Assembly (NCBI RefSeq): GCF_002017865.1
Contig: NZ_MTJN01000002.1
Coordinates: 2,914,001 to 2,978,000, forward strand
Length of the DNA stretch: 64,000 nucleotides
DNA from: Rhodoferax fermentans
GTDB taxonomy: Bacteria > Pseudomonadota > Gammaproteobacteria > Burkholderiales > Burkholderiaceae_C
Direction of reading: 5' to 3'
Under the pieces are notes generated by a model. The model was not told where the DNA came from. It was given only the letters and a program-made list of their open reading frames with translations, and searched no databases. The position numbers and the translations under genes were made by a program. Within the stretch, counting starts at the first letter, position 1, and every line of letters starts with the position of its first letter. Shown here piece by piece: positions 1 through 64,000 of the stretch.

Positions 1-1
1 C

Positions 2-337
2 GATTTGCCGAACCTGTTCTCGGTGATGTCTTTGTCTGTGCTGATTTTTCGTGGCAATGTGTTTCGCGCGGTGGTGGCCGGTGTGCCGGTCATCATCACG
101 TTCTTGCTGATTGCTTCCAATATGGCGCCGCTCTACACCAAACTGGCCAGAGAGACACCGTCTTTCGATTCTGCCGGACTGGGCCTGATCACCGCGTTTA
201 CCGACGGTGGGCACCAGGTGCGTTTCCTGATTTATTCAATCTACCGGGGCGAGTTGTGGGCGATGCTGTCGCTGCCTTTGTTGTTGGCGGCGATTTATAT
301 GGTGTGGTGGCGTTTTCAAAGCAGCACCCCCAAGTAA
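2..337 (+). CDS. PTS EIIC membrane component, galactitol (GatC)-like, C-terminal part
   Basis: The frame is open from the window edge and stops at TAA 335-337, so only about 111 C-terminal residues are present. They contain two strongly hydrophobic segments (roughly residues 20-40 and 85-103) and a polar stretch FTDGGHQVRF. The start DLPNLFSVMSL followed by RGNVFRAVVAG resembles the final membrane section of galactitol-type PTS IIC permeases, which import and phosphorylate a sugar or polyol with IIA and IIB partners. Those partners would lie left of the window. The identification rests on a short fragment and recalled family features; another multi-pass transporter is possible. Confidence 0.5.
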   Translation, partial: DLPNLFSVMSLSVLIFRGNVFRAVVAGVPVIITFLLIASNMAPLYTKLARETPSFDSAGLGLITAFTDGGHQVRFLIYSIYRGELWAMLSLPLLLAAIYMVWWRFQSSTPK

Positions 338-463
338 GGCGCTGATCACGCACCAATCGCCCGCTTTTGGGCGCTTGAGAGGTCTTCGTCTTTGGCTTGG
401 GAACAGCCAATCTAAAAAATAGGATAATCGTCCCTTTTACCAACCTGCCGGAGCCCATTCATC

Positions 464-631
464 ATGGCCAAAGAATTTCGTACAGAAGCTGACCGCAAAG
501 CGACGCCCCGTCCTGTTGCCCCCAAGGGCGTGTGCTACACCGCTGGCCACGGCCAGATGCGCAGCCTGGAGCGCGGCGTTGCCACCAACAACAAGAAAAA
601 CCCCGGCAAGCGTTGCAAAAAAGGCGGCTAA
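464..631 (+). CDS. small basic protein, 55 residues, function unknown
   Basis: ATG at 464 opens a 56-codon frame ending in TAA at 629-631. The product begins MAKEFRTEADRK and ends NNKKNPGKRCKKGG. It is strongly basic, with two cysteines (VCYTAG and KRCKKGG) and no membrane segment. The coding sequence is followed directly by a strong terminator, and the third-position GC bias matches its neighbours, so I consider it real although short. The lysine-rich tail could bind nucleic acid or ribosomes, but no function can be assigned. Confidence 0.6.
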   Translation: MAKEFRTEADRKATPRPVAPKGVCYTAGHGQMRSLERGVATNNKKNPGKRCKKGG

Positions 632-660
632 TCCCTGCTATAGCCGCTTCATGCGGCGCC

Positions 661-691
661 AAAAAAACGGCCCAAATCGGGCCGTTTTTTT
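661..691. terminator. bidirectional Rho-independent terminator
   Basis: A-run, then CGGCCC, a five-base loop, GGGCCG and a T-run: a perfect stem flanked by A7 and T7. It can terminate the 55-residue gene on the plus strand and icmF on the minus strand, which converge here. Confidence 0.9.
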
Positions 692-696
692 ATGCA

Positions 697-743
697 TTTT
701 TAGCCTCTAGCCCTCGTATCAAAAGGGCATCAAGCTATCAAAT
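697..743 (+). repeat. palindromic repeat element (AGCCCT...AAGGGC...AGCTAT family)
   Basis: The left part reads GCCTCTAGCCCT, then an eight-base spacer, then AAGGGCATCAAGCTATCAAAT. It belongs to the dispersed family described in the findings and lies between the terminator and the icmF stop codon. Confidence 0.75.
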
Positions 744-759
744 CCAGAGTGGACTCGCT

Positions 760-3700
760 TCACATGTTACGCCGGTACTGCCCACCTACCTCAAACAAGG
801 CGTTGGTGATCTGACCCAGGGAGCAGCAGCGCACCGCGTCCATCAGCACCTCAAACACATTCTGGTTGTCGATCACGGCTTGTTGCAGTTTCTTCAGCAT
901 GGCCGGTGCCTCGGCCGCATGGCGGGTGTGGAAGTCGGCCAGGCGCTGCAACTGGCTTTGTTTTTCTTCGTCGGTGGAGCGTGCCAGTTCCAGCTTGTCA
1001 TTGACCGGGTCACCATGCGGGTTGCGGAAGGTGTTGACACCGATGATGGGCAACTCACCGGTGTGTTTGAGCATCTCATACGTCATCGACTCGTCCTGGA
1101 TCTTGCCGCGCTGGTAGCCGGTTTCCATGGCGCCCAGCACACCACCACGCTCGGTGATGCGCTCAAACTCCAGCAACACCGCTTCTTCCACCAGCTCGGT
1201 CAGCTCCTCGATGATGAAGGCGCCTTGTGACGGGTTCTCGTTCTTGGCCAGGCCCCATTCGCGGTTGATGATGAGCTGGATGGCCATCGCTCGGCGCACT
1301 GAGTCTTCGGTTGGGGTGGTGATGGCCTCGTCGAACGCGTTGGTGTGTAAGCTGTTGCAGTTGTCGTAGACGGCAATCAGTGCCTGCAAGGTGGTGCGGA
1401 TGTCGTTGAACTGGATCTCCTGCGCGTGCAGGCTGCGCCCGCTGGTCTGGATGTGGTATTTGAGCTTCTGGCTGCGTTCGTTGGCGCCATAGCGCTCTTT
1501 CATCGCTACCGCCCAGATGCGCCGCGCCACCCGGCCCATCACGGTGTATTCGGGGTCCATGCCGTTGCTGAAGAAAAAACTCAGATTCGGCGCGAAGTCG
1601 TCAATGTGCATGCCGCGCGCCAAATAAGCTTCTACATAGGTGAAACCGTTGGAGAGTGTGAACGCCAGCTGGCTGATCGGGTTGGCACCGGCTTCGGCGA
1701 TGTGGTAGCCGCTGATGCTCACGCTGTAGAAGTTGCGCACGTTGTGGTGCACAAAATAGCTGGCGATGTCACCCATGACTTTCAGGCTGAACTCGGTGCT
1801 GAAGATGCAGGTGTTCTGTCCCTGGTCTTCCTTGAGGATGTCTGCCTGCACCGTGCCGCGCACATTGGCCAGCACCCATTCGCGAATTTTGGCGGCTTCG
1901 GTATCGGTGGGTTCACGGCCGTTGTCAGAGGCGAACTTCTCCAGGTTCTGGTCGATGGCTGCGTTCATGAACATGGCCAGGATGCTCGGCGCCGGGCCGT
2001 TGATGGTCATGCTCACGCTGGTGTTGGGGCTGCACAAGTCAAAACCGCTGTACAGCACTTTCAGGTCGTCAATCGTTGCAATGCTCACCCCGCTGTTGCC
2101 GACCTTGCCATAGATGTCCGGGCGCGGGTCGGGGTCGTTGCCGTAGAGGGTGACGGAGTCAAAAGCGGTCGACAGACGTTTGGCCGCCATGCCTGAGCTG
2201 AGCAACTTGAAGCGTTTGTTGGTGCGAAACGGGTCGCCTTCCCCGGCGAACATACGCGTCGGGTCTTCGTTCTCGCGCTTGAAGGCAAAGGTGCCGGCGG
2301 TGTAGGGGTAGCTGCCGGGCACGTTGTCGAGCATCAGCCATTTGAGGATCTCGCCATGGTCCTCGTACTGCGGCAGGCAGACCTTGCGGATGGGGGTGCC
2401 ACTTAGGCTTCTGGTGGTGAGGCTGGTGCGGATTTCCTTGTCGCGGATCTTCACCACATACTCGTCACCCGCGTAGGCGCGCTGCATCTCCGGCCACTGG
2501 GCCAGCAGCTTGTGGGCCGCGTGGTCTTGGGTCTGTTCGCGTTGCTGGGCCAGTGTGCTGGCGGCATCGGCAGCCGCGCTGGTGCCGTTGTCTTGCAGCA
2601 TAGCGGCAGCGGCGCGCAACTGCTGGATCTCCCTCGCCAGCCTGGCTTGGGTACGGGCTTTTTGTTTGTAAGCACGCACCGTGCCGGCAATGTCGGCCAG
2701 GTAGCGGGTGCGCGCGGCGGGCACCACCGGGCTCTGGTTGGTGCTGTGGCGCACCATGACCACGGGCAGGTGCGATTCACCCAGTGGCAGACCGAGTTCA
2801 GCCAGCCGCACTTTCAAGGCCTGGTACAGCGCGGTCACACCGTCGTCGTTGAAGCGGGCGGCCATGGTGCCAAACACAGGCATCTGATCGGGCGGCACGG
2901 TAAAGGTTTCGCGGTTGCGCTGCACCTGTTTGGCCACATCGCGCAGTGCATCCACGGCGCCCTTGCGGTCAAACTTGTTGATCGCCACAAACTCGGCAAA
3001 GTCCAGCATGTCGATTTTTTCCAACTGGCTGGCGGCGCCAAACTCGGGCGTCATCACATACAGCGGCACATCCACATGCGGCACGATGGCCGCGTCACCC
3101 TGACCAATGCCCGAGGTTTCCACAATGATCAGGTCGAAGCCAGCCACCTTGCAGGCCGCCAGCACATCGGGCAGGGCAGCGCTGATCTCGGAGCCAAAGT
3201 CACGGGTGGCCAAGGACCGCATGAAGACCCGGGCGCCGGTATCGCCGCCGGGCCGCCCCAAGGCGATACCAGCCCCCTCGGGGGGCAGCGAACCACACGT
3301 CGTGGGGAGCGTGGGGGCATGTGTTGTCCAAGGACTGATGGCGTTCATACGAATGCGGTCACCCAGCAACGCGCCACCACTCTTGCGGCGGCTCGGGTCG
3401 ATGCTGATCACCGCCACGCGCAAGCTGTCGTTCTGGTCAAGCCGCAGGCGGCGGATCAGCTCGTCGGTCAGGCTCGATTTGCCTGCACCGCCGGTGCCGG
3501 TGATGCCCAGGACAGGTATCTTTTTAGTAGCTGCTAGCCCTTGTAAATCGATGGCTAGCGCCTTAAAAGGCACTGAAAACTCGCCTTTGCCTACCCCCGA
3601 GGCGTTTTCATTCTCCAGCGCGGTGATGAGCTGCGCCAGCGCGCGCCAGCTCGCGTCGGTGTGGCCCTGGATGGCCTGGATGTCCGTGGGCGCGTAGCCG

Positions 3701-4164
3701 TAAAGGTCCTGGTCGCAGGACTTCACCATCTCTCCGATCATGCCGGCCAGGCCCATGCGCTGGCCGTCTTCGGGGCTGAAGATGTGTTGCACACCGTAGG
3801 CATGCAACTCGGCGATCTCGCTGGGCACTATCACACCGCCACCACCGCCAAACACCTGGATGTGGGCGCCGCCCCGGCTACGGAGCAGATCCACCATGTA
3901 CTTGAAGTACTCCACATGGCCACCCTGGTAGGAGCTGATGGCAATGCCTTGCACGTCTTCCTGCAGCGCGGCGGTCACCACCTCGTCCACACTGCGGTTG
4001 TGGCCCAGGTGGATCACCTCGGCGCCCATGCTCTGCAGGATGCGGCGCATGATGTTGATCGAGGCGTCATGCCCGTCAAACAGGCTGGCCGCAGTGACAA
4101 AACGCACTTTGTGGGTCGGGCGGTAGTGGGCCAGGGCCTTGAGGTCGGTGGACAGGTCGGTCAT
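760..4164 (-). CDS. icmF: fused isobutyryl-CoA/methylmalonyl-CoA-type mutase with G-protein chaperone (IcmF)
   Basis: This is a 1134-residue adenosylcobalamin enzyme that rearranges the carbon skeleton of short acyl-CoAs (isobutyryl/n-butyryl type). In order: a B12-binding domain (FDGHDASI, then ISSYQGGH and FGGGGGV), a MeaB-like GTPase domain (Walker [10 protein letters not shown], base motif NKFD), and the large mutase barrel from about residue 590 ([26 protein letters not shown]). The ATG at 4164 is chosen over an in-frame one 39 bases upstream because GGAGACAACC precedes it. Two unrelated repeat elements are inserted in frame: one in the linker before Walker A (about residues 199-214) and one of about 30 residues in the GTPase switch region (about 282-309). 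It is divergent from the persulfide dioxygenase, with a perfect palindrome between them. Confidence 0.93.
3238..3318. repeat. hairpin repeat inserted in the icmF GTPase domain
   Basis: GGTATCGCC (3238-3246) pairs exactly with GGCGATACC (3262-3270). A second stem GCCCCC-TC-GGGGGC follows at 3272-3286, then further C/G-rich half-palindromes to about 3318. On the icmF strand it encodes a low-complexity stretch between RMNAISPW and [11 protein letters not shown], two blocks that I expect to be nearly adjacent in other IcmF proteins. I recall similar GC-rich hairpin elements between Comamonadaceae genes; that is memory, not a search. Confidence 0.6.
3521..3568 (-). repeat. palindromic repeat element, in frame inside icmF
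   Basis: Contains TAGTAGCTGCTAGCCCTT and, after an eight-base spacer, ATGGCTAGCGCCTT. It encodes [16 protein letters not shown] in the linker just before the Walker A motif of IcmF and keeps the frame open. Confidence 0.7.
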
Positions 4165-4230
4165 GGTTGTCTCCAGTCGGGTACTTATCGTTGTAAGGTT
4201 CAAACCGCGATTTCATCGGTTTGAACTGAC

Positions 4231-4252
4231 TTGACGTTGACGTCAACGTCAA
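4231..4252. promoter_or_regulatory. perfect 22-bp palindrome, candidate operator
   Basis: The half-site TTGACGTTGAC is followed immediately by its exact reverse complement. It lies in the 179-bp divergent region between icmF and the persulfide dioxygenase gene. The TTGACGT...ACGTCAA shape resembles operators reported for the MerR-family regulator LiuR of branched-chain amino acid and acyl-CoA catabolism, which would fit icmF. The regulator itself is not in the window. Confidence 0.6.
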
Positions 4253-4343
4253 TCTGGTGCGCATGGTACTTGAAACGGTGCTTTCGCGTTACATTGCCGT
4301 GTGGTCGCCAGCCACTGCCTTGAACACCCTCGGACCTGATGCC

Positions 4344-5456
4344 ATGACACCCATCCAGCTTTTTGACACCGCCTCCAGCACCTACACCTACGTCCTGTTT
4401 GACCCGGCCAGCCGTGATGCCGTGATCATCGACCCGGTGGACACCCAGATCGCGCGCGACTTGCAGGTGTTGCGCGAACATGGTCTCAAACTCATCTGGG
4501 CACTCGAAACCCATGCCCATGCCGACCACATCACCAGCGCGGGCCAGTTGGCCGAACTGGCTGGCGCCAAAACCACTGCACCGGCAGGCTGTGGTATCAG
4601 CACGGCCTCAGTGCAGCTCAAGGACGGTGATGTGCTGGACTTTGGCGCTGAACAAATCCGCGCCCTGCACACGCCGGGCCACACCGCAGGCAGTATGAGT
4701 TTTGTCTGGCGCAGCCATGTGTTCACGGGTGACACCTTGCTGATCAACGGCTGTGGCCGCACCGATTTCCAGTCCGGCAGCGCAGTCCAGCTCTACCACA
4801 GCCTCACCGAGGTCTTGTTCAAACTGCCCGACGACACCATCGTCTGGCCAGGACATGACTACCAGGGCAAAACCCAGTCCAGCATCGGCCAGGAAAAGGC
4901 CAGCAATGCCCGGGTGGCGGGCAAGAGCCAGGCCGAGTTTGTCGCCATCATGGACGCGCTGAAACTGCCGCCGCCCCAACGCATCCAGGAGGCGGTGCCT
5001 GCCAACCTGCGCTCTGGTCTGCGCCACGACACCCCAGCGCCCGAGAGCCTGCTGCCGCGCCCGGTCGACGGTTACGCCGGTGACGTGTCGCCCACCCTGG
5101 CCTGGCAGTGGTTTGAGGCGGGTGAAGCGGTGCTGGTGGATGTGCGCACCGATGCCGAGCGCGCCTGGGTCGGTTTTGTGCCCGGCGCCATCGCCGTGGC
5201 CTGGAAACAATGGCCCGGCATGGCGATGAACCCCGACTTTGATGCGCAGTTGCAAGCCGCTGTGCCCGAAGGCCAAAAAGTGCTATTGTTGTGCCGCAGC
5301 GGGGTGCGCTCGGTTGCAGCGGCCCAGCGTGCCACCGAGTTGGGGCTGCAGGCCTACAACATCCTCGAAGGTTTTGAAGGTGACCCGGACGAGCACGCCC
5401 AGCGCAACCGGCGCGGTGGCTGGCGCTTTCATGGCCTGCCCTGGCGCCAGGGTTGA
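4344..5456 (+). CDS. persulfide dioxygenase (ETHE1-like) fused to rhodanese
   Basis: This 370-residue protein has an N-terminal metallo-beta-lactamase fold (1-245) with the mononuclear-iron motifs THAHADH, HTPGHTAGS, GDTLLINGCGRTD and PGHDYQG. A single rhodanese domain follows (about 265-370) with active loop CRSGVRS. Family knowledge: the first domain oxidises glutathione persulfide to sulfite, and the rhodanese cysteine moves sulfane sulfur between thiosulfate and glutathione. The ATG at 4344 is preferred because the lactamase fold starts there (MTPIQLFDTASSTYTYVLFD); the upstream extension covers the intergenic region. It is probably cytoplasmic, as no signal peptide is visible. Confidence 0.9.
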   Translation: MTPIQLFDTASSTYTYVLFDPASRDAVIIDPVDTQIARDLQVLREHGLKLIWALETHAHADHITSAGQLAELAGAKTTAPAGCGISTASVQLKDGDVLDFGAEQIRALHTPGHTAGSMSFVWRSHVFTGDTLLINGCGRTDFQSGSAVQLYHSLTEVLFKLPDDTIVWPGHDYQGKTQSSIGQEKASNARVAGKSQAEFVAIMDALKLPPPQRIQEAVPANLRSGLRHDTPAPESLLPRPVDGYAGDVSPTLAWQWFEAGEAVLVDVRTDAERAWVGFVPGAIAVAWKQWPGMAMNPDFDAQLQAAVPEGQKVLLLCRSGVRSVAAAQRATELGLQAYNILEGFEGDPDEHAQRNRRGGWRFHGLPWRQG

Positions 5457-5593
5457 GGCCTGCTCACGCCCAGCCATCTGCTCGATGCCCACGGACGCTG
5501 TTTTATTGAGCTAGCTCAACTGACACGATGTCAGGGCCTGCTGGCCTGGCTGTCGTGCCGATGGACGGCGGGTTTGTGCTGATAATCCCCGGC

Positions 5594-6361
5594 ATGACTT
5601 TTTTGGCAATGGACGTGGGCAATACCCGCCTGAAATGGGCCCTGCATGCTGCACCCAGGCGCGACGCGCCGGTGCTGGCCCAGGGGGTGCAATTCCTCGA
5701 CAACATCGAAACACTGGCTGAAGGTGACTGGTCACGCATCCCGCCGCCGCAGCATGTGTTGGGTTGCCTGGTGGCCGGTGAGGCGGTCAAACGCCGGGTC
5801 GAAGAACAGATGGAGCTGTGGGACGTGTCGGCCCAGTGGGTGGTGGCCAGCAGCGAAGAGGCCGGTGTCACCAACGGCTACGACTACCCGGCGCGCCTGG
5901 GGGCCGACCGCTGGGTGGCGATGATCGGCGCCTGGCACCGCGCCCTCAAGTTGGGCCCGGCGCGACCGCTGGTGGTGGTGATGGTCGGCACGGCCGTCAC
6001 GGTGGATGCGCTGGACGCCACCGGCCGTTTTCTGGGCGGCCTGATCCTGCCCGGCCACGGCATCATGTTGCGCGCCATGGAGTCCGGCACCGCTGGCCTG
6101 AGTGTGCCGACCGGCAATGTGGTCGATTTCCCCACCAACACCAGTGACGCCCTCACCAGCGGCGGTACCTACGCGATTGTGGGTGCGGTGGACCGTATGT
6201 TGCAGCATGTGCGCCAGCACTGTGGCGCCGAGCCGCTGTGCCTGATGACCGGTGGCGCCGGCTGGAAGGTGGCACCCAGCATGACCAGCACATTCGAGCT
6301 GGTCGACAACCTGCTGTTTGACGGCCTGCTGGAGATGGCCAGTCGCCGGTTTGCACAATAA
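5594..6361 (+). CDS. coaX: type III pantothenate kinase
   Basis: This 255-residue enzyme phosphorylates pantothenate, the first step of coenzyme A synthesis. The phosphate-binding DVGNTRLKW lies at the N-terminus, [12 protein letters not shown] near residue 103, and [10 protein letters not shown] with GGLILPG in the middle, as in the ASKHA-fold CoaX family. The length is normal. ATG 5594 puts the DVGNT motif a few residues from the start as in relatives; the longer frame from 5528 adds non-homologous residues. The common partner birA is not next to it here. Confidence 0.93.
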
Positions 6362-6363
6362 AT

Positions 6364-6410
6364 CAGGATCTGGCCCTTATAAAATAAGGGCTGGTAGCTA
6401 TTCTTTTTGC
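6364..6410 (+). repeat. palindromic repeat element acting as a convergent-gene hairpin
   Basis: GCCCTTAT (6373-6380), loop AAA, ATAAGGGC (6384-6391) make a perfect stem, followed by the family signature TGGTAGCTATTC. It separates coaX from the convergent M20 gene, whose stop codon lies at its right edge, and may serve as a terminator. Confidence 0.75.
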
Positions 6411-7603
6411 TTTGACAACCAGGTCTGTGCCAGCCGCACCCAGTAGGTCGCACCCAGCGGCAGCAGCGCGTCGTTGAAGTCGTAACTGGCGTTGTGCAAC
6501 ACACAGGGGCCCGCACCGTGGCCCAGCTCGCGGTGGCTGCCGTCGCCGTTGGCGATGAAGGCATAACAGCCCGGTTTTTCTTGCAGCATGTACGAGAAAT
6601 CTTCCGCGCCCATGGTGGGCTCCTGGGTGTGCACCTTGTCGGGGCCCACGATCTCGGCCATCACCTGGCGGCAAAACTCGGCCTCGGCCGCGCTGTTGAT
6701 GGTGGGCGGGTAGTTGCGGTGGAAGTCAAAGTCCGCACTCAGGCCAAACGCGGCGCACAGCTGCTCGGTCATGTCCTTCATGCGCTGCTCGATCAGGTCC
6801 AGCACCTCAAAGGAGAAAGTGCGCACCGTGCCTTGTAATTCACAGCTGTTGGGGATGACGTTGGTGGCTTCACCAGCGTGGATCATGGTGACCGAGATCA
6901 CGCCGGCATCGATCGGTTTGAGGTTGCGGCTGATGATGCTCTGAAAACCCTGCACCAGTTGACAGGCCACCGGCACCGGGTCGAGCGTGTTGTGCGGGAT
7001 TGCCGCGTGGCCGCCCTTGCCGCGCACGGTGATCTTGAACTCGTTGCTGGATGCCATCACCGGCCCCGGGCTGGCGGCAAATGTGCCGCTCTCATAACCG
7101 GGCCAGTTGTGCAGGCCAAACACGGCCTGCATCGGGAATTGCTTAAACAGGCCGTCCTTGATCATCTCGCGTGCGCCGCCGCCGCCTTCTTCGGCCGGTT
7201 GGAAGATCAGGTAGACGGTGCCGTCAAAGTCGCGGTGGCTGCTGAGGTACTGGGCTGCCGCCAGCAGCATCGCGGTGTGGCCGTCGTGGCCGCAGGCGTG
7301 CATCTTGCCGGGGTGGGTGCTGGCGTGGGCAAAGGTGTTGAGCTCTTGCATCGGCAGCGCGTCCATGTCGGCACGCAGGCCCAGCGCATGGCCACAGGCG
7401 CCGCCGTCGCGCCCGTTCAGGATGCCGACCACACCGGTGGTGCCCAGGCCACGGTGCACCGGGATGCCCCATTCGCTGAGTTTGTTTGCCACCAGCTCGG
7501 CGGTGCGGACTTCTTTGAAACACAGCTCGGGGTGGGCGTGGATGTCGCGTCGCAGGGCGGCGATGGCGGGGCTGTTTTGGGTGAGGGTCTCGATGAGTTT
7601 CAT
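6398..7603 (-). CDS. M20-family amidohydrolase (hippurate hydrolase/amidase type)
   Basis: The 401-residue protein has the full M20D layout: DIHAHPELCFKE near residue 20, metal-binding HACGHDGHTAMLL near 100, EEGGGGAREM near 137, HNWPGYESG, and a dimerisation insert around 180-300. Such enzymes cleave N-acyl amino acids or hippurate with one or two divalent metals in the cytoplasm; the substrate cannot be read from sequence. It converges with coaX. Confidence 0.88.
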   Translation of the reverse strand: MKLIETLTQNSPAIAALRRDIHAHPELCFKEVRTAELVANKLSEWGIPVHRGLGTTGVVGILNGRDGGACGHALGLRADMDALPMQELNTFAHASTHPGKMHACGHDGHTAMLLAAAQYLSSHRDFDGTVYLIFQPAEEGGGGAREMIKDGLFKQFPMQAVFGLHNWPGYESGTFAASPGPVMASSNEFKITVRGKGGHAAIPHNTLDPVPVACQLVQGFQSIISRNLKPIDAGVISVTMIHAGEATNVIPNSCELQGTVRTFSFEVLDLIEQRMKDMTEQLCAAFGLSADFDFHRNYPPTINSAAEAEFCRQVMAEIVGPDKVHTQEPTMGAEDFSYMLQEKPGCYAFIANGDGSHRELGHGAGPCVLHNASYDFNDALLPLGATYWVRLAQTWLSKQKE

Positions 7604-7750
7604 GTCGGGCAGGGCAGGTTGCGTGTGGGCTGAAGGGCAGTGATGGCATTATGAAGCGGGTGCTGAGTCCTTCTTGCGGGTGATGCTGTTGGTGCTTGTT
7701 CCGTTGGTTCTGTTCATCCAGCGGTGTTGGTTGTTCAGCGTGTTGGTGCG

Positions 7751-7820
7751 CCGGGGCGGGTATGGCCAGGGGCCTCATACTGGGGTACCAGAAATCGGCC
7801 CCTGGCCATACCCACCCCGG
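7751..7820. repeat. long hairpin element A, 24-bp arms and 22-nt conserved loop
   Basis: Arms at 7751-7774 and 7797-7820 pair with a single mismatch. The 22-nt loop at 7775-7796 is the exact reverse complement of the loop of hairpin B. It lies in a 510-bp gene-free interval between the M20 gene and the molybdopterin oxidoreductase gene. Confidence 0.85.
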
Positions 7821-7936
7821 CTTGAACGGCGGCTTGTGAGCGCCGAGCTGGAAATACAGACAACCACAAAGTCCGTATCGCGCCCGTGTTGCCTCCAGTA
7901 TGGTCTTGCAACCTTTTGCACACCACCAACGTTTGC

Positions 7937-8014
7937 AGCATGGAGGTGGACCGGGCTGGGCGCCGATTTCTGGTACCCCAGTATGAGGCGCCCGGCCCGG
8001 TCTGCCTCCATGCT
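7937..8014. repeat. long hairpin element B, 28-bp arms and the same loop inverted
   Basis: Arms at 7937-7964 and 7987-8014 pair with three mismatches. The arm sequences differ from those of hairpin A, but the loop at 7965-7986 is identical in reverse orientation. The interval 7604-8113 holds no convincing gene. Confidence 0.85.
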
Positions 8015-8113
8015 ACCCACCGCAGCAGGCGCTGGATGGAAGCCGCTTTTTCGGAAGAGGCTTTCCAAAGCCGGATATGCTCTTTCACCCATTTCGCCAT
8101 TCAGAAGCCTGCC

Positions 8114-10180
8114 ATGCCCCACAGCACCACCGCCCCCCATTCCTTCCAAGTCAGAGGCGCCTGCCCCCACGATTGCCCCGACACCTGTTCCCTGCTGACC
8201 ACGGTGGAAAATGGTGTGGCGATCAAGGTCCAGGGCAACCCGGCGCACCCGCACACCGGCGGCAGCCTGTGCACCAAGGTGTCGCGTTACACCGAACGCA
8301 CCTACCACCCGGATCGGCTGCTGCAGCCGATGAAGCGGACCGGTCCCAAAGGCTCGGGCCAGTTTGCGCCGGTGAGCTGGGATGAAGCGCTGGACGACAT
8401 CGCGGCGCGCCTCAACGTCATTGCCGCGCGTGACCCGCAGGCCATCCTGCCCTACAGCTACGCGGGCACCATGGGTCTGGTGCAGGGCGAGAGCATCGCC
8501 GGGCGTTTTTTCAACAAACTCGGCGCGTCCCAGTTGGAGCGCACCATCTGCGCCGCCGCCGGTGGTGTTGGGCTGGTGCACACGCTGGGTGGCAAGGTCG
8601 GCATGCGGGTCGAGTTTTTTGCCGAGTCCAAACTGATCCTGATCTGGGGCAGCAACTCGATCACCAGCAACTTGCATTTCTGGCGCTATGCCAGCCAGGC
8701 CAAACGCGATGGCGCCAAGCTCATTTGCATTGACCCGCGCAAAAGTGAAACCGCCGACAAATGCCATGAGCATATTGCCCTCTTGCCCGGAACCGACGGG
8801 GCTTTGGCGCTAGCCATCATGCAGCAGTTGATTGTTCATGACTGGCTCGACCACAACTACCTGGCGCGTTACACCCTGGGCTGGGAACAGATGCGTGAGC
8901 GCGCCCTGCAGTGGCCGCCTGAGCGCGCCGCTGCGGTATGTGGCATCGATGCTTCGCAGATCGAATCGCTGGCGCGGGACTATGGTGCGTTTGCCAACAG
9001 CAACCAGGCCGCCGCCATCCGTATGAACTACGGCCTGCAGCGGGTGCATGGTGGTGGCAACGCGGTGCGCCTGATTGCCCTGTTGCCGGCGCTGATTGGT
9101 GCCTGGCGCCACCGCGCTGGGGGTGTGTTGCTGAGCAACTCGGGCGCTTTCCCGGTGCAACGCGCGGCGCTGGAGCGGCCTGACCTGCGCGCCGGGCGCG
9201 CCTCACGCACCATCAACATGGCGACCATCGGCAACGATTTATTGCGCCCCACCAGCCCCGAATTCGGCCCGGCGGTGGAGGCGCTGATCGTCTACAACAG
9301 CAACCCGGTGGCGATTGCACCCGATTCGGCCAAGGTCGTGGCCGGTTTTGCGCGTGAGGATCTGTTCACCGTGGTGCTGGAGCATTTCCAGACCGACACC
9401 GCCGACTACGCCGACTATGTCTTGCCCGCCACCACCCAGCTCGAACACTGGGACGTGCATTCCGCCTACGGCCACACCGACGCACTGCTCAATCGCCCGG
9501 CAATTGCGCCGGTGGGCCAGGCCTGGCCCAACACCCAGATCTTTCGCGAACTCAGCCGCCGTATGGGTTTCGCCGAGCCCTGTTTCAGTGACAGCGACGA
9601 GGACCTGTGCCGCCAAGCCTATGGCGACAAAGTGGACTTCAACACTTTGCTGGACCAGGGTTTTGCCACGCTGCCTGGCCCTGAGGCTCCCTTTGCCCAG
9701 GGTGGTTTTCCCACACCGTCGGGCCAATGTGAATTTTTCAGCCAGCGCCTGGCCGATTTGGGCCTGGACGGTCTGCCTGACCATGTGCCCAACCACGAGT
9801 CAGCGGGCAGTTCTCAGACCTACCCGCTGGCGATGATCTCGCCGCCAGCGCGCAACTTCCTGAACTCCAGCTTTGTCAACGTGGGCAGCCTGCGCCAAAG
9901 TGAAGGGGAGCCGCTGCTGGAAATGCACCCGGCAGATGCCGCAGCACGCCAGCTGCAAGACGGTGCGCTGGTGCGGGTGTTCAACCCGCGCGGTGAACAC
10001 CGCTGCCGCCTGAGTCTGAACGACCGTGCACGCCCCGGTGTGGTGGTGGGCCTGGGTGTCTGGTGGCGCAAGTTCGGGCTCGATGGCCACAACGTCAACC
10101 AGCTCACCAGCCAAGCGCTCACCGATCTGGGCAACGCGCCAACCTTTTACGACTGTCTGGTCGACGTGCAGGCCGCCTGA
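8114..10180 (+). CDS. molybdopterin oxidoreductase with N-terminal 4Fe-4S site
   Basis: This 688-residue member of the DMSO-reductase superfamily has a cluster site CPHDCPDTC with a fourth Cys about 27 residues on (GSLCTKVSRY). The molybdopterin domain follows (PVSWDEALDDIAARL, IWGSNSITSNLHFWRY, NSNPVAIAPDS) and then a C-terminal cofactor-binding barrel from about 570. No twin-arginine signal is visible, so it is probably cytoplasmic. Substrate unknown; no electron-transfer or membrane partner is adjacent. ATG 8114 is used; an open extension upstream runs through hairpin B. Confidence 0.85.
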   Translation: MPHSTTAPHSFQVRGACPHDCPDTCSLLTTVENGVAIKVQGNPAHPHTGGSLCTKVSRYTERTYHPDRLLQPMKRTGPKGSGQFAPVSWDEALDDIAARLNVIAARDPQAILPYSYAGTMGLVQGESIAGRFFNKLGASQLERTICAAAGGVGLVHTLGGKVGMRVEFFAESKLILIWGSNSITSNLHFWRYASQAKRDGAKLICIDPRKSETADKCHEHIALLPGTDGALALAIMQQLIVHDWLDHNYLARYTLGWEQMRERALQWPPERAAAVCGIDASQIESLARDYGAFANSNQAAAIRMNYGLQRVHGGGNAVRLIALLPALIGAWRHRAGGVLLSNSGAFPVQRAALERPDLRAGRASRTINMATIGNDLLRPTSPEFGPAVEALIVYNSNPVAIAPDSAKVVAGFAREDLFTVVLEHFQTDTADYADYVLPATTQLEHWDVHSAYGHTDALLNRPAIAPVGQAWPNTQIFRELSRRMGFAEPCFSDSDEDLCRQAYGDKVDFNTLLDQGFATLPGPEAPFAQGGFPTPSGQCEFFSQRLADLGLDGLPDHVPNHESAGSSQTYPLAMISPPARNFLNSSFVNVGSLRQSEGEPLLEMHPADAAARQLQDGALVRVFNPRGEHRCRLSLNDRARPGVVVGLGVWWRKFGLDGHNVNQLTSQALTDLGNAPTFYDCLVDVQAA

Positions 10181-10183
10181 GCC

Positions 10184-10780
10184 TTACCCAAGCAGCAGCG
10201 TCAGCGCCAGCGTCCCCATCACCAGCGCAATCAGGCCGTCGAGTACACGCCAGGCCAGGGTGGTCTGGAACAGTGGCGCCAGGTAACGCGCGCCAAAACC
10301 CAGCGCGGAAAACCAGCAAAAGCTGGCGCTGATGGCCCCGGCGCCAAACCACCAGCGCCCCGGGTCGGGCCGCTGGTTGGCAATCGCACCGAGTAACACC
10401 ACCGTGTCCAGGTAGACATGTGGGTTCAAAAAGGTGAAACCAAAACAGGCCAGCAGCGCGGTGGCCAGGGTCACTGGCGCGGCGTTGTCCAGGTGCATCT
10501 GGCTGCCCAACCAGCTGCGCCGCGCGGCCAGCGCGCCATAACTGGCCAGAAACAACGCGCCGCCATACCGCGCCCCATCCATCAGCAGGGTGTTGCCGCG
10601 AATTAACACCCCGGCGCCGCCAATGCCGGCAACGATCAGCAGCGCGTCTGAGAGCGCACAAAACAGCACCAGGGCCAGCACATGCTGGCGCCGGATGCCG
10701 CAGCGCAGCACATAGGCATTCTGGGAACCGATGGCCACAATCAGCGCCAGACCGGTGGCAAAACCGCTTACAAAGTCCAT
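10184..10780 (-). CDS. LysE/ArgO-type amino-acid exporter
   Basis: The 198-residue protein has about six hydrophobic segments and LysE-family features: GSQNAYVLRCGIRR near residue 20, FCALSDALLI, and GFTFLNPHVYLDTVVLLGA near 125. The family exports basic amino acids such as arginine or lysine through the inner membrane. The ATG at 10780 matches the family start (MDFVSGFATG); the longer frame reads through a palindromic repeat. It converges with the oxidoreductase gene, their stops being 3 bases apart. Confidence 0.88.
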   Translation of the reverse strand: MDFVSGFATGLALIVAIGSQNAYVLRCGIRRQHVLALVLFCALSDALLIVAGIGGAGVLIRGNTLLMDGARYGGALFLASYGALAARRSWLGSQMHLDNAAPVTLATALLACFGFTFLNPHVYLDTVVLLGAIANQRPDPGRWWFGAGAISASFCWFSALGFGARYLAPLFQTTLAWRVLDGLIALVMGTLALTLLLG

Positions 10781-10815
10781 GGGAAGAGGGGGCCGAGATG
10801 CCCAGGTGTTTTCAA

Positions 10816-10868
10816 TGAAATCAGCATGTAGCCCTTGTATATTGAGGGCTGATAGCTGCTGATAATAT
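10816..10868 (+). repeat. palindromic repeat element
   Basis: AAATCAGCATGTAGCCCTTG, then TATT, then GAGGGCTGATAGCTGCTGAT. It lies between the LysE-type gene and the next upstream gene. Confidence 0.75.
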
Positions 10869-10873
10869 AGCAA

Positions 10874-11563
10874 TCAAGGCTTGACCAGCAGCGCGTCTTC
10901 CAGCATCACCTTGTAGCTGTAACCCGCAGCAAAGTCCTTGTTGGTGCGCACCGTGCCCGAGACCGTGACCACATCACCGACCTGGGCCGTGGCGCGGCTG
11001 GTGACCAGCAGGTCGTGGGTCTGGGCGGCCGCGCTGCCACTGCCGTCCTGCAGGTGAATCCAGTTCTTGCCCATGATCTCGGGGTTGAACTTGACCACCT
11101 GGCCACGCAGGGTGACCGCTTTGTCCTTGAGGCTGTTGGCCTGGCTGATCAGCTCGGCCACGGTGTAGGTATTGGCGCCGCTGGCTTTGGCCACCTTGAT
11201 CGGGCTCAGATTCACGGTGGGCGCGGGCGCCATGTGCATGATGCTGGGGATCTGGACCAGGTTGCCAAACACGATGGTCTTGAAGGTTTTGTGCAGCGCC
11301 TTGCTCTCAAAGTTGGCCATCACCATCGGGTTTTCGATGCGCACCTGGCTGCCGGTTTTGACAGCGGCTTTGCCCACGGCCGCCCAGGTTTCACCGTCCT
11401 GGGTCTTGAGGCGCAGGTAGGTGTAACTCTCCACGTCTTTCACCTCCAGCACCTCACCGGTCAACAGGTTGGTCGCCGCCGGGCCGGGGCCAGCGGCCCA
11501 GGTGGGGCAGAGGGCTGAGGTTGTTATCAGGGTCCACAGGCTCAGGGTTTGGAGGGGTGTCAT
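10874..11563 (-). CDS. exported protein with likely OB-fold domain, function unknown
   Basis: This 229-residue protein has an N-terminal signal peptide ending near TWAAG. The region around residues 35-80 (LTGEVLEVKDVESYTYLRLKTQDGETWAAV) and the C-terminal part (VTLRGQVVKFNPEIMGKNWIHLQDGSG, GDVVTVSGTVRTNKDF) look like short beta-barrel OB-type modules. It is expected to be periplasmic. No catalytic motif is evident, and its neighbours do not suggest a pathway. Confidence 0.65.
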   Translation of the reverse strand: MTPLQTLSLWTLITTSALCPTWAAGPGPAATNLLTGEVLEVKDVESYTYLRLKTQDGETWAAVGKAAVKTGSQVRIENPMVMANFESKALHKTFKTIVFGNLVQIPSIMHMAPAPTVNLSPIKVAKASGANTYTVAELISQANSLKDKAVTLRGQVVKFNPEIMGKNWIHLQDGSGSAAAQTHDLLVTSRATAQVGDVVTVSGTVRTNKDFAAGYSYKVMLEDALLVKP

Positions 11564-11604
11564 GGCAGGTTTCCAACAACAAAAAGTGTGAGGTCGAGGG
11601 GGCT

Positions 11605-12108
11605 TTATGTCAGCAGCGCCAGCAGCCGGGTCAGCGCATGCTGCACCGTGGCGGCACGCACGGCGGCGCGGTCACCTGCAAAGTGTTGGCAATCGCTGAA
11701 CAGCCCGGTGGGTGTGGCCCAGCCAAACCACACGGTGCCGACCGGTTTGTCGGCACTGCCACCACTGGGCCCGGCCACACCGGTCACGGCCACCGCCACT
11801 TGGGCGTGTGCATGGGCCAGCGCACCACTGGCCATGGCGCGCGCTACGGGTTCACTCACGGCGCCATGTTGTTCAATCAGCTCGGCAGGCACTCCCAGCA
11901 ACTCGGTTTTGGCCGCGTTGGAGTAGGTCACAAAACCACGCTCAAACCACAGGCTGGAGCCCGCCAGGTCGGTGCAGGCAGCGGCAATCAAACCACCGGT
12001 ACAGCTCTCGGCGGTGGCCAGCATCCATTGCTTTTGAGATAAGAAATTGGACACCAGTCCGCATACATGCTGGGCAGATAGCTCTTGATTTGAGAGTAAG
12101 TCAGACAT
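11605..12108 (-). CDS. pncC: nicotinamide-nucleotide amidase, CinA C-terminal domain family
   Basis: This 167-residue stand-alone CinA C-terminal domain has the motifs LATAESCTGGLIAA, FERGFVTYSNAAKTELLGV, EPVARAMA and VAVTGVAGPSGGSADKPVGTV. Family role: deamidation of NMN to nicotinate mononucleotide in pyridine-nucleotide recycling. ATG 12108 overlaps the pgpA stop by 8 bp, so the two are translationally coupled. The N-terminal 20-odd residues coincide with a degenerate palindromic repeat. Confidence 0.88.
   Translation of the reverse strand: MSDLLSNQELSAQHVCGLVSNFLSQKQWMLATAESCTGGLIAAACTDLAGSSLWFERGFVTYSNAAKTELLGVPAELIEQHGAVSEPVARAMASGALAHAHAQVAVAVTGVAGPSGGSADKPVGTVWFGWATPTGLFSDCQHFAGDRAAVRAATVQHALTRLLALLT
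12045..12092 (+). repeat. degenerate palindromic repeat inside the start of pncC
   Basis: AAATTGGACACCAGTCC and the right-hand signature TGGGCAGATAGCTCTTGATTT match the family outline with several differences. It encodes part of the N-terminal extension of PncC. Confidence 0.45.
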
Positions 12109-12688
12109 ACCACACCCGCCACAAAGCAATCACCAGCAGCGTACAACAGGCCGCCACCAGATCGTCGAGCATGATGCCCCAGCCGGCTTTGCGCCAGGCG
12201 CCCGGGTCGGTGGCCGGGTCCACGTCATGAAACAGCTGGTCGGCCCAGGCCACCGGGCCGGGTTTGACCGCATCAAAAAACCGGAACAGGGCAAACGCCG
12301 CCACCTGCGCCCACCAGCCCATCGGGCTGGCCAGCCACAGCACCAGCCAGAAGGCGACCACCTCGTCCCAGACGATGCTGCCAGGGTCCAGCACCCGCAT
12401 GTTGCGGGCGGTCACGCTGCAGGCCCACCAGCCCACCAGAGTCCCCAGGCCAATCAGCAGACCCCATTGGGGATCGGTCAGGCGGTTGTGCAGCAGCGCA
12501 AAACTGAGCCAGGCCCACAAGGTGCCCGCGGTGCCGGGCGCCTTGGGGCTTAACCCCGAGCCAAAACCGAGCGCCAGCACATGGGCCGGGTGCGCCATCA
12601 TGAAACGTGCGCTGGGGGCCACGGGTGCACGCGGCGCGGTGTGGTCGCGCCAGGGCGTGTCCTGGGTGTCATCCGGGGTGATCTGCAT
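12101..12688 (-). CDS. pgpA: phosphatidylglycerophosphatase A
   Basis: This 195-residue membrane protein has the PgpA outline: HVLALGFGSGLSPKAPGTAGTLWAW, VWDEVVAFWLVLW, DAVKPGPVAWAD, and GWGIMLDDLVAA near the C-terminus, with several hydrophobic segments between. It dephosphorylates phosphatidylglycerol phosphate at the inner membrane. The ATG at 12688 is preferred over a GTG one codon upstream. It is co-transcribed with pncC. The usual upstream partner thiL lies 9.6 kb away. Confidence 0.9.
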   Translation of the reverse strand: MQITPDDTQDTPWRDHTAPRAPVAPSARFMMAHPAHVLALGFGSGLSPKAPGTAGTLWAWLSFALLHNRLTDPQWGLLIGLGTLVGWWACSVTARNMRVLDPGSIVWDEVVAFWLVLWLASPMGWWAQVAAFALFRFFDAVKPGPVAWADQLFHDVDPATDPGAWRKAGWGIMLDDLVAACCTLLVIALWRVWYV

Positions 12689-12745
12689 CACGCGATTATC
12701 CCGCGTGTGTTTGGCCCCCGGCCATCACGCAGGCGGGTGTGTCGG

Positions 12746-13735
12746 TCAATGCATTTGCCGGGACTGCGAGGGTGTCTGCCCAAACAGTTTGCGGTAATCG
12801 CAGGAGAACTGGCTGACGTGCCAGAAGCCCAGATCGGTCGCCACATCTTGCACGCTGACGGGCTGGGTATTGCTTTGCCGCAGCCTGCGGCGTGCGGTGT
12901 TGAGGCGGACCAGGCGCAGGTACTGCATCGGGCTCATGCCCAACACATCCTCAAAGCAGTATTGCAAGGTGCGGCGGCTGACAAACAGGCGCTCACACAG
13001 CTCTGGCACCGTCAGCGTCTCGTCGTGTTGCGACAGCACCAGATCGCGCGCCTTGGCCACGATGCGCTGGCGGCGCTGAAAGCTGTTGCTGACGGCGGGG
13101 TCCACCTTGCTGGTGTCCAGCAGTGCCAGCAGCGCGTTGAGCAGAAGCTGCTGGCGCCAGGCCGGGTCCGTGTAGGGGCCGTTCTGCTGCAGCAGCCCGG
13201 CCAGCCTTTGCAGCAGGCGCTGGTGAGGGTGGGGCGCCACCTGCATCACTTCGGCCTGGGCCAGCTTGGCCCAGTCGATCAAGCAGCCACCCCGCTCGGC
13301 GGCATGCTGCAAGTTGTCCTGGCGCATGACGATGCCGTAGATGACATAGTCAGACGGCGTCTGTAACTCAAACTCGCAGTGGCCCGGGCGCACCATGATG
13401 CTATGTGGACCGACCAGTCGGCCATTGATGCGGGTCTGACCCGTCTGCACCGGCAGGCCAAACCAGAAGGTGTCGGGCCAGACACAGCAGGACTGGTGCA
13501 CCGCCTGGCTGGTGTCCTCACGAAACACCTGCATCTGGGGCAGTTGCAGCTCGGTCAGGCAGCCATGAAAGTGGCCCGGCGTGATCTGGTCGTAACTTTG
13601 TTCCCAGTCGGTCAGGTTGTGGGCGTGTTCGTCGGCATCAAAAGCCTGGATGGTGCGAATCTGGTGCGTTTTGCCCGCAATTGGCGCATCAGCGGCCAGG
13701 GGGCTGGTGCTTACACAGGAAGAGGCTGAAACCAT
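12746..13735 (-). CDS. AraC-family regulator, EutR-like
   Basis: The 329-residue protein has an N-terminal sensing region and a C-terminal double helix-turn-helix from about 230 (TVPELCERLFVSRRTLQYCFEDVLGMSPMQYLRLVRLNTARRRL, DVATDLGFWHVSQFSCDYRKLFGQTPS). It is divergent from the ethanolamine permease and eutBC, 206 bp away, which fits the role of EutR: activation in response to ethanolamine and cobalamin. The start at 13735 has GAGGA upstream; a longer frame exists. The effector is inferred from context. Confidence 0.82.
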   Translation of the reverse strand: MVSASSCVSTSPLAADAPIAGKTHQIRTIQAFDADEHAHNLTDWEQSYDQITPGHFHGCLTELQLPQMQVFREDTSQAVHQSCCVWPDTFWFGLPVQTGQTRINGRLVGPHSIMVRPGHCEFELQTPSDYVIYGIVMRQDNLQHAAERGGCLIDWAKLAQAEVMQVAPHPHQRLLQRLAGLLQQNGPYTDPAWRQQLLLNALLALLDTSKVDPAVSNSFQRRQRIVAKARDLVLSQHDETLTVPELCERLFVSRRTLQYCFEDVLGMSPMQYLRLVRLNTARRRLRQSNTQPVSVQDVATDLGFWHVSQFSCDYRKLFGQTPSQSRQMH

Positions 13736-13941
13736 GGTGTGTGCGTCCTCATGAGTCGGATGGTTGGGGGGCATCCCGGCGCACCGCTGCTGGCAAGACG
13801 TGTGAAGTGCATCAAGGCAACTTTGCCGAATTTCGATAACGCCAAAAAGCGGGTCTGGATAAAGATCACCACAAGCAAACCCCATGCCCAAACCCGTCTT
13901 CTTCCTGCAAGCACTTTGAACCTGATAGGAGTACCCCAAAA

Positions 13942-15345
13942 ATGAATCCGTTGGACCCGTCTCACCACAGTGGCACCCATGTGCTCAAACCGGTGCTCAG
14001 CACCCTGCAACTCTGGGGCATCGCCGTGGGCCTGGTGATCTCTGGCGAGTACTTCGGCTGGAGCTTTGGCTGGGCCTCGGCCGGCACGCTGGGCTTCACC
14101 GTGACCTCGCTGTTCATCGCGGCGATGTACGCCACCTTCATCTTCAGTTTCACCGAGCTGACCACCTCGATCCCCCACGCTGGTGGGCCGTTTGCCTACA
14201 GCAAACGCGCTTTTGGCCCGGTGGGTGGTTACCTGGCCGGTGCCGCCACGCTGATCGAGTTTGTGTTTGCGCCACCGGCCATTTCACTGGCGATTGGGGC
14301 CTACCTGAATGTGCAGTTCCCGGCGCTGGACCCCAAGCTCGCCGCGCTCGGGGCGTATGTGGTGTTCATGACGCTCAACATCATCGGGGTGCAGATTGCC
14401 GCCACCTTTGAGCTGGCGGTGACCCTGCTCGCCATTTTTGAGCTGCTGGTGTTCATGGGCGTGGTGTCGCCGGGCTTCTCGATGGCCAACTTCACCAAGG
14501 GAGGCTGGTCCGGGCAGGACGGCTTCAGCCTGGCGGCCATTCCCGGCATGTTTGCCGCGATCCCGTTTGCCATCTGGTTCTTCCTGGCGATTGAAGGGGT
14601 GGCCATGGCCGCAGAAGAAGCCAAAGACCCCAAGCGCTCGATCCCCATCGCCTACATCGCGGGCATCCTGACCCTGGTGGTGCTGGCCATTGGTGTGATG
14701 GTGTTTGCCGGTGGTGCCGGTGACTGGACCAAACTCTCCAATATCAACGACCCACTGCCGCAGGCCATGAAGATGATTGTGGGTGAAAACAGTGGCTGGT
14801 TGCACATGCTGGTGTGGCTCGGCCTGTTTGGTCTGGTGGCCTCGTTCCACGGCATCATTCTGGGGTATTCACGCCAGATTTATGCTTTGTCGCGTGAAGG
14901 CTATTTGCCACCGTTTTTTGCCAAGTTGCACCCGCGCTTCAAGACACCACACCGCGCCATCCTGGCTGGCGGTGTGATCGGGATTGCCGCCATCTACAGC
15001 GACGAGTTGATCAAGATTGGTGGCAACACTTTGACCGCCAACATCGTCACCATGTCGGTGTTTGGCGCGATCCTGATGTACATCATCAGCATGCTGAGCC
15101 TGTTCCAACTGCGCCGCAGCGCACCTGACATGGTTCGCCCGTTCAAGGCACCGTTTTACCCGTATTTCCCGGCGTTTGCGTTGCTGGGTGCCGGGGTGTG
15201 CATGGCTACAATGATTTATTACAACCCCTTGATTTTTGGTCTTTTTCTGGGCTTTTTGGCCATCGGTTACGGCTATTTCCTGATGACCAGCCACCACCGC
15301 AGCAAGGCCATCGCCCTGAACAACCTGGCCGCAGATCCAACCTGA
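13942..15345 (+). CDS. eat: ethanolamine permease, APC superfamily
   Basis: This 467-residue transporter has about twelve hydrophobic segments. The opening GIAVGLVISGEYFGWSFGWASAG and TELTTSIPHAGGPFAYSKRAFGPVGGYLAG are typical of the ethanolamine-permease branch of the APC superfamily. AGGAG precedes ATG 13942. The eutB start lies 4 bases after the stop, so import and breakdown are one operon, probably under the divergent EutR-like regulator. Confidence 0.9.
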   Translation: MNPLDPSHHSGTHVLKPVLSTLQLWGIAVGLVISGEYFGWSFGWASAGTLGFTVTSLFIAAMYATFIFSFTELTTSIPHAGGPFAYSKRAFGPVGGYLAGAATLIEFVFAPPAISLAIGAYLNVQFPALDPKLAALGAYVVFMTLNIIGVQIAATFELAVTLLAIFELLVFMGVVSPGFSMANFTKGGWSGQDGFSLAAIPGMFAAIPFAIWFFLAIEGVAMAAEEAKDPKRSIPIAYIAGILTLVVLAIGVMVFAGGAGDWTKLSNINDPLPQAMKMIVGENSGWLHMLVWLGLFGLVASFHGIILGYSRQIYALSREGYLPPFFAKLHPRFKTPHRAILAGGVIGIAAIYSDELIKIGGNTLTANIVTMSVFGAILMYIISMLSLFQLRRSAPDMVRPFKAPFYPYFPAFALLGAGVCMATMIYYNPLIFGLFLGFLAIGYGYFLMTSHHRSKAIALNNLAADPT

Positions 15346-15349
15346 GCTT

Positions 15350-16753
15350 GTGACCGTGCCAAACCATCAGTACAACCACATCGTCGGAGCCAAAACCTAC
15401 CGCTTTCGCGATTTGAAGGACCTGATGGCCAAGGCCACACCAGCACGCTCGGGCGACCTGCTGGCCGGTGTGGCCGCCAGCAGTGCGCAGGAGCGGGTCG
15501 TGGCCCAAATGGTCCTGGCCGATGTTCCGCTCAAGGCTTTCTTGACCGACGTTCTGGTGCCATATGAAGCCGACGAGATCACGCGCCTGATCATTGACAG
15601 CCACGATGCCCAGGCCTTTGCCCCCGTCAGCCACCTGACGGTGGGTGACTTTCGCAACTGGCTGCTGGGTGACGAGGTCGACAGTGCGGTGCTTTCGGCG
15701 CTGGCGCCAGGCATCACCCCCGAAATGGCGGCGTCCGTTTCCAAGATCATGCGCAACCAGGACCTGATCCTGGTCGCCAAAAAATGCCGTGTGGTCACCC
15801 AATTCCGCAACACCATCGGCCTGCCCGGTCGCATGGCCACGCGTTTGCAACCGAATCACCCGACCGACGACGCCACCGGCATCGCCGCGAGCCTGCTTGA
15901 CGGTCTGCTGTACGGCAGCGGCGACGCGGTGATTGGCATCAACCCGGCCACCGACAATGTGCCGCAAGTCATCAAGCTGGTGACGATGATGAGCGACATC
16001 ATTGCGCAGTACCAGATTCCGACCCAGTCCTGCGTGCTCACCCACGTGACCAACACCATCGAGGCGATCCGCCGGGGTGCGCCGGTGGACCTGGTGTTTC
16101 AGTCGATTGGTGGCACCGAGGCCACCAACCGCAGTTTTGGTGTGAACCTGGATGTGTTGGCCGAGGCGCGCAGCGCCGCCTTGTCGCTGAATCGCGGTAC
16201 GGTCGGTGACAACGTGATGTATTTCGAGACCGGCCAGGGCAGTGCCCTGTCGGCCAACGCCCACCATGGTCTGGACCAGCAAACCTGCGAGGCGCGTGCC
16301 TATGCGGTGGCGCGGCACTTCAAGCCGCTCTTGGTCAACACCGTGGTCGGCTTCATCGGGCCGGAGTATTTGTTTGACGGCAAACAGATCATGCGCGCCG
16401 GGCTCGAAGACCACTTCTGCGCCAAGCTGCTGGGCCTGCCGATGGGTTGTGACGTCTGTTACACCAACCACGCCGAGGCTGACCAGAACGACATGGACGT
16501 GTTACTGACCTTGCTGGGTGTGGCCGGCTGCAACTTTGTCATGGGCATTCCCGGCTCGGACGACATCATGCTCAATTACCAGACCACCTCGTTCCACGAC
16601 GCGCTCTATGTGCGCCGGGTGCTCGGTCTCCAACCCGCGCCCGAGTTCGAGGCCTGGTTGCAGAAGATGCAGATCTTCAGCGCAGATGAGCAGTTTCGGC
16701 TCAACGCGACCCTGCCTGCTGCGTTCCAGAAGGCGTTGCTGCGCCTGAACTGA
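15350..16753 (+). CDS. eutB: ethanolamine ammonia-lyase large subunit
   Basis: The 467-residue catalytic subunit of the adenosylcobalamin-dependent lyase converts ethanolamine to acetaldehyde and ammonia. Characteristic stretches are KTYRFRDLKDLMAKA at the start, FRNTIGLPGRMATRLQPNHP, FQSIGGTEATNRSFGVNLD, YFETGQGSALSANAHHG and NHAEADQNDMDVLL. It starts with GTG at 15350 (another GTG lies 6 bases on). It is followed after 12 bases by eutC. The reactivating factor EutA is not in the cluster. Confidence 0.95.
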   Translation: MTVPNHQYNHIVGAKTYRFRDLKDLMAKATPARSGDLLAGVAASSAQERVVAQMVLADVPLKAFLTDVLVPYEADEITRLIIDSHDAQAFAPVSHLTVGDFRNWLLGDEVDSAVLSALAPGITPEMAASVSKIMRNQDLILVAKKCRVVTQFRNTIGLPGRMATRLQPNHPTDDATGIAASLLDGLLYGSGDAVIGINPATDNVPQVIKLVTMMSDIIAQYQIPTQSCVLTHVTNTIEAIRRGAPVDLVFQSIGGTEATNRSFGVNLDVLAEARSAALSLNRGTVGDNVMYFETGQGSALSANAHHGLDQQTCEARAYAVARHFKPLLVNTVVGFIGPEYLFDGKQIMRAGLEDHFCAKLLGLPMGCDVCYTNHAEADQNDMDVLLTLLGVAGCNFVMGIPGSDDIMLNYQTTSFHDALYVRRVLGLQPAPEFEAWLQKMQIFSADEQFRLNATLPAAFQKALLRLN

Positions 16754-16765
16754 AGCGACCTGACG

Positions 16766-17596
16766 ATGGACGATCCGAAACCACCTGTCACGGCCAACCC
16801 CTGGGCCGCACTGCGCCAGTTCACCGATGCGCGTATTGCGCTCGGGCGCGCCGGTGTCAGCCTGCCCACGGCCGCCCACCTAGACTTTCAACTGGCCCAC
16901 GCCCAGGCCCGTGACGCGGTGCATTTGGCGCTCGATGTGAGCACGCTGGCGCAGACGCTGGATGCCGCGCTGCCTGATCTGCCCGCACCGTGCCTTGCGC
17001 TGCACAGCGCCGCCGGTGATCGCAGCGTTTATTTGCAACGCCCCGACCTGGGACGCAGGCTGGATGTGGCCTCGCGCGAGCGCCTGAGCGCCTTGCCACG
17101 ACCGGCATCCGTGTCACCCGCCGAGCGCCCCTATGACCTCGCGGTGGTGGTGGTGGATGGTTTGTCGGCGCTGGCCATCAGCCAGAACGCTGCGCCTTTT
17201 CTGACCCAGTTGTTTGAGCGCCTTGTGCCCCAGCAGCTGACCATCGCCCCGGTGTGTCTCGTCGAGCAGGGCCGCGTCGCAATTGGCGACGAGGTGGGTG
17301 AGCTGCTGGGGGCGCAAGCCGTGCTGGTGCTGATTGGTGAACGCCCGGGCCTGAGTTCACCCGACAGCCTGGGTCTGTACCTGACCTGGGCGCCACGCGT
17401 CGGCCTGACCGACGCCAACCGCAACTGCATCTCCAACGTGCGCCCGGCTGGTCTGGGTTATGCCGAGGCGGCTCACAAGCTGGTGTATCTGCTGACGCAG
17501 GCGCGCCATCGCCAGTTGTCCGGGGTGGACCTCAAGGATGAGACGGGCGGTGGGACGGAGTTGCTGGCTGGGGCTGCCAAGAACTTCTTGCTGTGA
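16766..17596 (+). CDS. eutC: ethanolamine ammonia-lyase small subunit
   Basis: The 276-residue subunit forms the B12-binding complex with EutB. Recognisable are [39 protein letters not shown] near residue 35, [50 protein letters not shown] and [15 protein letters not shown]. It is the last gene of the eat-eutB-eutC operon. No microcompartment shell or acetaldehyde dehydrogenase gene follows. Confidence 0.93.
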
Positions 17597-17611
17597 GGGG
17601 TGGTGTTGTCG

Positions 17612-17633
17612 ATCCGATACCATGGCATCGGAT
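17612..17633. repeat. small inverted repeat after eutC
   Basis: ATCCGAT and ATCGGAT face each other across an eight-base loop, 15 bases after the eutC stop. There is no T-run, so termination is only a possibility. Confidence 0.4.
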
Positions 17634-17865
17634 GTGGTGTGCTATGTATGATATAGCAACCTGCCTAGGTACTACATTGGCTACAGGCCAGAAACACTGA
17701 TGAAAAGAAGAAGAGGGGTATGGCCCCAATGGCACTGCACTGGCTGAACTTGATGCCTTTGAAAGTGGCCCAAGGGACAAGAAATTTCCCACTGTGATGA
17801 GTGCATGGCGCCTTGTCTCGGTTACACAATTGCCGACCGTTGCCCGAAACCAATTTGTCAAAACG

Positions 17866-18297
17866 TCACAAATGAACAATTTCAACATCTGACCATTTGT
17901 TGCGAAGATATTCGGCAACAAGTCGCCGATGGCAGTGGTGAGGCTTATCCTCGCTGCAGAGCAGACAGCCGCCATCAAGTTGCTGCCGATCAATATCCTC
18001 AATGCGACGTTTGGCCATCAGATCAAGAAATTTATTCTCGTAGATGTCCCACGCACCGCCATTCTTCTTGTACTCATCCAAGATATCCTGAGTCGGCGCC
18101 AATTTAGATACATGCTCATAGCCCAGGCCGCAGATCTGCTTGGTGAAATATCGTAAATCGTCCCTTTTCGCAAAACCAGCGAGCTGAGAAATATTGTTGA
18201 GACGAACATCAACCAGCTTTGTGGCTCCCGACTTCATTAATCGCGTGAAGAAGCCCTCCGCTGAGGTTTTAGTGAACCCAATCGTATAGATTTTCAC
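17866..18297 (-). CDS. DUF488 protein (second of a pair)
   Basis: The 143-residue protein opens MKIYTIGFTKTSAEGFF, contains VDVRLNNISQLAGFAKRDDLRYF, and ends with the DUF488 signature LLCSEDKPHHCHRRLVAEYL (C-x-E, then CHR). The function of DUF488 is unknown to me; the conserved Cys/His pattern suggests a catalytic or metal site. Its start overlaps the stop of the preceding DUF488 gene in ATGA, so the two are coupled. Codon use is A/T-richer than in neighbouring operons. Confidence 0.85.
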   Translation of the reverse strand: MKIYTIGFTKTSAEGFFTRLMKSGATKLVDVRLNNISQLAGFAKRDDLRYFTKQICGLGYEHVSKLAPTQDILDEYKKNGGAWDIYENKFLDLMAKRRIEDIDRQQLDGGCLLCSEDKPHHCHRRLVAEYLRNKWSDVEIVHL

Positions 18298-18935
18298 TGT
18301 TCGTCCTCTTCGTTGTACGCGATTTCAGCGCTCTTTGTTGGCGTTCCGCGATTTGCTTTTCGATCGTAAGCAATCCGCTCAGCTTGTTTTTCATAGGCAT
18401 CATCGACGGTGAGCTCTTCTGAACGAAACATGTCGGCTTCGCCTAACCCCATTTTTACAATCAATCTGGCGATTGCGTCCCGATGCGCTTCGGTTGAACC
18501 ATCCTGAAGAATGTGAGTGACATTTGCGCCGCGACTTACAAGTTCTCGGGCAACGAGGATTGTCCGATGGCAATCTAGTGGATCTTTCTCAGCGCACATT
18601 AGTGCGATTTTGTGAGTCGCCGCACCCTCGATAACACGAGTGAGACCAGATTGAAAGAGAGGTGTCCGGGCTAGCAATTTAAATTGAACCTTGCCGTCAA
18701 CGTAACAGCACTCATCATCACTCCTTGCACCCAATTCCTTGCCAAGAAAAGCGTACCGTATTCCGTGCACTTTCAACGCATTGCGGAGTTCTTCCCGATT
18801 GAACTGCGGGTTGAACCGACTGTATGGAGCAGACCGAACATCGGCAATGGCAGTCACTCCCTGCTTCTGAAGCAAGCTGAGGAATTTCTCAAATGATTGG
18901 GTCGAATGTCCGACCGTGTATATCTCAATGACCAT
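18294..18935 (-). CDS. DUF488 protein (first of a pair)
   Basis: The 213-residue protein opens MVIEIYTVGHSTQSFEKFL, has ADVRSAPYSRFNPQFNREEL near residue 35 and the signature LMCAEKDPLDCHRTILVAREL near 115. A charged C-terminal extension of about 60 residues (AERIAYDRKANRG...) is absent from its partner. It overlaps the upstream dual-OB gene by 11 bp and the downstream DUF488 gene by 4 bp. Two paralogues in one operon suggest a heteromeric or division-of-labour arrangement. Confidence 0.85.
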   Translation of the reverse strand: MVIEIYTVGHSTQSFEKFLSLLQKQGVTAIADVRSAPYSRFNPQFNREELRNALKVHGIRYAFLGKELGARSDDECCYVDGKVQFKLLARTPLFQSGLTRVIEGAATHKIALMCAEKDPLDCHRTILVARELVSRGANVTHILQDGSTEAHRDAIARLIVKMGLGEADMFRSEELTVDDAYEKQAERIAYDRKANRGTPTKSAEIAYNEEDEQ

Positions 18936-19635
18936 TTATTTGTGCACATCTTTGCGGGGTAATAAGCGAAGCAACTACGCGAAATGCAAAGCCGTTCCAT
19001 ATTTCGACCAAGCTCACGCAAAGCGCTGCTACTCCGATAGGGTACTTTCCATCGCCTCTCACCAAATACGCCTGCTCAATTTCAGGATCTGTAATCGACA
19101 TGAAATAGGGCGTGTGATTCAACGTAAATCGGGCACGCACGCGTCGTCTTGCTTGGTTCCCTTGAAAACCGTCTTCAACTTGAACCACGACCTCCAAGTC
19201 AGAAACTGAAATCAACTTCAGCGAACCTCCTGCCCTCACCACATTCGCCTCGGCAACCTTGTCATTCTGTCCGTGCTGGGTGCATTGCGAATTGGCCCAG
19301 AAGGCCGGATCAAACGCATCCACACAGGAAACAACTTGATTCCAATTGGCAGTACCAGTCTTCGTCCAATAAAACTTGTCATCCAAAACGTGGTTTTCAA
19401 CCTGATGATCAAACGGGGCGACCTGAATCAACGGCACAGACACGATATCAAGGAGCTGCGCTTTGATACCGTTTTCATAACGTCGCTCTTCTTCAGAAAC
19501 CTCATGACTAGGTCTTGCGCTGACAGGTCGAAGCCACTTGCCTACCTTGTTGCCCTCGAATTCCTTCCCGGCGATGCATCTGCCAGACGGTGGTTTACGT
19601 GAGTTTGCAAGGCAAAGAATGGTCTTAAGGTACAT
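18925..19635 (-). CDS. dual OB-fold-type protein, first gene of the DUF488 cassette
   Basis: The 236-residue protein begins MYLKTILCLANSRKPPSGRC, then AGKEFEGNKVGKWLRPVSAR and LLDIVSVPLIQ. I recall this opening from proteins annotated as dual OB domain-containing; that is from memory. ATG 19635 is selected because AAGGAGCCCAG lies directly before it. The second half (SDLEVVVQVEDGFQGNQARRRVRARFTLNHTPYFMSITDPEIEQ) is beta-rich. It contains several cysteines but no classical catalytic motif. It overlaps the DUF488 gene downstream. Nucleic-acid or nucleotide binding is a guess from the fold. Confidence 0.6.
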   Translation of the reverse strand: MYLKTILCLANSRKPPSGRCIAGKEFEGNKVGKWLRPVSARPSHEVSEEERRYENGIKAQLLDIVSVPLIQVAPFDHQVENHVLDDKFYWTKTGTANWNQVVSCVDAFDPAFWANSQCTQHGQNDKVAEANVVRAGGSLKLISVSDLEVVVQVEDGFQGNQARRRVRARFTLNHTPYFMSITDPEIEQAYLVRGDGKYPIGVAALCVSLVEIWNGFAFRVVASLITPQRCAQINGH

Positions 19636-20214
19636 CTGGGCTCCTTGAGTAGAATTTTTTTTTAGGTGCTGGTCTTGGATATTGCTCGACTTTATGCACC
19701 AGAATTCGTGTCTCACATGGTATCCCAAGCCTCGAGTTAGAAGCGTCAATGACTGTATTGGATGCATTCAACAACAACAGAAAAATGGGCCAGGCTCAAA
19801 TTAAACTCAGGCCTTCTGGCCACCGATTGCCGGGGGTTGATGAGGTGTATGAGAAACCGGCCGCTACCCCAAGTGATATGGCGGCTATTAGCTATCAAAA
19901 TGCAAGCTATCAATCTGACCGCTTTGAGCGCGCATTTAAATGGGCCCCGGCCCTATTCGCCGGTATGAAGACGCAGCCTGCAAGCTGAACGAAAACGGGT
20001 CCAGACTCGAATTAAAACAACAGCCATTTTTTCAACCCTCGGCAGTAATCTGGCGCAACGCCTGGGCAACCACGGCCACCGGTTGCCAGAAAAAAGGGGC
20101 TAAGTCGAATAAGCTGGCCGCCCAAACGGCACAGGTCAACGGCATTTGAATGCACCCAACCCGTGCCATACTTCCCCTCGTCCCAAGCAACACCCCTGTG
20201 ATCGAGGTCAACCC
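19636..20214. other. gene-poor interval with two degenerate direct repeats
   Basis: No convincing gene is seen. Two similar stretches, 19781-19813 and 19991-20024 (GGGCCAGGCTCAAATTAAA and GGGTCCAGACTCGAATTAAA), lie 210 bp apart in direct orientation. A 79-codon frame (19749-19988) spans the interval but has no recognisable family and poor codon bias. The last 60 bases hold the galM ribosome-binding site. Confidence 0.4.
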
Positions 20215-21252
20215 ATGACAAACGCCGACATCCTTTGCCCGGACGGGCAGCCGCTCAAATTGATCCAACTGTCACACGCCTCGGGGCTCAAATTGGACTT
20301 GATCGACTGGGGCGCAACCTGGGTTTCCTGCCGGATGCCGGTGGCAGGCGTGGAGCGCGAGACGCTGCTTGGCCATGCCACGCTGGCAGACTACTTCTCT
20401 GCGCAAGGCTACCTGGGCGCGACCGTCGGCCGCTTCGCCAACCGGATTGGCAACGCCAGAATCGAGCGTGATGGCCGCGTGTTTAAGCTGACCCCCAACC
20501 AGGGTGTTCACCAGCTGCATGGCGGGCCGGACGGGTTTGACCGTCGTCGCTGGAACATCCTCGAACAAAGTGCGGAGCACGTGCTGCTTGGCATCGACTC
20601 GCCCGATGGCGACCAAGGCTACCCCGGTAATCTGGCGGCCACGGTGTGTTACCGGCTGGAAGACGGGCTGCGCGTGAGCATGGTCTACACCGCCACCGTG
20701 GATGCACCTTGCCCGGTTAACTTGACCAATCACGCCTACTTCAATCTGGATGGCGCGGCCACCGATGTTCGCCAACACGTGTTGACGATTGCCGCGCACG
20801 AGTACCTGCCAATCGACAAGGATTCGATTCCTCTGGGCCAGCTGGCACCGGTGGCTGGCACGGGCTTCGATTTCAATGTGCCCAAAAAGATCGGTACCGA
20901 TTTCCTCGTTGATGCGCAACAGAAGACCGCGCTCGGTTACGACCATGCGTTCCAGCTCAATCCATCCTGCCGGGGCTTGAAAGCGGTGGCCGCGACGCTT
21001 GTGTCAGGCGATGGACAGCTGGCCATGGACCTGCTGACCACCAAGCCCGCTGTGCAGTTCTACAGCGGCAATTACCTGGCCGGGATTTCGGCACGAGACG
21101 GAGGAACCTATTCGGCGCAACAAGGATTGGCGCTGGAGACCGAGTTTTTGCCGGATTGCCCCAATCATCCCGAGTGGCCGGAAGCCAATAGCTGGCTTCT
21201 GCCCGGTGAAACCTACCGCCAAACGACTGTGCTGGTGTTCAGACCAGCTTGA
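20215..21252 (+). CDS. galM: galactose mutarotase (aldose 1-epimerase)
   Basis: The 345-residue enzyme interconverts alpha and beta anomers of aldoses. Motifs: ATVGRFANRIGNARI near residue 70, QLHGGPDGFDRRRW near 105, NLTNHAYFNLDG near 175 (catalytic His), GYDHAFQL, and LALETEFLPDCPNHPEWP near 305 (catalytic Glu). The ATG at 20215 has GAGGT six bases upstream; 23 further codons upstream are in frame but look non-coding. No sugar operon is attached. Confidence 0.92.
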   Translation: MTNADILCPDGQPLKLIQLSHASGLKLDLIDWGATWVSCRMPVAGVERETLLGHATLADYFSAQGYLGATVGRFANRIGNARIERDGRVFKLTPNQGVHQLHGGPDGFDRRRWNILEQSAEHVLLGIDSPDGDQGYPGNLAATVCYRLEDGLRVSMVYTATVDAPCPVNLTNHAYFNLDGAATDVRQHVLTIAAHEYLPIDKDSIPLGQLAPVAGTGFDFNVPKKIGTDFLVDAQQKTALGYDHAFQLNPSCRGLKAVAATLVSGDGQLAMDLLTTKPAVQFYSGNYLAGISARDGGTYSAQQGLALETEFLPDCPNHPEWPEANSWLLPGETYRQTTVLVFRPA

Positions 21253-21379
21253 CCCTCAAGCTGGGCCGTGGGGTGATGGGCGGCGAGGTGTCCGAATGGC
21301 AGGCCGGGTCGCCAATAACGTCCTGCTGTGAGGCGTTGTTCCGCCAGCCCAATGTCACGGTACTGAGAATGACATGCTA

Positions 21380-21431
21380 TTTTTTTCGTAGCTGTTTGCC
21401 CAGTTAATACAAGGGCTGCAGGATGATTTGG
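21380..21431 (-). repeat. palindromic repeat element (reverse orientation)
   Basis: Read on the minus strand: CCAAATCATCCTGCAGCCCTTG, spacer, TGGGCAAACAGCTACG. It lies between galM and the zinc-ribbon gene. Confidence 0.65.
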
Positions 21432-21501
21432 CAAAGAAGACGCGATCAGGCCCCTGCGAGCGATTAGGATGGCGTGTTTGCCACAGCATTTGCCCTGCAC
21501 C

Positions 21502-22233
21502 ATGCCCATTTCGCGCGCCTGCCCTTCATGCCACGACCCGATGCACACCCACACTTTGGCCAGTCTGGCCGGTGGTCAGCTGGAGCTGGACCTGTGTTTT
21601 GCCTGCCGTGGCCTCTGGTTTGACCCGCAGGAGAACCTCAAACTCAGCCCGGCTGCGGTGGTGGATCTGTTCAAGCTGTTGCACGCGCACCGCCATGAAG
21701 GCGCCAAGGCGCTGCCACATCAGCTGAGTTGCCCGCACTGTCGCCGCGCCCTGGTGCAGGGGTTTGATGTGGTCAAAAGTGGCCGCTACATCACCCACCG
21801 CTGCCCACAGCGGCATGGCCGCTTCAGCAGCTTTGCAGCGTTCATGATCGAAAAAGGTTTTGTGCGGCAACTCAGCACCGCTGAAATCAATGACATGGCG
21901 CAGCGCCTGAAGGTGATCAACTGCAGTAACTGCGGCGCGCCGGTGGACCTGCGCAACGACCACGCCTGCCCGTATTGCCGAAGTGCGTTGTCGCTGCTGG
22001 ACCCGCAGGCGGTAGAGCGGGCGCTGGTCGGGTATGAATCAGCGGCCCGGGCGCAAGGCGGTATCCAACTGCCGCAGCTGGCCGATGCGCTGGTGATGCT
22101 GGAGCGCGACCGCCAGCAGGCCGCACGCGAGGCCAAAGCCAATCAGAGTGGCCGCCTAGTGTTGGGGGAAGACGGCCCATCGCTGGACTTGTGGGCCGCC
22201 GGGCTGGCGCTGGTGTGGGCGGTGGTGAACTGA
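21502..22233 (+). CDS. zinc-ribbon protein, unknown function
   Basis: The 243-residue protein has three paired-cysteine modules: CPSCHDPM with LCFACRGLWFDP (TFIIB-type zinc ribbon with the WFD signature), CPHCRRAL, and CSNCGAPVDLRNDHACPYC. The C-terminus ends in a short hydrophobic segment (LDLWAAGLALVWAVV). ATG 21502 starts just before the first ribbon. It converges with thiL. The tail hints at membrane association; the role is unknown. Confidence 0.7.
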   Translation: MPISRACPSCHDPMHTHTLASLAGGQLELDLCFACRGLWFDPQENLKLSPAAVVDLFKLLHAHRHEGAKALPHQLSCPHCRRALVQGFDVVKSGRYITHRCPQRHGRFSSFAAFMIEKGFVRQLSTAEINDMAQRLKVINCSNCGAPVDLRNDHACPYCRSALSLLDPQAVERALVGYESAARAQGGIQLPQLADALVMLERDRQQAAREAKANQSGRLVLGEDGPSLDLWAAGLALVWAVVN

Positions 22234-22251
22234 CTGAGGCCGGTTGGCCGC

Positions 22252-23250
22252 TCAGGCAAAGTGGTCAAACGAGGCGTAGTGGTTGGGCAGGGTCTGGCCT
22301 TGGCTGTCCACCAGCAGCAAACCCGGCTCTGCACGGATCTGGCCAATGCGGGTCACCGGCGTCTGGCTGGCTTGTCCGGCTTGGGCCACGGCCGCGCGTT
22401 GGGAGGCAGGGGCGGTGAACAACAGCTCGTAATCGTCGCCGCCTGCCAGCGCCAAGCTGCGCCATTGTTCTGTCGATAGTTTGAGATCAAATTGGCCTGT
22501 AGCCCCTTTGTTATAAGGGTAGGCAGCTACCAATTTGATGGCGGTGTCGGCCTCGATACATGCGCCAACACCAGAGTTTTCCAGGATATGGCCCAGGTCA
22601 CCAAGCAGGCCGTCGCTGACATCGATGGCAGCGGTGGCCACACCACGCAGCGCCTGGCCCAGCGCCACCCGGGGTGTGGGCGTTTCCAGCCGTTGGCGGC
22701 ATGACGCCAGCAGCTCGGGTGGCAGGTCAATCTGGCCCAGCAAGGTATTGAGCGCCAGCCGCGCGTCACCCAGGTTGCCGCTCACATAAATGTCGTCACC
22801 GGGCTGGGCACCTGAGCGCAGCAGCGCCTGCGAGCGTCCGTTGACCACTGGCACCTCACCAAACACGGTGATGCAGATGTTGAGCGGCCCGGCGGTGGTG
22901 TCGCCGCCAACCAGCTCGCAGCCGTGGGTCTCGGCCAGCGCCAACAGGCCTTCGGCAAACGCGGCCAGCCAGGGCTCGTTGACCTCGGGCAAAGACAACG
23001 CCAGGGTGAATGCCAGGGGGCGGGCGCCGCAGGCGGCCAGGTCGCTCAGGTTCACCGCCAGGGATTTGTGGCCCAGGGTGCGCGGGTCGACATCGGCAAA
23101 AAAGTGGCGGCCTGACACCAGCATGTCACTCGATATCGCCATCTGGGTGCCGGGGCGCGGTTGCAGCAGGGCGCAGTCGTCACCGACACCGAGCACAGCC
23201 TGGCGCACCGGGCGCTTGAAATAACGTGCAATCAGGTCGAACTCACCCAT
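22252..23250 (-). CDS. thiL: thiamine-monophosphate kinase
   Basis: The 332-residue kinase makes thiamine diphosphate from thiamine phosphate. Motifs: MGEFDLIARYF at the start, GVGDDCALLQ near residue 22, KSLAVNLSDLAACGARPLAFTLAL, VGGDTTAGPLNI, and AIDVSDGLLGDLGHI near 210. ATG 23250 overlaps the recombinase stop by 8 bp. Residues about 237-254 (KLVAAYPYNKGATGQFDL) are encoded by a complete palindromic repeat with exact outer arms, so the family has inserted in this gene without breaking it. Confidence 0.92.
   Translation of the reverse strand: MGEFDLIARYFKRPVRQAVLGVGDDCALLQPRPGTQMAISSDMLVSGRHFFADVDPRTLGHKSLAVNLSDLAACGARPLAFTLALSLPEVNEPWLAAFAEGLLALAETHGCELVGGDTTAGPLNICITVFGEVPVVNGRSQALLRSGAQPGDDIYVSGNLGDARLALNTLLGQIDLPPELLASCRQRLETPTPRVALGQALRGVATAAIDVSDGLLGDLGHILENSGVGACIEADTAIKLVAAYPYNKGATGQFDLKLSTEQWRSLALAGGDDYELLFTAPASQRAAVAQAGQASQTPVTRIGQIRAEPGLLLVDSQGQTLPNHYASFDHFA
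22486..22539 (-). repeat. palindromic repeat element, in frame inside thiL
   Basis: The best-preserved copy in the window. ATCAAATTGG at the left end and CCAATTTGAT at the right end are exact reverse complements, enclosing TAGCCCC...AAGGGTAGGCAGCTA. The total is 54 bp, a multiple of three. Confidence 0.8.
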
Positions 23251-25372
23251 GGGCGGAGTCCTGTCCGGATATTTGGGGCGCAGCATGCCCGGGCGACGCG
23301 GCTGCAGGCGTCGTGGGCTCGGATGGCGTGCTGGCCACTGGCTCGGGCACGGGCAGGAAAAAACTGCGCAGCTGGTGGCGCAATCTGTGGCGCAGGGCCG
23401 CGTAAATGGCGCTGCGTTGCACACCGCTGACGTTGTGTGCCCGCAAGGCCAGCAAAAAGGCCAGGTAAAAACTCACCGCCACATTGAGCACACCGGTACA
23501 GGCCACTGCCGCCAGGCACCACCAAAAAGCGGGCATGTAGAAAATGTCCGCGCCCAGGCTGGAGGCCGCAGCGGCCAACTGCCCGGTGGACAGGGTCACG
23601 TGGCGCACCTCCAGGCCCAGACCAACAAAGCCAGCAAAGGCCGGCACCAGGCCCAGCATCAGCCCCAACGAGATGTTGGCGGTCAGGCCCGAGATGTTGT
23701 TGCGCATGAAACTGGCCCAGCGGTCGGCGCGGGCCACACCCAGCACCGACGTGATGCGGGGGTTGTAACGCAGGGCCGAGTCCAGCCTTTGCAGCACAAA
23801 CCAGTTCTCGGTCCAGCCCGCGATGATGCTCGACGCAAACAGCAGCACCCCGGTACCCGCCGCAAACAGCGCGGTTGGGCCCAGCAGGGTCAGGTCGTGC
23901 AAGACATGTTGGGCGGTGGCCGCATCGATCATCGGTCGGCCCAGGGTGAGCCACAACACGGTGCTGATCAGCAGCACATAAGGTGTCACCATGGCCAGAT
24001 TGCCCACAATGGCGGCGACCTGTGAGCGCATCAAATGCGCCACCTCGTCAATAAATCGATCAATGGCACCGGGGTGGCCCAGGTCCTTGAGTTTGGCGGC
24101 CATGGCAGGTGCCGTCATGGCGGGTTGTTTGGTGGCCACCGTCCAATGCATCAGCTGGATCAGCACAAAACTCAGGGCGTAGTTCATACCCGCAAAAAAG
24201 CCACCCCAGAAGGCCGAGAGCCCCATGGAGAGCACCACAAACTTCATCATCGTGGTGATCGACATCACCGCACCGCCACCGGCCGCGTCACGCAGCATTT
24301 GGGTGTATTCGGCGCGGGTGCGCGTGATGTAGTGTTCCCCGGTTTCCGAGCTGCGTTCGGCCACCTTGGACGCCAGCATCGAGGAGTTGGCGGCAATCAG
24401 CGCGCGCACACTCAGGCGGTCTTGCCCCACACTGACCAGATGCCCCAGCAGCTGGGCCGTGTGTTGTTGGGGTGTGGCTGAAAACAGGCAGTCCAGCAGG
24501 GCGCGGATGCGTAGCGCACGTTCGCGCAGCTGGCGCAGCTGGAACACCAGGTTGACCGAGATGCCGTGGGCATCCAGATGGGTGTAGACCGAGGCCGCCG
24601 CATGGCGGCATTCATCGAGCTGTTTCTGGAAATGTTGCAGGGCCTGCTGGCAGTTGGCCGTGGCCTGCTGCGGGTTCTGGCGCCAGGTGACTTCCAGTGC
24701 CTCCAGGTCGGCGGCCAGGGCGTGGAACGGGCCAGACTGGCGCGCCAGCGCACTCATGCGCAGGCGCAGCTCGGGCGAAAAACCGGTGGCGCGGATTTGC
24801 CCGGTGCAAAAATGCAGCGCCTCCATCAGGGTGGCTTGCCAAGCCGTGGGTGCCGGGCTACCGGGCTCCGGGTTGGCAAACAGCGGGTGTTGCCAGGCCG
24901 TGCGTTTGGGGGCCGGCTCGGGCCCGGTTTGCAACAGATCGGCCAGGCGCGCCAGCAGATGGGCATCCAGGCTGCTGATCCACTCGGCATCAAAGGGGTG
25001 GTGCAGCACCAGTGCAAACAGGGTCGAGGCGTCATTGGTCTCGGGGGTGCCCGGCAGCAACTTCAGGCGCAGGCGCTCGGCCAGTTCGCTGGCAAAAGCG
25101 CTGCGGGTGGCAAAGCCGTGGTCGGCCAGCAAGGCGGTGGCGTCGACCGTCTCGAGCAGGGTCTGCCACCACTGTTGCAGCAGCGTCCGCGTGCCCTGGC
25201 GCTGTTGCAGCGCATCGAGCAGCAGCGCCAGTCTGGCGTGGGTGGTGGCCACCGAGCTGGCGTCACCCCGCAGCCATTCTGCCAGGCGGATCAGCCACAG
25301 GTGGCGTTGGACCAGGGGAACGTTCGGGTCGAGTTGCGCCAGCAGTTCGGGCAGGTCAATCGGGCGTTTCAT
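23243..25372 (-). CDS. site-specific recombinase, Gcr family (membrane protein)
   Basis: The 709-residue protein matches in length and outline the SpecificRecomb/Gcr family of beta- and gammaproteobacteria. The soluble N-terminal part begins MKRPIDLPELLAQLDPNVPLVQRHLWLIRLAEWLRG. From about residue 380 there are many membrane segments (FWGGFFAGMNYALSFVLIQLMHW and later ones). The family name dates from a gonococcal recombination phenotype; biochemical proof is thin and the membrane character makes a direct recombinase role doubtful. It runs into thiL and follows apaG by 6 bases. Confidence 0.82.
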   Translation of the reverse strand: MKRPIDLPELLAQLDPNVPLVQRHLWLIRLAEWLRGDASSVATTHARLALLLDALQQRQGTRTLLQQWWQTLLETVDATALLADHGFATRSAFASELAERLRLKLLPGTPETNDASTLFALVLHHPFDAEWISSLDAHLLARLADLLQTGPEPAPKRTAWQHPLFANPEPGSPAPTAWQATLMEALHFCTGQIRATGFSPELRLRMSALARQSGPFHALAADLEALEVTWRQNPQQATANCQQALQHFQKQLDECRHAAASVYTHLDAHGISVNLVFQLRQLRERALRIRALLDCLFSATPQQHTAQLLGHLVSVGQDRLSVRALIAANSSMLASKVAERSSETGEHYITRTRAEYTQMLRDAAGGGAVMSITTMMKFVVLSMGLSAFWGGFFAGMNYALSFVLIQLMHWTVATKQPAMTAPAMAAKLKDLGHPGAIDRFIDEVAHLMRSQVAAIVGNLAMVTPYVLLISTVLWLTLGRPMIDAATAQHVLHDLTLLGPTALFAAGTGVLLFASSIIAGWTENWFVLQRLDSALRYNPRITSVLGVARADRWASFMRNNISGLTANISLGLMLGLVPAFAGFVGLGLEVRHVTLSTGQLAAAASSLGADIFYMPAFWWCLAAVACTGVLNVAVSFYLAFLLALRAHNVSGVQRSAIYAALRHRLRHQLRSFFLPVPEPVASTPSEPTTPAAASPGHAAPQISGQDSAHG

Positions 25373-25378
25373 GGGTGG

Positions 25379-25780
25379 TCAGTGCAAGGTGCGGCTGTCA
25401 CCACCCGCACTCAGGGCATCGAGCACAAACATCGGCACGTCCACCTCAAACTTTTCACCATCCTCGGCCACACAAAAAAAGCTGCCGTGCATGGTGCCGG
25501 TGGGTGTGTTCAGGCGGGTGCCACTGGTGTATTCAAAAGCCTCACCGGGCTGCAGCAGCGGTTGGCGGCCGACCACCCCCAGGCCTTTGACCTTTTCGTG
25601 GTGACCATCGGCGTCGTTCACATTCCAGGTGCGCGAGATCAGCTGCGCGGCCACTGTGCCGGTGTTGCGCACCGCGATGCTGTAGGCAAAAAAGTACAGC
25701 CCCTGCTCAGGGTCGGACTGTTCGGGCAGGTAACGTGGCTTGACCTGGACGTGAAACTGGTAGGTGGGTGTGCTGGACAT
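25379..25780 (-). CDS. apaG: ApaG protein
   Basis: This 133-residue single-domain protein has a fibronectin-like beta fold: FHVQVKPRYLPEQSDPEQGLYFFAYSIAVRN, LISRTWNVNDADGHHEKVKGLGVVGRQPLLQPGE and YTSGTRLNTPTGTMHGSF. The family binds Mg and Co and is linked to metal and diadenosine-tetraphosphate physiology, but its role is unsettled. It lies directly upstream of the recombinase and thiL genes. Confidence 0.93.
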   Translation of the reverse strand: MSSTPTYQFHVQVKPRYLPEQSDPEQGLYFFAYSIAVRNTGTVAAQLISRTWNVNDADGHHEKVKGLGVVGRQPLLQPGEAFEYTSGTRLNTPTGTMHGSFFCVAEDGEKFEVDVPMFVLDALSAGGDSRTLH

Positions 25781-25843
25781 GGTGGGATGCTATCGTGAAA
25801 TCCAGGCCCCAGCCTGCGGGCCAGGGCTTTCCTCTGTAACGGA

Positions 25844-25898
25844 TTGAAAAACGGGCCTCCAGCCCAATTCAATAAAGGGTGAGTAGCTATTCATTCAG
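25844..25898 (+). repeat. palindromic repeat element
   Basis: ACGGGCCTCCAGCCC, a short spacer, AAAGGGTGAGTAGCTATTCATT. It lies between the apaG and pldA genes. Confidence 0.7.
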
Positions 25899-25901
25899 GA
25901 G

Positions 25902-27068
25902 CTACCAGTCGACCAGACTCAAGCCCACACTGAGCACCGTGCGGCGGCGGTTGTAGTCGATCAGCGAGTCGCCGTACCCCGAGAACAGCTGGGTGTGGAA
26001 GCGCAGGCCATTGGGCTGGCTGCTGTTGCCGGAGCTGCCTCCCAGGCGGCGCAGCCACTCCAGCTTGACCGAGCCGTTGGCCTGCTCACGCAGCGAGTGG
26101 CGCAGTGTCAGTCCAAAGCTGTTGGTCTGATCCGGGCTCCAAAGACCCGTCAATTCAGCGCGGCCAATGGTGTCGCTGATCTCCGGGTTGTCGTCGGAGC
26201 TGGCGCTCTCCGGCAGCCGGTACCAGAGTTTGCCCAGCAGCTGGAACTCCGAGCCTTGTTCCAGTCCGGCCATCACAATCGCGCGGTTCCAGCTGCGAGA
26301 GAGTGGCAGTGGCTGGCCGTTGGACTGGTGGTTGAGCGACAGCCCGGTGTAACGCAGTCGCCAGCCGCCCGGCAGGTTCAGGTCGGTCGGGTAGATGTAG
26401 ATCAGCTCGGGCTCGTGGTCGGTGGTGCGAAACGGGCGCGACAGGGTGCCGCTGAAGATCTGCCAGTTGGACTGCTGGCTGTAACCAAACCACAGCGAGT
26501 CGCGTTTGAGCGGCTGGTCGTGGGTCAGCAGGCCCTGGGCAATCTTGGTACGGACCGACAGGCTGATGCGCGCTTCGGTGGTGTTGTAGTCGGTGGCGGT
26601 GGTGGCGCGGTGGTTGGCCAGCGAGGAATCGGGCTGGGTGTTGACGCTGTTGGCGCCAACCACCGACAGGCTGATGGGTTTGTACCCGCGGATGCCAAAG
26701 GTGCCGCAGTCGCTGCCAGTCTCCAGCTCCCAGAAACGCGACAGTTCCGAAAAACGCGTGTTTTTGCAGTTGTGCTCCTCTGGCGCGGTCATGGTGATCT
26801 GGACCGTTGGCACGGCTGGTGTGGGTGTGGCGGGCAAGCCGCTGTCTGCCGCCAGCTTGTTGGCGGATGCGGCCTCACTCTGGGGTGTCGGCCCGCTGCC
26901 TTGCTGGGCCGCCCAGGTGTCAAAACACTGCAGGCGGGCCGTGCTGTCATCCCGCAGCGCAAGGCAGTGCTGCCAGTCGCGTGCCGGGGGTGGGGCTGCA
27001 GTCTGGGCTGTTGCCAGCGTGGAGAGAGCGCTTAACGCGATGAAAGTTGACTTGAACAGAGGGGACAT
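25902..27068 (-). CDS. pldA: outer-membrane phospholipase A
   Basis: The 388-residue protein has a signal peptide (cleavage near ATAQTAAPP), a Cys-containing linker region, and a beta-barrel from about residue 135. The OMPLA active-site motif TGLSLNHQSNGQ (His and Ser) is near residue 255. C-terminal strands end in aromatic VDW as expected for barrel assembly. It hydrolyses phospholipids that reach the outer leaflet. ATG 27068 starts the signal peptide; an upstream open extension has no such feature. Confidence 0.88.
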   Translation of the reverse strand: MSPLFKSTFIALSALSTLATAQTAAPPPARDWQHCLALRDDSTARLQCFDTWAAQQGSGPTPQSEAASANKLAADSGLPATPTPAVPTVQITMTAPEEHNCKNTRFSELSRFWELETGSDCGTFGIRGYKPISLSVVGANSVNTQPDSSLANHRATTATDYNTTEARISLSVRTKIAQGLLTHDQPLKRDSLWFGYSQQSNWQIFSGTLSRPFRTTDHEPELIYIYPTDLNLPGGWRLRYTGLSLNHQSNGQPLPLSRSWNRAIVMAGLEQGSEFQLLGKLWYRLPESASSDDNPEISDTIGRAELTGLWSPDQTNSFGLTLRHSLREQANGSVKLEWLRRLGGSSGNSSQPNGLRFHTQLFSGYGDSLIDYNRRRTVLSVGLSLVDW

Positions 27069-27288
27069 GGCAGACGGCGCTAGGGTTGCTGCGGCAAGGT
27101 TGACCACGCGCAGGGGAGGAGAGGAGCAGCCATTTTGCCTTGTGGGGCAAAGCTTGGGTGTGGGGGCGCCCACTTCGCGTGCGCCGCTGCCCCCATCTGT
27201 GGCGGCGCCCCAGCTGCTGACTGCGGCCGACACGGCTTTGGCGTAACCTTGACCCCAGCCGACAGGCCCCCATTTCAGGTACACCCTC

Positions 27289-28101
27289 ATGACACATAGC
27301 CGACGTTTACCCACTTATTTCATCTCCCACGGCGGTGGCCCCTGGCCGTGGATGGCCGAGCAGCTGCAGGGCCCTTACGGCACGTTGGCGGCATCGCTGC
27401 AGGCCATGCCGGGCCAGGTCGGTGTGACACCGAAGGCGGTGCTGGTGATCTCCGGCCACTGGGAAGAGCCCGAGTTCACCCTCATGAGCAGCCCCAGGCC
27501 GCCGATGGTGTACGACTACTATGGTTTTCCGCCCCACACCTACCAGATCCAGTACCCGGCACCGGGCGCGCCCGAGCTGGCGCTGCAGGTGCAGGCGCTG
27601 ATCCAGGGGGCTGGGTTCACCGCCCGGCTGGACCCGCAGCGCGGTTTTGACCACGGCACCTTCACCCCGCTGGCGGTGATCTACCCGAACGCCGATGTGC
27701 CGGTGCTGCAGCTGTCGATGCGTGTGGGCTACGACCCGCAGCAACACATCACGCTGGGGCGCGCGCTGGCGCCGCTGCGCGACGAAGGGGTGCTGATCCT
27801 GGGCAGTGGCCTGAGCTACCACAACCTGCGTGAGTTGGGGCCGGTGGGCCGGGCACCGTCTGCCACGTTTGACCAGTGGCTGCAGCAGACGCTGGTGGCA
27901 TCCACCCCGCAAGAGCGTATCCATTGCCTGCTGGACTGGGCGGCTGCGCCCGCAGCGCGCCGGGCCCACCCGCAGGAAGACCACCTGATCCCGCTGATGG
28001 TGGCTGTGGGCGCCGCAGGTGACGAGGCGGGCCGCTGCGTCTACCACCAGGATGATTTTTTTGGAGCCATCACCGCATCGAGCTTCATGTTTGGCGGCTG
28101 A
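27289..28101 (+). CDS. LigB/DODA-type extradiol dioxygenase (YgiD-like)
   Basis: The 270-residue protein has FISHGGGPWPW at the N-terminus (metal His), VISGHWEEPEFT, DPQRGFDHGTFTPLAVIYP near 117 and GSGLSYHNLRELG near 172. These are the non-haem iron residues of DODA-family 4,5-extradiol dioxygenases. The natural substrate of this branch is unknown; a catechol or DOPA-like compound is likely. It is divergent from pldA. Confidence 0.88.
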   Translation: MTHSRRLPTYFISHGGGPWPWMAEQLQGPYGTLAASLQAMPGQVGVTPKAVLVISGHWEEPEFTLMSSPRPPMVYDYYGFPPHTYQIQYPAPGAPELALQVQALIQGAGFTARLDPQRGFDHGTFTPLAVIYPNADVPVLQLSMRVGYDPQQHITLGRALAPLRDEGVLILGSGLSYHNLRELGPVGRAPSATFDQWLQQTLVASTPQERIHCLLDWAAAPAARRAHPQEDHLIPLMVAVGAAGDEAGRCVYHQDDFFGAITASSFMFGG

Positions 28102-28133
28102 CCCACCGGGCACAGGTGGGCAAGCGGTGCGGA

Positions 28134-28514
28134 TCAGCTGGGCATGGGCGTTTCACCCATGCCATCCGCTTGGACAAAGTATTTGCGCGCAATCACCACC
28201 AGCTCGTTTTCAGAGGGATGGCCCACCACCTCGTAACCCGCGATGTGTTGGGCGGTCTGGGGCCGGTGTTTTTCCACAAAATGGCGAAACCCCGCCAGAC
28301 CCTGGTGGCCACCAGTGATCAGCACCTGGCTGACGCCTTCCAGCGCATCACAGACATCGCCAAAAAACTCGTGCTCCGAGCGCACACCGCTGGCATGCTG
28401 GCGTGTCAGGTGCTGATGCTCGTGAATTTTTTGCAGCTGGGTTTGCTCGGCGTCAAACTGCAGCACCTGGGCGTGGTGGTGGTCGACAAAAACCACGGCG
28501 TGAAAAAGGCTCAT
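28134..28514 (-). CDS. conserved protein, possible eRF1/Pelota-related fold
   Basis: The 126-residue protein begins MSLFHAVVFVDHHHAQVLQFD and contains SQVLITGGHQGLAGFRHFVEKHRPQ and GYEVVGHPSENELVVIARKYF. I recall relatives labelled translational machinery protein or compared with release-factor domains; the outline would fit an RNase-H-like or L7Ae-like fold. It is His-rich (VDHHHA, HEHQHL). Function unknown. Confidence 0.55.
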   Translation of the reverse strand: MSLFHAVVFVDHHHAQVLQFDAEQTQLQKIHEHQHLTRQHASGVRSEHEFFGDVCDALEGVSQVLITGGHQGLAGFRHFVEKHRPQTAQHIAGYEVVGHPSENELVVIARKYFVQADGMGETPMPS

Positions 28515-28560
28515 AAACAGGGTGTCCGATCTGGGTAGGTGGGTGGGTATTTGGCAGTGT

Positions 28561-29445
28561 TCATTGGGGTCTGACCTCGTCGGCCCAGACGGTGAACTTG
28601 CTCAAGGTGTTGAGGCCAAAGGTGCTGGCCAGCGCCACATCACAGGCGTCGCGCCCGCGCGCCATCAGCACCCGGCCAATACGTGGTGTGTTGTTGCGGG
28701 CATCAAAGGTGTACCACTGGTCCCCCAGGTAGGCCTCGAACCAGCCCGCAAAATCCATCGGGCAGGGAATCGGTGGGATACGGATGTCACCCAGGTAACC
28801 GGTGCAATACCTCGCCGGGATGTTCATACAGCGGCAAAAAGTGATGGCCAGGTGGGCATAGTCGCGGCACACGCCCTGGCCTTCGTTGTAGGCCTCCCAG
28901 GCGGTGCGGGTGCGCCGGGCGTGGTGGTAGCCAAACTCGATGTGCTGGTGCACAAAGTCACAAATCGCCTGCACCCGCGCCCAGCCCGTGGGGCCATGGC
29001 CAAACAGCTGCCAGGCGGTCTCGGACAGTTGATCGGTCTCGCAGTAGCGGCTGCCCAGCAAATACACCAGGGTGGACTCGGGCAACAGCTCCACGGGCGT
29101 TTGTATGGCCCACGGGGCCACGATGTCGGGCAGGCCGCTGTCGTTGACAAGGGCGTCGGTGCTCAGCACAAAACGTCCGGGTGGTGCCACGATGCGGCTG
29201 CACCAGTTTCCAAACAGGTCGTGGTAGGCGGTGATCGGCACCGCCGGGCTGGTGACCAACAGGTCGGGGCGCACCAGGTCAGGCGCGCGCGAATGGTGGA
29301 TATTGAGCGCCAGGATCATCGGTGTGGGCGCCGGGCAGTCGTAGACCATTTCAAAACCCACCCGCAACTGCAAAGGGGCCTGGGCAGCGGGTGTTGGGGG
29401 GGCGGGCAGCAGGGTGTCAAACGGGGGGTGCTGTTCGTCGGTCAT
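28561..29445 (-). CDS. transglutaminase-like cysteine peptidase-fold protein
   Basis: The 294-residue protein has a beta-rich N-terminus and a transglutaminase core with the nucleophile motif GQGVCRDYAHLAITFCR near residue 190. The second block reads CPMDFAGWFEAYLGDQWYTFDARNN, where classical members carry a His before AW; here DFAGW and DARNN lack it. Either this subfamily uses a different residue or the enzyme is inactive. It is cytoplasmic by lack of signal. Confidence 0.75.
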   Translation of the reverse strand: MTDEQHPPFDTLLPAPPTPAAQAPLQLRVGFEMVYDCPAPTPMILALNIHHSRAPDLVRPDLLVTSPAVPITAYHDLFGNWCSRIVAPPGRFVLSTDALVNDSGLPDIVAPWAIQTPVELLPESTLVYLLGSRYCETDQLSETAWQLFGHGPTGWARVQAICDFVHQHIEFGYHHARRTRTAWEAYNEGQGVCRDYAHLAITFCRCMNIPARYCTGYLGDIRIPPIPCPMDFAGWFEAYLGDQWYTFDARNNTPRIGRVLMARGRDACDVALASTFGLNTLSKFTVWADEVRPQ

Positions 29446-29617
29446 GGGCGTCTTTGCTCAAAGGATGTCGGAAAGGTGAGCCGTGAGCTCAGGATGACAC
29501 ACTGTAAAAAGACCGCAGCTTGCCGTCTGTACGCTGGCGAACAGTGCCAAGACCAGGCTGATCACGCCTTGAAGCTGTTGCTGGGGGCTGGGCCGCCAGC
29601 GCCAGCCTGCAACGGAG

Positions 29618-31774
29618 TTAGCGCGTCTGCGCGCGCGCCGCCGCGCCGTCGGCGGCCTTTTGGGCAAATTCGGCGCGCAGGGCCTTGAGTTTGGCGCGTG
29701 GGTCTTCTTTGACGGTGGCCTGGTCCAAGCCCATTTCTTCAATAAACCGGCTGGGTTGGGCCTGCACCATCTCGCGGCCCTTTTTGCGTTTGCGGGTCCA
29801 GCTCACCGCCAGGCTGCGCTGGGCGCGGGTGATGCCCACGTACATCAAGCGGCGTTCCTCTTGCAGGTGGGTGGTCAGCGACGCGTTGGCGGCCTCCATC
29901 GCCTGGGCTTTCTGCAGCGCGCTGGTTGGCCCGGCCGATTCGGCGTCGGGGTTGTCGCGTAACTTGAAGGGCAACATGCCCTCGGTCACACCCACCAGCA
30001 TCACATGCGGCCACTCCAGCCCCTTGGAGGCGTGCAGGGTCGAGAGGGTGACCACGTTCTGGTCTTTTTCCTGCTCGGAAATGGTCGACAGCAGTGACAC
30101 CGTTTGTGCCACCTCCAGCAGCGACTTGACCTCACCGACCGCGTTCACACCTGAGGCGTCGTCAATCTGGCCACCACAACGCCCACTCATCCAGTCGATG
30201 AAGTCCAGCACATTGCTCCAGCGTGCGTTGGCCACCTGTTCGCTGTCTTCCCCGTCGTACAGGTATTGCTCGTAACCGATGTCTTTGAGCCAGTCCATCA
30301 AAAAGGTTTTGGCGGCCTCGGCACCTAGCGTGTGGCGCGCGCGGAACTCCAGGTCGTTGACCTCGCGGCCAAACTCGTGCAGGCTGCCCAGCGCCTTGCC
30401 CGAGATCACGCTGCTCAGGCTCGACGAGAACAAGGCACCAAACATGCTGAGTTTGTAGCGCGACGCAAAGTCGCCCAGGTGCCCCAGCGTCTGGTGGCCA
30501 ATGCCGCGTTTGGGCGTGGTCACCGCGCGCAAAAAAGCCGGGTCGTCGTTGTTGTTGATCCACAGCCGAAACCAGGCGCACAGGTCTTTCACCTCGGCGC
30601 GGTCGAAGAAGCTGGTGCCACCCGACACCTTGTACGGGATCTGTGCTTTGCGCAGTGCTTTCTCGAAGGGTTTGGCCTGGTGGTTGGCGCGGTAGAGCAC
30701 CGCAAAGTCGCGCCATTCCTTGAACTGCGGCCCGGCCTGGTTCAGGCCGCTTGTGCGCAGGCTCTGGATACGCGCCACCGCGCGTTCGGCCTCGTGTTCT
30801 TCGCTGTCGGCATCGACCACCCGCACCGGCTCACCTTCGCCGAGCTCGCTGAACAGCGTCTTGGGGAAGAGCTTGGGGTTGGGGCCGATCACGTTGTTGG
30901 CCGCGCGCAGGATGGCGCTGGTAGAGCGGTAGTTTTGCTCCAGCTTGATGACCTTGAGGTTCGGGAAGTCGATCGGCAGTTTTTTGAGGTTGTCCAGCGT
31001 GGCACCGCGCCAGCCGTAGATCGACTGGTCATCGTCGCCCACAGCGGTGAAGCGGGCCTGCTCGGGGCCGTTGCCACCCACCAGCAGTTTGAGCATCTCG
31101 TACTGCGTGGCATTGGTGTCCTGGTACTCGTCCACCAGAAAATGCCCTGCCAGCCCTTGCCACTTCTGCCTGACCTGCTCGTGTTGTTGTAGCAGTTTGA
31201 GCGGCATGCCAATCAGGTCGTCAAAGTCCACCGCCTGAAACGCGGTGAGCCGTTCTTCGTAGTGCGCCATCACACGGGCAATGATGCGCTCGTTGTCGTT
31301 GTTGGCGGCGGCCAAGGCACTGGCCGAGTTCATGCCCTGGTTCTTCCACAGGCTGATGGTCCATTGCCAGCTGCGGGCGGTGGCCGCGTCAACACTGCCA
31401 CCGGCGTCCTTGAGGATGCTGGTGACGTCGTCGCTGTCCAGGATCGAAAAATGCGGCTTGAGGCCCAGCGCCGCACCGTCCTCACGCAGCAGCCGCACAC
31501 CCAGCGCGTGAAAGGTGCAGATCACCACATCTTTGGCCGCGCGGCCAATCAACCCCTTGGCGCGTTCGCGCATTTCGGCTGCGGCCTTGTTGGTGAAGGT
31601 GATCGCAAAAATGCGTTTGGCAGGAATGCCGGACTGGATCAGCCGACCAATCTTGTGGGTGATCACCCGCGTTTTGCCCGAGCCCGCCCCCGCCAGCACC
31701 AGGCAGGGGCCGTGCAGGTAGTTCACCGCTTCTTGCTGGGCGAGGTTGAGACCGCTGGGGGTGGGGCTGGACAT
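29618..31774 (-). CDS. rep: UvrD/Rep-family ATP-dependent DNA helicase
   Basis: This 718-residue superfamily 1A helicase has Walker A AGAGSGKTRV near residue 30, AITFTNKAAAEMRER, Walker B FLVDEYQDTN near 215, GDDDQSIYGWRGA, LEQNYRSTSAIL and late motifs TLHASKGLEWPHV and EERRLMYVGITRAQ. Length and the absence of a long C-terminal Tudor region favour Rep over UvrD. It removes obstacles ahead of the replication fork. It is divergent from the RquA-like gene. Confidence 0.85.
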   Translation of the reverse strand: MSSPTPSGLNLAQQEAVNYLHGPCLVLAGAGSGKTRVITHKIGRLIQSGIPAKRIFAITFTNKAAAEMRERAKGLIGRAAKDVVICTFHALGVRLLREDGAALGLKPHFSILDSDDVTSILKDAGGSVDAATARSWQWTISLWKNQGMNSASALAAANNDNERIIARVMAHYEERLTAFQAVDFDDLIGMPLKLLQQHEQVRQKWQGLAGHFLVDEYQDTNATQYEMLKLLVGGNGPEQARFTAVGDDDQSIYGWRGATLDNLKKLPIDFPNLKVIKLEQNYRSTSAILRAANNVIGPNPKLFPKTLFSELGEGEPVRVVDADSEEHEAERAVARIQSLRTSGLNQAGPQFKEWRDFAVLYRANHQAKPFEKALRKAQIPYKVSGGTSFFDRAEVKDLCAWFRLWINNNDDPAFLRAVTTPKRGIGHQTLGHLGDFASRYKLSMFGALFSSSLSSVISGKALGSLHEFGREVNDLEFRARHTLGAEAAKTFLMDWLKDIGYEQYLYDGEDSEQVANARWSNVLDFIDWMSGRCGGQIDDASGVNAVGEVKSLLEVAQTVSLLSTISEQEKDQNVVTLSTLHASKGLEWPHVMLVGVTEGMLPFKLRDNPDAESAGPTSALQKAQAMEAANASLTTHLQEERRLMYVGITRAQRSLAVSWTRKRKKGREMVQAQPSRFIEEMGLDQATVKEDPRAKLKALRAEFAQKAADGAAARAQTR

Positions 31775-32004
31775 GGAGGAGGAGATACGCGCAAAGGGGG
31801 CGAATCATACCCAGCCGAGGCATGCCCCCGGGTTTTTGGGCCTGTTTGGCCCCGCTGTCAACCGTGTTGGCAGCCAGAGGACGGGTCAGGCGCGTTTTTT
31901 TACAGAAGCCTGACAAAGCTCAATTGCGAGTGGCTATCAACCAGCTACCCTTGGCCCTCGATATTTTGAAAAACACACGATCCTTGTGATCGCAAAGGAA
32001 AAGC

Positions 32005-32799
32005 ATGCACCCCTGGTTGACGTATACCGTGTTTGGCGTGGTGGCCGCCTTGGCCAGTATTGCGCTGTTCTTTTTCACGCTGACACGAGGGGCGTTGCTG
32101 GTGCGGGGTGCCTTGGGGCGCTTGCAACAGGAAGCCGCCCATGTCTACCCGATCTACTCCAACATGCGCCTGATCCGGCTGGTGGACTACCAGCCCATCA
32201 TTGCTGGCATCCTGCTGTTCCAGTACAGCCGCCTGGTGTCCATCATCACGCACAGCCTCAAACGCACGGATTTGACCGGCCAGCAGGTGCTGATCACCTC
32301 CTGCGCCTTTGGCAATGTGATGCCGCGTGTGGTCAAGGCCGCGGTGCAGGCCGGGGCGTCCAAGGTGCTGGTGGCTGACATCATCCAGAACGAACTTGAC
32401 CACGCCAAAAGCAAGTTGTTGGACTACACCGGCAAGATCACGTACCAGAAGGACGACGCCATCGCCATGAATCAGGCCGACGCCTCGGTCAGCGCCAATG
32501 TCATGTTTTTCCTGTTACACGAGCTGCCGCACCACCTCAAGATCGAGGCCTTGGCCGAGGCGATGCGGGTGCTCACCCCTGGTGGCAAGCTCTACCTGGC
32601 CGAGTTCCACCGCCCGCGCCCCTGGCTGCTGCGCGCCCTGAGCTGGACCTATTTCAAGGTGTTTGAGCCCTATGGCCTGGCGCTGTGGAGCACCCACGAC
32701 CCGGTGAACCTGCTGCACGAGATGCCTGGCGTCAGCTGCGAGCGGCATGTGGTGTTTTTTGGCAACTTCCAGGTGATTGTGGCCACCAAAGCCGCCTGA
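32005..32799 (+). CDS. RquA-like SAM-dependent methyltransferase-fold protein with membrane anchor
   Basis: The 264-residue protein has an N-terminal hydrophobic helix (LTYTVFGVVAALASIALFFFTL) followed by a class I methyltransferase fold (VLITSCAFGNVMPRVVKAAVQ, VLVADI, FFLLHELPHHLKIEALAEAMRVLTPGG, FHRPRP). FFLLHE, the HRP motif and the ending FFGNFQVIV resemble what I recall of RquA, which converts ubiquinone to rhodoquinone. The glycine-rich SAM loop is replaced by SCAFGN. A UbiE-like C-methyltransferase is the alternative. Rhodoferax relatives are known to make rhodoquinone. Confidence 0.55.
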   Translation: MHPWLTYTVFGVVAALASIALFFFTLTRGALLVRGALGRLQQEAAHVYPIYSNMRLIRLVDYQPIIAGILLFQYSRLVSIITHSLKRTDLTGQQVLITSCAFGNVMPRVVKAAVQAGASKVLVADIIQNELDHAKSKLLDYTGKITYQKDDAIAMNQADASVSANVMFFLLHELPHHLKIEALAEAMRVLTPGGKLYLAEFHRPRPWLLRALSWTYFKVFEPYGLALWSTHDPVNLLHEMPGVSCERHVVFFGNFQVIVATKAA

Positions 32800-32923
32800 G
32801 TCGGGTGCCCATGGGTCTGCTGCCAAGCAGGCCCGTGTTCTTCAGATCGACCCTCCGCAAGGCCTGTTTTTTTGGGGGGACGCCGTCGCGGCGCAGTCCT
32901 CATGCCAAAACTAGGAGTTGTGA

Positions 32924-33382
32924 ATGGACAGAAAAACGGTCGAACCCATGACGGTGTTGTACGCAACACAGGAACTCACGATTCCGGAGGTCGGGCGTTA
33001 CGCAGAGAAGTATCTGCCAGAGCTCATGGCCCAAGCCAAGCAGCGGGATTTGAAGGTTGTGGGGCCGTGGGTGTTCATTTCTTACCAGCTGCCCAAAAAC
33101 GGCAAGGACCGCTACCGGGTGGAGTTTTGTCTTCCAATTGCACCGGCCGACAACCCGGTGGCGGGTGCGTTTCCCATCAAGTCACTGGGGCAATTTTCTT
33201 GCGCCTTTGTCCCTTACCACGGCGGGCTGCGGCAACTGTTTAGCCAAGGCTATCAGCCTTTGGTGCGCGACATGGTGGCGGCGAAGATGGCTTTCACCGG
33301 GGAGAGCAGAGAGGTTTATCACGCATGGAACGGACCGAACTCCCCTGACAACCGCGTTGAAATCCAGTTTGGTGTTGCCTGA
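32924..33382 (+). CDS. GyrI-like small-molecule-binding domain protein
   Basis: The 152-residue protein contains LYATQELTIPEVGRYAEKYLPELMAQAKQ, VGPWVFISYQLPKNGKDRYRVEFCLPIA and a C-terminal YHAWNGPNSPDNRVEIQFGVA, matching the effector-binding (SOUL/GyrI-like) domain without a DNA-binding part. AGGAG precedes ATG 32924. It converges with priA, with a 36-bp gap and no terminator visible. Confidence 0.7.
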   Translation: MDRKTVEPMTVLYATQELTIPEVGRYAEKYLPELMAQAKQRDLKVVGPWVFISYQLPKNGKDRYRVEFCLPIAPADNPVAGAFPIKSLGQFSCAFVPYHGGLRQLFSQGYQPLVRDMVAAKMAFTGESREVYHAWNGPNSPDNRVEIQFGVA

Positions 33383-33418
33383 CATCTTTGCTGCGTTATT
33401 CCGTTCCCGTCTCTTCTT

Positions 33419-35587
33419 TTAAATCAGCAGCGGATCGACATCAATCGCCCAGCGCAGCAGGCCTTTGCACTGCGGCTGGCTGCGCATGGCGTGCAGGGTC
33501 GGTTGCCAGGCGTTCAAGAAGCGTTGCAAGGCCGCACGCGAGGGGCTCTCCAGCAGCATCTGGGCGCGCTCCACATTGGCCACACGCTGGATACTCATCG
33601 GCACCGCCGGGTAGAGCGTGATGTGTTCGCGCCAGGGCGCCAGCTCCGCCAGGCCGTCACAAGCGCTGCTGGCGCTGTTCAAAAAGGCCTGGGCGGCTTC
33701 CTGGGTGCGGGCATCTGCGCGCACCAGCGCCTGGAAGCTGAACGGTGGCATACCGGCCTGTTGGCGCTCCACCAGCTGTGAGGCGGCAAAAGCCGGGTAG
33801 TCGTGTTGTTTCAGCGTTTCATACAGCGGGTGCGTCGGGTGGAAGGTTTGCACCCACATCTCGCTGCGGCTGGTGTTGCTGGCGTCGCGCCCGGCGCGGC
33901 CCGCCGCCTGCATCAGCAGGCCAAACAGGCGCTCGGGCGAGCGGAAGTCGCTCGAGAACAAGGCGCCGTCGGGGTTGATCGCCGCCACCAGGGTGATGCG
34001 GCGAAAGTCGTGGCCCTTGGCAATCATCTGGGTGCCCACCAGCACATCGACTTCGCCCGAATGCACCTGCGCCAACTGGCTCTCGAGCGAACCTTTGAGT
34101 TTGGTGGTGTCGGCGTCGATGCGGGCAATGCGTACCGCGCTGCCGTCGGGGCGGCTCATGCTGCTAAGCAACAGAGCGAGTTGTTCCTCGAGTCGCTCGG
34201 TGCCGCGCCCCACTGGCGCGATGTCCAGGCTGCCGCAGTCCGGGCAGGCGCGTGGCACCCGTTCGGTGAAGCCGCAGTGGTGGCAGCGCAGCGTGCGGTC
34301 GATCTTGTGAAAGACGCGAAAGGCGCTGCAGTGTGGGCAATTGCTTTTCCAGTCGCAGTCGGCGCAGCTCAGCACCGGGGCGTAACCGCGCCGGTTCAAG
34401 AACACCATGCTTTGTTCACCACGTGTGATGCGCTGGCCAATCGCGTCAAGCAGCGGCGGCGAGATCACTGAGCCCTTGGGCTGGTGGTTCATGTCCACAC
34501 GCCGCACCAGGGGAAGGATGGCATTGGCACCCACCCGGCTCGGCATCTCCAGCCGCATGTAACGCCCACCCTCGGCCGCCGGGCGGCTGTGGTACCAGCT
34601 CTCGAGCGAGGGTGTGGCCGAACCCAGCAGCACCTTGGCGCCCTCCAGCTTGCCGCGGTAGACCGCCAGGTCACGCGCTGAATAGCGGGCACCGTCCTGG
34701 CTTTTGTAACTCGGGTCATGTTCCTCGTCGACCACGATCAGTGCCAGATGTGGCATCGAGGCAAACACCGCCATGCGGGTGCCCAGCACAATGCGCGCGT
34801 TGCCGCTGTGCGCCGCCAGCCAGCTCGCCAGGCGCTGCGCCGGGGTCAGGCCGCTGTGCATCGACACCACCGCCTCCAAACCGTACTGGGCGCAAAAGCG
34901 GGCTTTGAAACGTTCTTCGAGCTGCGGCGTCAGGTTGATTTCGGGCACCATCACCAGCACCTGGCTGCTGTCCGAGCTTGCCAGCACATCGGCGGCGCAG
35001 CGCATGAACACCTCGGTCTTGCCACTGCCGGTGGCGCCAAACAGCAAAAACGGCCCAGGATTGTCATCAAATTGGCCGATAGCCCTTGTCTGCTCTGGGG
35101 TCAGTGCTACCAATTCAGGAATATCCTGAGGCGGCGTGGCGTCTGTGGCGGGTGCGGCCTGCGCCTTGAGCTGGCTCTTGGCTTTCTTTTTGAGTTTGCG
35201 CGCCAGCTGCAGGCTGCTGATGTCACGCAACTGCGGCGGCAGGGCGGCCAGCGCCACCTCTCCGGCCGAGCGCTGGTAATAACTCGCGGCAAAGTGGATC
35301 AGGGTGCGCCAGTGGACACTCAAGGGCGCCAGCGCGTCCAGCACCGCGGCCACCGGCCGCAGTTTGCTGGGGTCCATCGGCGGCGTGTCGTCGCTGATGG
35401 GCTGCTGCTCCCACACCACCCCAAGCAGCTCACGCTGGCCCAGCGGCACCCGCACCAAGGTGCCCGGGGGCAGGGCATGCTCACTGGTGTAACTCAGGGT
35501 ACCGGCCATCTGGCTGTGTGCCGGGGTGTGGACCAGCACCGACACCAGGGTGGCGGCGACTGGCTCAGCTTGGGAGGGGGTGTTCAA
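33419..35587 (-). CDS. priA: primosomal replication-restart helicase PriA
   Basis: This 722-residue helicase has an N-terminal DNA-binding domain (PLGQRELLGVVW), Walker A FGATGSGKTEV near residue 184, IVDEEHDPSYKSQ, the zinc-binding cysteines CADCDWKSNCPHC and CHHCGFTERVPRACPDCGS, and late helicase motifs GTQMIAKGHDF and QAAGRAGRD. It restarts stalled forks. Residues about 158-173 (ELVALTPEQTRAIGQFDD), just before the helicase core, are encoded by a palindromic repeat copy. The upstream region has two DnaA-box-like sites. Confidence 0.94.
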   Translation of the reverse strand: MNTPSQAEPVAATLVSVLVHTPAHSQMAGTLSYTSEHALPPGTLVRVPLGQRELLGVVWEQQPISDDTPPMDPSKLRPVAAVLDALAPLSVHWRTLIHFAASYYQRSAGEVALAALPPQLRDISSLQLARKLKKKAKSQLKAQAAPATDATPPQDIPELVALTPEQTRAIGQFDDNPGPFLLFGATGSGKTEVFMRCAADVLASSDSSQVLVMVPEINLTPQLEERFKARFCAQYGLEAVVSMHSGLTPAQRLASWLAAHSGNARIVLGTRMAVFASMPHLALIVVDEEHDPSYKSQDGARYSARDLAVYRGKLEGAKVLLGSATPSLESWYHSRPAAEGGRYMRLEMPSRVGANAILPLVRRVDMNHQPKGSVISPPLLDAIGQRITRGEQSMVFLNRRGYAPVLSCADCDWKSNCPHCSAFRVFHKIDRTLRCHHCGFTERVPRACPDCGSLDIAPVGRGTERLEEQLALLLSSMSRPDGSAVRIARIDADTTKLKGSLESQLAQVHSGEVDVLVGTQMIAKGHDFRRITLVAAINPDGALFSSDFRSPERLFGLLMQAAGRAGRDASNTSRSEMWVQTFHPTHPLYETLKQHDYPAFAASQLVERQQAGMPPFSFQALVRADARTQEAAQAFLNSASSACDGLAELAPWREHITLYPAVPMSIQRVANVERAQMLLESPSRAALQRFLNAWQPTLHAMRSQPQCKGLLRWAIDVDPLLI
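35066..35115 (-). repeat. palindromic repeat element, in frame inside priA
   Basis: ATCAAATTGGCCGATAGCCCTTG, spacer, GGGGTCAGTGCTACCAATT. The outer AAATTGG and CCAATT arms match those of the thiL copy. Confidence 0.65.
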
Positions 35588-35917
35588 GTGAACTTGCGAA
35601 ATTCGCCTTAAGTCGTTGATTCTGCGAGGGTTTGAAGTTCATCCAAGTTTTCTGTGGATAACTTTGTTGATAGCTCGTCGATAGAGGCTGCCGGGCCTTG
35701 TAAATCAAGGGTTTTGTTAGCCTGCCCAAAAAACATGCAAAATTCAAAACCCTTTAAAATCAACCACTTACAACTGCTATGCGTTTGATAGTGTACTTGA
35801 TAGGTGGGCTCGTGACCCGCACTGTGGTTCACCAATTTTGTGCATAAGTGGCAATTTTTTTTGCTGGAAACTGCCAAAAACAGGCCAAAAAGTGCTAGCC
35901 AGCCGCCAGCGCCTTAA
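35588..35917. other. A/T-rich hemE-priA spacer with two DnaA-box-like sites
   Basis: This 330-bp interval between the hemE stop and the priA start has no supportable gene (an 89-codon frame looks spurious). TGTGGATAA at 35653-35661 and TGTGCATAA at 35839-35847 both fit the DnaA-box consensus TTATNCACA read on the minus strand. A hairpin CCCTT...AAGGG-like remnant lies around 35695-35720. It probably contains the priA promoter. Confidence 0.45.
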
Positions 35918-37030
35918 CTAGCAGGCGCCACGCATCAGGCGGGAATGTTTGTGCACCGCTTCAACCAAGGCCGCCACATGTTCGGGCGGGGTGTGCTGGC
36001 TGATGCCATGACCCAGGTTGAAGATGTGGGTCGGGCCAAAGCCGGGTCCGCTGTGCGGTGTGCCAAAGGCGTTGAGCACCTTGATGACCTCGGCCTCAAT
36101 CGTTTCGGGTGGCGCAAACAACACGTTCGGGTCCAGATTGCCTTGCAAGGCCTTGCTGCCACCCGCAATGATGCGGGCCTTGGTCAGGTTGGCGGTCCAG
36201 TCCAGGCCAAGTGCGTTGCAGTCCAGCTGTTCCATCTCGTCGAGCCACAGGGCGCCGCCCTTGGTGAACACAATGCTCGGGATGGTGGCGCCCAGCCAGG
36301 TTTTGTGTAATTTGGCCAGCACACGGCGGGTATAGGCCAGGCTGAACTCCTGGAACGCGCCGTCGGCCAGCACACCACCCCAACTGTCAAACACCATCAC
36401 CGCTTGCGCACCGGCTTCGATCTGGGTGTTGAGGTACAGCGCCACTGCGTCGGCGTTGATTTCCAGAATCTTGTGCATCAGGTCCGGGCGGCTGTACATC
36501 ATGGTCTTGACCAGGCGGTAGTCGTCGCTGCCAGCGCCTTCGACCATGTAACAGGCCAGGGTCCAGGGGCTGCCGGAGAAGCCGATCAGCGGCACCCGGC
36601 CGTTGAGCGCCTTGCGGATCGAGGTGACCGCGTCAAACACATACTGCAGCTTGGCCATGTCGGGCACTTCAAGCTTGGCCACGGCGGCTTCGTCACGCAC
36701 CGAGTGAGCAAACTTGGGGCCTTCACCCATCGCAAACGACAGGCCCAGGCCCATCGCGTCGGGCACGGTCAGGATGTCGCTGAACAAGATGGCCGCATCA
36801 ATCGGGAACCGGTCGAGCGGCTGCAGCGTGACCTCGGTGGCGTAGTCCACGTTGGTGGCCAGGCCCATGAAACTGCCGGCCTTGGCGCGGGTGGCACGGT
36901 ATTCCGGCAGGAAACGCCCGGCCTGACGCATCATCCACATGGGCGTGTAGTCAGTCGCCTGGCGCAAACAGGCACGCAAAAAAGTGTCGTTCTGGAGGGG
37001 GGCGAAGGAGGGTGTGGATGTGGTAGTCAT
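35918..37030 (-). CDS. hemE: uroporphyrinogen decarboxylase
   Basis: The 370-residue enzyme removes four carboxyl groups from uroporphyrinogen III in haem synthesis. The signature [19 protein letters not shown] is near residue 30, then [35 protein letters not shown] and FDSWGGVL. The ATG at 37030 ([21 protein letters not shown]) gives the normal length; 13 more codons upstream are open. It is close to the two-component genes but probably a separate unit. Confidence 0.95.
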
Positions 37031-37075
37031 GCTCGAATTGTCGCATTGTGTCGTGGCAGGTTGACACATGTAAAC

Positions 37076-38488
37076 TCAAATTTGCCTTGATTCTTGATCT
37101 GGCGCAAGTGGCCAGCTCACCGTGACACACAGGCCACCCAGGCTCGAGGGCGCGGCCAGAACCTGCGCGCGGTAGACCTCTGCAATCCGCCGCACGATGG
37201 ACCAGCCCAGCCCGCTGCCCTGTTGTCCGCTGCCCAGCCCCCGGAAAAACCGTTCGCCCAGGCGCGCCAGATCTGCGGGTGGCAGGCCCGGGCCGCTGTC
37301 GTTGACTTCCAGGTGCACCTGGCCCGCGCTGGTGTGCACACGCAGGCGGACCTGGGCGCCATCGGGGCTGTAACGCAGCGCGTTGTCGAGCAGGTTGCGG
37401 ATCAGCACACCGGTGAGCATCTCGTCGGCGCTGATCGGGCCGGTGGCGCTGGTGTCCAGCGTCAGCACCTGCCTGCGGGCCAGTGCGCCGGGGGCCAGAT
37501 CGGCGGCCACCCGCTGGGCAATCTGGCACACATCCACCCGAACACCCTGCGGCGGGTGGCCGGCGGTTTCCAGGCGGGACAGTGTCAACAACTGGGTCAC
37601 CAGGTGGGTGGCGCGGTCACACCCGGCCAGTGTCTGGCGCAGCGCCTGGTCCCGCTCGGCCACGTTGGACCCGGCGCCCAGCGCCACCTGGGCCTGGGCG
37701 CGGATCGCGGCAATCGGTGTGCGCAACTCATGGGCGGCATCGGCGGTGAAGCGTCGTTCAGCCACCATCATCTGACCAATACGCGCCAGCAAGCTGTTGA
37801 GTGAGGACACCACCGGCGCCATCTCGCTGGGGGTGTCGGTGATGACCAGCGGCGCCACGCTCTGCGGCTGGCGCTGGGCGAGCGCCTGGCTCAGGGTGCG
37901 CAAGGGGGTCAGGCTGCGGCGTACCGCCAGCCAGCCCAGCAGCGCAAGCACCGGCAGGGCGACCAGCAAGGGCATCAGCAGCGACTGCATCATCGCCCAC
38001 AGGATCGACCGGCGCGAGCGCAACTGCTCGCCCACAAACACCTGCACATCGCCCTCCTTGCCCTGGGCGCCAAACACGCGCCAAGTGCCCCTGTCGGGCA
38101 GTTCCACCGTGGCAAAACCACGCAGCTGCGGCGACATCGGTGTGTCGGGGGCGGTGCCGGAGTGCAGCGTTAACTTGCCATCGTGAAACACCTGGAACGC
38201 CACCCGGGTGGCGTATTTGTGCAAGGTGGGGGCGTCCGGGTGCTCGTCATCGCCCAATGTGTGGCGGCGATGGGGTCTGTGGCTGCGCTCAACGGCATCG
38301 GCGTCGGTCTGCTGGGCCACCAGCAGCGCGGCTGATTGCGCCAGGTGGGCGTCGAGCAACTCGTCGAGTTCATGGCGGGTATCCACCCAGGTCAACACCG
38401 CCGCCGACACCCACACCCCAAAAATCAGCAGCAGCAACAGCACCAGCAGGCGCGCCTGCAAGGAGGCCAGCCGCTTGAACAGGCTCAT
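37076..38488 (-). CDS. sensor histidine kinase, QseC/PmrB-like
   Basis: The 470-residue membrane kinase has TM helices near 13-33 and 170-192 flanking a periplasmic sensor region. HAMP-like linker, H-box FTADAAHELRTPIAAIRAQ near residue 240, N-box NLLDNALRYSPDGA, G boxes NDSGPGLPP and GSGLGWSIVRRI. The start overlaps the regulator stop in ATGA, so it is the second gene of a coupled pair. It lies downstream of the SHP/DHC/cytochrome b operon and may control it. Confidence 0.9.
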   Translation of the reverse strand: MSLFKRLASLQARLLVLLLLLIFGVWVSAAVLTWVDTRHELDELLDAHLAQSAALLVAQQTDADAVERSHRPHRRHTLGDDEHPDAPTLHKYATRVAFQVFHDGKLTLHSGTAPDTPMSPQLRGFATVELPDRGTWRVFGAQGKEGDVQVFVGEQLRSRRSILWAMMQSLLMPLLVALPVLALLGWLAVRRSLTPLRTLSQALAQRQPQSVAPLVITDTPSEMAPVVSSLNSLLARIGQMMVAERRFTADAAHELRTPIAAIRAQAQVALGAGSNVAERDQALRQTLAGCDRATHLVTQLLTLSRLETAGHPPQGVRVDVCQIAQRVAADLAPGALARRQVLTLDTSATGPISADEMLTGVLIRNLLDNALRYSPDGAQVRLRVHTSAGQVHLEVNDSGPGLPPADLARLGERFFRGLGSGQQGSGLGWSIVRRIAEVYRAQVLAAPSSLGGLCVTVSWPLAPDQESRQI

Positions 38489-39171
38489 GCTGCGGGCGCC
38501 ACCGGCGTGTCTTTGGGGGGCATCAGGGTGTAGCCGACACCACGCACGGTCTGGATCAGGTCGGCCTGCAGCTTCTTGCGCAGGTGGTGGATGTGCACCT
38601 CCACCGCGTTGCTTTCCACCTCATAACCCCAGCTGTAGAGCTGCTGCTCCAGCTGTTCGCGCGACATGACCCGTTCGGCGTTGAGCATCAACACATGCAA
38701 GAGGTCAAACTCACGCATCGACAAACCCACAGCCTGCCCGGACAACGTGACGGTACGCGCTGCCAGATTCACCTGGAGCGCACCACAGCTCAGCAGGTCT
38801 TGTGTGTGGCCGTGGGCGCGGCGCACCAGCGAGCGCAGGCGTGCGCCCAGCTCAAACAGGTCCACCGGTTTGACCACATAGTCGTCGGCGCCGCCGTCCA
38901 GCCCCTTGATGCGGTCGGGCACCGCGTCACGCGCGGTCAGGATCAGGATCGGCAGGGTGATCTTCTGGCGCCGCACCGACTGCAGCACCTCCATGCCGTC
39001 TTTGAGCGGCAGGCCCAGGTCCAGCACCGCGGCCTGGTGTTTGTCGTAGCCGATCTCGCGCTCGGCGGCCAAGCCGTCACGCACCCAGTCCACCAGAAAA
39101 CCCTGCTGGCGCAGCCCGGTGCGCAGGCCGTCGCCCAACAGGGGGTCGTCTTCAGCAAGCAGGATACGCAT
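38485..39171 (-). CDS. OmpR-family response regulator, QseB/PmrA-like
   Basis: The 228-residue protein has a receiver domain (MRILLAEDDPLLGDGL; phosphorylated Asp in AVLDLGLPLKDG at about 51; VVKPVDL) and a winged-helix DNA-binding domain (LSMREFDLLHVLMLNAERVMSREQLEQQLY, SNAVEVHIHHLRKKL, IQTVRGVGYTL). ATG 39171 starts exactly at the receiver; the upstream frame extension lacks homology. It is coupled to the kinase. A candidate direct-repeat box lies before shp. Confidence 0.92.
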   Translation of the reverse strand: MRILLAEDDPLLGDGLRTGLRQQGFLVDWVRDGLAAEREIGYDKHQAAVLDLGLPLKDGMEVLQSVRRQKITLPILILTARDAVPDRIKGLDGGADDYVVKPVDLFELGARLRSLVRRAHGHTQDLLSCGALQVNLAARTVTLSGQAVGLSMREFDLLHVLMLNAERVMSREQLEQQLYSWGYEVESNAVEVHIHHLRKKLQADLIQTVRGVGYTLMPPKDTPVAPAA

Positions 39172-39239
39172 GGTGTGGGTCGGACGTTTGTGGGGCCCCC
39201 ATCGTAGCCGCTGGGCGTGCAGACGCGGGGGCCTGGTTT

Positions 39240-40412
39240 TCATGACGGGCGGCTCTTGGTGCTGGGCTGGGGCACTTGCATGGCACCGTCTTCAAACGTG
39301 CCTGCGTCGGCATCACTGTGGCAGGCGGCGCAATTGGCTTTGCTTTTGACCAGCGGGTTGGCCCAGTCGGCGGCTGACATCTCACGGTGTTTTCTGATCC
39401 AGTAAGGCGTTTCGGTGATGCGCTGCGGGGCTGCCTCGGGCGGGATGGATTGCCCGATCTTGTAGGCGGCTTCGGTTGCCTGCTGCTCGGCGGCGTTGTC
39501 CACCATAAATGCCAGCACCGCGCTGATGGTGGCTTCATCCAGCGCCAGGTCGGAGCCAAAGTGCTGGTCCTGCTCGGTCATCATCTTCTGCCAAGAGCGT
39601 GCGGGCAAGAGCGAGGGGTGAAACACCTCATGGCAACTGCCACATTCCTCGCGCCACACAGCGTTGTCGGCCAGGGTGGGGCCCACAAACGGCACCTGGC
39701 GCACCACGGTCTGGCCGGTCAGTGCCGCCCACTGGTTGTGTAGCGCATACGCAAACCACCAGCCACCAAAACCCAGCACCAGCAGCAACATCACCCAGGC
39801 CACCCGCTTGTGTGGCTGGCCCTCCGGGGTGTCCGGGCTGGCCAGCTTGTGGCCGTCGACCATGGATCGCGCCAGGTTCTCCTTGTGCACCCGGCTTTCC
39901 ATCAGCACACCGGTGATGTGCACACCCACCAGCACCAGCATCACGGTGGCGGCCAGCTCATGCAGTTGCTGGAAACCATCCCCCTGCGCAAACGTGAACC
40001 AGCCCGCCGCCGGGCCATGGCGCTCTTGCGCGCCCAGCAGCAAGATGCCGGTCACACCAATCACCAAGGTGAGCGCCAGAAACAGGTAGACCGCCAGGCT
40101 GCCGGTCGGGTTGTGGCCCACATAACGGGCCGCGCGGCCCGCCATCACCTCTTTCAGATAGGCCAAGCCACGCGAGGGGCTCAGCGCAAAACTGGCAAAA
40201 CGTGAAAAGTGCGAACCGGCAAACCCCCACAGCACCCGAAAAGCCACCAGCCCCAGCATCAGGTAACCACAAAACACGTGCACCGCCAGCCAGGGGTCTG
40301 ACTCGGCGGTGAGCCAGGCCACCGCAAAACTGCCAGCCAGCGTCCAGTGGAACAAACGGGTGGGAAAGTCCCAGATCAGCGTGGGCTGCAAAGGTTTATC
40401 AATAGGGCTCAT
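39240..40412 (-). CDS. cytochrome b561-type membrane protein fused to a dihaem cytochrome c domain
   Basis: The 390-residue protein begins with a hydrogenase-type cytochrome b domain of four to five TM helices (WDFPTRLFHWTLAGSF, HVFCGYLMLGLVAFRVLWG, HELAATVMLVLVGVHITGVL, with haem His pairs). After another helix at about 208-225 comes a periplasmic DHC-like domain with haem c motifs CGSCH and CAACH. It probably passes electrons from quinol to DHC and SHP. It overlaps dhc in ATGA. Confidence 0.88.
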   Translation of the reverse strand: MSPIDKPLQPTLIWDFPTRLFHWTLAGSFAVAWLTAESDPWLAVHVFCGYLMLGLVAFRVLWGFAGSHFSRFASFALSPSRGLAYLKEVMAGRAARYVGHNPTGSLAVYLFLALTLVIGVTGILLLGAQERHGPAAGWFTFAQGDGFQQLHELAATVMLVLVGVHITGVLMESRVHKENLARSMVDGHKLASPDTPEGQPHKRVAWVMLLLVLGFGGWWFAYALHNQWAALTGQTVVRQVPFVGPTLADNAVWREECGSCHEVFHPSLLPARSWQKMMTEQDQHFGSDLALDEATISAVLAFMVDNAAEQQATEAAYKIGQSIPPEAAPQRITETPYWIRKHREMSAADWANPLVKSKANCAACHSDADAGTFEDGAMQVPQPSTKSRPS

Positions 40413-40900
40413 TTGGGAATACGGACGGTGTCCTCGTCAAACTCGCCTTTGTCAGCGTCACGGTGGCAGGCGATGCAGTTGGACCGGCTTTTGACCGAAG
40501 CCCGTTTCCACACGGCCGGGTCAATTTCTTTGGCGCGGTGTTTGGAGGTGTACCAGCCGCTCTCTGTGATCTTGAGCGGCGCGGTGTTGGCCGTCCAGCG
40601 GTTGGAGGCGTGTTTGACCAGGTAATTGGTGATCTCGGTGGTGTCAGCGGCAGACAACGAGGCGTCGGTGCCAAAGTGTTGGTCCAGCTCGCCCATCATC
40701 TTTTGCCAGGACGCTGCGGGCAACAAACCGGGCGGGAACGCCAGGTGGCAGCTGCTGCATTCAGCCTGCCATTTGGCGTTGTTTTGCGCCGGCATCACCG
40801 GGCGGCCCCGGTCTTCACCGTTGTATTTGGCCTGGGCGCTCAAGCTGCCAAGCGCCAGCGTGAAGATCGTGGCGAGGGTCCATAGTGGGTGGTGTGACAT
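40409..40900 (-). CDS. dhc: dihaem cytochrome c (DHC)
   Basis: The 163-residue exported cytochrome has a signal peptide ending near LSAQAKYNG and two haem c sites, CSSCH and CIACH. The stretch FPPGLLPAASWQKMMGELDQHFGTDASL is nearly repeated in the C-terminal domain of the cytochrome b gene downstream, so one arose from the other. ATG 40900 begins the signal peptide. Periplasmic electron carrier, expected partner of SHP. Confidence 0.88.
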   Translation of the reverse strand: MSHHPLWTLATIFTLALGSLSAQAKYNGEDRGRPVMPAQNNAKWQAECSSCHLAFPPGLLPAASWQKMMGELDQHFGTDASLSAADTTEITNYLVKHASNRWTANTAPLKITESGWYTSKHRAKEIDPAVWKRASVKSRSNCIACHRDADKGEFDEDTVRIPK

Positions 40901-40916
40901 CGTGCGCCCTTCCTTC

Positions 40917-41324
40917 TTATTTGACCGACAACACATAACTCATGAAGTCGCCTTTTTCCTGCGTGGTGCAGGCCCGGCCCAGCGCGTCATTGCAGTTGCG
41001 TTTGAACCACTTTTCGACCTTGGCCGCGTCGGTGAAACGCTGCGGGTTCACGCTGGGTGCCATCGGTTCGATGACCTTGTTGGACTTGGCGTGTTGACCA
41101 GCGTTTTTGGGGGAATCGGAGTGGCAGGACGAACACGCCAACTGGTTCGGCCCTTGTGTTGTGTAGAGCTTTTGCCCGGCAGCGGCGCTGAAGTCCTTGA
41201 ACGCGGGGTTCTCGGTTTTTGCCTGGGCTTTGTAGCTGTCCAGGATCGGGTTGGCGTTGGCCAGCAGCGGCAGGGCAACTGCCAGGCTGGTGAACAGCGT
41301 GCGGAAGTGGTGTTGGAATTTCAT
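40917..41324 (-). CDS. shp: SHP-type monohaem cytochrome c (DUF1924)
   Basis: The 135-residue exported protein has a signal peptide ending at LANANP and one haem c site CSSCHSDSPK. The pattern NPAFKDFSAAAGQKLYTTQG ... KWFKRNCNDALGRACTTQEKGDFMSYVLS matches DUF1924, the family of the sphaeroides haem protein, an oxygen-binding cytochrome with an unusual Asn ligand. It is first in the shp-dhc-cytochrome b operon, with 16 bp to dhc. Confidence 0.85.
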   Translation of the reverse strand: MKFQHHFRTLFTSLAVALPLLANANPILDSYKAQAKTENPAFKDFSAAAGQKLYTTQGPNQLACSSCHSDSPKNAGQHAKSNKVIEPMAPSVNPQRFTDAAKVEKWFKRNCNDALGRACTTQEKGDFMSYVLSVK

Positions 41325-41355
41325 GCTTGACCCTCAGTGATGAACTGGGGACAAG

Positions 41356-41386
41356 CTTAAAAAGGGCGTCTTAAGAAAGTCTTATC
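41356..41386. promoter_or_regulatory. CTTAA direct repeats upstream of shp, candidate response-regulator box
   Basis: CTTAAG at 41370 and CTTATC at 41381 are spaced 11 bp start to start with a five-base gap, plus CTTAAA at 41356. An 11-bp direct repeat of this shape is the pattern of PmrA/QseB-type OmpR-family boxes. It lies about 35-60 bases upstream of the shp start, matching the two-component system downstream. Confidence 0.5.
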
Positions 41387-41426
41387 GGGCGGGGCGCTGA
41401 TCGGATCAGGAACATGTAGGAGATAT

Positions 41427-41475
41427 AAAAATCATAGCTGCATTCCCTTTTGATATGAGGGCTGCAGGCTGATTT
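41427..41475 (-). repeat. palindromic repeat element (reverse orientation)
   Basis: Minus-strand reading: AAATCAGCCTGCAGCCCTCA, spacer, AAAGGGAATGCAGCTATGATT. It lies left of the SIR2 gene. Confidence 0.7.
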
Positions 41476-41748
41476 CTTATGATTGGCGTGATGTGTGCCT
41501 GTGCGGCGGCTTGCGATCCAAACAGCGGCTGTCCGTGGGTGTCCTGTCCAAAGCGCGCCAGCAGTTTTGATTCAAATAACTTGGTGTTGAAACAGAGCAG
41601 GTATCAACACCTGCAAAATGCTAGTAGCGGCCATTCGTGGCAGGCCTTATGTCTTGTCATTTCTCTACAGAGATGAACGAGCTTAACCTACGTTCCGGGG
41701 AAAAATCCGTAGTTCATCGATACTTCGCTTAACAGGAGGAAACGTGCT
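41476..41748. other. leader region of the SIR2 gene
   Basis: No gene is supportable here; a 65-codon frame lacks features. The stretch becomes A/T-richer towards the SIR2 start and ends with a very strong AGGAGG before ATG 41749, unlike the weaker sites of neighbouring core genes. Confidence 0.4.
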
Positions 41749-43155
41749 ATGTCAATGGATTACAAGCAGTATCAGGAAGAAGTAACAGCCGACGTTGCGA
41801 AGATCATCGCCGATGCGAGTTGCCAACCAATCCTTTTCATCGGTTCCGGGTTCACGAAGCGCTATGCGAAAGGACCAAGCTGGGAAGAGCTTCTTGGAAT
41901 ACTTGCAAAGAAGTGCCCGCAGATCGACAAAGATTTTGCGTACTACAAGCAGTCCCACGGCAACGATCTGATGAAGATTGGTTCAGTGTTCTCACAGCTC
42001 TATCACGAATGGGGTTGGAACGCTGGAAAGAAGCATTTCCCACCACAGTACTTCGTAGCAAACGCTCCAAGAGATATTTTCATCAAACACGTGATTGGAG
42101 AAATCCTCGCTGGCCTCGGCCCCGACGCCAAAGGTTCGTATGGCTCTGCTGAGCTTGATGCAGAAATTGCCGCTCTTAAGGCGATCAGCGCTCATGCCAT
42201 CGTGACCACCAACTATGACGAAGTAATCGAACCACTATTTCCCGACTATGAGCGAGTCATCAGCCAACAGATTCTCCGAAAGCCTTTCCTTTCCATCGGC
42301 GAGATCTTCAAAATTCACGGCTGCATTTCAGATCCCGAAAGTATCGTTATTAATGAAGCGGACTACGCGCGCTTTGAGGATGACCACAAGTACCTGAGTG
42401 CAAAGCTGCTCACCTACTTCATTGAACACCCGTTGGTGTTCATCGGTTATCGAGCCAACGACCCAAACATCAAAAAGATTCTTTCGGACGTGGACAGGAT
42501 GATCCGGGCACAGGAGTATGAGCTCGTCCCGAATATCTATATTTTGGAATGGGATCCGACTCAGAACGAAGCCTCATACCCACCACGTGACAAGGTCTTG
42601 GCTGTCACCGCCGAACGCAACATCCGAATCAAGAGCATCACCGCGAACTCGTTCGAATGGGTCTTCAAAGCGTTCGGTCAGGCTGGCAACCTCGCCAAGA
42701 TCGACACGAAGCTTTTGCGGGCGTTAATGGCTCGTGCAGTTGATCTGGTCCGATCAGATATCCCGAAAAAGCACGTCGAGATCGACTTCAAGATGCTTGA
42801 GCACGCCGTCGAGACAGGTGAAAACTTCGCAAATTTATTTGGGGTCACGTCTGTTGGTGATTCATCAAAGATCAACCTGACACACAAATATGTCATTAGC
42901 GAGGTTTACAAAATGCTTGACTTACCAAGCTGGAAACGTGTCAATGATCTCATCAAGAAGATCGAAGACGAGACGGGCATGAATATCAAGAGCTATGACA
43001 ACAAGTACCATGTGAATGTGAAGTTCGGCGTCGCTGAAACCAGTAAGTCGCATAAATACTCAGATGCCTTCATCGACCTGCTCAGAAAAGTGATTGCGAA
43101 CCAGCCGTACAAAGTTGATGCCGACGAAATCACGGTCGCTTCTTCCAAAAAGTAG
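41749..43155 (+). CDS. SIR2-domain protein, candidate anti-phage NADase
   Basis: The 468-residue protein has an N-terminal SIR2-like domain (about 25-280): ILFIGSGFTKRYAKGPSWEELL (nucleotide loop), HAIVTTNYDEVIEPLF, KIHGCISDPESIV (catalytic His), FIGYRANDPNI. The C-terminal ~190 residues are unrecognised and mostly charged. Proteins of this SIR2_2 group in bacteria often act as NAD-depleting defence effectors. It stands alone, is A/T-richer than its neighbours, has a strong AGGAGG, and sits between two palindromic repeats at an apparently recombined site. A partner sensor gene is not adjacent. Confidence 0.82.
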   Translation: MSMDYKQYQEEVTADVAKIIADASCQPILFIGSGFTKRYAKGPSWEELLGILAKKCPQIDKDFAYYKQSHGNDLMKIGSVFSQLYHEWGWNAGKKHFPPQYFVANAPRDIFIKHVIGEILAGLGPDAKGSYGSAELDAEIAALKAISAHAIVTTNYDEVIEPLFPDYERVISQQILRKPFLSIGEIFKIHGCISDPESIVINEADYARFEDDHKYLSAKLLTYFIEHPLVFIGYRANDPNIKKILSDVDRMIRAQEYELVPNIYILEWDPTQNEASYPPRDKVLAVTAERNIRIKSITANSFEWVFKAFGQAGNLAKIDTKLLRALMARAVDLVRSDIPKKHVEIDFKMLEHAVETGENFANLFGVTSVGDSSKINLTHKYVISEVYKMLDLPSWKRVNDLIKKIEDETGMNIKSYDNKYHVNVKFGVAETSKSHKYSDAFIDLLRKVIANQPYKVDADEITVASSKK

Positions 43156-43262
43156 TGACAACAGATGACTGTTAAAGCTGCAATCCCGGCACCCGTTTCA
43201 GGCCAACTCTCTTTTTCACTCAATGGGGTTGAATAGGAAAAAACGACAACCCCAGCGGAGCT

Positions 43263-43336
43263 TTGCATGGTTGGTACATCGCGTACACCGGCACGCCGCT
43301 GCGCCTCAGCTCGGTCAACAGTTTGCCCTGCTTGCC
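43263..43336 (-). pseudogene. fragment of a DsbD/thioredoxin-like gene
   Basis: On the minus strand this reads GKQGKLLTELRRSGVPVYAMYQP, closely resembling the segment LAALGRNGVPVYVMYQPGKAP of the intact dsbD about 1.8 kb away. No start, CxxC motif or continuation is present, so it is a remnant of a related gene. Confidence 0.65.
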
Positions 43337-43409
43337 GAGTGCCTAGGCTAACCGCCAGCTGTTAGCGTTGGTGCCAACACTAGCGTAGCTGGGCTCTAAA
43401 GAGTGCAGC

Positions 43410-43457
43410 ACATTTTGGCCAATAGCCCTCACCAGTAAAGGCGAGATAGCTATGGAT
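43410..43457 (+). repeat. palindromic repeat element
   Basis: ACATTTTGGCCAATAGCCCT, spacer, AAAGGCGAGATAGCTATGGAT. It is nearly the same as the copy inside dsbD (45392-45442). Confidence 0.75.
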
Positions 43458-43498
43458 AGTGCAGCATGGGGCGGCAGGCTTTCCGCCCCATGCTGGGT

Positions 43499-44764
43499 TT
43501 ATTTTCCAAACAACTGGGTAACGTGTTGCCACAAACGCAGCAGCAGGCCCGCGCGTTCCACATCGGTCAGAGCGGTGAGTGGGGCTTCACCGATCGGCTT
43601 GCCGTTGGCGGTGGCGACCACCTTACCGACCACAGCGCCCTTGGTCAGCGGTGCCTCCAGGTCCGACTTGAGTTCCACCGCGGTCTGCACTTGCTGGCCG
43701 CGCGGCACGGTCAACAGCCACGGTGTGGCCAGGCCTGCGTCGACCGTGTCTGCCTTGCCGAAGCTGAGCTTGGCCTTGGTGACCACGGTGTTGGGTTGAA
43801 TCGGGGTGGCCTTCTCAAACGTGCTGTAGCCCCAACCCAGCAGCGTGCGCGTCTGATCAGCCCGTGCCTGGGCGCTTTGGGTGTTGAGGATGACCGATAT
43901 CAGGCGCATGTTGTTGCGCTTGGCTGAGGTGACCAGGCAGTAGCCGGCGGCGTCCGTGTGGCCCGTCTTCAGCCCGTCAACGGACGGGTCGGTGTAGAGC
44001 AGGGCGTTGCGGTTGCCTTGTTTGATGCCGTTGTACTTGAACTCGCGTTCCGCGTAGATCGGGTAGTAGTCCACGCTGTCGCGGATGATGGCGCGTGCCA
44101 GGATGGCCAGGTCACGCGCCGACGACTTGTGGTCCGGGTCGGGCAGGCCGGTGGGGTTCATGAAATGGGTGTGCGTCATGCCCAGGCGCTGGGCTTCGGC
44201 ATTCATCAGCTTGGCAAAACCCTCTTCGGAGCCAGCCATGTGCTCGGCAATCGCTTTGGAGGCGTCGTTGCCCGACTGGATGATGATGCCGCGCAGGAGG
44301 TCGATCACCGTGGCCTGGCTGTTGAGTGGCAGGTACATACACGACTCGGCGCTGGAGCCTCGGCACCAGGCGTTTTCGCTCACCGAAACCAGGTCGTTTG
44401 CTTTGAGTTTGCCGGTGCGTAATGCCTGCTCGACGATGTAGCTGGTCATCATCTTGGTCAGCGAGGCGGGTGGCAGTGCTTCGTCAGCGTTGGCCGAGGC
44501 AAGCACCTCGCCGGAGTCGAAGTCCATCAACAGCCAGGCTTTGGCGGGCAGTGCGGGCGGCGTACCTGCCAAGCTGTTGTCTGCAGCCAGTGGCGGCAGG
44601 GCGTTGGCGGCAGCGGCGACCTTTTTGGTGGCGGTGGCTTTGGTGGCGTGATGCGCAGGTTTGGTCGCTTTGTGTGTTGCCGCGAAGCTGGCGGAGCCAG
44701 GAAACATGGAGCCAGCAGCGATGGCGAGAACGATAGGGAGAAGGGAAAAAGTCTTGTTTTTCAT
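43499..44764 (-). CDS. dacC: D-alanyl-D-alanine carboxypeptidase (PBP5/6 type)
   Basis: The 421-residue protein has a signal peptide, an Ala/Lys/Thr-rich linker, and the penicillin-binding motifs SLTKMM near residue 95, SGNDAS near 157 and KTGHTDAAGYC near 255, followed by the beta-rich C-terminal domain. It trims the terminal D-Ala from peptidoglycan pentapeptides in the periplasm. The symbol is by family; dacA would be equally fair. A C-terminal amphipathic helix (AGLLLRLWQHVTQLFGK) should anchor it to the membrane. Confidence 0.9.
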   Translation of the reverse strand: MKNKTFSLLPIVLAIAAGSMFPGSASFAATHKATKPAHHATKATATKKVAAAANALPPLAADNSLAGTPPALPAKAWLLMDFDSGEVLASANADEALPPASLTKMMTSYIVEQALRTGKLKANDLVSVSENAWCRGSSAESCMYLPLNSQATVIDLLRGIIIQSGNDASKAIAEHMAGSEEGFAKLMNAEAQRLGMTHTHFMNPTGLPDPDHKSSARDLAILARAIIRDSVDYYPIYAEREFKYNGIKQGNRNALLYTDPSVDGLKTGHTDAAGYCLVTSAKRNNMRLISVILNTQSAQARADQTRTLLGWGYSTFEKATPIQPNTVVTKAKLSFGKADTVDAGLATPWLLTVPRGQQVQTAVELKSDLEAPLTKGAVVGKVVATANGKPIGEAPLTALTDVERAGLLLRLWQHVTQLFGK

Positions 44765-45007
44765 GGTGTTTTCAGGAGGAGCGAGCATTGTCGCGGATCA
44801 ATGTGAAGCGTTGAGGGGGCACAACGGCCCTCAGGACGGAGGTTTTTGGGGGCTGATCACGGCAAAACAGCAGGGAGAAGGCGCCTGTGAGCGCTGCGCG
44901 TGGGGACGAGGGCAGTGCTCAAGCAGGCAGTGTAAAAATTCGTAACATGGGTGTTGTCGTCAAGCGGGCGCTTTCCACAGCTCGGCTGGCGCGTGTGCAG
45001 GGGGAGA

Positions 45008-47170
45008 TCACAAGCCCACCATCGCGCCCCGCACATCGGCCACCGACAAGATCTCTGACAGCACCACCGGTGCTTTGCCGGGCTGGTACATCACATACAC
45101 CGGCACGCCGTTGCGCCCCAGTGCAGCCAGCGCGGTGGTGATGGCCGGGTCGCGGCGGGTCCAGTCGGCGCGTAACAGCACGACTTTTTTGGCGTCCAAG
45201 TCGGCCAGTAAGTCGGTGTTGGCCAGGGTGGTTTTTTTGTTGTACTGGCAGGTCACACACCAGGCGGCGGTGAAGTCCACAAACACCGGGGAGCCACTGG
45301 CCAGCAGCTCGTCCACCTTGCCGGGCGCCCAAGCCTGCCACCGGCTGTTGGTGCTGGTGCTGGCGGTGCTGTTGGGCTCCGCAAAATGCACAACATTTTT
45401 GCCGATAGCCCAGGTCAGTGTTAGCAGGATAGCTATGGATACTGCAGCAACCGGCAGGCGTGTCGCACCACGCAGCGTGAACGCCCAGATCACCAGCGCC
45501 AGGCTTACCAGCAGCGCCAGCAGGGCGCCTGCGCCGTCGATGCCAGTTTGTTGACCCAGCACCCACACCAGCCAGACCACGGTGGCAAACATCGGGAAGG
45601 CCATGGCGCGGCGGAAGGTGTCCATCCAGGGGCCGGGGCGGGGCAGTTTGCGCGCCAACGCCGGTGACCAGCTTGCCGCCAGATACGGCAGCGCCATACC
45701 GACACCCAGCGCCGCAAACAGCAGCAGCGCCTGTAACGGCGGCAAGGCCAGCGCCAGCCCAAGTGATGCACCCATGAATGGCGCGGTGCAGGGCGAAGCA
45801 ATCGCCACCGCGAGCACGCCCGACAGAAAGGCGTTGACGGCAGGGTTGCTGGACTGCAGCGTGGCCAGGCGGCTGGGCAGCAGCTGGCCAAACTCAAACA
45901 GCCCGGCCAGGTTCAGACCGATCAGCGTGAATAGCGCTGCCAGCGCCGCTACCACGGCGGGTGATTGCAGCTGAAAACCCCAGCCCAGTTGTTCACCCGC
46001 GCTGCGCAGCACCAGCATCAGTGCACCCAGCGCCAGAAACGACAGCACCACCCCGGCGCTGTAGGCCAGGCCGCTCATACGGTGGCCGTGCCGGTCGTCG
46101 GCATGGCGGGTGAAGCCCACCACCTTGATCGCCAGCACCGGGAACACACAGGGCATCAGGTTCAGCAACAGGCCGCCCAGCAGCGCACCAAACAGCGCCA
46201 GCCAGAAGCTTGTTGGCACGGCGGGTGCGGCTGGGATGGGTTTCAGTGCCGGATTGAGCTGGGGCTGCGCCACCTCAGCCTGGCCGGGCGGTGGGTTGGC
46301 GGGCCAACTGCCGGTGATGGGCGCGGTGGTGACGAAGCCATTGCGTTGCCCGGCCACGTCAGACACCAGCACCACCGGCAGCGCCGTGGGGCTGTCGCTG
46401 CGATGCGGTGAGATCGGCAGGCTGGCGGTCCATACCGCGCCTGACCAGGCTTGGGTCCAGGGCGCGCCCGCGTCCACCAGCTCGGTGACTTCTGGGAACA
46501 GCTCCAGCTTCTGGCCCTGCAGGGTGGTCGGCAGGCCGCTCACGGTCAGTTTCAGTTGCTGGCCTTCGATGTTGATCTGGCTTTGGCCAGCCAATGGTTT
46601 GGGGCTGGCCTGGAAACTGGCCTCAAACACACCTGCGTTAAGCGCTGTAGAGCTTTTGGTGGGCAGACGCAGCACAAATTCACCGTCCTGCGGCACACAT
46701 TCGAGTTTGCAGACCAGCCAGCTGGCCTGTAACTTGACCTCCAACTCAGAAGACAGCGGTGAGGGTTTGAAGTCGGGCGTGATCGTGAGCGGCACCGGCA
46801 GCAGCACCGTGCCGTTGAAGCCATAGGTCACCAGGTTGCCGGTGGGCAGGATCTTGGGCGTGGGCCAGGCAATGTCACCCGCCAACACACCGGTGGGCAA
46901 GGTCCAGCTCAGGCTGGTGGGCTGGCCCGAGTCGCCCGAGTTTTTCCAATAGGTGTGCCAGTGTGGCTGGTGGGCCAGTTGCAAGCCAACCCAGACGGTT
47001 TTGCCAGGGTCGATGCCGTCTGGCGCGTAGGCCATCAGTTCGGCGCGCACCTGTTCGGTGGTGACCACGTTTGTGATGCTTTTTGGCGCCTGAGCCCAGC
47101 TGGATAAAGGGCTGATAGCTATGAATAAAGCAGCAATCAGCCAGCGGGTCAGGTTCTGTGGAAACGTCAT
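45008..47170 (-). CDS. dsbD: protein-disulfide reductase DsbD
   Basis: The 720-residue protein has a signal peptide, a periplasmic N-terminal domain with CKLECVP near residue 170, a membrane core of about eight helices with redox cysteines in NLMPCVFP and ASPCTAPF, and a C-terminal thioredoxin domain with AAWCVTCQYNKK. It carries electrons from cytoplasmic thioredoxin to periplasmic thiols. ATG 47170 starts the signal peptide. A palindromic repeat copy encodes AVSIAILLTLTWAIGKNV in the linker before the thioredoxin domain; a half copy encodes part of the signal peptide (AALFIAISPLSS). Confidence 0.92.
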   Translation of the reverse strand: MTFPQNLTRWLIAALFIAISPLSSWAQAPKSITNVVTTEQVRAELMAYAPDGIDPGKTVWVGLQLAHQPHWHTYWKNSGDSGQPTSLSWTLPTGVLAGDIAWPTPKILPTGNLVTYGFNGTVLLPVPLTITPDFKPSPLSSELEVKLQASWLVCKLECVPQDGEFVLRLPTKSSTALNAGVFEASFQASPKPLAGQSQINIEGQQLKLTVSGLPTTLQGQKLELFPEVTELVDAGAPWTQAWSGAVWTASLPISPHRSDSPTALPVVLVSDVAGQRNGFVTTAPITGSWPANPPPGQAEVAQPQLNPALKPIPAAPAVPTSFWLALFGALLGGLLLNLMPCVFPVLAIKVVGFTRHADDRHGHRMSGLAYSAGVVLSFLALGALMLVLRSAGEQLGWGFQLQSPAVVAALAALFTLIGLNLAGLFEFGQLLPSRLATLQSSNPAVNAFLSGVLAVAIASPCTAPFMGASLGLALALPPLQALLLFAALGVGMALPYLAASWSPALARKLPRPGPWMDTFRRAMAFPMFATVVWLVWVLGQQTGIDGAGALLALLVSLALVIWAFTLRGATRLPVAAVSIAILLTLTWAIGKNVVHFAEPNSTASTSTNSRWQAWAPGKVDELLASGSPVFVDFTAAWCVTCQYNKKTTLANTDLLADLDAKKVVLLRADWTRRDPAITTALAALGRNGVPVYVMYQPGKAPVVLSEILSVADVRGAMVGL
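45392..45442 (+). repeat. palindromic repeat element, in frame inside dsbD
   Basis: AACATTTTTGCCGATAGCCC, spacer, GCAGGATAGCTATGGATAC. It falls between the last membrane helix and the thioredoxin domain of DsbD. Confidence 0.7.
47103..47130 (+). repeat. half palindromic repeat within the dsbD signal peptide
   Basis: AAAGGGCTGATAGCTATGAA, the right half of the element only. It encodes the hydrophobic core of the DsbD signal peptide on the other strand. Confidence 0.5.
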
Positions 47171-47315
47171 AAGACTCTCAGAGTCGGGTGGCGGCGCAGA
47201 GTTCCGGGGGGCGTGGTTCTCGCCAACGAAGGTGGGCTGCCAGGTGCCACGCCAGGGGAGTGATCGCGACAACGTTCTCGCTCAGTGCGCCGAGGAAATG
47301 TGATTTTCGAGAAGG

Positions 47316-47717
47316 TCACGCGGCTTTGACCTCGCTCAGCAGATCTGGGTGACGATCCAGTAGCTTGAACAGTTTGACCAATGCCAGCGGCGGCTTGGTT
47401 TTGCCGTTCTCATAGCGCGAGAAGGCATTGACACCACCGCCGAATAGTTCGGCGGCCTGCCGTTGGTCAAGGTTGAGTTTTCGGCGTACCTGGGCGATAT
47501 AGCCGGGATCAATGTAGGCGGCATTCACCTGACGTTGAAACAGGCCGACCAACTCGCTGTAGCGGTCGCCGTGCTCACGGTTCAAGACGACTTCGCCGCA
47601 CGCGGGGCAATAGTCGCCCGTCACCGCAGGGATCGTGCTTGTTTCACCCTTGTAGATGTAGGGTAGGTCGCGTGTGTCGTGGATGAGTTCCGCCGCACCG
47701 CAGCATGGGCATTTCAT
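47316..47717 (-). CDS. mqsA: MqsA-type antitoxin, zinc and HTH domains
   Basis: The 133-residue protein has an N-terminal zinc site formed by CPCC and CPAC (GDYCPACGEVVLNREHGD) and a C-terminal Xre-like helix-turn-helix (LNLDQRQAAELFGGGVNAFSRYENGKTKPP). It neutralises MqsR and represses the operon. AAGGAG lies eight bases before ATG 47717; a GTG 6 bases earlier is an alternative start. It follows mqsR by 2 bases. Confidence 0.92.
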   Translation of the reverse strand: MKCPCCGAAELIHDTRDLPYIYKGETSTIPAVTGDYCPACGEVVLNREHGDRYSELVGLFQRQVNAAYIDPGYIAQVRRKLNLDQRQAAELFGGGVNAFSRYENGKTKPPLALVKLFKLLDRHPDLLSEVKAA

Positions 47718-47719
47718 GG

Positions 47720-48022
47720 TCACAGCTCCTTAAAAGAAACGATCAACACGTCATCAATGACGGTCAGCTTCAGGTACACCTCAGCGCCGCTTGTTGCCTT
47801 GGCGTGGTACACATCCTGCCAAACCGTGTGATCGGCATGGGTGGTCATGCTCTTGTAGAAGTTGGCGGGATGGAGCGCCAAGACAATGGCACACATCCCG
47901 GCCAGGTCGTTGATGCCAAGCTCACGCGCCCCGTTGTAGGCGCTGGCTGTCGCCCTGACTTGCCCTGCTTCTACAAAGGCTTTAACAACTGGCAGTTTGC
48001 AGTGTGGGGTGCCTTTTTCCAT
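47720..48022 (-). CDS. mqsR: MqsR-type mRNA interferase toxin
   Basis: The 100-residue RelE-fold ribonuclease has the typical ending KSMTTHADHTVWQDVYHAKATSGAEVYLKLTVIDDVLIVSFKE. MqsR cleaves mRNA mainly at GC(U/A). Toxin-first order, as in other mqsRA operons. The MqsA operator lies 11 bp upstream of its start. Confidence 0.93.
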   Translation of the reverse strand: MEKGTPHCKLPVVKAFVEAGQVRATASAYNGARELGINDLAGMCAIVLALHPANFYKSMTTHADHTVWQDVYHAKATSGAEVYLKLTVIDDVLIVSFKEL

Positions 48023-48033
48023 GTGAGCATGAT

Positions 48034-48046
48034 AACCTAATAGGTT
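48034..48046. promoter_or_regulatory. MqsA operator palindrome
   Basis: AACCT-AAT-AGGTT, exactly the AACCT(N3)AGGTT pattern bound by MqsA in E. coli, placed directly upstream of mqsR. Confidence 0.85.
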
Positions 48047-48101
48047 AATTTATCCGGTGGCTCAATTCGAACTCCGGCGGTGGATGCGGCAGGGTGCCGG
48101 C

Positions 48102-48545
48102 TCAATACGGGTTCTCAAACCCCAGGCGCGCCATGATTTCGCTTTCGCGCAGCTCCATCACCTGCGCGTCCTCGTCCTCGTCGTGGTCCCAGCCCTGGGC
48201 GTGCAAGGTGCCGTGCACCAGCAGGTGGGCGTAGTGTTCTTCCAAGGTTTTGTTTTGCTCTTTGGCCTCTTTGGCGACGACCGGTGCGCACAACACCAGG
48301 TCGGCGGTGACGATGGGTTCCTGGGTGTAGTCAAAGGTCAGCACGTTGGTGGCGTAGTCCTTTTGCCGGTAGTCGCGGTTCAGGGCTTGGCCTTCTTCCG
48401 CGTCAACGATGCGCACGGTGATTTCGGCGTCGTCCTGCAGCGCGTGGCGAATCCATTTGATGACTTTGTGGCGCGGCAGCGCGGCGCGGTGTAATTCGGC
48501 ATCTGGCAGTTTGCCAAATTGCAGGGAAAGGGTGAGTTGGTTCAT
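48102..48545 (-). CDS. ybeY: endoribonuclease YbeY
   Basis: This 147-residue metallo-RNase has the zinc motif [18 protein letters not shown] (three His) and the preceding [18 protein letters not shown]. It acts in 16S rRNA 3'-end maturation and ribosome quality control. It follows the phoH-like gene with an 88-bp spacer that contains a palindromic repeat. Confidence 0.95.
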
Positions 48546-48569
48546 GGTGCGGTCAGACGGGTGTGTATA

Positions 48570-48620
48570 AGAAATGGGCCTCTAGCCCTCGATTCATAAG
48601 GGCTGATAGCTATGAATAAT
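48570..48620 (+). repeat. palindromic repeat element
   Basis: AAATGGGCCTCTAGCCCTCG, spacer, ATAAGGGCTGATAGCTATGAAT. One of the cleanest copies; it sits between ybeY and phoH. Confidence 0.8.
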
Positions 48621-48633
48621 GAAGTGTCCGGGT

Positions 48634-49641
48634 TCAAGGCGTGGCCTTGCGGCTGCGTACACGTGGCGCCACCGGTGTGGGCATCGGGTCGGCATCCAGG
48701 CGCGGGTGCGGGTTGAAGCGGCCCGGCGCGTCGTAGGCGTCCACAATGCGGGCCACCAGCGGGTGGCGCACCACGTCGGCGCTGGTCAGGCGGCACATGG
48801 CGATGCCGTCCACACTGCGCAAGACGCGTTCGGCGTCGATCAGGCCGCTGAGCTGGTCGGCGGGCAGGTCGATCTGGCTCACGTCGCCCGTCACCACCGC
48901 CTTGGAGCCAAAACCGATACGCGTCAGAAACATCTTCATCTGCTCAGGTGTGGTGTTTTGCGCCTCGTCCAGGATCACAAACGCGGTGTTGAGCGTGCGC
49001 CCGCGCATGAAGGCCAGCGGCGCAATCTCAATCGTCTGGCGCTCAAAGGCTTTTTGCACTGCTTCAAAACCCATCAGGTCATAGAGTGCGTCGTAGAGCG
49101 GGCGCAGGTAGGGGTCGATCTTTTGCGCCAGGTCACCGGGCAGGTAGCCCAGGCGTTCTCCGGCCTCGACCGCCGGGCGCGTCAGCACAATGCGCTGCAC
49201 CGTGCTGCGTTGCAGGGCGTCCACGGCCATGGCGACGGCCAAATAGGTTTTGCCAGTGCCAGCCGGGCCAATGCCAAAGGTGATGTCGCAGCTGGCGATG
49301 CAGTCCAGGTAATGCGCCTGGTTCATCGAGCGCGGTTTCAGGTCAGCACGACGCGTTTTAAGGGATGGGCCATCGGCGCCATTGACATCACCGTCACCCG
49401 AGAGCATCAGCTGCACCGTGCGGGGCTCAATCGGGCGCGCCGCCATCTCGTACAGCGCCTGCAGCATTTCCATGGCGCGCTGGGCGTGGATCTTGAGGCC
49501 TTCCACCTTGAATTGCTCGTGCCGGTGTGCAATGCGGACCTGCAGCGCGGTCTCGATGGTGCGCAAATGTGCGTCCATCGGGCCACACAGGTGGCTCAGG
49601 CGGGTGTTGTTGGGTGGCGAAAACAGGTGGCGAAGGATCAC
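48634..49641 (-). CDS. PhoH-family ATPase (YbeZ)
   Basis: The 335-residue protein has an N-terminal KH-like region and a PhoH ATPase core: Walker [23 protein letters not shown] near residue 140, [19 protein letters not shown], Walker [25 protein letters not shown]. It is a probable RNA helicase-like partner of YbeY, which it precedes in the operon. Confidence 0.93.
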
Positions 49642-49790
49642 GTTGATAATTCTCTGAGTAGGGGCGGCGGTTTCACCGTCCAGTGGGGTTGGGCCAACAT
49701 GCCGTGGCTGGCAGCTGGGTTGTTGGGCCTGCCTGCCTGGGCCGATTTTCCGTCAGACCCAATGACTTCTTGATTGAATAGGTAATAAAG

Positions 49791-50363
49791 ATGATTGGCA
49801 AGCTCACCGGTACGCTGGACAACAAAAACCCGCCCGAGGTCATCATCGACTGCCACGGCGTCGGTTACGAGGTGCTGGTGCCAATGAGCACCTTCTACAA
49901 CCTGCCCGAGATCGGCACCAAGGTCACGCTGTTGACGCACTTTGTGGTGCGTGAAGATGCACAGATTCTGTACGGCTTTGCCAATACGGCCGAGCGTGAG
50001 GCGTTCCGCCAGCTGATCAAGATCAGCGGTGTCGGGCCACGCACCGCACTCTCGGTGTTGTCGGGCATGAGTGTGACCGAACTCTCACAAGCCATCACCC
50101 TGCAAGAGGCGGGTCGCTTGATCAAGGTGCCCGGCATCGGCAAAAAAACCGCCGAACGCCTGCTGCTCGAACTCAAAGGCAAACTTGGGCCAGACATTGG
50201 TGTGGTGGCCAGCGTGGCCAGCGACGCCCAGGCCGACATCCTGCAGGCCCTGCTGGCGCTGGGCTACAGCGACCGCGAAGCCGCCGCCGCCCTCAAAGCC
50301 CTGCCGCAGGACGTGGGCGTGAGCGACGGCATCAAGCTGGCCCTTAAGAGCCTGGCGAAATAA
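49791..50363 (+). CDS. ruvA: Holliday junction branch-migration protein RuvA
   Basis: The 190-residue protein has the OB domain ([28 protein letters not shown]), two helix-hairpin-helix motifs ([18 protein letters not shown] and [20 protein letters not shown]) and the flexible C-terminal domain that contacts RuvB. ruvB lies 1.4 kb downstream beyond an opposed gene. No ruvC adjacent. Confidence 0.95.
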
Positions 50364-50378
50364 ACCCGTCAGCCCGCG

Positions 50379-51671
50379 CTACTGTGCGCTGCGCACCGGC
50401 CGGTTGTTGAGCGGCTGCACCGGGCGGGCGTTGTTGGGGTAGAGCTGCTGGAACAGGCGCAGCTGCGCCTGACTGATCTGGGTGGGTTGTTTGAGCACCA
50501 TCCACAACACGCCTTCGGTACACGGTGGCGTGGTCAGTGAGCCCATGAACTGGTAATAACGCTGGTCTTTGGGCAGCAGCTCACTCAGGTCGATCAGCCC
50601 GGCCGGGGTGCGCACCGTGTCATTCACATCCAGCGGCATGTAGGTCCAGACCTTGTCGATCAGGGTATTGGCCACGCCCGGCTCCAGCAGCACCGCCACC
50701 ACCGCCAGTTGGCCTTCGGCATTGCGGTGCACCAGGTGGGCCACCATCGCAAAGTTGCGGTAGTTGACCTGTTCTTCAGACGGGGTGTGGAAGTGGAACT
50801 GCAGCAGCGCATAGGTGCTGCCGCGCACGGTGAGGGTGTTGTTGCCCTGCAGATTGACCTGGATGGTGTGGCCGTTGTTGACCACCACACCGTTGGAGGG
50901 TTGGTAGTTGAATTGCAGGGCCTCGGCCGGGCCTTGCAGCGTGGTGGTGTCGTCGATGTTGATCGGTGACTGGCGCTGGCCCGCCGCGCAGGTGCTGAAC
51001 TCTGGCTGCAGCTTGCTCCAGGCCTGTGGCCCGGTGGTGCCCGAATAACTCCAGTGCACCTCACCATGGCCGCTGTCAGCTTTGTCGTGTGCAGCTGCTG
51101 GCGCTGTGTGGCCGGTCATCGCGGCGGCCTTGGCCCGGATGTACTCGCGGCTGTCGCGTGGGTTGATCACCGGCCCGTGCGCGACCGGGGCGGGGCGTCC
51201 GACCACAGCGGGTGGGCGCACCACGGCAGCTGGTGCGGCGGCGGGCTCGGGCATGACCACTTCTTCTGCTTTGGCGCGGCTGCTGGCCGGAGCAGGTGTT
51301 GTTGATCGGCTGGGGCTGCTGGTTTTGGGCGCGGGTTCGGGTTTGTCCGAGATCACCAGGGTGAGTTTTTTGCGGTCGATCAGTTTGTCGCGCAGGGCTT
51401 TTTTGATGTCCTGTCCCAGGTCAACCGGTTCGGCCTCGGTGGCTGCTTCCACCGGGGCCGAGGCTTTTTTGGCCGGGGGCTTGGCAGCGGTGCTTGGTTT
51501 GGCGCTGTGGTCAGCGGTATCGGCCGCGTGGCTTACCGACCAGCCACCGGCACACATCAAGCCACCGAGCATCAGCGCCCAGGCCAGGCGCGACCCACGG
51601 GCGTGAAACCGGCTGGCGGCCAACACCAGGCTGTGTGGTCTGGGCTGCTGCAGGGTGGGGGGTGTGTTCAT
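50379..51671 (-). CDS. alpha-type carbonic anhydrase with low-complexity N-terminal region
   Basis: The 430-residue exported protein has a signal peptide (cleavage near SHAADT), about 150 residues rich in Pro, Ala and Lys, and then an alpha-carbonic anhydrase domain from about 205: HWSYSG, AAGQRQSPINID, zinc ligands in LLQFHFHTPSEE and AMVAHLVHRN, and YYQFMGSLTTPPCTEGVLWMVLK. It hydrates CO2 in the periplasm. The long linker may tether it to the membrane or cell wall. It lies between ruvA and ruvB on the opposite strand. Confidence 0.92.
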   Translation of the reverse strand: MNTPPTLQQPRPHSLVLAASRFHARGSRLAWALMLGGLMCAGGWSVSHAADTADHSAKPSTAAKPPAKKASAPVEAATEAEPVDLGQDIKKALRDKLIDRKKLTLVISDKPEPAPKTSSPSRSTTPAPASSRAKAEEVVMPEPAAAPAAVVRPPAVVGRPAPVAHGPVINPRDSREYIRAKAAAMTGHTAPAAAHDKADSGHGEVHWSYSGTTGPQAWSKLQPEFSTCAAGQRQSPINIDDTTTLQGPAEALQFNYQPSNGVVVNNGHTIQVNLQGNNTLTVRGSTYALLQFHFHTPSEEQVNYRNFAMVAHLVHRNAEGQLAVVAVLLEPGVANTLIDKVWTYMPLDVNDTVRTPAGLIDLSELLPKDQRYYQFMGSLTTPPCTEGVLWMVLKQPTQISQAQLRLFQQLYPNNARPVQPLNNRPVRSAQ

Positions 51672-51785
51672 GTCAAGTCCCGGGCTGATTGACGGCGGTG
51701 AAAAGGGGGCATGGCATGTTATCGGCAAAACTGGCCGGTGTATTGAGCGCTATAGTGCCTGTTTTGCCCAGAAACCGAGCCCGCA

Positions 51786-52853
51786 GTGAGTATCCAAACC
51801 GACGATTTTGCCCCGGCGCCCGCCAAACGGGTGGTGTCCAACGCACCCGCCTCGCCCAACGAGGAGGCGATTGAGCGCGCCCTGCGCCCCAAGTTGCTGG
51901 ACGACTATGTGGGCCAGGTCAAGGCACGCGAGCAGCTGGAGATTTTCATCAGCGCCGCCAAAAAACGCGACGAAGCGCTGGACCATGTGCTGCTGTTTGG
52001 CCCGCCCGGTCTGGGCAAAACCACGCTGAGCCACATCATCGCCGCCGAACTTGGCGTGAATTTGCGCCAGACCAGCGGCCCGGTGTTGGAGAAACCCAAG
52101 GATCTGGCGGCACTGCTGACCAATCTGGAAAAAAACGATGTGTTGTTCATCGACGAAATCCACCGCCTGAGCCCGGTGGTGGAGGAAATCCTCTACCCCG
52201 CGCTGGAGGACTACAAGATCGACATCATGATTGGGGAAGGCCCGGCGGCGCGTTCCATCAAGCTTGATTTGCAGCCTTTCACCCTGGTGGGCGCCACTAC
52301 CCGTGCGGGCATGTTGACCAACCCGCTACGCGACCGTTTTGGCATCGTGGCGCGTCTGGAGTTCTACACGCCCGAGGAGCTGGCGCGCATTGTCAAACGC
52401 AGCGCCGGTCTGCTGAATGTGCCGACCAACCCCGAAGGCGGTTTCGAGATCGCCCGGCGCAGCCGTGGCACACCACGCATCGCCAACCGGCTGCTGCGTC
52501 GGGTGCGCGACTATGCGGATGTCAAAGGCATCGGTGAAATCACGCTGGACATCGCCAACCGCGCACTGGCCATGCTCGACGTGGACCCGCAAGGCTTCGA
52601 TTTGATGGACCGAAAGTTGTTGGAGGCCGTGATCCACCGCTTTGACGGCGGCCCGGTTGGCCTGGACAACATCGCCGCCAGCATCGGTGAAGAGCGTGAA
52701 ACGATTGAGGACGTGATCGAACCCTACCTGATCCAGCAGGGTTACCTGCAACGCACCCCGCGCGGCCGTATTGCCACCCTGGCCGCCTACCGGCACCTAG
52801 GTGTGACGCCGCCCGCGAACCAGGCCGGTGGGGTGGACCTGTTCAGTGTCTGA
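51786..52853 (+). CDS. ruvB: Holliday junction branch-migration ATPase RuvB
   Basis: This 355-residue AAA+ motor has Walker [15 protein letters not shown] near residue 65, Walker [35 protein letters not shown] (sensor and arginine finger) and a winged-helix C-terminus ([17 protein letters not shown]). GTG start at 51786. It must have its own promoter, since the carbonic anhydrase gene separates it from ruvA. Confidence 0.96.
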
Positions 52854-52883
52854 GTTGGGCTGGTTTGTCTGCGGGTTTTATAG

Positions 52884-52938
52884 AAGAAATGGGCCTCTAG
52901 CCCTTTTGGAACATGGGCTGGCAGCTATTGATTGAATA
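52884..52938 (+). repeat. palindromic repeat element
   Basis: AAATGGGCCTCTAGCCCTTTT, spacer, ATGGGCTGGCAGCTATTGATT. It lies between the ends of ruvB and osmC. Confidence 0.75.
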
Positions 52939-52956
52939 GTTTCTGTGGTGTCCGGT

Positions 52957-53421
52957 TCAGACCACGGGCTCACAACGGACCTCGGTCTTCACCGAGTTGG
53001 CGATGTAACAAGCCTCGTGTGCCTCATGGTGCAAGGCTTCAATCTGCGCGCGGGTTGGTTGTTTCTCGCCAGAAAAGCTGACGGCCGGGCGCAAGGTCAC
53101 CACCGTCATGGCCAACTTGCCTTGGTCGTTTTTGGCCATGACACCCACGGCTGAGTCCTGGTAGCGGTCCACACAGAAGCGCTGTTTGGCCGCGATCGAC
53201 AGAAACCACAACATGTGGCAGCTCGCCAGCGAGGCGACAAAAGCCTCTTCCGGGTCGATGGCCGCTGCATCCGACATCGGTAGTGGCACCACATGGGGCG
53301 AGGATGACCCCGCTACTTCCACGCCGCCATCAAAACGCAGCAGGTGTTTGCGGCTGTAGCGGTTGTCCAGGAAGTCCTGGCCCTCGCGCTGCCACACGAT
53401 CTCGGCGGTGTACTGTGCCAT
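52957..53421 (-). CDS. OsmC-family peroxiredoxin-like protein
   Basis: The 154-residue protein has the OsmC outline (IDPEEAFVASLASCHMLWFLSIAAK with the first redox Cys; the second Cys in HEACYIANSVKTEV). It reduces organic peroxides in the cytoplasm. ATG 53421 has AGGAG upstream; a longer frame reads through the spacer. Confidence 0.88.
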   Translation of the reverse strand: MAQYTAEIVWQREGQDFLDNRYSRKHLLRFDGGVEVAGSSSPHVVPLPMSDAAAIDPEEAFVASLASCHMLWFLSIAAKQRFCVDRYQDSAVGVMAKNDQGKLAMTVVTLRPAVSFSGEKQPTRAQIEALHHEAHEACYIANSVKTEVRCEPVV

Positions 53422-53535
53422 GTGAGATTCTCCTGGTGCTGCTGAAAAAAGGTGTCCAAAAAGCCGGTGAGATTGTCCACAACGGGTGCACAACGTCAGC
53501 GTGCCGTGGCCGGTGGGGCGCACCAACCACGGGGC

Positions 53536-54042
53536 TCAATGCTGATGCATCGCCTCCTTGGGCATCTCCGAGTGGTCCGACGTCTTGTGGCCTGCCACCA
53601 CCGGCTTGGCCTGTAGACGTGTGAATCGGGTCTGCACCCCGGTTTGTCCGGGCACCGGGGTAATCGATACCACCGCCTGTGTGCCCGGTTTGGGGCGCTG
53701 CGCCAGGCTGCCTGCCAGGGCGTTGTCGCCCTGGGGGCTCAGGCTGACCTGGGTGCGGTGGGTGCCGCTCACGAAGCTGACCGAGCCGCTGGCCTGAGCG
53801 GTGTTGATCTTCTGGCCCAGGTGGTCGGTCACATACACCTGAACCGGCACCCCCTGGCCAGCCACGGCGGCAGGCGCTACCACCAGTTCAAAGTGGTAGA
53901 TGCCTGCCATGCGCAACTGGCCACCGTGGGCAGAGACCATCGCGTCCAGCGTGGCCTCGTCATGGGCCCAGGCGGGGCTGACAAGGGTGCTGGCGGCCCA
54001 CACCGCCGCGACGCACAAGGGGGCAAATCTGGAAAGCTGCAT
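53536..54042 (-). CDS. exported protein, possible YtkA/CopC-like fold, unknown function
   Basis: The 168-residue protein has a signal peptide (cleavage near AWAHDEA) and a single beta-rich domain: GIYHFELVVAP, GVPVQVYVTDHLGQKINTAQASGSVSFVSG, and a His-rich end (HKTSDHSEMPKEAMHQH) that could bind a metal such as copper. Periplasmic. The two genes around it give no clear pathway. Confidence 0.6.
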   Translation of the reverse strand: MQLSRFAPLCVAAVWAASTLVSPAWAHDEATLDAMVSAHGGQLRMAGIYHFELVVAPAAVAGQGVPVQVYVTDHLGQKINTAQASGSVSFVSGTHRTQVSLSPQGDNALAGSLAQRPKPGTQAVVSITPVPGQTGVQTRFTRLQAKPVVAGHKTSDHSEMPKEAMHQH

Positions 54043-54139
54043 GGTCGGGTCCTTGGTTCACAAAGAAGGGTGGAGTCTGGCCAGGTTCAATGAGTTCCGT
54101 GTCAGCCTGTTGCTGGGCCAGGCTGCTTTGCCGGTTTGT

Positions 54140-54190
54140 ATCAGGATTTGGCCTTCAGCCCAGATCCTTCCTGGGGTTGCAGCTATGGTT
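54140..54190 (+). repeat. palindromic repeat element
   Basis: ATCAGGATTTGGCCTTCAGCCC, spacer, TGGGGTTGCAGCTATGGTT. It lies in the 296-bp spacer before the YitT-like gene; the rest of that spacer shows no gene. Confidence 0.65.
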
Positions 54191-54338
54191 TTAGTGGTTT
54201 TCAGGTGGCGCCGTTGTGGCGTTTGGTGTGGGTTGCCGCGCTGCCTCATGTTCACGTTCAGGTTCCGGGCCGCCCCTTGGCAGGTTTTCGCACCGACACT
54301 ATCCCCCTTTTTGGCACAAATCATGCAAGACCTCACCC

Positions 54339-54956
54339 ATGGACACGCCCCACCCACAACCCCCTGAGCGCCACACTGTGTTTGATGACACACAAGGCAT
54401 TTTTACCGGCACCCTGTTTGTGTCACTCGCCTTGTTGATGTTCAACCAGGCCGGTTTGCTGACCGGTGGCACGGCCGGTCTGGCCTTTGTGCTGCATTAC
54501 GCCACCGGCGTGAGTTTTGGCAAACTGTTTTTTGTGGTGAACCTGCCTTTTTACTGGTTTTCCTGGACGCGGATGGGGCGTGAGTTCACGCTCAAGACCT
54601 TTCTGGCGATTACCCTGTTGTCGCTGATGACCGAGTGGTCGCCCCAGGTGTTTGAGATTAGCCAGATCCACCCTTTGTACGCGGCCATTGTGGGTGGTTT
54701 GCTGCTGGGCTCGGGCTGCCTGTTTCTGGCGCGCCACCGGGCCAGTCTGGGTGGCGCCACCATCGTCACGCTGTACCTGCAAAAAGCTCATGGCATCCGC
54801 GCGGGCAAGGTGCAAATGATCGTGGACTCGGTGGTGGTGCTGCTGGCGCTGTTGGTGGTGACGCCGCAGCGGGTGGCCTACTCCATCCTGGCGGCGGTGC
54901 TGATGAGCCTGTTTTTATGGGTCAACCACAAGCCGGGGCGCTATTCGGTGACCTGA
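54339..54956 (+). CDS. YitT-family membrane protein (short form)
   Basis: The 205-residue protein has about five to six hydrophobic segments, including FNQAGLLTGGTAGLAFVLHYATG near residue 35 and VNLPFYWFSW, then LLLGSGCLFLARHRASLGGATIV. This matches the membrane part of YitT/DUF161 proteins without their C-terminal soluble domain. Transport role unknown. ATG 54339 is used because the longer frame starts in non-coding sequence. Confidence 0.7.
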   Translation: MDTPHPQPPERHTVFDDTQGIFTGTLFVSLALLMFNQAGLLTGGTAGLAFVLHYATGVSFGKLFFVVNLPFYWFSWTRMGREFTLKTFLAITLLSLMTEWSPQVFEISQIHPLYAAIVGGLLLGSGCLFLARHRASLGGATIVTLYLQKAHGIRAGKVQMIVDSVVVLLALLVVTPQRVAYSILAAVLMSLFLWVNHKPGRYSVT

Positions 54957-54978
54957 GCGCAATCACCTTGGGGGGAGG

Positions 54979-55393
54979 TCAGCTGATGCTTTCGTCACGC
55001 ACGGCCTGATCCAGGTGGCTGGTGTCGGCCCAGCCCACCAGGGTGAGCCCGTCGGGTGTCCACAGCAGTCGGTTGATGGCGGCGTTGCCCAGTTCCCAGG
55101 CGCGCGGGGCTTGCAGGCCCTGCCCGGTGGCCAGCCGGTACAACATGTCCATCACCCCGCCGTGTGCCACCACAATGATCTGCCCGCCGATGTGTTGTGC
55201 TGCCAGGCCGCTGACCGTGGCCACCACCCGCTCGCGCAGCGCCACCAGGGATTCACCGCCGGGGGGTGCCCACAGCGGTTCGCGTTGGCGCCATTGCCGC
55301 GACATGTCGGGCCAGCTGGCCTCGATCTCGGCATAGGTCAGACCTTCAAACTGGCCAAACCGAGGGTCGGCCGTGATTCCTGAAAAGTTCGCA
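54979..55393 (-). pseudogene. histidine phosphatase (phosphoglycerate mutase family), truncated at its 5' end
   Basis: The minus frame reads ITADPRFGQFEGLTYAEIEA, then WAPPGGESLVALRERVVATV and IIVVAHGGVMDMLYRL to a normal C-terminus. The N-terminal half with the catalytic RHG motif is missing: upstream of ITADPRF the frame changes at about 55385-55395 into unrelated DNA of the adjacent recombinase module. The first ATG (55305) would give 108 residues lacking the nucleophile, so the gene is broken by the inserted element. Confidence 0.75.
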
Positions 55394-55402
55394 GAATCAC
55401 AC

Positions 55403-56401
55403 CTAACTGCTTGTTTTATATGATTTTCTCTGATCTTTGGCTTGGCTTTTGATTCGGTGCTTGAACTGAGTGGTTGCTGGCGGCCTGGTTTGAGCTGCCA
55501 TCATGGCTTGCAACTGCTTCAAGACATCGGCATTTGCGTCTACCTGGGCATTGAGCAAGGTACGCAGTTCGTCGGCACGTTCATTGGCCGTAGCCAAAGC
55601 TTGATGCGCGATGCGCAGTTCTTCGTCGGCATTTCGCAACCTTTGCGTTAACTCGTTTGTCCTCGTCTCCAAAGCGTTGGTGGCGTCTAGGGCACGCTGC
55701 TGCAACTCAGTTGCCTGAGCCTTTGCCCGTTTTACATCCTGTCGCTCTCGGTCGATCTCCGCCATCAGACGACGCTCATTGGCGAGCGCCCGCTCGTCAG
55801 AACGCAAGCGTTCCTCTGCGTGATGTTTGGATTTTTCGTCAAATGCCTGGCGCTCGGCTTCCCGTTGTTGCTCGACGGTCGACAGCCTGGCTTGGACTTC
55901 TAAGATCTTGTTGTCTCGCTCTGCAAGTGCCGTTTGCAAATGCCGCAACTGGTTCTCCAGCGCACTGATTTGCTTTTGAGAAACCTCGTGCGCCCGATCA
56001 GCCGCTGCCAGGCGCTCCACCAGGACGGCTTCCTGTTGTGTGAGTGCTGAAGCCTGAATCTCGACAGCGGCGCGTTCAGCCGCCAATGCCTCACGGTCCT
56101 TCGTAAATGAACTTTCAGCATCCTGGCGGGCTTGAGAAAGTGCTATTTCCCAGAGCTTTGCGGCGCTTGACTGTACTGCCACAGGTAGCCCCGGCATGTC
56201 CTTTTTTGCCCCACTTACGCCGAGGCGCGGCCCCAAAGTGGCGAACCAAGCCTCCAGCATCGGGCTGACGGTGTTGGGAGAGCCGCTTCCAATTTTCTGG
56301 CGAACCCGCTCAATCGTCGGGCGCAGACCTTCGGCGATCAAAGCATCTGCCGCCGCCCACACATCGTCTTGCTGGACACCTCGCGTACTTTTCATTTGCA
56401 T
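55403..56401 (-). CDS. KfrA_N-type DNA-binding coiled-coil protein, TnpT-like
   Basis: The 332-residue protein has an N-terminal KfrA-type helix-turn-helix (DVWAAADALIAEGLRPTIERVRQKIGSGSPNTVSPMLEAWF) followed by about 200 residues of almost continuous heptad-rich coiled coil and a basic tail. Divergent from a tyrosine recombinase with a 123-bp gap, it matches the TnpT auxiliary protein of the Tn4651-type cointegrate-resolution system, which binds beside the recombination site. The pairing is recognised from memory of that system. Confidence 0.75.
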   Translation of the reverse strand: MQMKSTRGVQQDDVWAAADALIAEGLRPTIERVRQKIGSGSPNTVSPMLEAWFATLGPRLGVSGAKKDMPGLPVAVQSSAAKLWEIALSQARQDAESSFTKDREALAAERAAVEIQASALTQQEAVLVERLAAADRAHEVSQKQISALENQLRHLQTALAERDNKILEVQARLSTVEQQREAERQAFDEKSKHHAEERLRSDERALANERRLMAEIDRERQDVKRAKAQATELQQRALDATNALETRTNELTQRLRNADEELRIAHQALATANERADELRTLLNAQVDANADVLKQLQAMMAAQTRPPATTQFKHRIKSQAKDQRKSYKTSS

Positions 56402-56524
56402 CGCTCTACTCCGACTGTTATATTTACCGACGATAAGAGATTGTTATCGTGATCTATTGTGTATTTGCGTAACACATCATACATAACATGTATGAATTAG
56501 TCATAACTCTGCCTGGATTCAACC
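56402..56524. other. candidate resolution (rst-like) site between tnpT- and tnpS-like genes
   Basis: A 123-bp A/T-rich divergent region with two perfect inverted repeats: ACGATAA (56430-56436) with TTATCGT (56444-56450) across seven bases, and CATACAT (56478-56484) with ATGTATG (56488-56494) across three bases. Such arms flanking a short spacer are what a tyrosine recombinase core site and an accessory binding site look like. Confidence 0.6.
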
Positions 56525-57589
56525 ATGCGTTTGCCTGCTCTTCAGAAAATTCCGGCTTTACAGCCCACCGAGCTCAGCGATGTGACCCAACGCGCCGTCG
56601 AAGAGTTGCTGCGCGAAGGTGAGTCGCAAAACACCCTGATGAGCTATCGCAGTGCTTTGCGTTACTGGGCCGCCTGGTACGGCCTGCGTTATGGCGTGAT
56701 GGTTCAGTTGCCGGTGGCCACGCCCTGCGTGCTGCAATTCATCGTCGACCATGCCGAGCGCACCACGCCCAAAGGGCTGGTTTCGGAATTGCCCGCCGAG
56801 ATTGACCAGGCGCTGGTCCAGGGTGGCTACAAAGGCAAGCTCGGTGCCATGGCGCACAACACCCTCGTGCACCGCATCGCCGTGCTGTCAAAGGCCCATC
56901 AACTGCGACAGCTCAAAAATCCATGCCATGACCCCAAGGTGCGCGAATTGCTGTCGCGTACTCGCAAGGCTTACGCCAAGCGTGGGGCTATGCCGCAACG
57001 CAAAGACGCCCTGACAAAGGAGCCGTTGCAGGCGCTGCTGGCTACCTGCGACGATACTTTGCGCGGTAAGCGTGACCGCGCCTTGCTGCTTTTTGCCTGG
57101 GCCAGCGGTGGACGCAGGCGTTCGGAGGTGACAAGTGCCGAAATTCAGTTTTTGAAGCGCGTGGGACCGACCGACTTCATCTACACCTTAGCCTATTCCA
57201 AGACCAATCAATCCGGTACAGATTTGCCGGAAAACAGCAAACCGATAGTAGGAGCTGCGGGCAAAGCGCTTGACGACTGGCTGCAGACCAGCAAGATTGC
57301 AGAAGGTTTTATTTTCAGGAGAATCCGAAAAGGCGGACACCTTGGTGAAGCGCTCTCCCCGGCTGCAGTGCGCGCCGTCGTCAAGGATCGATGTGCCTTG
57401 GCGGGGATTGAAGGTGACTTCTCTGCCCACTCGTTACGATCTGGCTTTGTGACAGAAGCTGGACGCCAGAACATACCACTGGCTGAAACCATGACGATGA
57501 CAGGTCATCACAGTGTGACCACTGTGTTGAGCTATTTCAGGGCACAGTCGACTCTATTGAGTGATGCGGCCAATTTGCTTGATCTGTGA
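56525..57589 (+). CDS. tyrosine recombinase, TnpS-like cointegrate resolvase
   Basis: The 354-residue protein has an N-terminal SAM-like core-binding domain (SQNTLMSYRSALRYWAAWYGL) and a catalytic domain with Arg in WASGGRRRSEVTSAE, the HSLRSGFVTEA block (HxxR), TGHHSVTTVLSYFR (His and the Tyr nucleophile). It is paired divergently with the KfrA-like gene. A chromosomal phage-type integrase is the alternative, but no excisionase or tRNA target is visible. Confidence 0.85.
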   Translation: MRLPALQKIPALQPTELSDVTQRAVEELLREGESQNTLMSYRSALRYWAAWYGLRYGVMVQLPVATPCVLQFIVDHAERTTPKGLVSELPAEIDQALVQGGYKGKLGAMAHNTLVHRIAVLSKAHQLRQLKNPCHDPKVRELLSRTRKAYAKRGAMPQRKDALTKEPLQALLATCDDTLRGKRDRALLLFAWASGGRRRSEVTSAEIQFLKRVGPTDFIYTLAYSKTNQSGTDLPENSKPIVGAAGKALDDWLQTSKIAEGFIFRRIRKGGHLGEALSPAAVRAVVKDRCALAGIEGDFSAHSLRSGFVTEAGRQNIPLAETMTMTGHHSVTTVLSYFRAQSTLLSDAANLLDL

Positions 57590-57652
57590 CCGAACAATCT
57601 GAGCACATTGGGGTCAATCACGGTCTGAAAGTGCGCAAAGATGGTTGTTGAG

Positions 57653-57829
57653 TCAGAGTCCTGTGAACGCGACAACAGCCATCAAGATAGGAAGCAGTGC
57701 CCCAGCAAAATGCTCCCCCGCGTCAATCGATTCATCCGCAAAGCCTGTGTAGTCGTCCTGAGGCTGGGCAGTAGCGGCGCCGACGAGTTGAACCGTTATG
57801 CCTAAGGCAAGCGCCTGTAGTAGTTCCAT
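57653..57829 (-). CDS. small hydrophobic protein, 58 residues
   Basis: Starts MELLQALALGITVQLVGAATA and ends GEHFAGALLPILMAVVAFTGL: an N-terminal and a C-terminal hydrophobic segment with an acidic middle (QDDYTGFADESID). GGAGCCTC precedes ATG 57829. It lies 80 bp downstream of the vWA gene and is probably the last gene of that operon. Function unknown; membrane location inferred. Confidence 0.5.
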   Translation of the reverse strand: MELLQALALGITVQLVGAATAQPQDDYTGFADESIDAGEHFAGALLPILMAVVAFTGL

Positions 57830-57909
57830 GAGGCTCCATCCTGCAGGCGACGGTCGGGACTCTGGTCTTGCGCGCACTCGAAAAAGCAAACCGGTGCGAG
57901 CCCTGCGGC

Positions 57910-58701
57910 CTACGACTTGAGCCATTCGACAAGCTCCGGGCCGAGCAGCGTGGCGTTGAGTTCCTCGTCCGACTGCGCCACGAAGGCTTCAAGATCGCGG
58001 ATCACCACCACGCCGGTGTTCCTGAACCGGCGCGCGATCTTCTGCACAAATTCGAACGTCACGCCCTTGTCTTCGCAGGCGCCGATAAACAGGAAGTAGA
58101 CTTGGTCGCCGCGCTGCTGCGATTCCTCGAGGACGCGCATGGTGCGCCCCTCGTCGCTGCCGTCGTTTTCGCCATCGGTGATGAAGAGCACGAGCGAGCG
58201 CCTCTTCTCGTGCATGTGCTGGGTGCCGTGCTCGTGCCCGCTAGGCGACCAACCGAACAGGCGGCTAAGAAAGCCGGCGCCCTGGGATGAGCGGTGTGCC
58301 TCCTCGCACGCCTTCCATCCGAAGTGCTCGAGCGCGCGCTCGAGCACGAAGCTGTAGGTCGTGCCGCCATTCCAGCCCGGTACCTGATCGACGATGTTGC
58401 GCGTGACGTAGTCGCGTGCGTCGTCCGGCGTCACCGCGCCCACGTAGTGGGCGTTGCGTTCGCCAGCGCTGAAGGTGAAGACATCCATCTTGCGGTCCGG
58501 GTCGAGCACCATGCAGTAGGGTACGAGCCGCTCGATCAGGATGCTGGTCGTGCCCTCCTCGTGTTCGTGCTCGAACGAGCCGGAGACGTCGATGATCGCG
58601 GCGGTTTCCGCCTTCACGTTCGCCACCACGCCAGCCTTGTCGAGCGCGAGGCGCAGCGCGTTGGCCGACTTGTCCAGATTCAGTGTGAGTTTGCTGTTCA
58701 T
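57910..58701 (-). CDS. von Willebrand factor A-domain protein (TerF/TerY-like)
   Basis: The 263-residue vWA protein has a complete MIDAS metal site: DVSGS near residue 38, GGTTY near 115, LFITDGENDGSDEG near 172. The N-terminal lead (LTLNLDKSANALRLALDKAGV followed by KAETAAIIDVSGS) resembles the C-terminal vWA of TerF. Fourth gene of the telA-terD-like operon; it may act as a scaffold binding the TerD partner. Confidence 0.8.
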   Translation of the reverse strand: MNSKLTLNLDKSANALRLALDKAGVVANVKAETAAIIDVSGSFEHEHEEGTTSILIERLVPYCMVLDPDRKMDVFTFSAGERNAHYVGAVTPDDARDYVTRNIVDQVPGWNGGTTYSFVLERALEHFGWKACEEAHRSSQGAGFLSRLFGWSPSGHEHGTQHMHEKRRSLVLFITDGENDGSDEGRTMRVLEESQQRGDQVYFLFIGACEDKGVTFEFVQKIARRFRNTGVVVIRDLEAFVAQSDEELNATLLGPELVEWLKS

Positions 58702-58714
58702 GTTTGCTCCTGGT

Positions 58715-59695
58715 TCAGGGTTTCAACTGGCTGATGATGTCCCGCAGCCGATAGGCCAGTTCGCCGGCTTCGGTCGGCGAGATCGTTGTCTTGCTGGCGC
58801 TGAGGGTGGCGATGGACGCGATGCTGCCGATGAACGCCGGCATCACGACCAGCGCAACGTTCTGGATGGCGCCGATCAGGCGGATCGGCTGCTCGATCTG
58901 TATTTCTCGCGTGGAGCCGGCTTGCCGCATTTGCACCAGGGTCTGCGTCAGACTCGTGCTGCGCTCCACGAAGCACTGCGCCAGTGCGGCGTCGCCCTGA
59001 CGAAGGCGCTCCGACAGGAACAGGGTGCCGATGGCGGAAGCTTCGACCTGTGCCGCGGTCCCCTCCATCGACCTGGACAGGCGCAGCAGCCGGTCCTTCA
59101 GATCCAGCAGGGGGTCGAGTGCGCCACCCATGAGTGCCAGCAACTGCTCCAGCTCGGCCTGGGCCTGGGCAAGTTCGCCCGGCGTGTCGATCCGGCTGTT
59201 GATGCCTTGGAACAGCCGGCCCACGAGACTGTCGCCGCCATGTCCGCAGACGGCCATGATGTCGATCGATCCCAGAATGTCCATCATTCGCGCGAGGTAG
59301 CCTTCCACATGACGCAGCACAGGGCTGCGCGCAAGGGCAAGCATCTCGGTGACGAGGTCGCCGTGCACCTGCTGCAGGTTGTGGCCCCACAGGATCGCCT
59401 TGCGCTGCGAAGCCTTGTCGACGACGAATGCGCCGACCAGTGCTCGCGCCTGCTCGTATACCCCGGCAGCTGCGCCTGGCGACAACGCTTGAAAATCCGA
59501 CACAGCCACTTCGATCCGCTTTCGTTCGGCACCCGGGATGGCCGTCGGTTGCCGCACCACCGGCGTGGCAGCGGGGACACGACGCGCCGGCGACAGGACG
59601 TCCTGCGCTTCGCTGCGCACCCCTGCGGGGGTGCGCAGCGAAGCGCCCGGGGCGCCGATGACCGTCGGGCGCAACTTGTCCTTCGTGGGCGGCAC
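58715..59695 (-). CDS. unrecognised protein of the ter-like operon
   Basis: The 326-residue protein starts with GTG at 59695. After a low-complexity N-terminus (residues 17-30 encoded by a perfect 19-bp-arm hairpin) it is largely helical, with hydrophobic patches (GSIDIMAVCGHGGDSLVGRLF, LEQLLALMGGALDPLLDLKDRLLRL, LIGAIQNVALVVMPAFIGSIASIATL). I do not recognise a family. Its position between the terD and vWA genes, 9 and 13 bp apart, ties it to them. Confidence 0.7.
   Translation of the reverse strand: MPPTKDKLRPTVIGAPGASLRTPAGVRSEAQDVLSPARRVPAATPVVRQPTAIPGAERKRIEVAVSDFQALSPGAAAGVYEQARALVGAFVVDKASQRKAILWGHNLQQVHGDLVTEMLALARSPVLRHVEGYLARMMDILGSIDIMAVCGHGGDSLVGRLFQGINSRIDTPGELAQAQAELEQLLALMGGALDPLLDLKDRLLRLSRSMEGTAAQVEASAIGTLFLSERLRQGDAALAQCFVERSTSLTQTLVQMRQAGSTREIQIEQPIRLIGAIQNVALVVMPAFIGSIASIATLSASKTTISPTEAGELAYRLRDIISQLKP
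59605..59646. repeat. perfect 19-bp-arm hairpin inside the unknown ter-operon gene
   Basis: Arms 59605-59623 and 59628-59646 are exact reverse complements around a TGCG loop. It is in frame, encoding SLRTPAGVRSEA. It appears to be a GC-rich mobile hairpin unrelated to the AGCTAT family. Confidence 0.75.
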
Positions 59696-59704
59696 AGCAG
59701 GCCT

Positions 59705-60361
59705 TCAGGAGAAGTGGCCCAGAACGTCGTTGAACGTTCCCGTAAAGCCGCGGCCGACAGGCGCGTACTCCCAGCCGTTGTCGCCGTGCATGATGCTGCC
59801 CAACTGCACCACGTTGAACTCGCCGAATTCCTTGGACAGCTGGTAGGCGCCCAGCTCGCGCCCGCTCTCGTCGGCGATGGTGACGGTGCAGACCTCAATG
59901 TCAGCGAAGGCCGCCTCGTCCTCGGCCGCGGAGCCCTCGTCGTGCCCCGCGGTGTGTTCGGCCTTGTGGACGGTGGCGAAGAGGGGGATCTCGTTCACGT
60001 CCGCAGGAAGTTTCGAGCCATCGATGACGATGTTTTCGGTGTTGCCCTGGACTCGGACGTCGCCAGAGTGCCGCAGCCCGCCCGTGGGCGTGGCGAAGGA
60101 GCCGTCGGCCGCGGTTGGCAGCACGCCGGTCTTCGGGCTCATCTTCGTCGTGTTGTAGGTAGACAGGATCTCTTCGAGCACCGTGACCTTCGCGCCATTG
60201 CCGCCGTTGCATGCCTCGAGCGCATGGATGTCGATGTCATCCTGATGGCGGGCGTCGCACTGCCATGCGATGGTCACCTTGAACGCAGCGCCCTTGTTGA
60301 GCGAGAGTTGCAGCTTGCGGGCCGGCGCGGCACCGGGCTTGTCAAGGGTTAGTGTGAGCAT
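59705..60361 (-). CDS. TerD-family stress protein
   Basis: The 218-residue protein has the TerD domain: DDIDIHALEACNG (calcium-binding type), TENIVIDGSKLPADVNEI, FADIEVCTVTIADESGRELGAYQLSKEFGEF and GWEYAPVGRGFTG. The family gives resistance to tellurite, colicins and phages in larger ter clusters. The ATG at 60361 has GGAG upstream. It lies 19 bp after the TelA-like gene. Confidence 0.85.
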   Translation of the reverse strand: MLTLTLDKPGAAPARKLQLSLNKGAAFKVTIAWQCDARHQDDIDIHALEACNGGNGAKVTVLEEILSTYNTTKMSPKTGVLPTAADGSFATPTGGLRHSGDVRVQGNTENIVIDGSKLPADVNEIPLFATVHKAEHTAGHDEGSAAEDEAAFADIEVCTVTIADESGRELGAYQLSKEFGEFNVVQLGSIMHGDNGWEYAPVGRGFTGTFNDVLGHFS

Positions 60362-60380
60362 GGGTTTCTCCGGGTTGTTG

Positions 60381-61553
60381 TCATGCCTTGCGCAGCGCCG
60401 CGAGCTCGGCTCGCGACTGCTCGAACATCTGCTGCGCCGCCTCGAACTTCGCTTCAGTTTCCTGCTTTGCGGTTTCGACCAGCTCGTGGATCTCGCGCGT
60501 CTGCGTGATGATCGCGGCGATTTGCTGCGCCTGCGCGACACGGTTGTCACCGGGTGCCTTGGCCGCGGCGATTGCCACGTCCTTGGTGGCCTGGCCGCGC
60601 AGTTGCGTCAATTGCTGGTCGAGGCGTGCTTGTCGCTCGGCGATCTGCTGCACCGACTTGACCGCGAATGCACCGTGGATAGCCAGCAAGGTCATCTTGA
60701 TCGACGCGAAGCGCGAGGACACCGTTGTGGCGGTCTCCTGCAGCGTCGCGATTCCGGCGGCCTCGATCTGTTGGATCACCATCTGGTCGGCCGGCAGGCG
60801 CGTATAGGTGCCTTCGAGCGCAAGGGCCCGACTTTCCAGCAGGCCGAGCTTGTCCTGCAGCTCACGCAACCGTGCCTGGGCGGACACGTCGGCAGGGTCC
60901 GCTGCCACAGTCTGCTGCGCTACGTACTGCCGGGCCTTTTCGAGAAACGCCCGCGCCACTGCAGCATCGACGGTGAAGCTGGCGAAGTGCGTGCCGTACG
61001 ATTGCTTGAGGCTCTCCAGCGCCTGCAGTTCGCCGAACAGCGTCTTCATTTCCTTGGACAGTTCGCCCTCCAGGCGGACCATCTTGTCGGCCAGCGTCTG
61101 CGTCCGGATCGAGATCAACTCGCCGATCTCCTGCATGAACTCGCGAAAGGCTTCCTCGGGCTTGCGGCCGGTGAGCTTGGCGAACAGGCCGGCGAAGAAC
61201 CCCGGGGCTTCACCCTGTTGGATCCTCTCCAGGATTTCAGGCAGCTTGGCGTCATCGACACCTTTTTCCAGGCGCTCGAAGAGGGCGAACACCTTGGACG
61301 CCGTCTTCTTGTCGAGCCGCGCGAGAAAGCCGTCAAGCGTCTTCTGCAACGCCTGTTCCGCACCGAGACCGATCTTGATGATGTCGCCGGATGGAACGTC
61401 CGCGAAGTCCAGCGCGGCAAGTGCCTGCTCGGCTTGCGGCACCTGCTCCGGCCGGAGCACGATGGATCCGGTCTCCAAGGAATCTTGCACGAGCGAGGCC
61501 TGCGCTGGCGAGGGCGCGGGCACTACTACTGTCGGGAAAATGCTGCGTTCCAT
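60381..61553 (-). CDS. toxic-anion resistance protein, TelA-like
   Basis: The 390-residue protein is mainly helical and coiled coil. The stretches LFAKLTGRKPEEAFREFMQEIGELISIRTQTLADKMVRL and VSSRFASIKMTLLAIHGAFAVKSVQQIAERQARLDQQLTQLRGQ match the outline of TelA/KlaA proteins. GGAG precedes ATG 61553. First gene of the operon that continues through terD, the unknown gene, vWA and the small membrane gene. Confidence 0.8.
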   Translation of the reverse strand: MERSIFPTVVVPAPSPAQASLVQDSLETGSIVLRPEQVPQAEQALAALDFADVPSGDIIKIGLGAEQALQKTLDGFLARLDKKTASKVFALFERLEKGVDDAKLPEILERIQQGEAPGFFAGLFAKLTGRKPEEAFREFMQEIGELISIRTQTLADKMVRLEGELSKEMKTLFGELQALESLKQSYGTHFASFTVDAAVARAFLEKARQYVAQQTVAADPADVSAQARLRELQDKLGLLESRALALEGTYTRLPADQMVIQQIEAAGIATLQETATTVSSRFASIKMTLLAIHGAFAVKSVQQIAERQARLDQQLTQLRGQATKDVAIAAAKAPGDNRVAQAQQIAAIITQTREIHELVETAKQETEAKFEAAQQMFEQSRAELAALRKA

Positions 61554-61808
61554 TAGTTTCTCCTCTGCGGTTTGATCGGGATGTCGCCGCCCCGCCCGCA
61601 GGGTACGATTGTGTGGTATCCGGGACCCGTTCGCTGAGGCAAGCCGCTGCAAGGTGCCATCCTTGGCTGTCGGGCCGATACCGGAAGCGTGCGTCGCATC
61701 ATCAGCAAGGGGAATGACACTCCGCAATGCGCTGCAAGCAGACATTGCGATTCTACGATACCTGCATTTCGAGAATGCTGCGCCCAAGACAACATAAGGG
61801 GTATTTAC

Positions 61809-62078
61809 ATGAACTGCGATTCAAGCTCCGCTTGCAGGCCGTCAAGATGCTCCCGCTGGGCACTGCTTGTCGCCGCGTCCTTGCTCGTGCCCGGCACATG
61901 CCTGTTCGCGCAGCCTTCGGCAAATGACTTCATTGCTGGCCGGATCGTCAACATCGACGCCGAAGGCGGCAGAATCACCTTGCGGCATGACCATATTCCC
62001 CATCTCCACCTCCCCGCCGGGACAACGACCTTCCGTTATGTGGAAGCGCGCTGGATCATTGGCCGTGCGCCAGGTTGA
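61809..62078 (+). CDS. CusF-like copper-binding protein, possibly truncated
   Basis: The 89-residue exported protein has a signal peptide ending near LFAQPSA, then AGRIVNIDAEGGRITLRHDHIPHLHLPAGTTTFRYVEARW. The order matches the periplasmic copper chaperone domain of CusF (GxVxxID...ITLxHxPIxxLxMPAMTMxF), but the Met ligands are replaced (LHLPAGTTTF), leaving His residues. It ends earlier than CusF normally does, so it may be shortened by a frameshift. Confidence 0.55.
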   Translation: MNCDSSSACRPSRCSRWALLVAASLLVPGTCLFAQPSANDFIAGRIVNIDAEGGRITLRHDHIPHLHLPAGTTTFRYVEARWIIGRAPG

Positions 62079-62119
62079 AAGGGCCTCTGCGCATCTCACT
62101 GTCAAGAAGGGGACGTCGC

Positions 62120-62463
62120 ATGATGACTGCTACCTGCCGGGTGTTGCTGGTCTTGCTGTGCGGCGTCGCCTAGGGCGCCGCAGCCAATGAGCAAATCGTG
62201 CACCGGTCGATAATGCCGGTACCTTGAAGCGGATGAACCCCGGAATCGCCTCGAATGACCTCACGACCTACACCTTGGCGGAGAAGGGTCGCAGCCTGAA
62301 AGTGATATGGAACTCCATGTTGAAACTGCCTACGCTGGGGGAATCCACAGTCGGAACTTCCCAACGCCATACCGTGATCCAAGTGCAGGGAATCTCGCCA
62401 TCACGTCCCTGGGATGGATTACAGCGGTTCGCGCAGAAAGAGTACTCAGACTACCTGGACTGA
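62120..62463 (+). pseudogene. broken small exported-protein gene
   Basis: From ATG 62120 a signal-peptide-like start (MMTATCRVLLVLLCGVA) runs into TAG at 62171-62173, continues GAAANEQIVHRSIMPVP to a stop at 62225, and a different frame then stays open to 62463 (LKRMNPGIASNDLTTYTLAEKG...). This looks like a small secreted protein with a nonsense mutation and a frameshift. The family is not recognised. Confidence 0.4.
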
Positions 62464-62533
62464 AAGCGCATCCGCGCTCATCTGGATGACGAGAAAGCCA
62501 CGGCAGGTAGACGTCGGGCGTCGAACCCGCCGC

Positions 62534-64000
62534 TCATGGCGTGCCGGCCCCCTGCGTGGCGGCGCGCCGAGCCATCGCCGTCAGGTCGAGCGCAGACCGG
62601 ACGGCGCTCGTGCGCACGCCGAACAGTCCGAGCAGAGTGGGCGACAGATTGTCGTGCGAGAGCGGCTGCGCGGCGAGCTGCCGCAGCGCGGCCTCGTTCA
62701 CGCCCAGACGTTGCCAGGCACCGGGCGACAGCCAGGCCAGCATCGGCACCTGCGTCTGCTCGCGCGGCGCGAGCACCTTGGGCAGGCCGTGCAGATAGAT
62801 GTTGCGCTCACCGAGCGACTCGCCGTGATCCGAGATGTAGAGCAACACGCTGTCGACGCGCCCGGCTTGTGCGGCCAGCAGGTCGATCTGCTTCGCCAGC
62901 ACCTCGCTGGTGTAGGCGATGCCGTTGTCGTAGGTGTTGCGCAGCGCCTCGACGCTGCAGCGCTGGATATCGTTGGTGTCGCAGGTCGGCTCGAAGCGCC
63001 GGCTCACCGCCGGGTACCGCTTGTAGTAGGCCGGTCCGTGGCTGCCCATCAAGTGCAGCACCATCAGGTTGTCCGACGTCGCCGCAGCCAGGCCGTCACG
63101 CAGCCCCTGCAGCAGCACGCCATCGAGGCATTCGCCGCCGGCGCACAGCGCCGGATCGTTGGTGCGAGACAGGTCCGACCACAGGATGCGGTCGCACACA
63201 CCCTTGCAGCCAGAGTTGTTGTTCAGCCAGCGCACCCCGACGCCGGCACGGGCGAGGATGTCGAGCACGTTCTCGCGGGCACCCGCCTCGGCGGCCTCGA
63301 ACTTGCCGGCGCCGAGATCCGAGAACATGCACGGCAGCGAGGTCGCGGTGTCGGTGCCACAGGAGGTCACGTCGCCGAAGTAGACGACGCCCTTGCCGGC
63401 CAGGGCCTGGTTGGTCGGGCGGGCGTAGCCGCCGAGCGAGAAGTTGGCCGCACGCGCGGTCTCGCCGACGACCAGCACCACCAGCAGCGGCTTCGCTCCG
63501 GCGTTGGCCGGATCGCGACGTGCATCCTCGCCGACGCGGACCAGCTGACGGTTGGCACGCGAGTGCTCCTTCCAGAGGCCCGCCAGGCCGTTGAACACGT
63601 TGGTCGGTGTCAGCAGGTGGCGGAGCTCGCGGTGGTTGCGGGCCGCCGAGGCATAGTCGGCGTAGAAGACCGTGAGGCAACTAACGGCCAGGACCGCGAA
63701 CAGCAGCGCGCTACGGGCAATGCCGGCCAGAGCCTGGCGCCAGCCCGGATGGGCCACGCGCACGCTCAGCACCAGCGCCGCCGGCAGCAGACCGCGCCAC
63801 GCGAAGTCCAGCAACAGCGGCAGCGACAGCAGGTCGGCCGTCTCCCGCAAGTCGGTCTGCAGCACGTTGCGCATCATCCCCCTGTCGATGAGGATGCCGT
63901 AGCTGCCGATGAAGTAGGCGGCCAGCGCAGCCACCGCCAACAGCAGGGCGATCATCGGTTTGCCCACGCGCGGCCAGCACAGCAACCGCGCCAGCAGGGT
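62534..64000 (-). CDS. eptA: phosphoethanolamine transferase, EptA family (5' end outside the window)
   Basis: About 489 C-terminal residues are present. Three to four membrane helices are followed by a periplasmic alkaline-phosphatase-fold domain: VVGETARAANFSLGGYARPTNQ (metal Glu), TSCGTDTATSLPCMFS (nucleophile Thr), LHLMGSHGPAYYKRYP, and YISDHGESLGE (metal Asp/His). Several disulfide Cys pairs are typical of EptA/MCR. It adds phosphoethanolamine to lipid A and can lower polymyxin sensitivity. The first one or two helices lie beyond the right edge. Confidence 0.85.
   Translation of the reverse strand, partial: TLLARLLCWPRVGKPMIALLLAVAALAAYFIGSYGILIDRGMMRNVLQTDLRETADLLSLPLLLDFAWRGLLPAALVLSVRVAHPGWRQALAGIARSALLFAVLAVSCLTVFYADYASAARNHRELRHLLTPTNVFNGLAGLWKEHSRANRQLVRVGEDARRDPANAGAKPLLVVLVVGETARAANFSLGGYARPTNQALAGKGVVYFGDVTSCGTDTATSLPCMFSDLGAGKFEAAEAGARENVLDILARAGVGVRWLNNNSGCKGVCDRILWSDLSRTNDPALCAGGECLDGVLLQGLRDGLAAATSDNLMVLHLMGSHGPAYYKRYPAVSRRFEPTCDTNDIQRCSVEALRNTYDNGIAYTSEVLAKQIDLLAAQAGRVDSVLLYISDHGESLGERNIYLHGLPKVLAPREQTQVPMLAWLSPGAWQRLGVNEAALRQLAAQPLSHDNLSPTLLGLFGVRTSAVRSALDLTAMARRAATQGAGTP

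Follow-up and report, generated by a model that had tools for sequence, protein, structure and literature searches.

In the 64,000-nucleotide stretch of Rhodoferax fermentans DNA that we analyzed (hereafter the window), three overlapping genes of deviating base composition lie between an amino-acid permease-eutB-eutC group and an aldose 1-epimerase gene. An initial annotation proposed them as the best candidate in the window for a new, mobile conflict or nucleotide-handling system. This raises the question of whether the set is really a unit, whether it is new, how it reached this site and what its proteins may do.

Layout and Composition of the Cassette

The first protein, here called DuOB (slot A; 18925..19635, minus strand, 236 aa), had been assigned to the dual-OB type, in agreement with its match to Pfam DuOB (PF22557, 4.5e-67). 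It is followed by a DUF488 protein, DUFB (slot B, exchangeable; 18294..18935, minus strand, 213 aa; PF04343, 1.5e-24), and by a third protein, DUFC, of the DUF488-N3a kind (core slot C; 17866..18297, minus strand, 143 aa; PF04343, 4.1e-22, and PF22751, 8.2e-09). The three genes are adjacent on one strand, and their minus-strand coordinates bear out the previously noted overlaps of 11 bp (DuOB/DUFB) and 4 bp (DUFB/DUFC); the GTG start of DUFC lies within the stop codon of DUFB. By sequence reading, a Shine-Dalgarno-like AAGGAG precedes DuOB (19641..19646, minus strand), with 5 bases to its first ATG. Promoter- and terminator-like sites at the cassette numbered 0 and 1, below shuffled sequences.

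Base and codon use are A/T-richer than in the flanks, as had been noted. The GC content of DuOB, DUFB and DUFC is 0.491, 0.494 and 0.470 (47-49%), against 0.593-0.671 (59-67%) in six nearby genes, and GC3 is 0.48-0.53 against 0.71-0.82. The codon-adaptation index follows the same direction (0.35-0.42 in the cassette, 0.58-0.73 in the six nearby genes, on which the index itself was trained).

Match to a Catalogued Defense Candidate

In gene order, the three proteins correspond to the components of PDC-M45 (PADLOC-DB 2.0.0, 2023): DuOB matches PDC-M45A (2.2e-86, residues 2-230), DUFB to PDC-M45B (8.6e-90, residues 3-197) and DUFC to PDC-M45C (1e-74, residues 1-143). The cassette can therefore not be called undescribed, and here the initial annotation, which had presented it as a new system, has to be corrected; Pfam also holds DuOB and DUF488-N3a. 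In the features tested, the window cassette shows no difference from PDC-M45, which has candidate status in PADLOC. The cassette is a known defense candidate with a putative anti-phage function. NCBIfam gave nothing above cut-off for the three proteins. Our literature searches did not find the term PDC-M45 or any paper joining DUF488 and "dual OB," and a search on DuOB/mSLOG returned nothing relevant, as judged by title.

The two DUF488 proteins differ in family membership. Both pass the cut-off of PF04343, but DUFC also belongs to DUF488-N3a (36.2 bits, cut-off 27), whereas DUFB reaches only 17 bits, so that DUFC is the sole N3a member of the pair. DUFB further differs from DUF488-N3a by a conserved C-terminal extension. 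Among 34 DUFC proteins, 33 match DUF488-N3a at 1e-5.

An Accessory Insertion Next to the eut Genes

The host genome (4.47 Mb, two contigs) has a single DuOB match. DuOB was found in 4 of the 60 genus genomes searched, the host's own counted, in 4 of 399 family genomes at E <= 0.001 (one match being weak) and in 5 of 398 genomes of the phylum, 4 of them above cut-off. Such a sparse presence differs from a housekeeping distribution along species phylogeny and favors the initial annotation. The DUFC query matched 34 of the 399 family genomes. Four of these matches are close, namely three genomes with DuOB and one fragment (residues 94-143), and the other 30 are distant DUF488 paralogues, with about 25-33% identity among the matches listed.

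The eut locus of three relatives (L053, L054, L055) carries the cassette in none. L053, with 84% identity across 16006-17686, joins window positions 17686 and ~20020 directly, giving an empty site; past the junction come 72 aligned bases, then a differing stretch and then the epimerase gene. L054 (91%) has neither the cassette nor the epimerase gene, and for L055 the alignment is confined to the left side. The insertion measures about 2.3 kb (approximately 17687..20020). We saw no clear terminal repeats or target-site duplication flanking it and no integrase among its reading frames. Judged from these alignments, the cassette is an accessory insertion, for which horizontal acquisition is the best explanation. 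Its mobile and accessory nature, proposed earlier, fits this empty site as well as the sparse presence and the occurrence on plasmids and viral contigs described below.

Some traces of turnover were seen among the relatives. At the same spot L053 carries another gene beside the epimerase gene (~6197-6946; DsbA/FrnE-like by frame reading), which may make the site a small hotspot for insertions. In L081 (genome G360), a 50-residue DUFC remnant lies near a sequence read as transposase and is likely the relic of a lost cassette. In L022 (Rhodoferax sp. U2-2l; 9809-10291), the DuOB match is limited to the C-terminal part (residues 141-235) and both DUF488 genes score as whole; this is perhaps a decaying copy.

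Spread Across Phyla, Plasmids and Viral Contigs

A DuOB alignment scan of reference genomes gave 17 loci spanning Pseudomonadota, Spirochaetota, Myxococcota, Planctomycetota and Acidobacteriota, many of them in metagenome bins whose taxon naming can err. Among plasmids, 18 of 72,556 records have a DuOB match, eight of which we examined. DuOB, DUF488 and DUF4326 genes take up most of the coding space of a 4.2-kb Klebsiella pneumoniae plasmid, and a Citrobacter plasmid of the same 4.2-kb length has four annotated genes including DUF488 and DUF4326. On the 8.2-kb plasmids pA172 and pH205 (L098 and L100), an ISEcp1-beta-lactamase unit adjoins DUF488 and DUF4326 genes of the cassette type, and DuOB is unannotated.

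Predicted viral contigs scanned with DUFC patterns gave 39 loci, with DuOB scored in 33. DuOB patterns had found no match there and were discarded as too narrow, given these 39 loci. Of the 39 viral records, 9 have a phage portal protein above cut-off and 11 an integrase (13 and 12, respectively, at E <= 0.001); some of the records, many of which are fragments, may be host flanks. DNA similarity gave no phage identity for the three contigs compared.

Occurrence on plasmids down to 4.2 kb, and in viral contigs alongside phage genes, might suggest that the cassette serves plasmid or prophage maintenance in the manner of a toxin-antitoxin pair, or acts in counter-defense. We regard this as improbable: the set comprises three enzyme-like or binding genes and lacks a small antitoxin-like gene, its chromosomal copies have defense neighbors (see below), and neither DuOB nor DUFC was matched by tblastn in 50,697 phage records.

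In E. coli, a DuOB-DUF488-DUF4326 cassette was matched in 14 of 5,426 genomes, nine of the matches covering at least 80% of it. Six loci were examined. Four of them sit between ffs and ybaA, and in a fifth the ybaA side of this island is visible; each of these five has a recombinase and an integrase. The sixth is near icd, next to phage genes and mcrA. In one of the six, the annotation marks DuOB as frameshifted. Between L140 and L141, both from the ffs-ybaA island, the recombinase-DuOB-DUF488-DUF4326 block and the integrase differ in relative order, so the island may be rearranged.

Two Architectures with an Exchangeable Third Slot

We tallied the components with local profile models in 77 loci: the window, L006-L022, L045-L052, L056-L061, L063, L064, the 39 viral loci and four E. 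coli loci. Not counted were L062, which seems to be the contig already represented by L011, E. coli L141 and L142, and plasmids L098-L100. The tally counts presence anywhere in the examined stretch, and adjacency was seen in separate inspections. The core pair DuOB plus DUFC occurs in 69 of the 77 loci, a pairing that is partly by choice since loci were selected by a DuOB or DUFC match, and the E. coli loci by a cassette with DUF4326; elsewhere the third gene was free of selection. That the same genes recur jointly in tens of loci takes the cassette beyond chance and agrees with the earlier view of one operon kept together as a unit, with a recurrent neighborhood in other genomes. The cassette is real, mobile and widely shared, and travels as a unit.

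The third slot holds either a second DUF488 protein (DUFB, 35 of 77) or an mSLOG-DUF4326 protein (41 of 77), and in none of the 77 loci were DUFB and DUF4326 found together. The combinations are DuOB, DUFC and DUFB (32 loci); DuOB, DUFC and DUF4326 (36); DUFC and DUF4326 with no DuOB score (5); DUFC and DUFB with no DuOB score (2); and DuOB and DUFC only (1, L116, a cut contig), with L137, described below, as the remaining locus. Two of the loci with no DuOB score, L061 and L064, do have a weak Pfam DuOB match (25.5 and 51.2 bits against a cut-off of 27), and another, L127, has its DUFC at the edge of the examined stretch. Seven alternative third proteins were tested; all pass the DUF4326 cut-off and five that of mSLOG. 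None of the four compared with PADLOC has a match there, a difference from PDC-M45.

In one predicted viral contig (L137, 7308-8441, plus strand), DUFB (residues 9-187) and DUFC (233-376) share one open frame of 377 aa, an apparent natural in-frame fusion. A 308-aa DUF488 hit (P0140) considered as another such fusion was rejected, its sequence being an internal repeat and perhaps an assembly artefact.

A DUFC tree of 76 rows needs 6 changes of the DUF4326 label (at least 4 forced by well-supported branches) and 5 of the DUFB label (at least 3 so forced), against about 25 with shuffled labels. The bootstrap of this tree had yet to converge fully, many of its forks are unresolved and it contains some long rows. 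L014 (DUF4326), for example, groups with four DUFB loci in a 100/96 clade, and the DUF4326 loci L056/L103 are placed inside the DUFB clade. By this tree, several exchanges between DUFB and DUF4326 in the third slot are needed. Pairwise distances correlate between DuOB and DUFC (r 0.61, 31 loci), DuOB and DUFB (0.77, 21 loci) and DUFB and DUFC (0.84, 21 loci), none being reached in 2,000 permutations. The nine DUF4326 loci give weaker values for the corresponding pairs: 0.75, 0.49 and 0.45, which 2, 43 and 52 of 2,000 permutations reached. These comparisons leave out L022, L061, L064 and other loci whose copy is not whole or not clear, and shared ancestry yields such correlations too.

The replacement of plain DUF488 by mSLOG-DUF4326, and the reverse, leads us to a tentative proposal, which we consider possible but rather less than even: DuOB and DUF488-N3a would be a two-part core with one swappable enzyme slot, and both third proteins would do one biochemical job on the core's product or substrate. 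The whole would be a modular nucleotide-chemistry immune system, its second version perhaps sensing a nucleotide signal through SLOG. If true, the three-component PDC-M45 rule misses the DUF4326 version; the slot exchange suggests that defense finders should allow either third protein, and the swap of one enzyme for another offers a direct handle on the required chemistry. To the catalogued entry, our analysis adds the accessory insertion, the mutually exclusive and repeatedly exchanged third slot, the L137 fusion and the natural E. coli and small-plasmid versions.

Defense Genes in the Neighborhood

In the window, the neighbors scanned with Pfam are housekeeping genes, with no defense island. 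The association with known defense genes, which the initial annotation suggested looking for, is found in the loci of relatives. In 25 chromosomal loci we collected 183 unlabelled frames, seven of which belong to the cassette itself (divergent or DUF4326-type genes). After short frames were dropped, a PADLOC scan at 1e-10 covered 128 neighbors and 10 cassette genes, three of the latter from plasmids. These 138 genes match 126 + 50 PADLOC families. As a control, 115 genes taken from 13 arbitrary stretches in five of the genomes concerned match 21 families: mad3 (6 genes), mad8 (4), E1-E2 and RT-protease XI. The family counts are inflated by the many models per system.

Scanned singly, 10 of 27 neighbors match at 1e-30 or better and 17 do not; these were mostly long genes from 20 of the 25 loci, some picked after the tallies were known. 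Nine of the 20 chromosomal loci thus have a named defense match at that level: pAgo (L007), KwaB together with an RtcR-type regulator (L009), HEC-03B (L012), ZorA (L013), a partial PDC-M37B (L014), a type III methyltransferase (L016), PDC-S21 (L058), PglZ (L063) and PsyrT (L064). Among the eight plasmid loci, seven of them annotated, three have annotated defense genes nearby: CBASS (L048), type III CRISPR (L050) and viperin (L052).

OB proteins commonly accompany end-processing enzymes in repair. This, and the RtcR-type regulator near the cassette in L009, would fit a stress or damage repair cassette that heals DNA or RNA ends and has no anti-phage role. The sparse distribution in family and phylum, the mobility, the defense neighbors and the portal-bearing viral contigs all argue against it, and we consider it the least probable of the explanations weighed here. 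An anti-phage role is favored by the ordered PADLOC trio, the empty site, the sparse presence, the defense neighbors and the viral contigs bearing a portal gene. We judge a defense role to be probable, and the cassette to be a good defense candidate as a member of a catalogued kind.

Conserved Cysteines and Possible Chemistry

The Cys...CHR signature first noticed in both DUF488 proteins is confirmed as C-x-E-x2-P-x2-C-H-R in DUFB and DUFC of the window, and the two-cysteine loop is present in all 61 aligned enzymes (DUFB 21/21, DUFC 31/31, DUF4326 9/9). An AlphaFold2 model of DUFB (mean pLDDT 88.1) resembles the dual-specificity phosphatases KAP, laforin and PRL-1, with methyltransferase folds in a tie. 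Sequence searches for solved relatives gave none for DuOB and only chance-level hits for single DUFB and DUFC, and searches with the three profiles gave none at 0.1.

Burroughs and Aravind reportedly defined in 2023 a RapZ-C-DUF488-DUF4326 clade uniting DUF488 and DUF4326, for which they are said to have predicted DNA-end processing in host-virus conflicts. Viral DUF4326 proteins fused to SLOG, Macro or NADAR (PMC9503650, PMC7824862) resemble the mSLOG-DUF4326 fusion that is our alternative third protein; unlike them, the latter is encoded in bacteria, in one operon together with DuOB and DUF488-N3a, and the window has a DUF488 protein in that slot. DUF4326 has been proposed to work on terminal phosphates of ADP-ribose derivatives (PMC9503650) and has been linked with DNA modification (PMC7824862).

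The latter link, the tie of methyltransferase folds with phosphatases for the DUFB model and a DuOB homologue (P0062) named "putative nucleic acid modification protein with dual OB domain" would suit a DNA- or nucleotide-modification cassette, in which a group is attached to DNA bases or processed there, marking self or blocking phage. The neighbor listings of the loci show no dedicated restriction partner recurring beside the cassette, and what is conserved is a loop with two cysteines, to our knowledge no SAM site; because of this loop, methyltransferase chemistry was ranked lower for DUFB. We find this explanation unlikely, if less so than repair or maintenance.

As a whole, we read the cassette as a horizontally acquired PDC-M45-type anti-phage cassette that would process nucleotides or nucleic-acid ends, a reading that we hold to be evenly poised. 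DuOB, whose Pfam name denotes two OB folds, would bind a nucleic acid or nucleotide ligand; that it is the recognition part we likewise give an even chance. DUF488-N3a, the usual partner of DuOB, would be a cysteine-dependent enzyme of rhodanese-phosphatase type that transfers or cleaves off a group, phosphate being most likely, on a nucleotide or at a nucleic-acid end. The third protein, here DUF488 and elsewhere mSLOG-DUF4326, may contribute a second such cysteine enzyme to the pathway. The outcome could be that invading DNA is damaged or marked, or that a nucleotide signal or pool is removed. The conserved two-cysteine loop, the phosphatase matches of the model, the L137 fusion and the DUF4326 proposal in PMC9503650 speak for this reading; cysteine phosphotransfer on nucleotides or nucleic-acid ends falls, in our estimate, slightly short of an even chance.

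Both DUF488 and DUF4326 are widespread, yet Pfam still lists them under "unknown function" names. A compact, recurrent set of three genes with natural examples in E. coli and on 4.2-kb plasmids allows easy cloning and testing.

The window has a second A/T-rich stretch, 22 kb from the cassette, with a gene for a 468-aa SIR2-like protein (41749-43155, plus strand). It matches PADLOC PDC-S25 (1.6e-81) and, less strongly, ThsA, and is a separate single-gene defense candidate.
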